The translations under genes were made by a program, and so were the position numbers. The notes beneath the pieces are model-generated. The model was not told the DNA's origin. It was given only the letters and a program-made list of their open reading frames with translations, and did not search any database. From contig LJVB01000025.1 of NCBI GenBank assembly GCA_001304215.1, positions 1-35,031 on the forward strand: a DNA stretch of 35,031 nucleotides, given 5' to 3'. This document shows, piece after piece, positions 1-35,031 of this stretch. Within the stretch, counting starts at the first letter, position 1. Every line of letters starts with the position of its first letter. Source of the DNA: Acidithiobacillales bacterium SM1_46 (GTDB taxonomy: Bacteria > Pseudomonadota > Gammaproteobacteria > Acidiferrobacterales > Sulfurifustaceae).

Positions 1-631
1 CATGATAGAGGCGGCGCAGGATCTGTGGCACCGGCAGCGTCAGCAGCTCCTCGCGCGTGATCGTCGAACCAAGATGCACCGCGCGGTCCCAGGCGTCGAC
101 GTCCACCATTTGCTCTTCGGGCAGTCGCTGCAGCAGCATGCCGGCTGCCTGATCAGTGTCCGCCGCGAGCCACAGGCGCGTATTCAGCTGTTCGGAGCGC
201 TCGAAGTAGTGCTCCAGCACTTCCGCCACGGTTCCGCCATCGAGGGCGACAATTCCCTGGTAGCGCTCGCCGTCATCCGGTTCAATTGTCATGACCAGCT
301 GCCCGTCACCCAGCAGATCGGCGATCGAGCCAGGTGCAATGTCCTGATCCCACTGTGCCACGGCGCGCAGCGTCTGTTTGCTCGTGCACTCTACGACCAG
401 CAAGCGAACCGGGCCGTGACCCTTCACCTGCATGGTGAGGCGGCCGTCGAACTTGATACTCGCGGCGAGCAGCGAGGCCGCTGCCATAAATTCTCCCAGC
501 AGATTGCGAACCGGATCAGGATAGTGTCGGCGTTCCAGCACCGCGCGCCAGGTGGCGTCGAGACGGACGATCTCGCCTCGAATCGGCGCATGTTCAAAAA
601 CGAAGCGTTGCAGCGTGTCGTGTGCAGCCAT
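1..631 (-). CDS. hslO: Hsp33 redox-regulated chaperone (partial, N-terminal part)
   Basis: Reading the - strand from an ATG at 631 gives about 210 residues without a stop up to the window edge. The start (MAAHDTLQRFVFEHAPIRGE) and blocks such as YPDPVRNLLGEF, LTMQVKGHGPVRLLVVE, DDGERYQGIVAL, YFERSEQLNTRLWL and LTREELLTLPV-type text follow E. coli Hsp33 closely. Hsp33 is a cytosolic holdase chaperone, switched on by oxidation of a C-terminal zinc site (CXC...CXXC). That domain would lie left of position 1, so the redox switch cannot be checked here. An upstream in-frame extension has no other good start. No strong Shine-Dalgarno is seen. It is divergent from sixA. Family assignment is firm; the 3' end is missing because of the window edge, not because the gene is broken. 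Confidence 0.9.
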   Translation of the reverse strand, partial: MAAHDTLQRFVFEHAPIRGEIVRLDATWRAVLERRHYPDPVRNLLGEFMAAASLLAASIKFDGRLTMQVKGHGPVRLLVVECTSKQTLRAVAQWDQDIAPGSIADLLGDGQLVMTIEPDDGERYQGIVALDGGTVAEVLEHYFERSEQLNTRLWLAADTDQAAGMLLQRLPEEQMVDVDAWDRAVHLGSTITREELLTLPVPQILRRLYH

Positions 632-694
632 GACGACGAAAATCGTGTGAGGTACTTCATTAAAGTGTAACAGATGCGTCAAGTCGGCTTTGGT

Positions 695-700
695 TATACT
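695..700 (+). promoter_or_regulatory. Possible -10 element (TATACT) for sixA
   Basis: TATACT lies 8 bases before the sixA ATG at 709 in the 77-base gap between divergent hslO and sixA. If it is used, transcription would start at about 707 and the sixA message would be almost leaderless. No convincing -35 box is seen, so this is a weak call. Confidence 0.3.
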
Positions 701-708
701 GGGATGGC

Positions 709-1212
709 ATGAAGGTTCTTCTGATCCGGCACGCCCGAGCACAAGAGCGGACTGCGCCGGGCGCGCTCGCCCGGCGCGATCATGTCCGTCGCCTCACCGA
801 AGCGGGACGCAAGGACATGCGGCGGGCCGCCAAGGGCCTACGCAAGATCGCGCCTGATCTCGATATCCTCGCCAGCAGTCCATTAGTGCGTGCCAGGGAA
901 ACCGCCGAGATAGTCGAGCGCGTTTTTGGTGGTCCGGAGATTACGGAACTGGCCGCACTGGCGCCAGGAGCCGCGGCCGAAGAACTGTTGAACTGGTTGC
1001 GTGACCAGCGCGCCGGCACGGTGGCGCTGGTCGGTCACGAACCGAACTTGAGCCGAATGGCGGCGTATCTACTCACCGGTGAGGCGCGCGGTTTTCTTGA
1101 ACTGAAGAAGGGCGCGGCTTGCATGCTTGAGTTCGAGTCGGCACCCGCCGCCGGAGCTGGAACCCTCAGCTGGTCGCTCGCGCCAGGACAGCTGCGCCGG
1201 CTTGCCGAGTGA
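709..1212 (+). CDS. sixA: SixA-type phosphohistidine phosphatase
   Basis: This 167-residue protein of the histidine phosphatase (phosphoglycerate mutase-like) superfamily opens with the RHxR-type motif LLIRHARA. His8 is the expected phospho-acceptor, Arg7 and Arg62 are in the usual binding positions, and the second catalytic His is His110 in VGHEPNLS. E. coli SixA has the same layout (His8, His108) and removes phosphate from phosphohistidine in HPt/PTS proteins. It acts in the cytoplasm; no signal peptide is seen. It is the first gene of a + strand unit with a CHAD-domain gene and ppx, 30 bases upstream of the CHAD start. The pairing with polyphosphate genes suggests a link to phosphate metabolism, but the substrate cannot be read from sequence. 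Confidence 0.88.
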   Translation: MKVLLIRHARAQERTAPGALARRDHVRRLTEAGRKDMRRAAKGLRKIAPDLDILASSPLVRARETAEIVERVFGGPEITELAALAPGAAAEELLNWLRDQRAGTVALVGHEPNLSRMAAYLLTGEARGFLELKKGAACMLEFESAPAAGAGTLSWSLAPGQLRRLAE

Positions 1213-1242
1213 GTGCCGCGGGCGCTTGCCGGAGGTGGTCAT

Positions 1243-2271
1243 TTGACGCAGGCTCGGCGCATGAAAACACCAGGGGATCTGCTCGCGTGTTCTGCCGCGC
1301 GGGGCGCGGCACGTGTGGCACTCGGGCGGCTCGCCGCGGCGCAGGCAGCGGCCGCACGGCTCGCGCGGCCGGACGATGATGAGGCGCTGCACGATTTTCG
1401 GGTTGCATTGCGACGGCTGCGCAGTGCGCTGCGGCTGTATCGCGCGGAGTTGGGCAAGTACGTGTCGGTGCGGTTGCGCCGGAGAGTGAAGAAGCTCGCG
1501 CGCGCCACCAATGCGGCCCGTGATGCGGAGGTGCAGATTGCGTGGTTGCGTCAGGCGCGGCTGCGCCTCACCCCGGCGGAACGGCGCGCACGAAATTGGT
1601 GGGAAATCCGGCTCGCGGCGCGCCGTGATCGAAGTTATGAGTCAGTGCGCGGCAGAACGCTCGCGGCGTTTTTTGCGACGGCACCGCTCCTCGAGCGTGC
1701 GCTAAAGCCGGTTGCCGCGTCGGCGGCCGACAAGGATTACGGTGGGTTCGCGCGCGTGACTGGCGAGCGATTGCAGGCGACGGCACAGACGCTGCGCGAG
1801 GCGCTCGCGAAGATCCAGACGGTCACTGATACTACCGAGATTCACGCGGCGCGCATCGCCGGAAAGCGTTTGCGCTATCTTCTTGAACCAGTGGCGTCCG
1901 AAATCCCGGGCGGATCAGCGGCAGTGCGGAAAATGAAACGCTTTCAGGATGAATTCGGGTTGCTGAACGATGCATTCGTGCGAATGGCCGAGATCGAGGA
2001 CGCCGCGCAGGCAGCCGGGGCGGAGCAGGCACGCGTGGCACTGCACGGCGCGCTTGCCGCGCGCAGTCGTGCACGTGCTACGGACGATCCAGTGCGTGGT
2101 CTGGTTGCCATTGCGCGGAGCGTGCAGCGCGAGACTGGGCGCCGCTTCCGGGCCGTCGCGCGAGACTATCTCGGTTCGTCGGGAGGCAGCTTCGTGCTGT
2201 CACTGACGCGGCTTGGCGCGCGGCTGGCCAGGGATCACCAAAGTCTTCTCGATAAGGAGCTCGCATCATGA
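1243..2271 (+). CDS. CHAD-domain protein (polyphosphate-associated)
   Basis: About 342 residues, mostly helical and very rich in Arg and Ala. Both halves carry conserved His/Arg clusters typical of CHAD (conserved histidine alpha-helical domain): LHDFRVALRRLRSALRLYR near residue 45 and IHAARIAGKRLRYLLEP near residue 205. CHAD domains bind polyphosphate through a basic surface and are found at polyphosphate granules. I prefer the TTG at 1243 because GGAGGT (1231-1236) sits 6 bases before it. The in-frame ATG at 1261 is 24 bases from that site, and a GTG at 1213 directly follows the sixA stop without a site. The end overlaps the ppx start (ATGA), so the two are probably translationally coupled. 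No enzymatic CYTH domain is attached, so it is a binding protein rather than a triphosphatase. Confidence 0.85.
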   Translation: MTQARRMKTPGDLLACSAARGAARVALGRLAAAQAAAARLARPDDDEALHDFRVALRRLRSALRLYRAELGKYVSVRLRRRVKKLARATNAARDAEVQIAWLRQARLRLTPAERRARNWWEIRLAARRDRSYESVRGRTLAAFFATAPLLERALKPVAASAADKDYGGFARVTGERLQATAQTLREALAKIQTVTDTTEIHAARIAGKRLRYLLEPVASEIPGGSAAVRKMKRFQDEFGLLNDAFVRMAEIEDAAQAAGAEQARVALHGALAARSRARATDDPVRGLVAIARSVQRETGRRFRAVARDYLGSSGGSFVLSLTRLGARLARDHQSLLDKELAS

Positions 2272-3806
2272 AACTCATGACTGTGTCATCGGCCGCACGC
2301 AAGCGGCGCCCCGAGAAACGTGTGGCGCCCGACATCGTCGCGGCCGTGGATCTCGGCTCGAACAGCTTTCACATGATTGTGGCACGTACGGTCAGCGGCC
2401 AGTTGCACGTGCTCGACCGCCTGCAGGAGATGGTGCGGCTTGCCGCGGGACTCGACGTAGACAACCGCCTTTCCAAGTCTGCCCAGCGGCGCGCGCTCGC
2501 CTGTCTGGAGCGCTTTGGTCAGCGGCTGCGCGGCATGGCGCCCGGGAGCGTACGGGTGGTCGGCACCAATACGCTGCGCCGCGCGCGCCAGGCGGAGAAG
2601 TTCCTGACGCGCGCCGAGGCCGCGCTCGGCCATCCCATCGAAGTGATTTCGGGGCGTGAGGAAGCCCGGCTCATCTACCAGGGCGTGTCGAGCGAGCTGG
2701 CCGATGAGGGGCCGCGGCTGGTGCTCGATATTGGCGGCGGCAGCACCGAATTGATCCTTGGAGAGGGGCGTGAGGCCAAGTCGATGGAAAGCCTGCACAT
2801 GGGCTGTGTAAGTGTAAGCGAGGCGTATTTCCCCGACGGTCTCGTGACCACGAAGGCATTGCGGCGCGCTGTGACAGCCGCACGGCTGGAATTTCAGCCA
2901 GTGGCCGCGCAGTTTCGCGGCGGGTGGCGGGTGGCCCATGGGTCTTCCGGCACGATACGTGCGATTGGTGCAGTGGTGCGGGAGGCCGGATGGTCGAGCG
3001 GATTGATTACGCGCGCTGCACTCGACAAATTGCGTGACGCGCTGGTGGCGGGAGCCGATGTCAGCGCACTACGGTTGCCCGGTCTCAGCGCCGAACGCGC
3101 GCCGGTATTTCCGGGTGGAGTCGCGATCCTGATGGCGGCTTTTCAGGAGCTCGAAATATCGGAGATCAGGATCGCCGATAACGCGCTTCGTGAGGGCCTG
3201 TTATACGATCTCATCGGGCGCATCCAGCACCATGATGTGCGCGAGCAGTCGATCACGGCGCTCAGCGGGCGCTATCACGTTGATCGCGCGCAGGCTGAGC
3301 GGGTGGCGCGCAGCGCTCAGGAGTTCTTTGGACAGCTTGCCGAAGACTGGCGGCTTGGCGAGGACGATGCGGCGGCGCTTTCCTGGGCGGCGCGCCTGCA
3401 CGAGATCGGACTCGCGATCGCGCATAACCAGTATCACAAGCACGGCGCTTATCTGGCGCGTTTCTCCGATCTGGCCGGATTTTCGCGCACGGAGCAGGCG
3501 CTGTTGGCGCTCCTGATCCGCGCGCATCGGCGCAAATTTCCGCTACAGGACTTCGCCGCGTTGCCGCGCGGCCCCGGGAAACGCGCGCGCCGCCTCGCCG
3601 TATTGCTGCGTCTCGCAGTGCTGTTGCATCGCTCGCGGACTGATGCGGCATTGCCGGAGTTGAAGCTGCGAGTGCACAAGCGCGAAATGCGGCTTGCGTT
3701 CCCGCACGGCTGGCTGGAGGAACATCCCTTGACGCGCGAGGACCTGGAACGAGAGGACCGTTATCTGCGGGCAGCGCGCATGCGTCTTAAGATCGCCGCT
3801 GCCTAA
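2268..3806 (+). CDS. ppx: Exopolyphosphatase (Ppx/GppA family)
   Basis: This 512-residue protein matches the usual length of Ppx. The N-terminal actin-like ATPase fold has the phosphate-loop motifs DLGSNSFHM (residues 27-35), ISGREEARLIYQGV and VLDIGGGSTELILGEG. The C-terminal third has an HD-like helical region (ARLHEIGLAIAHNQYHKHG). Ppx removes terminal phosphates from polyphosphate; some relatives (GppA) hydrolyse pppGpp, and the two activities are not separable by eye. The ATG overlaps the end of the CHAD gene and is preceded by AAGGAG 8 bases upstream. It converges on ppk1 with only 15 bases between stops, so the degrading and synthesising enzymes face each other. Confidence 0.93.
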   Translation: MKLMTVSSAARKRRPEKRVAPDIVAAVDLGSNSFHMIVARTVSGQLHVLDRLQEMVRLAAGLDVDNRLSKSAQRRALACLERFGQRLRGMAPGSVRVVGTNTLRRARQAEKFLTRAEAALGHPIEVISGREEARLIYQGVSSELADEGPRLVLDIGGGSTELILGEGREAKSMESLHMGCVSVSEAYFPDGLVTTKALRRAVTAARLEFQPVAAQFRGGWRVAHGSSGTIRAIGAVVREAGWSSGLITRAALDKLRDALVAGADVSALRLPGLSAERAPVFPGGVAILMAAFQELEISEIRIADNALREGLLYDLIGRIQHHDVREQSITALSGRYHVDRAQAERVARSAQEFFGQLAEDWRLGEDDAAALSWAARLHEIGLAIAHNQYHKHGAYLARFSDLAGFSRTEQALLALLIRAHRRKFPLQDFAALPRGPGKRARRLAVLLRLAVLLHRSRTDAALPELKLRVHKREMRLAFPHGWLEEHPLTREDLEREDRYLRAARMRLKIAAA

Positions 3807-3821
3807 GGCGTCTCCAGCGCT

Positions 3822-5852
<2,031 letters not shown>

Positions 5853-5956
5853 CGGGGCTTGCCAGGTTGCAGCGGGATCTCACTAAGATTACAGCAAGCG
5901 CACGACCCGCATCTGACATGCGCCATGGTCGCGGCAACCGCTTGATTTTTCCCGTG

Positions 5957-6334
5957 TTAGGCGTTGCCGCCGGCCTGGGACTCCTGCTCGATCTGGCGGC
6001 GGACTTCATCCATATCGAGCGCCCGGGCCTTTTCCAGGATCTGCTCGAGCGCCTGTGCCGGCAGTGCGCCGGGTTGGGCGAACAGGATGATCTTTTCCCG
6101 GAACAGCATCAGGGTCGGGATTGAGCGGATCTGAAAATGACCGGCGATTCCCTGCTCCTCTTCAGTGTTGACCTTGGCAAAGACCACATCGGCATGCTTC
6201 TCGGACAGCTGCTCGTAGACCGGGGCAAACGAACGGCAAGGCCCACACCACGGCGCCCAGAAATCGACCAGCACGATGGGATTGTCAGTAACGGTGGATT
6301 CGAAATTGCTCTGCGTCAGTTCAACGGTGGCCAC
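5957..6334 (-). CDS. Thioredoxin
   Basis: 125 residues with a single thioredoxin fold. The redox site WCGPC uses Cys30 and Cys33, and the cis-proline is Pro73 in IRSIPTLMLF. VLVDFWAPWCGPC and the C-terminal helix (ALEQILEKARALD) are typical. About 15 extra charged residues follow the normal end (E. coli TrxA is 109). No signal peptide is seen, so it is probably a cytoplasmic disulfide reductase. It stands alone between phoU and ppk1. The same cluster encodes an ArsC of the thioredoxin-dependent class, so it may be that enzyme's electron donor; this is inference. A TATAAT box lies about 47 bases upstream of its ATG. Confidence 0.9.
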   Translation of the reverse strand: MATVELTQSNFESTVTDNPIVLVDFWAPWCGPCRSFAPVYEQLSEKHADVVFAKVNTEEEQGIAGHFQIRSIPTLMLFREKIILFAQPGALPAQALEQILEKARALDMDEVRRQIEQESQAGGNA

Positions 6335-6380
6335 TACGAATTACTCCCGCCCTCCAGGGCGATCAATCAACAGACGAGAC

Positions 6381-6386
6381 ATTATA
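6381..6386 (-). promoter_or_regulatory. -10 box (TATAAT) for the thioredoxin gene
   Basis: On the - strand a perfect TATAAT occurs 47 bases upstream of the thioredoxin ATG, giving a predicted leader of about 40 bases. The matching -35 position (6404-6409, GCCGAC on the - strand) is poor. The gene therefore probably has its own promoter separate from phoU. Confidence 0.45.
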
Positions 6387-6554
6387 ACGCCGCCGCGTCG
6401 TGCGTCGGCGACGTCAGTCACTTTGACAGGTAAGGCCCGATTAGGGCTCAAAAAAAAGCGAATGCGGGCCAGAGAGGACTCGATATCGAACGGCAGCGAT
6501 TGCGAAAGACAGTCCTGCCACCTCGACCTCCGGCGAATGACCCTACCTCGCGTG

Positions 6555-6704
6555 CTAGTACTGACCGAGGAGGTAGTTGGACGCCGCCCGATAGAGCGTT
6601 TCGCCTTCGAAGGTGTCGGGATCGAAGCGCGCTCGAAGGTTTACCTCCGACGCGCCCGCGCAATGCCGCGGTGCAGTGTAATCAGAATTGGCGAAGTGGC
6701 GGAT
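6555..6704 (-). pseudogene. Possible 3' remnant of a decayed gene between phoU and the thioredoxin gene
   Basis: The 378 bases from 6335 to 6712 hold no intact gene that I can support. On the - strand, the frame ending at TAG 6557-6555 reads for 49 codons with protein-like text in its second half (EVNLRARFDPDTFEGETLYR followed by AASNYLLGQY). It has no start codon and is preceded by an in-frame TGA at 6707-6705, just after the phoU stop. The family is not recognised. It may be the tail of a lost gene of the pho operon or chance. Confidence 0.25.
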
Positions 6705-6712
6705 TCAGGACA

Positions 6713-7435
6713 CTACTCGCCGAGCGGGCGGCCGAGGATTTCCTTCTCAACCTGCTCGAGGCTGGTGTGGCGGACGTCCTTGCCCCTCACGAGATAGATC
6801 ACGTATTCACAAATGTTAATGGCATGGTCGCCGATCCGCTCGAGCGAACGGGCTGCCCAGATCACATTGAGGGCGCGAGTGATGGTGCGGGGGTCTTCCA
6901 TCATAAAGGTGATCATCTGGCGCATGACGCTCTCATAGCGCTCGTCGATCTTGCGGTCCTCGCGCGCGATCCGCACCGCAGCCTCGACGTCGAGACGAGC
7001 AAACGCATCCAGCGCATCGTGCAGCATCTGCCGGACCTGAGTGCCGAGGCCGTGGATTTCGGCGTAGTTGTTCTTCGGGCGTGGCTCGGGCGCGAGGCGG
7101 ACTGCCATGCGCGCGATACGCTCGGCCTCGTCTCCAATACGCTCGAGATCGGTAATTGTCTTGATGACCGCTACCACCAGGCGCAAGTCACCCGCCGCGG
7201 GCTGGCGCCGCGCGATGATCTGGTTGCACTCCTCGTCGATGGTGACCTCGAGCTTGTTAACCTTGGTGTCATCTATAACGACTGACTCGCCGAGCGAAAT
7301 GTTTGCGGTAACCAGCGCCGTGATGGCCTGGTCGATCTGCTGCTCGACCAGACCGCCCATTTGCAAAACCTTGGCGCGGATGTCTTCGAGCTCTGCGTTG
7401 TACTGGCGCGAAATGTGGGTGTGGATCGGTTCCAT
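6713..7435 (-). CDS. phoU: Phosphate transport regulator PhoU
   Basis: 240 residues from the ATG at 7435 (MEPIHTHISRQYNAELEDIR), closely following E. coli PhoU. The frame is open further upstream, but that part overlaps pstB and has no similarity, so I reject the longer start. Two PhoU three-helix repeats are visible, with the metal-binding signatures DLERIGDEAERIARMA (first half) and RSLERIGDHAINICEYV (second half). PhoU links the Pst transporter to the PhoR kinase and keeps the regulon off when phosphate is plentiful. It is the last gene of pstSCAB-phoU, 19 bases after pstB. Confidence 0.95.
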   Translation of the reverse strand: MEPIHTHISRQYNAELEDIRAKVLQMGGLVEQQIDQAITALVTANISLGESVVIDDTKVNKLEVTIDEECNQIIARRQPAAGDLRLVVAVIKTITDLERIGDEAERIARMAVRLAPEPRPKNNYAEIHGLGTQVRQMLHDALDAFARLDVEAAVRIAREDRKIDERYESVMRQMITFMMEDPRTITRALNVIWAARSLERIGDHAINICEYVIYLVRGKDVRHTSLEQVEKEILGRPLGE

Positions 7436-7454
7436 GGCATTAGTTTCCGGGAGA

Positions 7455-8249
7455 TTAGCCGTATCGACCAGTAATATAGTCTTCCGTCTGCTTGTTAGAC
7501 GGGTTTGTGAAGATTGCGTTCGTGTCTCCGAATTCAATCAGATCCCCGAGGTACATGAATGCCGTGAAATCCGATACGCGGGCCGCCTGCTGCATGTTGT
7601 GCGTCACAATGACAATCGTGTAGTTCCGTTTCAGCTCGTAGATCAACTCCTCGATTTTGAGGGTCGAAATAGGGTCCAGCGCCGAGGCGGGCTCATCGAG
7701 AAGCACGACCTCAGGTTTTACGGCGATCGCGCGCGCAATGCACAGTCGTTGCTGCTGGCCGCCGGAGAGGCTCATGCCACTCTGTTTAAGCTTGCCCTTG
7801 ACCTCGTCCCAAAGCGCCGCCTGTTGCAGGGCCCATTCCACCCGGTCGTCCATGTCGGAGCGACGCAGCTTCTCGTACAGCTGTACGCCATAGGCGATGT
7901 TCTCGTAGATGGTCATCGGGAACGGCGTTGGCTTCTGAAATACCATGCCGACGCGTGCACGAAGTCGATAGACATCAGCGCGTGGCGACAGCACATTTTC
8001 GCCGTCCAGCAGAATGTCACCGGTGGCGCGCTGGTCGGGGTATAGCTCGTACATCCGGTTGAAGGTGCGCAGCAGGGTCGATTTCCCGCATCCCGAGGGG
8101 CCAATGAAGGCCGTTACCTTGTTGGCGGCGATGGAGAGATTGATATCCTTCAGCGCGTGATATTTACCGTAATAGAAATTCAGATCACGGACCTGAATCT
8201 TGCTCATCGCTCCGGTATCGACCGCGACATCTTGTGACAGGTTCATCAT
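7455..8249 (-). CDS. pstB: Phosphate ABC transporter, ATP-binding subunit PstB
   Basis: 264 residues with a complete ABC ATPase: Walker [11 protein letters not shown]-loop [17 protein letters not shown], signature [14 protein letters not shown], Walker [13 protein letters not shown] and switch His in [36 protein letters not shown] and the conserved Pro-Phe-Pro segment are typical of PstB rather than other importers. It hydrolyses ATP at the inner face of the membrane to drive uptake through PstC/PstA. Its start overlaps the pstA stop by 4 bases (ATGA), which indicates translational coupling. An internal ATG 15 codons in ([11 protein letters not shown]) is a possible alternative start. Confidence 0.96.
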
Positions 8250-9097
8250 GAGTACTCCATGCGGGCTTTGCGCAGCAGCGTGCGGGCGATGATGCTGAGC
8301 GCCAGAACGCTAAGGGTAATCAGCAGCGAACCGGCCCAGGCGAGCGCGTGCCAGCTTTCGTAGGGGCTCATTGCAAACTGGAAGATGACGACCGGCAGAT
8401 TCGCCATCGGCTGCGACAGATTCGTGCTCCAGAACTGGTTATTGAGGGCAGTAAACAGCAATGGCGCCGTTTCTCCCGCTATGCGTGCCACCGCGAGCAA
8501 TATGCCAGTGATCACCCCGGAAAGCGCCGCACGATACGCAACGAGAGTGATCATCTTCCAGTGAGGCGCACCGAGTGCCAGAGCGGCCTCGCGCAGGGTG
8601 TTTGGAACGAGGCGAAGCATCTCCTCGGTGGTGCGGATGACAACTGGCAGCATGATGATGGCAAGCGCCACCGCACCTGCCCATGCGGAGAAATGCCCAA
8701 CCCGCAACACGATCAACTCGTATACGAACAGGCCGACGATTATCGACGGGGCACTCAGCAGGATGTCATTGAGGAAGCGGATCACTGATGCAATCGGCCG
8801 GGTACGGCCATATTCCGCGAGATAGGTTCCGGCGAGGATTCCAATCGGCGTCCCGATGAGAGTCGCAAACGACACCATGATGACGCTGCCAACGATGGCA
8901 TTGGCGAGTCCACCGTCATTGCCAGGCGCGGGCGTATTCTGGGTAAAAATGGACCAGTCGAATGCGGAAACCCCATAGGCAAAGGTCGTCCACAAAATCC
9001 AGAACAGCCATGAAAGGCCAAAAAGAGTAGCGAGCACCGAGCCGGTCAGATTGAAGACGTTGGTAGCTCTTCGACGGAAATAGCGCCAGTCCATCAT
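8246..9097 (-). CDS. pstA: Phosphate ABC transporter permease PstA
   Basis: 283 residues with six predicted membrane helices, the first at about residues 20-42 ([20 protein letters not shown]). The EAA-type cytoplasmic loop that contacts PstB reads [17 protein letters not shown] at about residues 168-184. Residues [17 protein letters not shown] and [17 protein letters not shown] are typical PstA text. GAGAGG stands about 5 bases before the ATG. It pairs with PstC as the inner-membrane channel of the phosphate importer. It starts 8 bases after pstC and overlaps pstB. Confidence 0.95.
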
Positions 9098-9105
9098 CGA
9101 TCCTC

Positions 9106-10077
9106 TCAGCTCTTCGCGCCGCGCTGGCGCTCGAGGCTCATCAGCAGCAATTTTGCGAGCGTCAACACGATGAACGTGATCAGGAACAACACTAGCCCGA
9201 GCGCGATCAGCGAGGAGGTGTGCATGTCGCCGACCGCTTCAGTGAATTCATTGGCAAGGGTCGAGGCAATGGAGTTACCGGGCGCGAACAATGAGGTGCT
9301 CAGGCGATGCGTGTTGCCTATTACGAAGGTTACGGCCATGGTTTCGCCTAGCGCGCGACCGAGCCCGAGGAAGATGCCACCGACGGCACCGATGCGGGTG
9401 TACGGCAGCACGACGTTCCAGACCACTTCCCAGGTAGTCGCGCCCATTGCGTACGCCGATTCCTTCAGGAATTTGGGCGTCGTTAGAAAGACATCCCGCA
9501 TGATGGCCGTGATGAACGGGATGATCATGATGCCGAGGATAATTCCCGCCGGTAACATGCCAATGCCAAGTGGGACCCCCTCGAATAGAGCGCCGATGAT
9601 GGCCCAGTCACCGAAGGCCTCCTGTAGCCAAGGCTGTACGTGGTTGGCCATCACTGGCGCGAAGAGGAACAGCCCCCACATGCCATAAATGATGCTCGGT
9701 ATGGCGGCAAGGAGTTCGACCGCAGTTCCGATTGGGCGGCGCAGCCAGTGTGGACTCACCTCCGTGAGGAACAGGGCAATTCCAAAACCGATCGGTACCG
9801 CAATAACGAGGGCAATGAACGAACTGACGAGTGTGCCGTAAATCGGGACTAACGCCCCGAACTGCTCTGTAACCGGATTCCATTCGTCGCTACCAAGAAA
9901 TCCGAACCCGAAGGTCCGTAGCGCGTCCCAGCCGCCGACGAAAAGCGAGATGATGATCCCGGCTAACAGTATCAGAACGAAGACCGCAGCCACTGTTGTA
10001 GTGAGCTGGAACGAGCGGTCCAACAGTCTCTGCCGTTTGATCTTCGGACCAGGAATTTCGATCGGGACAGCGGCCAT
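9106..10077 (-). CDS. pstC: Phosphate ABC transporter permease PstC
   Basis: 323 residues from the ATG at 10077 ([17 protein letters not shown]). The frame extends to a TTG at 10107, but this would start at the base of a strong hairpin and has no ribosome site, so I use 10077. Six to seven membrane helices are predicted. [20 protein letters not shown] and [17 protein letters not shown] are characteristic PstC segments, and the EAA-like loop is [21 protein letters not shown]. The large periplasmic or interhelix loop of PstC is present. It forms the channel with PstA. It lies 85 bases downstream of pstS, separated by a GC-rich inverted repeat. Confidence 0.95.
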
Positions 10078-10107
10078 TGGTAATATCCCGGCGGTCTGAC
10101 AGAACAA

Positions 10108-10132
10108 GGCGGGGTCCGCTGGGGACCCCGCC
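10108..10132 (-). terminator. Hairpin between pstS and pstC (partial terminator or mRNA stabiliser)
   Basis: A perfect 10-bp inverted repeat, GGCGGGGTCC pairing with GGACCCCGCC, with a 5-base loop. On the - strand it is followed by TTGTTCT, a short and imperfect U tract. It sits 30 bases after the pstS stop and 31 bases before the pstC ATG. Such a site would let much more PstS (a periplasmic binding protein needed in excess) be made than the membrane subunits. Confidence 0.7.
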
Positions 10133-10162
10133 GTACCTCACTAAGGTTATTCTCGACGGATC

Positions 10163-11245
10163 TTACTTCTGGATCATCGAGTCAGTCCACACCGGCTTGC
10201 CGGCGGCGTCCTTGATTTCCTTCTTCCAGGTGCTTTCAACCAGCGCCACCACACTGCCCGGCATTGCCACGTAATGCAGCTCGTCGGCCATCTTGTCGCC
10301 GTGATGGTAGGCCCAGTCGAAGAACTTCAGTAGCTCCTTGGCAACCTCAGGCTTCGCCTGCTGCTTATAGACGAGGATGAAGGTCGCTCCCGTTATCGGC
10401 CAGCTCTTTGCGCCGGGCTGGTCGGTAAGCATCAAATTGAAGCCCGGGGTTCCGGTCCAATCCGCTCCGGCAGCAGCTGCCTGGAAGGAATTGCTGTCGG
10501 GCCGAACAAAATTGCCTTGCTTGTTCTGCATCTGCGCGTAGGCCATCTTGTTTTGCAGGGCGTAGGCATACTCCACGTAACCGATCGATCCTTTCAGGCG
10601 CTGTACGTAGGAGGCAACACCTTCATTGCCCTTTCCACCGACGCCGGCTGGCCACGACACGGACGTGTTGTTGCCAATCTTGGACTTGAATTCGGCGCTC
10701 ACCTTGGAAAGGTAATGCGTGAAGATATAGGTTGTGCCGGAGCCATCGGCGCGATGCACAACACTGATCTTGTCGGCCGGCAACTTTAGGCCAGCATTGA
10801 GCTTGGCAATCGCGGGATCGTTCCATGTCTTTATCTTGCCGAGGTAGATATCCGCTAAGACCGCACCCGAGAGCTTGAGATCGCCTGCCTTGACGCCCGT
10901 CACGTTAATGACGGGAACCACGCCTCCCATCACCATCGGAAACTGCATAAGCCCCGCCGCGCTCAAATCCTCGACCTTGAGTGGCTTGTCGGACGCGCCG
11001 AAGTCGACCGTCTTGCCCTTGATCTGCTTGATGCCCCCGCCCGAGCCGATGGACTGGTAGTTCATGCTCACGCCAGTCTTGGCTTTGTAGGCCTCCGCCC
11101 ATTTCGCGTAGATGGGATAGGGGAAGGTTGCGCCAGCGCCGGTAATTGTCTGGGCGGCCATAGTGGCGCCTGAGGCTAGGCCAATCGTGCCGGCCATAAC
11201 GGTGGCGACGATCAGGTGCGCGCAGTTACGCGGGGTTGTGCTCAT
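10163..11245 (-). CDS. pstS: Periplasmic phosphate-binding protein PstS
   Basis: 360 residues from the ATG at 11245, with GGAG 7 bases upstream. The open frame continues upstream through the Pho box, which rules out the longer start. Residues 1-31 look like a signal peptide (Arg6, hydrophobic stretch LIVATVMAGTIGLASGA, cleavage near MAA/QTITG). The mature protein follows E. coli PstS: TGAGATFPYPIYAKWAEAYK, then SIGSGGGIKQIKGKTVDFGA, HRADGSGTTYIFTHYLSKV and GSIGYVEYAYA. Phosphate-binding loops (TGAGATF, GSGGG, Asp in DFGASD, RADGSGT) are intact. It captures phosphate in the periplasm for PstCAB and is first in the operon behind tandem Pho boxes. Confidence 0.96.
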   Translation of the reverse strand: MSTTPRNCAHLIVATVMAGTIGLASGATMAAQTITGAGATFPYPIYAKWAEAYKAKTGVSMNYQSIGSGGGIKQIKGKTVDFGASDKPLKVEDLSAAGLMQFPMVMGGVVPVINVTGVKAGDLKLSGAVLADIYLGKIKTWNDPAIAKLNAGLKLPADKISVVHRADGSGTTYIFTHYLSKVSAEFKSKIGNNTSVSWPAGVGGKGNEGVASYVQRLKGSIGYVEYAYALQNKMAYAQMQNKQGNFVRPDSNSFQAAAAGADWTGTPGFNLMLTDQPGAKSWPITGATFILVYKQQAKPEVAKELLKFFDWAYHHGDKMADELHYVAMPGSVVALVESTWKKEIKDAAGKPVWTDSMIQK

Positions 11246-11300
11246 GTTGGATCTCCAGATAGGTGTTGTAATAAATCCGCACGTAGCATGCCGCTCGCGT

Positions 11301-11339
11301 ATGACAGTTTGATGAAGAAACATGACAGTTTCGTTACAG
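11301..11339 (-). promoter_or_regulatory. Tandem Pho boxes (PhoB-binding sites) upstream of pstS
   Basis: On the - strand the half-sites CTGTAAC, CTGTCAT, CTTCATC and CTGTCAT follow each other at 11, 10 or 11-base steps with AT-rich spacers (GAAA, GTTT, AAA). This is the known PhoB layout (7-bp half-site plus 4-bp spacer), here two boxes long. The last half-site ends 55 bases before the pstS ATG, leaving room for a -10 and a leader. PhoB made from the same cluster should activate from here. Confidence 0.88.
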
Positions 11340-11499
11340 CTCCGTGCGCTCGGCGCTCGTGGATCACTCGCGGCCGAGGCGGGGTGCGCGAATTGACGAC
11401 GATTCATCAGTAAAGTTGCGTCGCCGGGAATCCGTGAAAGAGGCAGCGCCGCCATGCTTTGAAGAGAGCTGAGAGCAATATCCTAGAGGTGCATGTGCT

Positions 11500-11967
11500 A
11501 TGTCGACGCGGTTGTGGTCGACCCACGTCACGAAACTCGCGTGTTGGCGCGGTCCTGCCGCTAGCCCGCGTTGGCTGTCGCTGTTCTTTGGTTTGACGCT
11601 GTTTTCCAGTGGCGTGTCGGCCAATATCCCGGTAAGCGGCCGACCGCAGGGCCTGGTTCTTGACAGAGCGGATCTCCACACTTCTGCCGTGGAAACCTGT
11701 CGCCTTCGTCTCCAGGCCTTGGCCGAGGAGGGAAAGCTTGATCGCGACGCGGAGCTCATAGCTCGCGTGCGGGGAGTCGCAGCGCGGATCATTGCGCAGG
11801 CGATTCTGCTCGGGTCACCAAATGGAGAGCGCTTCGGACGGTCGAGACCGAATCAGGCGGTACGCGTCCTCCGATGCTTCTCTTGCGAATGCCGCCAAAG
11901 CATACGCCCGAGCACCGCCAGCGCTGCTCAATTTAGCGAGCCAGAATACACATGCGGCATTAGTTGA
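11500..11967 (+). pseudogene. Decayed secreted protein, N-terminal part resembling M48 metalloprotease precursors
   Basis: The reading frame starts at ATG 11500 with a plausible signal peptide (arginines, then WLSLFFGLTLFSSGVSA). It then reads CRLRLQALAEEGKLDRDAEL and IARVRGVAARIIAQA, which resembles the helix preceding the catalytic domain in some periplasmic M48 peptidases. After about residue 105 the text turns into low-quality sequence, and no HEXXH motif is found in any frame up to 12092. A second frame is open at 11792-12079 and may mark a frameshift, but I do not recognise it. The gene is probably truncated. It lies opposite in strand to its pho/ars neighbours and interrupts them. The rest of the stretch 11246-12092 holds only the pstS promoter. 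Confidence 0.35.
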
Positions 11968-12092
11968 GATGAGTGTACTCCGGAATCAGCCTGATCACGT
12001 TGCATACATGGCAATGACCATTGCCGCGCTTGGTTGTCTCAGGCCTTGTCGGCGAGTTGTAGCAAACCAGGGTCACTGACCATCGATGCCAA

Positions 12093-13172
12093 TTAGGCAC
12101 CGCTGATGGCGCGCTGCTCGTACCAGCCGCGAGTGCCGTTGACGATCTTTACCACCGATAGCATCACCGGCACCTCGATCAGTACGCCGACCACGGTGGC
12201 GAGCGCCGCGCCCGACTGGAAGCCGAACAGAATGGCGGCAGCCACGGCGAGCTCGAAAAAATTGCTGGCGCCGATCAGTGCCGAAGGTGCTGCCACGCAG
12301 TGCGCCACACGGAACTGGCGGTTGAGCAGGTAGGCAAGGCCGGAGTTGAAGTACACCTGAATCAATATCGGCACCGCGAGCAGCACGATGACCAAGGGCT
12401 GCTTCAGTATTTGCTCGCCCTGAAACCCGAACAGTAAGACCAGCGTGGCAAGCAGCGCGGCGAGTGATGGGGCGTGCAGGCGCGCGAGCGTGCGATCCAG
12501 CAGCCCGGGGCCCCGTTTCAGCAACGCGCGGCGCCACAGCTGAGCGGCGATCACCGGAATGACGATGTATAGCACCACCGACAGAAACAGGGTGTTCCAC
12601 GGAACCGTGATGGCCGAGAGCCCAAGCAATAGGCCCACGATCGGGGCGAATGCAAACACCATGATGGCGTCGTTCAGCGCCACTTGGGTAAGCGTGAAGT
12701 TTGGCTCGCCGTCCGACAGTCGGCTCCAGACAAATACCATGGCCGTGCATGGCGCCGCCGCCAATAGGATGAGCCCCGCAATATAGGCGTCGAGCTGATC
12801 GGCGGGCAGCCAGCTGGAAAACGCGTGGCGGATGAATAGCCAGCCAAGCAGCGCCATCGAAAACGGCTTTACACCCCAGTTGATGAAGAGCGTCACGCCG
12901 ATGCCCTTCCAATGTCGGCGCACCTCGTGCAGCGCACCAAAGTCCACCTTGAGCAGCATTGGCACGATCATGAGCCAGATAAGCGCCGCAACCGGCAGGT
13001 TGACGCGAGCCAGCTCGAGGCGGCCGATGGCCTCGAATACAGACGGAAACAGCTGGCCGAGGCCGATCCCAACCGCGATGCAGAGGAATACCCACAGCGT
13101 GAGGTAGCGTTCGAAGATTCCGAGCGGCTGACCCTGGACCTGTTGGGCGATGACTTCGCACTGAGCGCTCAT
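12093..13172 (-). CDS. acr3: Arsenite efflux permease Acr3
   Basis: 359 residues with about ten membrane helices, of the ACR3 (BASS superfamily) type. Family text includes [55 protein letters not shown]-type text and [13 protein letters not shown]. Cys142 in the APC motif of helix 4 is the conserved thiol needed for arsenite transport. [14 protein letters not shown] and the C-terminal [16 protein letters not shown] segment complete the pattern. It expels arsenite, the product of ArsC. Its start overlaps the arsC stop by 4 bases, so the two are coupled. No dedicated arsenic-responsive arsR gene is adjacent. Confidence 0.94.
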
Positions 13173-13615
13173 CGTGCGCCCCCGCTTGCCGTAGCGATCC
13201 GCAGCGAATCGAGCAAGGCCGCGACACGTGTTCTTACCTCGTCCCGGGTCGCGCGGAACTGCACCATGATCTCGTCTTCGGTACCGGTGGCCTTGGCCGG
13301 ATCGCTGAGCGGCCAGTGAATCTTGTTCACGCCCGGAGGCAGGACGGGGCAGTGCTCGTCAGCGTGGCCGCAGACCGTGACCACGAGATTGGCGTGACGA
13401 AGCATATCGTCGGTCACGCGCGTCGATTCCTGGCCGGAGATGTCCACGCCGGCCTCTTTCATGACGGTGATGGCACGCGGGTTCTTGCCATGCGCCTCGA
13501 TGCCGGCCGATTCGATCTCGGCGATGTCGCTGCCCAGATGTTTCGCCCAGCCCTCGGCCATCTGGGATCGGCAGGAGTTTCCGGTGCAAAGGAACAGGAT
13601 GCGGATCTTGTTCAT
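13169..13615 (-). CDS. arsC: Arsenate reductase, thioredoxin-coupled (low-molecular-weight phosphatase fold)
   Basis: 148 residues from the ATG at 13615. The longer open frame to 13672 runs into the previous gene. The P-loop is CTGNSCR with Cys10 and Cys15. The redox pair is Cys82 and Cys89 ([11 protein letters not shown]), the same numbering as Staphylococcus aureus Ars[14 protein letters not shown] near the C terminus is also conserved. In this class arsenate is reduced by Cys10, the disulfide shuttles to Cys82-Cys89, and thioredoxin regenerates the enzyme. The glutaredoxin-type ArsC is a different fold. It lies 34 bases after the cytochrome c'-like gene and overlaps acr3, so the three probably share one message. 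Confidence 0.95.
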
Positions 13616-13649
13616 GGATGACTTCTCGCAGCGATACGCGTGGTTGGAA

Positions 13650-14078
13650 CTACTTGAGTCTAAAACTGGCATGACAGGCCACGCACTGTTGCGTCAGCTC
13701 GGCGAGTGCGCCGAGCGCGTGGGAAGGTTCGTTGGTTACGCTTGCCTCCTGCGCGGCGCGCGCGAGGCGGCTGGCGGCGCGATGCATGTTGGTCCCGATG
13801 TCTTGCATGGCCTTCGGCATGTAAGGCGCCATGTGCGAGGCGCCGTGGCGCTCTAACGAGCTCATACCGATGCGTTGCTCGGCGACATCCGCCGCCTGAT
13901 CGTACCGGCCCGCTGCCAGCGCCGCCTGAATTTCAGAGAGCGCGGCAAGGTGATCGCGCATGTTGGCGAGCATGTGCTCATGCATTGGTGCCGGCATCGA
14001 GACTCGTTGTCGGGTGTCGGCCGCATGGGCGGTTTCCAGTAACAGGCAGCTAACGAGCAGAGCAGTCGTGAGTCGCAC
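13650..14078 (-). CDS. Cytochrome c'/c556-like periplasmic monohaem protein
   Basis: About 142 residues from a GTG at 14078, chosen because GGGGAGAG stands 6 bases upstream and because the resulting protein begins with a clean signal peptide ([20 protein letters not shown]). ATGs at 14105 and 14138 are in frame but lack a ribosome site. The mature part is helical with one haem site, CVACHASF, close to the C terminus. This matches the four-helix cytochrome c' superfamily. Such proteins bind NO or carry electrons in the periplasm. The role next to arsC and acr3 is unknown; it lies between phoR and arsC on the same strand. Confidence 0.75.
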
Positions 14079-14138
14079 CTTCGGCTCTCCCCGTTGGAAG
14101 GACATATCACGGAAACCCGGAGGGGTGGCGTGCGGCAT

Positions 14139-15452
14139 TTAGCCTGTCGCGGCCGCCGGTTCGCGCACTACGCGCGCCGCGGGGAAGATGCAGGTAAAGA
14201 CGCTGCCGTGTCCCAGTTCGCTTTCGATCTGAAGTTGCGCGTCGTGGCGCGCCAGGACGTGCTTGACAATCGAAAGCCCAAGTCCGGTTCCGCCGGAAGC
14301 GCGCGAGCGCGCGGTGTCGACGCGGTAGAAGCGCTCGGTGAGATGCGGAATATGTTCGGGCGCGATCCCTTCGCCGGTGTCTTTCACCGAAAAACAAGCC
14401 CGGTTACCTTCCGCCCACCAGCGAAGCCGGATCTCGCCGCCTGCCGGAGTGTAGCGGACCGCGTTGTTGACGAGGTTCGAGAAGGCGCTGAGCAACTCCT
14501 CGCGCGAGCCGAGCAGTTTCAGGCCTGCTGCCGCATCCAGGCTAATCTGGTGATGTGCTTGGCCGCTCAGAATTTCGGCCTGCTCACGCAGCCCCGCGAG
14601 CAATGCCGGGACGTCGACCGTATCCTCGCGCCGGCGCGGTGGGGCGGTCTCGAGCTTCGATATCGTCAGCAGGTCATCGACCAGCCGTTGCATACGCGCG
14701 GACTGTTCCTGCATGGTGGCGAGGTAGCGGCGCAGGTCCTCGAGTTGGATGCCCGGCAACCCACTCAGTGTTTCAATAAATCCGGAGAGCACGGTAATCG
14801 GCGTGCGCAACTCATGCGATACGTTGGCCACGAAGGTGCGGCGCATTTGTTCCAGCCGCTGCAGATGCGTGATATCGCGCCCCAGCACCAGCTTCTGGCG
14901 CGCGCCAAACGGGATGATCTGGATGCTGACCGTGTTCTCGGTGTTGGCCGGGGAAGGTAGCTCGAGCGGCTCGGTGAAGTCGCCAATCGCAACATAGCGG
15001 GAAAATCCCGGATCTCGGAGCAGGTTCCCGAGCCGCATGCCAGCATCCCGCGGGTAGTGTATGCCAAGCCAGCGCGCTGCATTGCGGTTGGCCCACTCGA
15101 TGTCGTCCTGCTCGGTCAGGATGACAACCGCATCCGGAAGCGCAGCGGCGGCATTCTGGAAGCGGGCAACCATGTTGGACAGTTCCTCCTGACGCTGTGC
15201 GCCCTGCTTCATAAGTTTGCGGATTTCAGTGAACACATCGCCCCAGAGCCCCTCGGCGTCCGGAATCTCGGCTTCGGCACGGTTATGCAACCAGCGGTGC
15301 AAGCTGTGGAGGTGGCGCAGCTGGACGCTGATGTAGAAGCCGAAACCAACTGCAGCCGCGACAAAAAATCGATCGGTAGCGAGCCCGATCAGCAGGCTGC
15401 CAATCGCTATGAAGATGAGAATCCAGATTTCGCGCCACAGACCGGGGTGCAT
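14139..15452 (-). CDS. phoR: Phosphate regulon sensor histidine kinase PhoR
   Basis: 437 residues. Two membrane helices lie at the N terminus (about residues 9-26 and 29-43) with almost no periplasmic loop, as in PhoR. A PAS domain (about 100-195) is followed by the phospho-acceptor His213 in ANVSHELRTPITVLSGFIETL-like text. The ATPase domain has the N box LLSAFSNLVNNAVRYTPAGG, G1 DTGEGIAPEHI and G2 GGTGLGLSIVKHVL. PhoR phosphorylates PhoB when phosphate is low and is held off by Pst-PhoU. It follows phoB by 6 bases. The cytochrome c' gene starts 60 bases further on, so read-through into the ars genes is possible. Confidence 0.95.
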   Translation of the reverse strand: MHPGLWREIWILIFIAIGSLLIGLATDRFFVAAAVGFGFYISVQLRHLHSLHRWLHNRAEAEIPDAEGLWGDVFTEIRKLMKQGAQRQEELSNMVARFQNAAAALPDAVVILTEQDDIEWANRNAARWLGIHYPRDAGMRLGNLLRDPGFSRYVAIGDFTEPLELPSPANTENTVSIQIIPFGARQKLVLGRDITHLQRLEQMRRTFVANVSHELRTPITVLSGFIETLSGLPGIQLEDLRRYLATMQEQSARMQRLVDDLLTISKLETAPPRRREDTVDVPALLAGLREQAEILSGQAHHQISLDAAAGLKLLGSREELLSAFSNLVNNAVRYTPAGGEIRLRWWAEGNRACFSVKDTGEGIAPEHIPHLTERFYRVDTARSRASGGTGLGLSIVKHVLARHDAQLQIESELGHGSVFTCIFPAARVVREPAAATG

Positions 15453-15458
15453 AGCGGC

Positions 15459-16148
15459 TCAGTGATGCATGGAGAATCTGTAGCCCGCGCCGCGCACGGT
15501 CTGGATCAGGTGATCGTGTCCGCTCGGGCCTAGGGCCTTGCGCAGCCGACGAATATGCACATCCACCGTGCGCTCCTCAACATATACATTCTCGCCCCAC
15601 ACGCCATTCAGCAGTCGTTCCCGCGAGTGCACCCGCTCGGGGTGCGTCATGAAGAAATGCAGCAGGCGGAATTCGGTGGGGCCGAGATCGACCCCGCTGC
15701 CGCGTGCAGTCACGCGGTGCGTGATGGGGTCGAGCGCGAGACCGTCGGCCTCGACCGCGGTTTCGGTCTGGTGCGGCGCGGTGCGGCGCATCAGCGCCTT
15801 GATGCGCGCGATCAACTCGCGGGTCGAAAATGGCTTCGTAATATAGTCGTCCGCACCCGAGTCGAACCCTCGGACCTTGTCGTCCTCCTCCGTGCGCGCG
15901 GTCAGCATGATGATCGGAATATCCTGGGTGAGCTTTTCCTGGCGCAACCGCCGTGCGTAGTCGACCCCGCTCACGTTGGGGAGCATCCAGTCGAGGAGTA
16001 TGAGGTCCGGCGGCGAAGCCACGATGCGTGCTTGCGCGGCGCTCGCATCCGGCGCCTCGACACACTCATAACCCGCCTGCGAGAGGGCGAGACAGACCAT
16101 CTGCCGGATAGCGTCTTCGTCCTCAACAATCAGAATTCTGCCCTTCAT
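15459..16148 (-). CDS. phoB: Phosphate regulon response regulator PhoB
   Basis: 229 residues, an OmpR-type regulator. The receiver domain has the acidic pair Glu9/Asp10, phospho-acceptor Asp53 ([11 protein letters not shown]), Thr83 and Lys105 (YITKPFS). The winged-helix domain (about residues 130-227) contains [19 protein letters not shown], the recognition helix [19 protein letters not shown] and GAGYRF. Length and text fit PhoB of E. coli. It binds Pho boxes such as those before pstS. AGGTG stands 9 bases before the ATG. It is divergent from the DUF971 gene. Confidence 0.96.
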
Positions 16149-16163
16149 TGCCGATTCACCTGT

Positions 16164-16192
16164 TTGTCATAGTCCTTTCAATCGGCGGTCAT
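16164..16192 (+). promoter_or_regulatory. Possible Pho box in the phoB/DUF971 divergent gap
   Basis: Read on the + strand, TTGTCAT, CTTTCAA and CGGTCAT are spaced exactly 11 bases apart. They match the CTGTCAT half-site at 6, 5 and 6 of 7 positions. The direction is towards the DUF971-ubiE genes rather than phoB, and the site lies 16-44 bases before the phoB ATG. Bound PhoB could repress its own gene or act on the ubi side. Confidence 0.42.
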
Positions 16193-16301
16193 TTCATACC
16201 ATAAGTATTGCATTTTGGTTAACATGGCGGCACCGGCGGGAACGCTTCTTTCCGGCGTACCATCTCCCACACCGCAATATCCCATAGTGACAGCCCATAC
16301 C

Positions 16302-16679
16302 ATGGCCGAGAAGAAAGTCAGACCGACAGATATCAAGCTCCACCAGAAATCGCGCGTACTTGAGATCGCGTTCGACGACGGAACCCACTTCAAGCTGCCG
16401 TGCGAGTACCTGCGGGTGTTTTCACCCTCCGCCGAGGTGCGCGGCCATGGCCCAGGCCAAGAGACGCTGCAGGTCGGCAAGGAGAACGTGAACATCAACG
16501 CCATCGAGCCGGTCGGGACCTATGCGGTTTGCCTGTTTTTTGACGATGGGCACAGCACCGGCATCTATTCATGGGAATGGCTCCATCATCTTGGCGTGAA
16601 CTTCGATAAGCTTTGGAACGACTACCTCGCCCGGCTGGAACAGGCGGGCGTGCAACGCAAGCCACAGCCAGCGGCGTAA
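16302..16679 (+). CDS. DUF971 protein (gamma-butyrobetaine hydroxylase-like N-terminal domain)
   Basis: 125 residues from the ATG at 16302 ([20 protein letters not shown]). The frame is open back to 16215, but that part has no family-like text. No good Shine-Dalgarno is present at any candidate. The pattern of [34 protein letters not shown] and [15 protein letters not shown] is DUF971, a small fold also found at the N terminus of gamma-butyrobetaine hydroxylase and sometimes linked to iron-sulfur proteins. The stop is 4 bases before ubiE, so it is cotranscribed with it. Function is not established. Confidence 0.85.
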
Positions 16680-16683
16680 CGCC

Positions 16684-17448
16684 ATGACCGCCGAGCGCAA
16701 GCCCGAGGACGCAACGACACATTTCGGCTACCGCGAGGTACCGACCGGGGAGAAGGCCGGTCTGGTGGGCGAGGTGTTTCATTCGGTCGCAAACCGTTAC
16801 GACCTAATGAACGACCTGATGTCGCTCGGCGTACATCGCCTTTGGAAGCGCTTCACGATCGAGGCGAGCGGGGTGCGGCGCGGGCAGGCGGTGCTCGATG
16901 TAGCGGGTGGCACTGGCGATCTCGCGGCGCTGTTCGCCGAGCGGGTAGGACCGTCGGGGCGGGTAGTGCTGGCCGACATTAACAGTTCAATGCTGGATGT
17001 CGGGCGTGGACGGCTGGCCGACCACGGCATTGCCGGAAATGTCGAATTCGTTCAGGCCAACGCCGAATGCTTGCCGTTTCCGACCAATCACTTCGATTGC
17101 ATCAGCATTGCCTTCGGTTTGCGCAATGTGACGCATATCGACCGGGCGCTGGCATCGATGTTTCGCGTGTTGAAGCCGGGCGGCGCGCTGCTGGTCCTGG
17201 AATTTTCCAAGCCAGTGCTGCGGCCGTTGAGTCGTGCCTACGACGTCTACTCGTTTAGCGTTTTGCCCTGGCTGGGACGCATGGTTGCAAACGACGAAGG
17301 CAGTTATCGCTATCTCGCCGAGTCGATCCGCCGCCACCCCGATCAGGAGACGCTCAAGCAGCTGATGGGTCAGGCGGGCTTCGAGCGGGTGCATTATCAC
17401 AACCTTGCGGGCGGCATCGTGGCGCTGCACAAGGGTTACAAGTTTTGA
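16684..17448 (+). CDS. ubiE: Ubiquinone/menaquinone C-methyltransferase UbiE
   Basis: 254 residues, the normal length. The class I SAM-binding site is [17 protein letters not shown] near residue 69, and the quinone methyltransferase signatures are [21 protein letters not shown] and [20 protein letters not shown], followed by [12 protein letters not shown]. It methylates carbon 2 of the ring precursor in ubiquinone (and demethylmenaquinone if present). It is soluble and works with the Ubi complex. It is followed after 92 bases by ubiJ and ubiB. Confidence 0.96.
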
Positions 17449-17457
17449 TTAGCGTGT

Positions 17458-17476
17458 CAGTGTGGCATTTACACTG
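17458..17476. other. Small inverted repeat after ubiE
   Basis: CAGTGT pairs with ACACTG across a 7-base loop, 10 bases after the ubiE stop. There is no U tract on either side, so I would not call it a terminator. It may be an RNA processing site between ubiE and ubiJ. Confidence 0.25.
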
Positions 17477-17540
17477 CCCGCGCCAGTTACGATAATCCCA
17501 CCCGTTTCCTGCGGATTTCCCCCAAGAGGTCGCGCCCGCC

Positions 17541-18140
17541 GTGCATCCGATCAGCAGTCTGCTGGAAGACGTCGGAAACCGCGCGTTGCGCTTCGACCCG
17601 GAGACCTGTCGGCGCCTTGCGGAACTCGATGGCCGCGTCATCTGTCTTCGCATACTGCGTCTTCCACTCGAACCACTCGACATACTGCTTGCACCTTCCG
17701 AGGCCGGTTTGCGGCGCGTGCGCCAGTCCGCTGCGGAGGCAGATGTCACGATCAGCGCTTCCTCGGTAGTGTTTGCACGGCTCGCGATGGGGCGGCCAAT
17801 GGCCGCCGGCGAAATCCAGATTTCCGGTGATGTGGCGCTCGGTCAGGCCTTTCAGCGCATTCTGGAGCACGTGCAGATCGACTGGGAAGAAGCTTTGTCA
17901 CGCCTGACGGGGGATATCGCAGCACATCAGATCGCGCGCGCTGCACGCCACGCCACTGAATGGGGCCGGCATGTGGCCGATACGTTGCAGCAGGACGCGG
18001 CCGAATATCTGCAGGAAGAAGCGCGACTGCTGGCTACGCGCCCTGAGGTCGAGCGCTTTCTCGATGCGGTCGATCGGCTGCGCGCCGATGCCGAGCGGCT
18101 CGGCAAGCGGCTGGATCGGTTCGAAGCGCCGCGCTCATGA
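17541..18140 (+). CDS. ubiJ: Ubiquinone biosynthesis accessory factor UbiJ
   Basis: 199 residues starting at GTG 17541 (HPISSLLEDVGNRALRFDPE); AGAGG lies about 11 bases upstream. The N-terminal half is an SCP2-like lipid-binding domain (ISASSVVFARLAMG, then GEIQISGDVALGQAFQRIL). The C-terminal half is helical and charged and probably forms coiled coils (VERFLDAVDRLRADAERLGK). UbiJ holds ubiquinone intermediates within the soluble Ubi complex together with UbiK. Position between ubiE and ubiB matches E. coli. The end overlaps ubiB by 4 bases. Confidence 0.9.
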   Translation: MHPISSLLEDVGNRALRFDPETCRRLAELDGRVICLRILRLPLEPLDILLAPSEAGLRRVRQSAAEADVTISASSVVFARLAMGRPMAAGEIQISGDVALGQAFQRILEHVQIDWEEALSRLTGDIAAHQIARAARHATEWGRHVADTLQQDAAEYLQEEARLLATRPEVERFLDAVDRLRADAERLGKRLDRFEAPRS

Positions 18141-19795
18141 TTGATCTCGGACAGTTCGGGCGGCTGCTCCGCATCACGCGCATTTTCGTGAAGCACGATC
18201 TCGACGAGTTCGTGCGCACTATCCATTTGTTCCGGCCATATCGCCTGATGCTGCGCCTGCTGCCCTGGCGCTGGGGACGGCCCGTCGCCGCGCCGCGCGG
18301 GCAGCGCCTGCGTGAGGCGCTGGAGGAACTCGGCCCGGTTTTCGTGAAGTTCGGGCAGGTGCTCTCGACCCGGCCCGATCTGCTCCCCGAGGATATCGCC
18401 ACGGAGCTCGCCAAGCTCCAGGACCAGGTGCCGCCGTTCGCGGGCGAGCAGGCAATTGCCATCATCGAGACCGCGCTCGGTGGCAAGGTCAGCAATTTCT
18501 TCAGCGAGTTTTCCAGCACGCCGCTTGCCTCAGCCTCCGTCGCGCAGGTTCACGTTGCCAAGTTGCACGACGGCAAAGAAGTCGTGGTCAAGGTGCTGCG
18601 TCCCGGGATCGAGCCGGTGATCGAGCGTGACCTGGCGCTGCTCTACACGCTGGCACGCCTCGCGGTGCGCTACTGGTCCGAAGGGCAGCGGTTGCGGCCG
18701 GTCGAAGTGGTCGATCAGTTCCGCAAGACCCTGCACGATGAACTCGATCTGCGCGTTGAGGCGGGCAACGCCAGCCAGTTGCGCGCCAACTTCGCTGCCT
18801 CGCCGCTGCTCTACGTGCCGCAGGTGTACTGGGATCTGGTGCGTCGCGAGGTGATGGTGATGGAACGCATCCACGGCATTCCGGTGAGCGATATCGAAGG
18901 TCTCAGGCGCGCCGGGATCGACTTGCGCACGCTTTCGCACCATGGCGTGGAAATTTTCTTTACCCAGGCATTTCGCGACGGTTTCTTTCACGCCGACATG
19001 CACCCGGGGAACATCTTCGTGTACCCCGACGGACGCTACTGCGCCGTGGATTTCGGCATTATGGGAACCCTGAGCGACAAGGACAAACGCTACCTCGCCG
19101 AGAATTTCCTGGCATTCTTCAATCGTGACTACCGCGGTGTCGCCGAGGCCCATCTTCGTTCCGGTTGGGTACCGGCTGGTACCCGCGCCGAGGAGTTCGA
19201 GACCGCAATCCGCGCGGTGTGCGAGCCGATCTTCGCCAAACCCATCAAGGATATCTCCTTTGGCCGCTTTCTCCTGCAGCTGTTCCAGACTGCACGCCGC
19301 TTCCGAATGGAGATCCAACCCCAGCTGGTGCTATTGCAGAAGACGCTTTTCAATATCGAAGGACTGGGGCGGCGCCTGTATCCCGACCTCGACCTGTGGG
19401 ACACCGCCAAACCCTATCTTGAACGCTGGATGCGCGAGCAGCTCGGCCCTCGAGCCTTCCTGCGTACTCTGCGGCGTGAGGCGCCGAAATGGTGGGAACT
19501 GATGCCGCAATTACCGGTCTTGGTGCATGAGACGCTACGCCGTGCCACCGCCGGAAATTTGTCGCTCGAGTGGCGATCACAAGAACTTGAAGCGCTCGCG
19601 CGACAGATGCGCCGCAACTACAGGCGGTTGTACTTTGCCATTGCCGGCGGCGCGCTGCTGATTTCGGCGATCCTGCTGATCGGGACCGGTGCGGGCGGAC
19701 CTTTTGACAGTTGGCGCGATGGTGCTGGCTGGGCGGCAGGTGTCATCGGCCTCTGGATGTTGTGGCGCACCTGGCCGGGGCGCGAAGCCGGATAA
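18137..19795 (+). CDS. ubiB: Ubiquinone biosynthesis kinase-like protein UbiB
   Basis: 552 residues, ABC1/ADCK atypical kinase family. The KxGQ motif is in GPVFVKFGQVLSTRPDLLPE at about residues 69-88. The Ala-rich nucleotide loop is ASASVAQVHVAKL, followed by the VVKVLRPGIE lysine. Catalytic HADMHPGNIFV and VDFGIMGTL (DFG-like) are intact. Two membrane helices close the protein (about residues 498-517 and 527-545). It has ATPase activity and is thought to extract lipid intermediates from the membrane for the Ubi complex. ATGA overlap with ubiJ. Confidence 0.96.
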   Translation: MIDLGQFGRLLRITRIFVKHDLDEFVRTIHLFRPYRLMLRLLPWRWGRPVAAPRGQRLREALEELGPVFVKFGQVLSTRPDLLPEDIATELAKLQDQVPPFAGEQAIAIIETALGGKVSNFFSEFSSTPLASASVAQVHVAKLHDGKEVVVKVLRPGIEPVIERDLALLYTLARLAVRYWSEGQRLRPVEVVDQFRKTLHDELDLRVEAGNASQLRANFAASPLLYVPQVYWDLVRREVMVMERIHGIPVSDIEGLRRAGIDLRTLSHHGVEIFFTQAFRDGFFHADMHPGNIFVYPDGRYCAVDFGIMGTLSDKDKRYLAENFLAFFNRDYRGVAEAHLRSGWVPAGTRAEEFETAIRAVCEPIFAKPIKDISFGRFLLQLFQTARRFRMEIQPQLVLLQKTLFNIEGLGRRLYPDLDLWDTAKPYLERWMREQLGPRAFLRTLRREAPKWWELMPQLPVLVHETLRRATAGNLSLEWRSQELEALARQMRRNYRRLYFAIAGGALLISAILLIGTGAGGPFDSWRDGAGWAAGVIGLWMLWRTWPGREAG

Positions 19796-19888
19796 ACGGC
19801 CGCCCGGACACGTGTTTGGGGTGTATACTTTTTTAATATCTAAAATATCTAAATAAGTAGTGCTGCCTCTGAATTTGTGGGATTTGTC
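19796..19888. other. AT-rich gap with 9-bp tandem repeat
   Basis: Between ubiB and the beta-barrel candidate is a short AT-rich island in a GC-rich region. AATATCTA occurs twice, 9 bases apart (19835 and 19844), after TATACT at 19824-19829. It may hold the promoter of the following gene, but no clear -35 box or terminator is seen. Confidence 0.35.
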
Positions 19889-20692
19889 GTGAACGCCAGA
19901 AAATGTTTGCTTGGGGCTGTTGGGACCGCTGCCACGTTGGCGACGGCCTCTGCGCTCGCCGAGACGCCGGTAGCGTTGAGTGATACCTCGCTCGTGCGTG
20001 GTGGTTTCGGGCGTACCGTCATACCTGCAAGCAGCTTCGGTATCCCGCTTTACTCGGTTGCGGCAGACGCGGAATCGTCCGTCGCCGGCAATCGCGACAT
20101 AAGTACGGTTCGTGTCATTGGCGAATACGATCAGTTTTCCGATAGCGCCAAGGCGCGCCCGTCGAGTTTCGGTGTCGCCTGGCAGCATCGCCTAAGCGCC
20201 CGTGATCAGTTGTCGGTCTCGGCCGAGCACGGCGAGAGCCTGTACTATGTTGGTTACGCCGATGCGGGCGATACACGCGCCGCCGTTGCCTTCACGCGAG
20301 AGTTCGATGCGGCATTTCGACCGAGCCTCACGGGCAGCGTGTTCCTCGGCGATGAGTCGGCCCGTACCGATGAGGCTCGTGGCATCGGTCGGAAGTACAT
20401 GGGATTCACGGTTGGCGGCCAACTCAGTGTGTTTCGTTCCCACAGCCCCTACGTCGCCTTCCAGATGCGGCGCAGCTACTACGAAGGTTATGGAGCGGGC
20501 GACACCCTGCTCGCAGGTGGTCTGGCGCGCACCGAAGATCAGTCCCGCTTCTCGGCAGGCTGGCGCTGGCAGGTGCAGCCCCACATGAGCCTCGAAGCCG
20601 GCGCGAGTTTTGGGCTTGGCTTGGGCCTTACCGATACCACGGTGAACGAAGGCAACCGGGTGTTTTTCGGCACCCGCTTCGATTTCCGCTAG
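19889..20692 (+). CDS. Secreted protein, probable outer-membrane beta-barrel (unrecognised)
   Basis: About 267 residues from GTG 19889, with GGGA 6-7 bases upstream; a GTG at 19877 is in frame. The N terminus is a signal peptide (NARKCLLGAVGTAATLATASALA/ET). The rest has alternating polar and hydrophobic strands with Gly and aromatic residues (TVRVIGEYDQFSD, SSFGVAWQHRLSARDQLSVS, GWRWQVQPHMSLEAGASFGL) and ends in TRFDFR. This is what outer-membrane barrels look like, although the last residue is Arg rather than Phe. About 12 strands are plausible. I do not recognise a family and infer no function. It converges on the GNAT gene with a 13-base gap. Confidence 0.65.
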   Translation: MNARKCLLGAVGTAATLATASALAETPVALSDTSLVRGGFGRTVIPASSFGIPLYSVAADAESSVAGNRDISTVRVIGEYDQFSDSAKARPSSFGVAWQHRLSARDQLSVSAEHGESLYYVGYADAGDTRAAVAFTREFDAAFRPSLTGSVFLGDESARTDEARGIGRKYMGFTVGGQLSVFRSHSPYVAFQMRRSYYEGYGAGDTLLAGGLARTEDQSRFSAGWRWQVQPHMSLEAGASFGLGLGLTDTTVNEGNRVFFGTRFDFR

Positions 20693-20705
20693 CCGTCCGC
20701 GCGGA

Positions 20706-21194
20706 TCAGCTTTCCTCTCCCCAATCGAGCCGCTTGATGAAGTTGGCTACATGCGCGCGCTCGTCGTAGCCGAGCCGCGCATAGAACCCGCGCTTGTAGG
20801 ACTCCCGCTCCCGACTGTTCAGCACACTGATGCGAAAGCACTTGTGCCGTACTGCCTCCGCCTCGATGGCCGCGAGTAGCGCGCTTCCCACGCCTTTGCC
20901 GCGGAAGGCCTCACGCACAAAGAGCTCGCTGACCAGCATCTCTCGCCCGGCAAACAGCAGGTAGGTGACAATCTCACCGTGCACGTAACCGGCGACCTCG
21001 CCGTTCAATTCGGCCACCAGCAGCAACGCGTTGTCACCGCTGATCAGCTGGGTCAACCGGCCGCGCAGCGTGCTGCCGTCCGCGCGAAAGGCGGGATTCC
21101 ATCCCAGTTCGCGATGCAGCTGCATTACAGTGTCGATGTCATCCTCCCGCAGCGGCCGGATACGAACCTTCGGTTTTTTGAGAGGCCAAGCCAT
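20706..21194 (-). CDS. GNAT family N-acetyltransferase
   Basis: 162 residues from the ATG at 21194 (MAWPLKKPKVRIRPLREDDI). The open frame runs further upstream through the DJ-1 gene but with non-protein-like text. The acetyl-CoA site is ELFVREAFRGKGVGSALLAA, motif A of GNAT with R-G-K-G-V-G. The C-terminal motif B reads ESYKRGFYARLGYDE. The substrate cannot be told. It lies 20 bases after the DJ-1-like gene and is last in this - strand series. Confidence 0.88.
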   Translation of the reverse strand: MAWPLKKPKVRIRPLREDDIDTVMQLHRELGWNPAFRADGSTLRGRLTQLISGDNALLLVAELNGEVAGYVHGEIVTYLLFAGREMLVSELFVREAFRGKGVGSALLAAIEAEAVRHKCFRISVLNSRERESYKRGFYARLGYDERAHVANFIKRLDWGEES

Positions 21195-21214
21195 GGTGAA
21201 GACGCCTGTTGCAG

Positions 21215-21784
21215 TTAGTTGAGATGGTGGGCCGCCGGTCGCTGTAGCCCGGCTTGCACCCGTTCGCGCTGTTCCCGACCGGCGAGCAGGTCGATCAGCG
21301 ACAGTGCGAAATCTATGGCTGTGCCGGGACCGCGCGATGTAACGATGCGCCCGTCCGTCACCACCGGCTGTTCCTCGATACGGACGTGCGGAAAGCGTAC
21401 CGGATCGAGCGTTCCGGGGAATCCGGTAGCGCGCCGGCCATCGAGCACGCCGGCCGCGGCAAGTACCCGCGGTGCCGCGCAAATGGCGGCCGTATAGCGT
21501 TGAGCATTGGCCATGCGTTTGACCAGCGCGATGACGCGTGGATCGGCTTCAAGATGGGTGGCGCCCGGTTGCCCGCCCGGTAAAACCACCATGTCGTAGT
21601 CGCGAGTGAGTGCATCGTCGAGCGTCATGTCCGGCGCGATCACGGTGCCTCGGCTGCAACGCACCGGACCGGGCTTGAGGCCCGCAACCACTACTTCAAT
21701 GCTGGCGCGACGCAGCAGATCGATGATTGTTACGGTCTCGAGTTCTTCTGCGCCTTCGGCGAGCGGGATGAGGACGATGGCCAA
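21215..21784 (-). CDS. DJ-1/PfpI family protein (YajL-like)
   Basis: 189 residues. The start MAIVLIPLAEGAEELETVTI and the nucleophile elbow AAICAAPRVLAAAG, with Cys102 and the partner Glu14, are those of the DJ-1/YajL branch. YDMVVLPGGQPGATHLEAD is also typical. Proteins of this branch are cytosolic stress proteins with reported chaperone and deglycase activity (the latter is debated). Its first 55 bases overlap the end of the yibQ-type gene in another frame, so the two are tightly coupled. Confidence 0.9.
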   Translation of the reverse strand: MAIVLIPLAEGAEELETVTIIDLLRRASIEVVVAGLKPGPVRCSRGTVIAPDMTLDDALTRDYDMVVLPGGQPGATHLEADPRVIALVKRMANAQRYTAAICAAPRVLAAAGVLDGRRATGFPGTLDPVRFPHVRIEEQPVVTDGRIVTSRGPGTAIDFALSLIDLLAGREQRERVQAGLQRPAAHHLN

Positions 21785-22536
21785 GTGGCAACCTCCGTTT
21801 GCTCCCTAAGCATAGTCGACGGGTTGACCACCTGAATGCCGCGCGCGGCGAGACCCGGCAGTCGGCGTTCCAGCAGCGCCAACGTTTCCGGATGCGGGTG
21901 GCCAATTGCAAGCGCATGTCCGCGCCGTGTCGCGATCTCGATGAGTCGCTCGAACTGCCCGGCGATGGCTTCGGGTTCGCGGTCATTGTCGAGAAAGACT
22001 TCGCGCGTGAGGGACGGCACCCCATGTCGTTGCGCGGCGCGCGCAGCAACACTGTCTGCGCTCGTGAGCGAATCGACAAAAAACAGATCGCCCCTTGCAC
22101 GCAGCAGCCGCATCAGGGCTGTCATGGCCGCCTCGTCTTGTGTGAGGCGGCTGCCACGATGATTGTTGACGCCCACGGCGTGCGGGACGGTATCGAGATC
22201 GTGCGCGAGCGTGATCTCCATTTCGAGGGCCGGCATGTCGGCCGCAATTTCTCCCGGCTCGGGGTCGAGTGGTTCTAATGCTTCCATTGGCAGGTGCAGC
22301 ATGACTTCCTTGCCATGCTGGTGCGCCTCCTCCGCGAGGCGCTTGCCGTACGGCGTATGCGGAAGTACAGACAATGCCACCGCACCCGGCAGCGCGATAG
22401 CGCGCCGACCGTCGGCGAGTCCGTCGCCGAGATCGTCAATAATGATCGCGATCGTCGGGTGCGCAGCGCCTGCTGCTGCGCCGAACCCGGTGGCGAGCAG
22501 CACACCGGCAACGATGGCGGCCTGCCAGCGGCCCAC
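21730..22536 (-). CDS. Divergent polysaccharide deacetylase family protein (YibQ-like)
   Basis: About 268 residues from GTG 22536, 17 bases after the ctpA stop. In-frame starts at 22629 and 22644 would overlap ctpA by 77-92 bases. From GTG a simple signal peptide follows (GRWQAAIVAGVLLATGFGAA). The NodB-like domain has IAIIIDDLGDG, MLHLPMEAL, GVNNHRGSRLTQD and LFFVDSLTSADSVA, the pattern of the divergent deacetylase family. E. coli yibQ sits next to envC and gpmI, as here. The enzymatic substrate is not known. The C-terminal end (SSSSRSPKAQKNSRP) lies in the overlap with the DJ-1 gene and is not family-like. Confidence 0.83.
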   Translation of the reverse strand: MGRWQAAIVAGVLLATGFGAAAGAAHPTIAIIIDDLGDGLADGRRAIALPGAVALSVLPHTPYGKRLAEEAHQHGKEVMLHLPMEALEPLDPEPGEIAADMPALEMEITLAHDLDTVPHAVGVNNHRGSRLTQDEAAMTALMRLLRARGDLFFVDSLTSADSVAARAAQRHGVPSLTREVFLDNDREPEAIAGQFERLIEIATRRGHALAIGHPHPETLALLERRLPGLAARGIQVVNPSTMLREQTEVATWPSSSSRSPKAQKNSRP

Positions 22537-22552
22537 GGAACCGCGGGCCCCG

Positions 22553-23902
22553 TTAGCCGCCCTGCGAGACGCGGAAGATTGAGACGCCCTTGAGGAGATT
22601 GAGCGCCTGGCTGAGCTGATAGTCGTCATCCGCCGGTAGTCCACGGGCGCTCTTTGCCTTGTCGTCCTTTTTCTTGTCGTCTTTTTTCATGTCGTCCGGC
22701 TTGGGCGCCACTTCCGCGTCGCCGCCTTCCAGGTGACGGGCAAGGTCAGCCTCGCGTAGCCGATCCTGCTGCTCGCTCTTGGTGACCTTGGCTTCCTCGA
22801 CCGTAATGTCAGGGACGATACCGGTCGCCTGAATGGATCGCCCATTCGGCGTGAAGTAACGGGCGGTCGTAAGCTTGAGTGCCGAACCGTTGGTAAGCGG
22901 AACGATGGTCTGCACCGATCCCTTGCCGAAAGTCTTGGTGCCCATGATCACGGCGCGCTTGTGATCCTGTAGCGCGCCGGCCACGATCTCCGATGCCGAG
23001 GCCGACCCGCCGTTTACCAGCACTACGATGGGCGCGCCATGCATGATGTCGCCGGGGCGTGCCATGTGCTTGGACTTGGCGTCCGCGCCACGCCCGTCGG
23101 TCGTCACGATTATGCCGTTCTCGAGGAACGCATCGCTCACGCCGAGCGCGGCGTTCAGTACGCCGCCCGGATTGTTGCGCAGGTCGAGCACCGCGCCCTT
23201 GAGAGCGCCCTTGTTCTGGGCCTCAAGCTTGCGCACGGCGTCGGTCAGGCCCTTCTCGGTCGCGCTCTGGAACTGCGTGATGCGCACGTAGCCGTAGCCG
23301 GGCTCCAGCAGCTTTTGTTTGACACTCTGGATCTTGATCACGGCGCGCGTCAGCGTCGCCTTGAACGGCTTGCTGCCCTCGCGCACGACGGTAAGCGTGA
23401 TGTCGGTACCCGGGCGCCCGCGCATCATGCGTACCGCCTCGTTCAGGGTCATGCCTTTTACGGCCTTGTCGTCGAGCCGGATGATAAGGTCGCCGCTCTT
23501 CAGTCCCGACCGTGCCGCCGGGGTGTCCTCGATCGGAGCGACCACCTTCACGAAGCCGCTTTCCATTGTCACTTCAATGCCGAGGCCGCCGAACTGGCCC
23601 TCGGTGTCGACGCGCACATCCTTGAAGCTCTCCGCATCCAGGTAGGTCGAATGCGGATCGAGGCCAGAAAGCATACCCTGCACGGCGTCGGTGAGCAGTT
23701 TCTTGTCCTCGACGGGCTCAACATAATCCGATTTGACGCGCGCAAACACCTCCGAGAAGGTGCGCAACTCATCGAGCGGTAGCGGTGAAAGTGTTTCCTT
23801 GGTCTGCGCGCGTTCGGCGTGCACGACCATGTCAAAGGTAACGGCCACGCCAAAAAAGGCCCCGAGCAGCAGAACGAGCGTGTAACGCGCGACGGACTTC
23901 AT
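22553..23902 (-). CDS. ctpA: Carboxy-terminal processing protease CtpA (S41)
   Basis: 449 residues from ATG 23902, chosen because GGAG lies 7 bases upstream; an ATG at 23929 is in frame. A signal anchor comes first (YTLVLLLGAFFGVAVTFDMV). A PDZ domain follows (GGLGIEVTMESGFVKVVAPI to about residue 170). The serine-lysine dyad is in NGGSASASEIVAG (third Ser of the SASAS run) and TKTFGKGSV, with Ser and Lys 25 residues apart as in E. coli Prc. Near the C terminus is a Lys/Asp-rich linker (KKDDKKKDDKAK). It cleaves periplasmic proteins from the C terminus and in relatives controls peptidoglycan hydrolases. It follows envC by 48 bases. Confidence 0.94.
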   Translation of the reverse strand: MKSVARYTLVLLLGAFFGVAVTFDMVVHAERAQTKETLSPLPLDELRTFSEVFARVKSDYVEPVEDKKLLTDAVQGMLSGLDPHSTYLDAESFKDVRVDTEGQFGGLGIEVTMESGFVKVVAPIEDTPAARSGLKSGDLIIRLDDKAVKGMTLNEAVRMMRGRPGTDITLTVVREGSKPFKATLTRAVIKIQSVKQKLLEPGYGYVRITQFQSATEKGLTDAVRKLEAQNKGALKGAVLDLRNNPGGVLNAALGVSDAFLENGIIVTTDGRGADAKSKHMARPGDIMHGAPIVVLVNGGSASASEIVAGALQDHKRAVIMGTKTFGKGSVQTIVPLTNGSALKLTTARYFTPNGRSIQATGIVPDITVEEAKVTKSEQQDRLREADLARHLEGGDAEVAPKPDDMKKDDKKKDDKAKSARGLPADDDYQLSQALNLLKGVSIFRVSQGG

Positions 23903-23950
23903 CGATTCACTCCATTTAAGATTCATCATGTCAGGTCTTCTCTGCCGCCC

Positions 23951-25108
23951 TCAGCGGGCGCGGGAGTTGCCGGTACGGCACCACTGTAACGGATCAGAGG
24001 GCTCACCGTGGTGACGGATTTCGAAGTACAGGCCCATGCGCGGGGCATCGCCCGTGTTGCCGATGGTAGCGAGGGATTCTCCGGCTTCGACCCATTCGCC
24101 CAGCGAGCGCGCCAGGCTCTGGTTGTGAGCGTACAGCGTCATATAGCCATCCCCGTGGTCCAGAATCAAGAGTAGACCAAAACCCCGCAGCCAATCGGCG
24201 TAAACCACGCGTCCGCGGGCCGGCGCCAGCACGGTTTCACCCTCATTACTGGCGAGAAAGATGCCGCGCCAGCGCACCTGGCCAGTAGCCTTGGGCTGAC
24301 CGAAGCGCGCCACGACCTGTCCGCGCGCCGGTAGCGGTAGCCTGCCTTTCAGGGACGCGAAGCGCGCGCCACGATCCGCTGGCGCGATCGGTTTTGGCGC
24401 GACCATCGGGGCCTCGCGCAGTTCGCCGAGCAGTCGCTCAAGGCGGGCCTGGTCGGCCCGCAACTCATCGAGCGCCTGCGCGCGAGTGCGTGTCTCCTGA
24501 CTAAGACCGGCAAGCAGCCGTGCGCGTTCACCTCGCTCCACCTCCAGCGTCTTGGCCTGCTCGCGCTGCCGCGACTCGAGCGCCTCGAGCGACCGGGTCT
24601 GGGCCTCGATGTTGCGCTCAAGATCAGTAAGGCGCCCAAGCGATGCGTCGAGTCGGGAAATCTCCGCCGCGCGGGCTTCGCTAAGGTAGCGGTAATAGGT
24701 GAGCACGCGCGCGACCCGCGCAGGGTCGTCCTGGTTGAGTAGCAGTTTCAGGCGGTCCTGCCGACCGAGTTGGTAGGCGGCGCGCACCTCAGCCGCGAGG
24801 CGCGTCTGGATGTGGGCAAGATCGTTGCGTGCGTGCCTGGCCTGTTCGCGGGTGGCCTCAAGTCGGCGCATTTCGCGCCGGCGTTCGGCACGGGTGCGAC
24901 GTTGAGCTTGCGCAAGTTCGCCGATGCGACGTTCATGTTGGCGCAGGGCCTCGCGTGCGCGATCCCGCTGACTGCGCGCCTCCGACAGCTCAGTCTGCAG
25001 CTTGACGGCGCGTGCGCGCAGGAGTTCGAGTTCGGCCTCGGTGGCGGATCGGTCAGCGCTCGCTACAGTGGAGAACGCAAGGGCTGCCAGCAGGTAGCCC
25101 TTTGCCAT
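23951..25108 (-). CDS. envC: Murein hydrolase activator EnvC
   Basis: 385 residues from ATG 25108, giving a direct signal peptide (AKGYLLAALAFSTVASA/DR). A GTG at 25174 is open but overlaps gpmI; neither has a clear ribosome site. The protein has a long coiled coil (about residues 25-230, rich in Arg/Glu/Ala) and a C-terminal LytM (M23) domain. In that domain the usual first zinc ligands are replaced (RWRGIFLASNEG) and the text follows E. coli EnvC (VVYADWLRGFGLLLILDHGD, then YFEIRHHGEPSDP). It should therefore not cut peptidoglycan itself but activate amidases at the septum through FtsEX. Confidence 0.92.
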   Translation of the reverse strand: MAKGYLLAALAFSTVASADRSATEAELELLRARAVKLQTELSEARSQRDRAREALRQHERRIGELAQAQRRTRAERRREMRRLEATREQARHARNDLAHIQTRLAAEVRAAYQLGRQDRLKLLLNQDDPARVARVLTYYRYLSEARAAEISRLDASLGRLTDLERNIEAQTRSLEALESRQREQAKTLEVERGERARLLAGLSQETRTRAQALDELRADQARLERLLGELREAPMVAPKPIAPADRGARFASLKGRLPLPARGQVVARFGQPKATGQVRWRGIFLASNEGETVLAPARGRVVYADWLRGFGLLLILDHGDGYMTLYAHNQSLARSLGEWVEAGESLATIGNTGDAPRMGLYFEIRHHGEPSDPLQWCRTGNSRAR

Positions 25109-25160
25109 CACGGTCAGGTAGGGATTCGGCAGACGCAGCGCCGAGCGTCGTTTCGTGACG

Positions 25161-26738
25161 CTAGGCGCCAGCACGTGCGGTCGCGCGCTCCGGTTTGGGT
25201 TCGACGAGAGGGCGACCGGTCATTTCCGGCGGGATCGGCAAGTCCATCAGGTGCAGCATGGTCGGCGCGATATCCTCCAGCGCCCCCGTTGACGCGATAT
25301 CGGCGGGGCGTCCGACATATACCAGCGGGACCGGGTTGGTGGTGTGTGCCGTGTGCGGCTGGCCGGATTCCACATCAAACAACTGTTCGGCATTGCCGTG
25401 ATCGGCCGTGATCAGCATTTCGGCACCGGCCTTTTCCACTGCCTCGAGGATGCGCCCGAGCGCCTGGTCCACGGCCTCGATGGCCTTCACGGTCGCGTCG
25501 AAGTCGCCGGTGTGGCCGACCATATCGGCATTGGCGAAATTGCAGATGATCACGTCGTACGCGCCGCCACTGATCGCCTTGACCACTTCATCGGCCACCT
25601 TGGGGGCGTTCATCTCGGGTTTCAGGTTGTAGGTGGGTACGTCCGTCGGCGAGGGCACCAGAATCCGGTCCTCGAACTCGAACGGGGTTTCGACGCCACC
25701 ATTAAAGAAGAACGTCACGTGCGCGTACTTCTCGGTTTCGGCAATACGCAGCTGATGCAGACCGCGCGAGGCGAGGTAGGCCCCGAGCACATTGCGCAGT
25801 CGATCGGGCGGAAACGCCACGGGAATCGGGAATTCCGAGTTGTATTCAGTCAGGCTAACGAATGCCGCAAGTTTCGGCGTCGCTGCGCGCGCGAAGGCAT
25901 CGAAGTCCTTCTCGATGAACGGACGCGTAATCTGGCGCGCCCGATCCGAGCGGAAGTTCATGAAGATGATGACGTCGCCGTCCACGACCCGCACCGGCTG
26001 CTCGCCGGCGGGAACGATTTCGGTTGCCTGCACGAATTCATCGGTTTCGCCGCGAGCATAGGCCGCTTCCAGTCCCGCTTGAGCGCTCGAAGCGGTGAAG
26101 GCGGCTTTGCCCAGAGTGATGAGGTTGTAGGCCGCCTGGATTCGCGGCCAGCGGTGGTCGCGGTCCATCGCGTAGTGGCGGCCAATCATGGACGCAAAGC
26201 GTCCCGTCTGAAGAGCTGCGAACTTGTTTTCCATCAGCTGGATCGACGTCACCGCGCTCTGCGGCGGGGTGTCGCGGCCATCGAGGAAGGCGTGGAGATA
26301 AACCTGCTTGGCGCCACGCTTCACGGCCAGTTCCGCCATGGCATGGATGTGCTCTTCGTGCGAGTGCACGCCCCCCGGCGAAAGCAGTCCTAGAATGTGC
26401 ACGCTCTTGCCGGCCTGCACCGCCTTGTCGACCGCCTCGGTGAGCGTCTTGTTGGTAAAGAAGCTACCGGTGGAGATGGCGCGATTGATTCGCGTGTACT
26501 CCTGGTACACGACGCGGCCGGCGCCGAGGTTCAGGTGACCGACCTCCGAGTTGCCCATTTGGCTGGAAGGTAGGCCGACGGCAGCTTCAGATGCCTGAAT
26601 CAGGGTGTGCGGATAGTGACCCCATAGTCGATCCCAGGTTGGTTTCCTGGCGGCGGCGATGGCGTTGTATTGAGGTTCTTCGCGATAACCCCAGCCATCC
26701 ATCACGATGAGAACGAGGGTTTTGGGCGTTTGCGACAT
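25161..26738 (-). CDS. gpmI: 2,3-bisphosphoglycerate-independent phosphoglycerate mutase
   Basis: 525 residues from the ATG at 26738 ([20 protein letters not shown]), with GGAA about 8 bases upstream. The frame is open to 26792, but those extra residues are not family-like. Asp14 and the phospho-Ser64 ([16 protein letters not shown]) bind manganese and the transferred phosphate. [38 protein letters not shown] and [10 protein letters not shown] supply the remaining ligands. It interconverts 3- and 2-phosphoglycerate in glycolysis and gluconeogenesis. It leads a - strand series gpmI-envC-ctpA-yibQ and is divergent from the ArsR-fold gene. Confidence 0.96.
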
Positions 26739-26790
26739 ACCGTATTTCCGTTCAACAGACTGATTTTTCTCTGATCTTTTTTCGTACATC

Positions 26791-26803
26791 ATTATTGTAT
26801 AAT
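26791..26803. promoter_or_regulatory. Divergent promoter core with palindrome ATTAT-TGT-ATAAT
   Basis: The gap between gpmI and the regulator is very AT-rich around 26760-26815. The 13-base palindrome includes TATAAT on the + strand (26798-26803) and a TATACAAT-like -10 on the - strand. This is placed so that a dimer bound here would block both genes, as ArsR-family proteins usually do at their own promoter. No clear -35 boxes are seen. Confidence 0.45.
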
Positions 26804-26902
26804 GTTTTTATATTATCCGGCAGCGGAAGTCGGGAATTCCGTCAAGATAGTCGGGGATTTCGTCGTGCCGGACGCGCGTGTCTAACGGGAGGTCATGACC
26901 CA

Positions 26903-27235
26903 ATGGTAGCAACAGCCGAAACATTGACTCAGGTCCTCATTACCAATGAAGAGGACATTCATACGGCATCTCGTGCGCTAAAAGCCATGGCGCACCCGCT
27001 GCGACTTAAGATTCTCTGCATTCTTGGCGGCAGCGATGAAGTGAGCGTTCAGGACATCGTCGAGCATGTGGGCACCTCGCAAAGCAACATTTCCCAGCAT
27101 CTTTCCATCTTGCGCGACAAGGGCATCCTGACCGCGCGCAAGGACGCCAACAAGGTTTACTATCGCATCGGTGATCCCAAGATTCTCAATCTGATCGGCT
27201 CGATGCGCGAAGCCTTCTGCAGCTCGCACCGCTGA
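26903..27235 (+). CDS. ArsR-family winged-helix regulator with a Cys39/Cys106 pair
   Basis: 110 residues from ATG 26903, with GGGAGG about 9 bases before it. The ATG at 26894 is followed by a stop. The HTH reads VSVQDIVEHVGTSQSNISQH (residues 48-67) and the wing ARKDANKVYYRIGDP. The arsenic/metal motif ELCVCDL in helix 3 is absent. Instead single cysteines occur in helix 2 (LKILCILGG, Cys39) and near the C terminus (REAFCSSHR, Cys106). The spacing of 67 is close to that of the persulfide sensors BigR and SqrR (66). It precedes a rhodanese and a glutaredoxin, so sensing of sulfane sulfur is a reasonable inference. It is not obviously linked to the ars genes 13 kb away. Confidence 0.85.
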   Translation: MVATAETLTQVLITNEEDIHTASRALKAMAHPLRLKILCILGGSDEVSVQDIVEHVGTSQSNISQHLSILRDKGILTARKDANKVYYRIGDPKILNLIGSMREAFCSSHR

Positions 27236-27259
27236 CCCGCTCGCCCGGTTTTTCCACCC

Positions 27260-27275
27260 GCCCGGTTCGCCGGGC
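27260..27275 (+). other. UUCG-capped hairpin between the regulator and yibN
   Basis: GCCCGG-TTCG-CCGGGC forms a perfect 6-bp stem with a very stable UUCG tetraloop, 25 bases after the regulator stop and 32 before the rhodanese start. No U tract follows in the + direction. It could terminate partly, protect the mRNA, or only be a spacer. Confidence 0.5.
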
Positions 27276-27307
27276 TGACACGCAGCTTCTGCATCGAGAA
27301 TTTCGAC

Positions 27308-27721
27308 ATGGATTTCGTTGTAAGCAACTGGTACCTGTTTGTCGCGCTGGGCGTGATCATTGGCCTGCTCCTGATGGGCCCCATCACCCAGGTGTTCTAT
27401 GGCATCAAGGGCATTACCCCTGCTGAGGCGATCCAGGTGGTTAACCGGGAACAGGGCGTAATCGTGGACGTGTGCGAGCCCAACGAGTTTCGCGAGGGGC
27501 GTCCGCCAAATTCGATGAATGTGCCGCTGTCGAGTCTAGGTCAGAATCTCACGCGTCTCGAAAAGTACAAGAGCCGACCGGTAGTGGTGAGCTGCCGAAG
27601 CGGCAACCGTTCGGTGCGCGCCGCGATCAAGCTGCGCAGGCAGGGCTTCGAGAAAGTCTTCTCCCTGTCTGGCGGCCTGCTCGGCTGGCAGCGTGACAAC
27701 TTGCCGGTGGAAAAGGGCTGA
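27308..27721 (+). CDS. yibN: Membrane-anchored rhodanese-like protein (YibN family)
   Basis: 137 residues. One N-terminal membrane helix (about 7-24, NWYLFVALGVIIGLLLMG) is followed by a single rhodanese domain: VIVDVCEPNEFREGRPPNSM and the active-site loop SCRSGNRS with Cys96. Rhodaneses carry sulfur as a persulfide on this Cys. The order yibN-grxC-secB-gpsA is the one of E. coli. The stop overlaps the grxC start (TGATGG). Whether it takes part in sulfur transfer or, as reported for E. coli YibN, in membrane-protein biogenesis cannot be told from sequence. Confidence 0.9.
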   Translation: MDFVVSNWYLFVALGVIIGLLLMGPITQVFYGIKGITPAEAIQVVNREQGVIVDVCEPNEFREGRPPNSMNVPLSSLGQNLTRLEKYKSRPVVVSCRSGNRSVRAAIKLRRQGFEKVFSLSGGLLGWQRDNLPVEKG

Positions 27722-27975
27722 TGGCGCAAGTCACGATGTATTCGACGCGCATTTGCCCTTACTGCGTGATGGCCGAGAAACTGTTGGCGAAGAAGGGTGT
27801 GTCGCCCGAGAAGATCCTGCTCGACGATGATCCGGCGCGGCGTGAGGAGATGGTCCGGCGTGCCGGACGCACGACCGTGCCGCAGATATTCATCGGCGAG
27901 CGCCACGTCGGCGGCTACACGGATTTGGCGGCGCTCGACCTGAAGGGCGAGCTTGAATCGCTGTTGCGCACCTAG
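27721..27975 (+). CDS. grxC: Glutaredoxin 3
   Basis: 84 residues, near the 83 of E. coli Grx3. The dithiol site is CPYC (Cys12, Cys15) after VTMYSTRI, the TVPQIFIGERHVGG block holds the cis-Pro and glutathione site, and DLAALD follows. It reduces glutathione-mixed disulfides in the cytoplasm. It starts within the stop codon of yibN and is followed by secB after 35 bases. Confidence 0.94.
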   Translation: MAQVTMYSTRICPYCVMAEKLLAKKGVSPEKILLDDDPARREEMVRRAGRTTVPQIFIGERHVGGYTDLAALDLKGELESLLRT

Positions 27976-28010
27976 CCGCCTGCCACTTCAACTGATCCAG
28001 TGAGGACGAT

Positions 28011-28478
28011 GTGACTTCCGAAACCCCCAATGCCCCATCGCTTTCCATCGAGAAGATCTACATCAAGGATCTTTCGTTCGAAGCGCCTTCTTCGCCGCAG
28101 GTCTTTCTTGAGCAACAGGCGCCCGAGGTGCATATCGAGCTCGGCATCACTCATCACCAGTTGAACCCGGAACAGGGTTTGCACGAGGTGGTGCTGGCGC
28201 TCACCGCCAATGCGCGTCGTGGCGACAAGAACTTCTTCCTTGCCGAGGCGCAACAGGCTGGCCTCTTTCGCATTGCCGGTCTGGCAGGCGAGTCGCTCAC
28301 CAAGGCCCTCGAGATTGCCTGCGCGCACGTGCTTCTGCCGTTCGCGCGCGAGGCGATCAACGAACTCGTCACGCGCGGTGGCTTCCCGCAGCTGCTGGTG
28401 AATCCGATGAACTTCGAGGCACTCTACGAGCAGAAGCGTGCCGCCCAGGCGCAGCCGGCGCCGGCCACCACGCAGTAG
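28011..28478 (+). CDS. secB: Protein export chaperone SecB
   Basis: 155 residues from GTG 28011, with GAGGAC about 6 bases upstream. SecB text: SLSIEKIYIKDLSFEAPSSP near the start, EVHIELGITHHQL, and LPFAREAINELVTRGGFPQL. It keeps preproteins unfolded and hands them to SecA. E. coli SecB has 155 residues. The C-terminal tail is Ala/Gln/Pro-rich (AAQAQPAPATTQ). It is followed by gpsA after a 52-base gap that contains a hairpin. Confidence 0.95.
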   Translation: MTSETPNAPSLSIEKIYIKDLSFEAPSSPQVFLEQQAPEVHIELGITHHQLNPEQGLHEVVLALTANARRGDKNFFLAEAQQAGLFRIAGLAGESLTKALEIACAHVLLPFAREAINELVTRGGFPQLLVNPMNFEALYEQKRAAQAQPAPATTQ

Positions 28479-28500
28479 ACGCGCGCCTTCGGACCTTTCG

Positions 28501-28530
28501 ACGTTCGGGTTACCATTGCCGCCCGAACGT
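28501..28530 (+). promoter_or_regulatory. Hairpin ending at the gpsA start codon
   Basis: ACGTTCGGG (28501-28509) pairs perfectly with CCCGAACGT (28522-28530), loop 12 bases. The ATG of gpsA follows directly, so the stem occupies the place of the ribosome-binding site, and no Shine-Dalgarno is visible. It may regulate gpsA translation or be the remains of a secB terminator. Confidence 0.55.
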
Positions 28531-29544
28531 ATGTCGTCCGCTGCAAGACAAACCATCGCCGTGCTCGGCGCCGGCTCCTGGGGAACGGCGCTGGCTTTGC
28601 TGCTGGCGCGCAACGGCCATGCGGTGACGCTCTGGGGACATGACGCGTCGCAGGTGGCGCGGCTGCGCGCGGCAGGCGAGAACGCGACCTACCTCCCGGG
28701 CTTTCGCTTTCCGGACAATCTCACGGTAACCGATACGCTGGCTCCCCTCGTGCGCGAGACAGCACAACTGCTCATCGCGGTGCCCAGCCATGCGTTCCGC
28801 GCCACGCTTGCCGCGCTCGCGGGAGCGTTGCGACCGGAAGGCGTGATCGCCTGGGCGACCAAAGGTTTCGAGCCCGGCAGCGGCAAGTTGCTCAGCGCCG
28901 TGCATGACGAGGTGCTCGGCGCGCGCGGCCGTTTCGCCGTGATTTCCGGTCCGACTTTCGCGATCGAGGTTGCCAAGAGTCTGCCGACCGCATGTACGGC
29001 GGCCGCGCCAACGGCCGAAATCGCCGAGCGCGTGGCGGGCTGGCTGCGCAGCGAGCGCATGCGCGTCTACACCAGTACCGATGTCGCCGGCGTGCAACTG
29101 GGCGGCGCGATCAAGAACGTCATGGCGATCGCCGCCGGCATTAGCGACGGTCTCGGATTTGGCTCGAACGCACGCGCAGCATTGATCACTCGCGGGCTTG
29201 CCGAGCTGACGCGTCTTGGCGTGGCGCTTGGCGGGCACGCCGAGACCTTCATGGGGCTGAGCGGCGCGGGCGACCTGATTCTCACCTGCACCGACAACAC
29301 CTCACGCAATCGCCGCGTCGGGCTTGGGCTTGGGCAGGGCAAGAAACTCGATGCGATCCTTGCCGAGCTCGGGCAGGAGGCGGAGGGCGTGGCGACCGCG
29401 CGAGAGCTTTATCACATCGCAACCCGCATGAAGATAGACATGCCGATCACCGAGCAGGTCTATCGCGTCCTGTACGAAGGATTGCCGCCGCTCGCGGCGG
29501 TGGAAGCATTGTTTGGGCGCGAGCCGCGCCCGGAGAGCGGCTAG
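28531..29544 (+). CDS. gpsA: Glycerol-3-phosphate dehydrogenase GpsA
   Basis: 337 residues from ATG 28531 (MSSAARQTIAVLGAGSWGTA). The frame is open to 28438 but that part overlaps secB and is Arg/Pro-rich noise. NAD(P) site GAGSWGTALALLLARNGH, then GPTFAIEVAKSLPTA and catalytic Lys in QLGGAIKNVMAIAAG, with the C-terminal GLSGAGDLILTCT. It makes sn-glycerol 3-phosphate for phospholipids. No ribosome site is seen because a hairpin lies directly before the ATG. It overlaps the stop of the following - strand kinase gene by 4 bases, tail to tail. Confidence 0.95.
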   Translation: MSSAARQTIAVLGAGSWGTALALLLARNGHAVTLWGHDASQVARLRAAGENATYLPGFRFPDNLTVTDTLAPLVRETAQLLIAVPSHAFRATLAALAGALRPEGVIAWATKGFEPGSGKLLSAVHDEVLGARGRFAVISGPTFAIEVAKSLPTACTAAAPTAEIAERVAGWLRSERMRVYTSTDVAGVQLGGAIKNVMAIAAGISDGLGFGSNARAALITRGLAELTRLGVALGGHAETFMGLSGAGDLILTCTDNTSRNRRVGLGLGQGKKLDAILAELGQEAEGVATARELYHIATRMKIDMPITEQVYRVLYEGLPPLAAVEALFGREPRPESG

Positions 29545-30905
29545 AGCCTTACGGTCACGGCCGTGCCGCCGAGCGCACTGCGCGCGAACCCGAGCTCCCC
29601 CCCGTAGAGAGTGACGGTGTCGCGCACCACGGCGAGACCGATTCCCTGACCGGCGACGCTCGTGTCGCCGCGCGCACCGCGTTTGGTCAGGCGCTCGGCT
29701 TCCTCCGGGGCAATCCCCGGGCCATCGTCCTCCACGATTATTTCGAGTCTCGGGCCGCTGGCGGCATCGCTGATGCGTCGTGCGCGCACCGCGACCTGCT
29801 CGCGGCACCACTTGAACGCATTGTCGGCGAGATTGCCAAGCAGCTCGGTGAGATCGCCCTCATCGCCGTGGAACGTGACATCGCCGCCGACGTCGACCGT
29901 CGTGCGTACCGGCTTGTCGGCGTAGACGCGAGACAGCGCGCGCACGATCTTTTCGGCGTGCGGGGCGACCGGGATCGGTGCTGAGAGCGCTGCCCGTCCG
30001 GCCATGGCGGCGCGCGCGAGCTGAAACTCAATCAGCTCGCGCATGCGTTCAATCTGCTCTTCCATCACCTTGCGTTTTTCGGTGTCGTCGCCACGCACAC
30101 CAAGCGCGCCGCGCAGCACGGCAAGTGGCGTCTTCAGGCTATGCGCGAGATTGCCGAGCGCATCGCGATAGCGCGCAAGGTGCGCGTGGGTGCTCGCCAG
30201 CAGGGTGTTCAGATTGTCAGTGAGACCGCGCAGTTCTTTCGGGTAGTCACCGCGCAGGCGATCGGTATCGCCGGCCTCGATGCGGGCGAGATCAGTGGCG
30301 ACCGTGCGCAGCGGCTTGAGCCCCCAGCGCAGGATCAGGCCCTGAACAGCGAGCAACAGAAGCGCTGCACCGGCGAGCCATCCCCACAGGCTTTGGCGGA
30401 ACGCGGTGATCTGGCGATTGAAACCTTCTAGGTGCTCGGCGACCCGGAACACATAGTGGCGGGTGGCGCCTCGGCTATCAGGCCAGGCGATACCCTGACT
30501 TAGTGCATAGAGTGGCTTGCCGTCCGAACCTGCAAGCGTTTCATAGAGGCGCTCGCCCACTGCGGGACGAGCGCTGAATTCCAGCTTGAGACCGAGGGCG
30601 GAGCGGGAATGCCAGCGGTCGCCACCGTCGGTGCGCGCCAGCTCGGCGTACAGGCCAGAGCCGGGCAGGCCGAGGCGCGGCTCGGGGAGATCCGGCGGCA
30701 GCTGCATGCGATCCTGTTTGTCGAGCTCGGCGGCGGCGAGCAGGGTATAGAGGTACGCCTGCAGGCGTTCACGCAGCGCGCGCTCGGCGGCTTCATGAAA
30801 GGCGCGGTCAAGTGCCCAGCCCGTCGCGCCGAGAAACAGCGCGAGCACGATGCTCGCAGCGAGCAACAGGCGCGCATGCAGGGAGAGATTTATCCCTTGG
30901 CGCAT
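29541..30905 (-). CDS. PhoQ-like sensor histidine kinase
   Basis: 454 residues. Helix 1 at about residues 12-30, a periplasmic domain of about 140 residues, helix 2 at about 173-192, then HAMP (RWGLKPLRTVATDLARIEAG) and phospho-acceptor His255 in LAHSLKTPLAVL, the H box of the PhoQ type. The ATPase has the N box LLGNLADNAFKWCREQV, G1 VEDDGPGIAPEE and G2 VAGQGIGLAVVRDTV. The periplasmic domain lacks an obvious long acidic patch like that of enterobacterial PhoQ, so the signal is uncertain. Its start overlaps the response regulator by 16 bases. Confidence 0.88.
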   Translation of the reverse strand: MRQGINLSLHARLLLAASIVLALFLGATGWALDRAFHEAAERALRERLQAYLYTLLAAAELDKQDRMQLPPDLPEPRLGLPGSGLYAELARTDGGDRWHSRSALGLKLEFSARPAVGERLYETLAGSDGKPLYALSQGIAWPDSRGATRHYVFRVAEHLEGFNRQITAFRQSLWGWLAGAALLLLAVQGLILRWGLKPLRTVATDLARIEAGDTDRLRGDYPKELRGLTDNLNTLLASTHAHLARYRDALGNLAHSLKTPLAVLRGALGVRGDDTEKRKVMEEQIERMRELIEFQLARAAMAGRAALSAPIPVAPHAEKIVRALSRVYADKPVRTTVDVGGDVTFHGDEGDLTELLGNLADNAFKWCREQVAVRARRISDAASGPRLEIIVEDDGPGIAPEEAERLTKRGARGDTSVAGQGIGLAVVRDTVTLYGGELGFARSALGGTAVTVRL

Positions 30906-31573
30906 TCGAGGGTAAAGCGGTAGCCACGCCCGCGCAGCGTTTCGATGGGCGTGAGCCGGTTGTCGGGATCGAGCTTGCGGCGCAACCGGCCGATGAACAC
31001 CTCGATCACGTTGCTGTCGCGATCGAAATCCTGATCGTAGATATGCTCGGTGAGTTCGGTCTTGGACACTACCTTGCCGGCATGCAGGATGAGGTATTCG
31101 ACCAGGCGATACTCATAGCCGGTCAACTCGAGGGCTGCTCCATCGAGCGTCACGCTCTGGCGCGCGGTATCAAGCGCGATGGGCCCGCAGCGAATCACCG
31201 GCTGCGCGAGCCCCGCGGCGCGGCGCAGCAGCGCCTTGGTGCGCGCCAGCAGTTCCTCCATCTGGAAGGGCTTGACGAGATAATCGTCCGCGCCGGCATC
31301 GAGCCCCTCGACCTTGTCCTGCCAGCGCCCGCGCGCGGTAAGAATCAGCACCGGGAAGCGCCGCTCGGCCGCGCGCCATGCGCGCAGCACCTCAACACCA
31401 TCGCGCTTCGGCAAGCCGAGATCGAGTACCACCAAATCGTAAGGGTTCGCCTTGCCGAGGTGCAGCGCCTCCTCGCCATCGGACGCGGTATCGATCGCGT
31501 AGCCGGCATCGCGCAGCGCGGACTGCAGTTGCCCGCGTAGCGCTGGCTCGTCCTCCACTACCAGCAGGCGCAT
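30890..31573 (-). CDS. PhoP-like OmpR-family response regulator
   Basis: 227 residues. Receiver: acidic pair Glu7/Asp8, Asp51 (VVLDLGLPKRDG), Thr79 and Lys101 (YLVKPFQMEELLART). The winged helix has ELTGYEYRLVEYLILHAGKV, EHIYDQDFDRDSNVIEVFIG, RLRRKLDP and GRGYRF. SNVIEVFIGRLRRKL is typical of the PhoP/QseB group. It overlaps its kinase gene and follows the PepSY gene by 3 bases, so all three form one operon. The regulon cannot be deduced here. Confidence 0.92.
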   Translation of the reverse strand: MRLLVVEDEPALRGQLQSALRDAGYAIDTASDGEEALHLGKANPYDLVVLDLGLPKRDGVEVLRAWRAAERRFPVLILTARGRWQDKVEGLDAGADDYLVKPFQMEELLARTKALLRRAAGLAQPVIRCGPIALDTARQSVTLDGAALELTGYEYRLVEYLILHAGKVVSKTELTEHIYDQDFDRDSNVIEVFIGRLRRKLDPDNRLTPIETLRGRGYRFTLECAKG

Positions 31574-31576
31574 CGC

Positions 31577-31867
31577 TCAGCCGCGCTCGGCGTCGACGTG
31601 CACGATCTGCACATGCCCCGACGGCAGGAGCACCTTGACGCGATGAACCGCGCGACCGCCACGGTTGATGGTCTCGGCCGACAGCACCCGACCGCCAGTC
31701 TGGGCGCGCACCTGTCGTACGGCCTGGTCGAGTGACACACCCGCGCGTGTCTCGTGCCGCGCCCTGTCGGAGGGGGCAGCGAAGTTTTCGCGCGCCTGCA
31801 CTGGCGCGGTCCCGAGGAACAGGGCGGCGAGCAGGATGGCAAGAACGGTTTGGATGTGCATGGTCAC
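31577..31867 (-). CDS. Secreted PepSY-domain protein
   Basis: 96 residues. Signal peptide (MTMHIQTVLAILLAALFLGTAPVQA/RE) and one PepSY domain at about 43-94 (VSLDQAVRQVRAQTGGRVLS, AVHRVKVLLPSGHVQIVHVD). PepSY domains are small periplasmic folds, often encoded beside two-component systems and thought to modulate peptidases or sensors. Its position at the head of the PhoP/PhoQ-like pair suggests a periplasmic partner of that kinase. ATG at 31861 is an alternative start. Confidence 0.85.
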   Translation of the reverse strand: MTMHIQTVLAILLAALFLGTAPVQARENFAAPSDRARHETRAGVSLDQAVRQVRAQTGGRVLSAETINRGGRAVHRVKVLLPSGHVQIVHVDAERG

Positions 31868-31879
31868 TCGTAACTAAAG

Positions 31880-31912
31880 AAAAAGGCACCGGGCGGTAAA
31901 CCGCCCGGTGCC
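31880..31912 (-). terminator. Intrinsic terminator after the glycine-zipper gene
   Basis: Perfect 12-bp inverted repeat GGCACCGGGCGG with CCGCCCGGTGCC, loop TAAA, followed on the - strand by TTTTTCTTT. It lies 28 bases after the glycine-zipper gene stop and 17 before the PepSY start, so it separates that gene from the PepSY operon. Confidence 0.92.
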
Positions 31913-31940
31913 AGTGTAGCAATGCCTCGGGCCCGAGCGC

Positions 31941-32348
31941 CTAGTGGCGGGCCACTGCCACTTCGTGGCCGATCACCGAGCCGATGATGGTACCGGCTAC
32001 GATAGGCCCCGGTTCGCCCTGGCCGACACTGTGCCCGATGACACCACCGATTACGCCACCGGCGATGATCGGCACTAGGCCGATTTGATGGCCGGACTGG
32101 TAGTAATGGTAGTGCGGCTGCGGCTGGTACCGGTAATAGTGCCCGTAGCGATATCCGCGGTCGTGGTCGTTGCGGTAGCGCACCACCGGCGCCGGGTAGT
32201 AAACCTTTTTTACCACGACCACGTTTCGACCGCGGTCGTGACCACGATCATGGCCGCGGTCGTGACCACGGTCACCGGCTTCGGCCACGGCGGCCAGACC
32301 AAGCGCAAGCGGCGCGATAAGCAGGGAGGTAAAGGTACGCGTCTTCAT
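31941..32348 (-). CDS. Glycine-zipper 2TM-type secreted protein with HDRG repeats
   Basis: 135 residues. Signal peptide (TFTSLLIAPLALGLAAVAEA/GD). Next come tandem RGHD units (about 26-41), a Tyr/His-rich middle (YRYGHYYRYQPQPHYHYYQS) and a C-terminal glycine zipper (IIAGGVIGGVIGHSVGQ, then GTIIGSVIGHEV). This resembles the Rickettsia 17-kDa antigen-like 2TM domain in outer-membrane or periplasmic proteins. No lipobox Cys is present. The His-rich part may bind metal; this is inference. It is a single-gene unit with its own terminator, divergent from the DUF455 gene. Confidence 0.78.
   Translation of the reverse strand: MKTRTFTSLLIAPLALGLAAVAEAGDRGHDRGHDRGHDRGRNVVVVKKVYYPAPVVRYRNDHDRGYRYGHYYRYQPQPHYHYYQSGHQIGLVPIIAGGVIGGVIGHSVGQGEPGPIVAGTIIGSVIGHEVAVARH
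32231..32278 (-). repeat. Short tandem repeats encoding RGHD units
   Basis: 12-base imperfect units alternate so that CGCGGTCGTGACCACG occurs at 32231 and again at 32255 (24-base period). They encode the RGHD runs of the glycine-zipper protein. The number of units may vary between strains by slippage. Confidence 0.7.
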
Positions 32349-32501
32349 TTTCTGTCTCCTTCGGGTCAGGGTGTTGGCTGACCTCGTAGTGTCAGATTAG
32401 GTGGGGTACGCTGAACCCAAGCTGAACGACATTCGGGTGCCAAATCGCAGAGAGAAAGGCTGTTTTTCCCAGCGTGGCGCGGCCAGCACCCTGCAAAATC
32501 C

Positions 32502-33320
32502 ATGAGCCGGAACCCCGATCTTTTTGCACGCACCCTTTCCTGCCTGCGGGATCCTGATCCTGCTGCGAAGGCTTCGCAGACGCGCGCGCTGCGCGCAGCG
32601 TGGCTAAACGGTGAGCTCGAATTCGGCGGTCGCGCGCCGGAGCCGCTCACCGAGCCGGGTCGGCCGGCACGCCCCGCGCTGGTCTCGCCGTTCGAGGTCG
32701 AGCGTCGCAGCCTCGCGACACTCGAGGGCCGGGCGGCACTGGTGCATGCGCTGGCGCACATCGAGTTCAATGCCATCAACCTAGCGCTCGATGCGGTCCA
32801 CCGTTTTCGCGGCCTGCCGCGCGTCTATTACGACGACTGGCTGAAAGTGGCTGCAGAAGAGGCGCATCACTTCGAGCTGTTGCGCGATCACCTGCGTTCG
32901 CTCGGCTACGACTATGGCGATTTTCCCGCCCACAACGGGTTGTGGGAGATGGCCATGAAAACGGCCGGCGACGTGCTGGCACGCATGGCGCTGGTGCCGC
33001 GCGTGCTGGAGGCGCGCGGCCTCGATGCGAGTCCGGCGTTGATGGCGAAGTTCCGCGGTGCAGGCGATGCGCGCATGGTCGGGATCCTCGAAATTATCCT
33101 GCGCGATGAGATTGGTCACGTCGCGATCGGCAATCGCTGGTATCTGCATCTGTGCAAGCAGCGTGGGCTCGACCCGCTCGCGACGTTTGCGCGGTTGATC
33201 GAGGAGTACGATGCGCCGCGTATCCGCCCGCCGTTTCACGTCGAGGCGCGCCGGGCGGCGGGATTCAGCGATGCCGAGATCGAGTATCTGGAAGACTGCG
33301 CAACCCGGCGCGCAGACTAG
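32502..33320 (+). CDS. DUF455 ferritin-like protein
   Basis: 272 residues with a ferritin-like four-helix pattern. Probable di-iron ligands are in ALAHIEFNAINLALD (Glu, His), AAEEAHHFELLRDHL (Glu, His) and LRDEIGHVAIGNRWY (Glu, His). DUF455 is related to tRNA-modifying MiaE-type and other di-iron proteins; its reaction is unknown. No signal peptide. No good Shine-Dalgarno precedes the ATG. It is convergent with trmL (6-base gap). Confidence 0.88.
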   Translation: MSRNPDLFARTLSCLRDPDPAAKASQTRALRAAWLNGELEFGGRAPEPLTEPGRPARPALVSPFEVERRSLATLEGRAALVHALAHIEFNAINLALDAVHRFRGLPRVYYDDWLKVAAEEAHHFELLRDHLRSLGYDYGDFPAHNGLWEMAMKTAGDVLARMALVPRVLEARGLDASPALMAKFRGAGDARMVGILEIILRDEIGHVAIGNRWYLHLCKQRGLDPLATFARLIEEYDAPRIRPPFHVEARRAAGFSDAEIEYLEDCATRRAD

Positions 33321-33326
33321 CGGCGC

Positions 33327-33791
33327 CTAGTGGCCGCCCGGGAATCCCTGCTGGCGCCACGCTTCGTAGACCGCGACGGCAACCGCGTTTGAAAGGTTGA
33401 GGCTGCGGTTTCCGGGCACGAGCGGCAGGCGCAGACGCTGGTCCGGGGGCAGGGCGTCCAGCAGGGCCTGGGGTAACCCACGTGTTTCCGGCCCGAACAG
33501 CAGGGCGTCCCCTGGGCGGTAGGCCACCGCGCTGTAGAGATTCCCTCCCCGGGTCGTGAAGGCCAATACCCGGGCCGGACGGACCCGGTCCAGGAAGGCC
33601 TCGTAGTTGGGGTGGGTCTGCACCTCGGCCCATTCCCGGTAATCGAGCCCTGCCCGGCGCAGGTCCTTGTCCTCCAGCCGAAACCCCAGCGGCTCGATCA
33701 GATGCAGGCGCGTGCCGGTGTTGGCGGCGAGCCGCATCACGTTTCCGGTATTGGGCGGAATCTCGGGCTGGTAAAGCACGACATGGAACAT
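33327..33791 (-). CDS. trmL: tRNA (cytidine/uridine-34) 2'-O-methyltransferase TrmL
   Basis: 154 residues, SPOUT fold. MFHVVLYQPEIPPNTGNVMR at the start, RLHLIEPLGFRLEDKDLRRAGLDY, LLFGPETRGLP and the knot motif PLVPGNRSLNLSNAVAVAVY are all TrmL signatures. It methylates the wobble base of tRNA-Leu isoacceptors using SAM. Length equals that of E. coli (157). It is an isolated gene on the - strand. Confidence 0.95.
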   Translation of the reverse strand: MFHVVLYQPEIPPNTGNVMRLAANTGTRLHLIEPLGFRLEDKDLRRAGLDYREWAEVQTHPNYEAFLDRVRPARVLAFTTRGGNLYSAVAYRPGDALLFGPETRGLPQALLDALPPDQRLRLPLVPGNRSLNLSNAVAVAVYEAWRQQGFPGGH

Positions 33792-34147
33792 GACGGTTCT
33801 CTGGCGCTGTCGGGACTACAGGATAGCGAACGACGGATTGTCGTCAGGCGGCAGTTAATCTTCCACTTCATTTGTGGCAATTAGGCGATTGAAGAGGCTT
33901 GCGAAGCGGTGGTCCGTTGCTATGTTTCGAGGGCTGGCCCGCATGGTCTTGTCGCTTGCTCCCATTGGGGATCGTTGGCACGGGTCATGCATATACGCAG
34001 ACAAGCGGGCTGTGGTACTGAGCGGTCGATAGCGGCTGCCACGGTTTCCGGTCCGGGTTCAATGGCCTGTCTGTGGCGCCCGGGATGGTGCGGTTTCCCT
34101 TTGGAGCGAGCCGCGGACATGTACTTAACTGAAGGAGGTTTGCTTTC
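33792..34147 (+). other. Gap of 356 bases upstream of the secreted-protein gene
   Basis: No gene is supported here; open frames crossing it have no protein-like text. It holds the sigma-54-like site at 33976, about 145 bases of apparently transcribed leader with several short GC-rich inverted segments (for example AGCGGCT near 34029 and AGCCGC near 34109), and AAGGAGG just before the next start. I do not match the leader to a known riboswitch. Confidence 0.5.
33976..33991 (+). promoter_or_regulatory. Candidate sigma-54 (-24/-12) promoter
   Basis: TGGCACG-GGTC-ATGCA matches the consensus TGGCACG-N4-TTGC(A/T) at all but one position, with exact GG-to-GC spacing. It points to the secreted-protein gene 157 bases downstream. 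No activator gene is in the window. Confidence 0.55.
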
Positions 34148-34750
34148 ATGAGTTTCAAGAGAGTGCTAATTCCGGCATTTGCCGCGGCCGCGGCGCTTGT
34201 CAGCCAAATGGCGGCCGCTACGGCGCCCCAGTCCTGTAATACGCCGTCGTGTACCACGGCTGGCGTGCCGGTTACCTTCCAGGTTCAGATCCCTGGGGTC
34301 ATGCGCCTTGAGGTCGGTGCGACCGCTGGCGCCACGACGGTGACCTGGGACAATACCGTGATTACGGCCGCCAATGTCGGAGACAGCACGGCTGTTAATC
34401 CGAGCGGCATCGCGAATGCGGGAACCGGCGCTACCGGAAACCAGGTCTACTATCGGGTGCTGAGTAATCTTGGCGGTACCAATGTCCAGGTTAATGCTGC
34501 CAACGTGGGCGGTCTCGCCTGTTCGGCGGGTGGCTGCGGCGCTGACTCTATCGCCATTACCCAGATTGCAACGGGCAATACCGGCACCGTGGCACATCCC
34601 ACGGTCAACGGCGGCGCAACGTTGGTACCCTATCCGGGCACCGGGATTATCAATGAGACCGGATTCTGGACCTACCAGTACTCCAATGCGACTCTTCCGC
34701 TCTCGGGTACCTACACGGGGACCATCACCTATACCGTGACGGATAACTAA
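34148..34750 (+). CDS. Small secreted protein, fimbrial-subunit-like (unrecognised family)
   Basis: 200 residues with a strong AAGGAGG 9 bases before the ATG. Signal peptide (SFKRVLIPAFAAAAALVSQMAAA/TA). The mature part is low in charge and rich in Thr, Gly, Asn, Ala and Val, with beta-strand text (VPVTFQVQIPGVMRLEVGAT) and an end GTYTGTITYTVTDN like the donor or last strand of some pilus subunits. Two CX4C pairs (Cys30/Cys35 and Cys125/Cys130) could form disulfides. I do not recognise the family. A strong terminator follows, so it may be an abundant surface or matrix protein. Confidence 0.65.
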   Translation: MSFKRVLIPAFAAAAALVSQMAAATAPQSCNTPSCTTAGVPVTFQVQIPGVMRLEVGATAGATTVTWDNTVITAANVGDSTAVNPSGIANAGTGATGNQVYYRVLSNLGGTNVQVNAANVGGLACSAGGCGADSIAITQIATGNTGTVAHPTVNGGATLVPYPGTGIINETGFWTYQYSNATLPLSGTYTGTITYTVTDN

Positions 34751-34794
34751 CAACATTCACGGCGGCCAGTTGACCGGCTTGCCGTCGTATGAGG

Positions 34795-34833
34795 AAGGAG
34801 GGAGTGCGCGAGTGCTCCCTCCTTTCTTTTTCT
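34795..34833 (+). terminator. Intrinsic terminator after the secreted-protein gene
   Basis: Perfect stem AAGGAGGGAG with CTCCCTCCTT, 10-base loop, followed by TCTTTTTCT. It is 44 bases after the stop at 34750. Confidence 0.92.
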
Positions 34834-34922
34834 GCCCAACAGTTAAGTGGTTGTGGCGCGGACTCTTTGATCTAATCTGTACTCTTACAACTAAACCGTA
34901 ATTGAGCGACCCAGTTGGTGCC

Positions 34923-35031
34923 GTGAAAAGAGACTGGTCGGGAAAACCGCGACGCGGAGCAGTTGCATCGGCTCGTTTGTGCGCCAGCCTTGTTGCGCTC
35001 ATTGCCCTGTGTTTGCCGGTCGGGCCTGCCC
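34923..35031 (+). CDS. Secreted or membrane protein, N terminus only (cut by the window edge)
   Basis: From GTG 34923 about 36 codons are open to the end: a basic region (KRDWSGKPRRGAVASARL) followed by a hydrophobic core (CASLVALIALCLPVGPA). This is a signal-peptide pattern. There is no clear ribosome site and the rest is outside the window, so it cannot be named. It may be a partner (chaperone, usher or anchor) of the preceding secreted protein. Confidence 0.5.
   Translation, partial: MKRDWSGKPRRGAVASARLCASLVALIALCLPVGPA

Follow-up and report, generated by a model that had tools for sequence, protein, structure and literature searches.

Chaperone-usher pili serve as a model of how proteins can be assembled with no outside energy source, and much of the knowledge about them derives from enterobacteria and a few pathogens. 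The Gram-positive WxL systems have a WxL-interacting protein (WxLIP), whose two Ig-like domains and C-terminal membrane helix are described in PMC10599100 together with the prediction that it inserts a strand into its WxL partner; by analogy, such strand insertion resembles the action of a pilus chaperone. Here we describe a locus that shares features with both systems. We consider it fairly probable that its first gene, which we call pil1, encodes the major subunit of a chaperone/usher-like surface fibre belonging to a clade absent from Pfam and NCBIfam. No earlier description of the locus was found in the open-licence literature; it may be in print under another name.

The pil1 unit at the contig edge

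The window, that is the whole stretch of 35,031 nucleotides analysed, is the entire contig C73 of genome G000 (2.6 Mb in 182 contigs, 91% complete), and its right edge is therefore the contig end, just past pil1. Among 60 relatives one other genome, G003, of the same taxonomic family, has a match to pil1. The unit and its flanks comprise:

33327 to 33791, reverse strand: gene for a SpoU-family RNA methylase (Pfam), a divergent neighbour outside the unit, which also adjoins pil1 in G003
33975 to 33991, forward strand: sigma-54-type -24/-12 site TTGGCACGGGTCATGCA, from sequence, scoring 24/26, with a similar site upstream of the G003 homologue
34003 to 34147, forward strand: presumed leader of 145 nt, its start site assumed, with no special fold
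34132 to 34138, forward strand: ribosome-binding site AAGGAGG, from sequence, nine bases before the ATG at 34148
34148 to 34750, forward strand: pil1, presumed major fibre subunit of 200 aa, from the open reading frame, its family and the locus
34791 to 34828, forward strand: 17-pair hairpin then a T-run, separating pil1 from the gene that follows, presumed to terminate transcription partly or to protect the 3' end, from our own search
34923 to 35031, forward strand: start of a second signal-peptide gene (GTG at 34923 or TTG at 34902), either pil2 or a second pil1 by its reading frame and its position compared with related loci, cut by the contig end

A DUF455 gene (Pfam) also lies to the left of the unit, and further left gpmI, a rhodanese gene, secB and gpsA, all named from Pfam matches, form a block. 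These four genes keep the same order upstream of pil1 in the window (25161-29544; pil1 at 34148) and in L039 (8065-14530); as L039 comes from another family, this placement of the locus appears to be an old one. About 2.5 kb left of the unit stand a histidine kinase gene and its paired OmpR-type regulator gene, along with a gene for a PepSY-domain protein (window 29541-31573 and 31577-31867). No Rfam families were found in the window.

The near-consensus -24/-12 site described in the earlier note is borne out: TTGGCACGGGTCATGCA reads TGGCAC-N5-ATGC, with a single departure from TGGCACG-N4-TTGC, and at 24/26 by our own weighting it is the top site of its type in the window, the runner-up scoring 23 (the probabilities of reaching 24 and 23 in 400 nt of Markov sequence are 0.0024 and 0.010). 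G003 carries CTGGCACAGTGTATGCA some 105 nt upstream of the homologous gene, scoring 23/26. The loose -24/-12 pattern occurs 13 times in the window's genome versus 4 times for a reversed control, and this genome encodes RpoN (PF04552, E 1.1e-69); no PF04552 match was found in G003, a genome 63% complete. Conservation of the site throughout the pil1 family was expected and is ruled out, as sites scoring at least 20/26 occur in 12 of 49 pil1 upstream regions versus 333 of 2450 shuffles. Only the window (24) and G003 (23) exceed 21/26, and the weighted scan of the 49 upstream regions gave no sigma-54-type site for pil1 relatives other than G003; sigma-54 control would thus be at most a local feature. 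The sigma-54 promoter that had been claimed therefore stands as far as the site itself, its match in G003 and the rpoN gene of the window's genome are concerned, but not as a feature of the wider family. Within this taxonomic family, RpoN probably switches on pil1. The leader had been credited with possible structure, which did not hold: the 145 nt that precede the ATG are no more stably folded than shuffled sequence (z -0.30; 78 of 200 shuffles equally stable). The ribosome site ahead of pil1 is as it had been described.

The secreted Thr/Gly-rich protein with two CX4C pairs is likewise confirmed. Residues 1-24 of pil1 are signal-peptide-like, judged by eye; the presumed mature part holds 17.6% Thr and 14.2% Gly, and the cysteines stand at 30/35 and 125/130. 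Since 34 of 45 pil1 proteins have no cysteine after residue 20, the two pairs are particular to the window's branch. The further description of this protein as fimbrial-like fits its locus, but its own sequence and fold do not show it: window pil1 alone gave nothing useful in Pfam, NCBIfam or PDB sequence searches, and its AlphaFold model, built without an alignment, has a pLDDT of 36, too low to show a fold. A well-known family, which the earlier note had set against its own reading, was not matched by pil1 in Pfam or NCBIfam.

A conserved locus of five protein families

With pil1 alone as query, a first scan of genome contigs gave no relative, and a tblastn search of plasmids gave no match. 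A profile of two sequences (window pil1 and the G003 protein) gave matches at E <= 0.01 in 14 genomes out of the 369 in the class, the match being strong (E below 1e-7) in eleven, the window's own genome counted in. The surroundings of these pil1 relatives share five protein families: pil1, pil2, C3 (about 160 aa), C1 (about 270 aa) and C2 (636-934 aa). None of the subunit and C3 proteins scanned passed a Pfam or NCBIfam cut-off. C1 alone then served as query against named genomes and gave 29 named loci, six of which are contigs that supplied profile seeds, leaving 23 independent. Of these 29 loci, 28 have pil genes adjoining C1 and 28 have C2 adjoining it, the exceptions being L076, which begins inside C1, and L063, both short contigs. 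When the neighbours of C1 were listed, second copies of contigs bearing other locus ids (L038, L039, L043, L044, L046 and L049) were omitted to avoid double counting.

The MAGs with C1 loci bear labels such as Gamma- and Betaproteobacteria, Competibacteraceae, Woeseiaceae, Desulfobacterales, Deltaproteobacteria and Rhodospirillaceae; further C1 loci are those of Thiothrix, where one genome is that of a named strain. The commonest order, in 21 of 38 loci examined, is pil1-pil2-C3-C1 with C2 convergent; in the Thiothrix loci C2 comes first and C3 is missing. As C1 is present in 17 of 369 genomes of the class (E <= 1e-10), the locus is widespread but not common. With a C1 protein, tblastn of plasmids gave one weak Arthrobacter match. 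Some genomes hold two copies of the whole locus: in tandem (L060, 5490-15881), on contigs C102 and C218 of G208, and in L069 and L070. The suggestion that a surface-structure locus of undescribed type may start with pil1 is thus well supported, in that the locus is conserved and includes a chaperone-like protein and a large outer-membrane barrel.

In the window's own genome C1 and C2 are present in one copy each, both on contig C12. The end of C12 holds, in order, the last codons of a pil1-like gene, a hairpin with a T-run, pil2, C3, C1 and a convergent C2. Because the pil1 of the window is complete and C12 has a pil1 tail, two or more pil1 genes are probable in this genome. Two arrangements would account for this: a single locus with tandem pil1 genes, split between C73 and C12 (compare L052, L057 and L060), or two loci (compare G208). 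An overlap of C12 with the window end was considered and ruled out, there being no exact overlap of 9 or more bases. In L039, gpmI-secB-gpsA is followed by pil1-pil2-C3-C1-C2, so C73 likely continues into such a locus, and the second signal-peptide gene that had been noticed is indeed there, as a signal-peptide-like reading frame running off the window end. The C2 of this genome (L086, 3578-4030 and 4020-5933) has a barrel frame without its own signal peptide; a signal-like start, along with a Sel1 repeat, belongs to an overlapping open reading frame in a different frame. This is possibly a frameshift or a two-gene arrangement.

Assembly breaks fall inside or just after pil1 at the right end of C73 and the end of C12 in G000, in G186 (C8 and C205), in L003 (11426-11525) and at the start of L070, a 100-N gap inside the G003 pil1 gene being among them. 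Such breaks in several unrelated genomes could mean that the subunit is variable within populations, or that the gene is merely hard to assemble.

The pil1 and pil2 proteins are homologous (hhalign 99.7%). Every complete pil1 has an aromatic residue exactly five residues before its end (Tyr in 44 of 45, Phe in one; two of 47 were left out, L003 for an assembly gap and L048 as cut by the contig end), and the last tryptophan lies at a variable distance from the C-terminus, 24-34. The corresponding position is less strict in pil2 (Tyr 24/33, Phe 5/33). Such a fixed C-terminus would be expected of pil1 if its last strand and its carboxylate were gripped by a chaperone, as they are in the chaperone-usher pilins described in PMC4654587.

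The strong terminator claimed after pil1 is present as a terminator-like hairpin of 17 pairs with a T-run, which our dedicated search found and a generic terminator scan did not list. Among the 34 gaps after pil1 of at least 50 nt, 29 have a best 50-nt fold at z <= -2, and in 26 that fold is stabler than all 30 mononucleotide shuffles; the sequence of the hairpin varies from locus to locus. A strict terminator rule picked out 7 of 38 junctions after pil1 versus none of 58 pil2-C3 and C3-C1 junctions. The strong hairpin in 29 of the 34 gaps suggests control of subunit dosage, and the natural reading is attenuation or 3' protection, which would yield an excess of pil1. Together with the first-gene position and the two homologous subunits, the hairpin suggests a division into major and minor subunits.

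The chaperone-like C1, the C2 barrel and their interpretation

Judged by its sequence, C1 is distantly related to WxLIP, via an N-terminal Ig-like domain. WxLIP_PGBD matches 18 of 33 C1 members at E <= 1 (best 1e-7; member 1 stays below the curated cut-off), and C1 profiles match EfmWxLIP1 in the PDB at E about 0.002; the PapD families gave no match among the 33 proteins. C1 has a basic residue at SPP[R/K]FE in 32 of 36 members and the Arg of G[R]xAVIVY in 30 of 36, residues which might be compared with the anchoring residues of PapD.

The AlphaFold model of C2, made for the L061 protein with an alignment of 29 sequences, has a mean pLDDT of 85.6 and 26 long strands between residues 53 and 532; an outer-membrane barrel is, as a prediction, certain. 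No inter-strand gap exceeds 18 residues, so the model has no plug domain; an usher-type N-terminal domain is also missing from it, and after the barrel comes a beta domain (549-643) where Pfam and PDB profiles place SdrD_B. In the C2 proteins of L043/L050, L042 and L049/L064 the barrel is preceded by a long N-terminal extension, roughly 200-250 residues in length, which may resemble LysM/FimV-type domains.

With the C2 model as query, Foldseek places FimD/PapC ushers at ranks 1-13 (best E 1.7e-14; TM-scores 0.26 to 0.41 by query length) and MtrB 14th. VIA-align, as a second comparison on the same chains, puts MtrB first (Z 16.7, 422 residues, rmsd 5.1), and PapC (14.3) and FimD (13.9) stand among porins of similar Z, so that ushers are not favoured over porins and MtrB; with this method the absence of a family from the matches is no evidence against it. 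The usher family PF00577 gave no match in G000 or G003, in a search that did match the E. coli control, and none among the C2 proteins at E <= 1. Because the two structural comparisons rank ushers and MtrB differently, we grade the usher likeness of C2 as probable, short of proven.

In our preferred reading, that of a chaperone/usher-like fibre, Sec would export the subunits, and C1 in the periplasm would hold them, probably via their C-terminal strand and carboxylate. The 26-strand C2 barrel, with its C-terminal SdrD_B domain, would be the export and assembly pore, at which pil1 would polymerise, perhaps by donor-strand exchange, and pil2 and C3 would either be minor subunits or take part in assembly. 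Because of the hairpin that follows pil1, the first gene product could be made in excess of the rest; RpoN probably turns pil1 on in this taxonomic family. More tentatively, and we think this on balance doubtful, the locus may represent a separate outer-membrane fibre-assembly pathway with no descent from any known usher clade, one where subunits pass from a WxLIP-related chaperone to a plug-less 26-strand barrel.

The relation of C1 to WxLIP, and not detectably to PapD, also invites a reading as a Gram-negative WxL counterpart, in which pil1 and pil2 do not polymerise but are surface proteins kept stable by a WxLIP-like C1, and C2 only exports or anchors them; WxL clusters, in the account of PMC10599100, typically pair two WxL proteins with one WxLIP. 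We think this unlikely, as 37 pil1 proteins gave no WxL match at E <= 1, the best Foldseek likeness of C2 is to ushers, and the hairpin after pil1 suggests unequal dosage. Moreover, only 7 of 36 C1 proteins have a strongly hydrophobic stretch after residue 40, against the C-terminal membrane helix that the same account gives to WxLIP.

The Foldseek ranking could also point to a known chaperone-usher clade, archaic or alternative, of which the locus would be a member too diverged for Pfam models to recognise. The archaic and alternative chaperones are described in PMC4654587 as without sequence similarity to the classical ones; and our hhalign comparison with E. coli K-12 fimbrial and pilus proteins was uninformative, the known relatives that served as positive controls scoring no better, which shows that such kinship can be missed. 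Against this, the C2 model lacks the plug and the N-terminal domain and has 26 strands, not 24, the closest sequence relative of C1 is WxLIP, and in the locus C3 has a gene of its own and the C2 gene is convergent, making a known clade an improbable home for it. That C2 is instead an MtrB-like barrel sheathing another protein, with the pil proteins as an unrelated surface coat, would fit MtrB being the best VIA-align match, but is very improbable given the lack of any cytochrome family match among the scanned proteins of the locus and given that Foldseek puts ushers first.

Comparison with known systems

Beside MtrB, C2 is likewise a large outer-membrane barrel, with MtrB its best match by VIA-align; the present locus differs in having no cytochrome match among its scanned proteins, a C-terminal SdrD_B domain on C2 and another gene context. 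With the Gram-positive WxL/WxLIP clusters it shares a WxLIP-related C1 adjoined by two homologous partner proteins, whereas it has an outer-membrane barrel, no WxL match in 37 pil1 proteins, and a C1 mostly (29/36) without a strongly hydrophobic stretch after residue 40. A separate pathway, if true, would tie the Gram-positive WxL system to Gram-negative pilus assembly.

Compared with chaperone-usher pili (type 1/P, Csu, Ecp), the likenesses are secreted subunits that are small and whose C-terminus is fixed, a chaperone-like C1 with a predicted Ig-like domain, and a large C2 barrel with a C-terminal Ig-like domain and ushers as its best Foldseek matches. In contrast, the locus proteins have no usher, PapD or pilin family match, there is a separate C3 protein, C2 is usually convergent, and FimD, as described in PMC12122975, has 24 strands and a plug where the C2 model has 26 strands and no plug. 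We have not filed the locus as a member of the chaperone-usher family, because a sequence match to the usher family is absent and the fold and chaperone comparisons are undecided. The reading proposed here would supply a family and a testable function for five protein groups unnamed in the libraries searched, those of cultured Thiothrix included. Known here from genes and models, the locus seems to work like a chaperone-usher system, and a widespread locus of this kind, with another chaperone family and a plug-less barrel, would show the minimum machine and how its pore stays closed.
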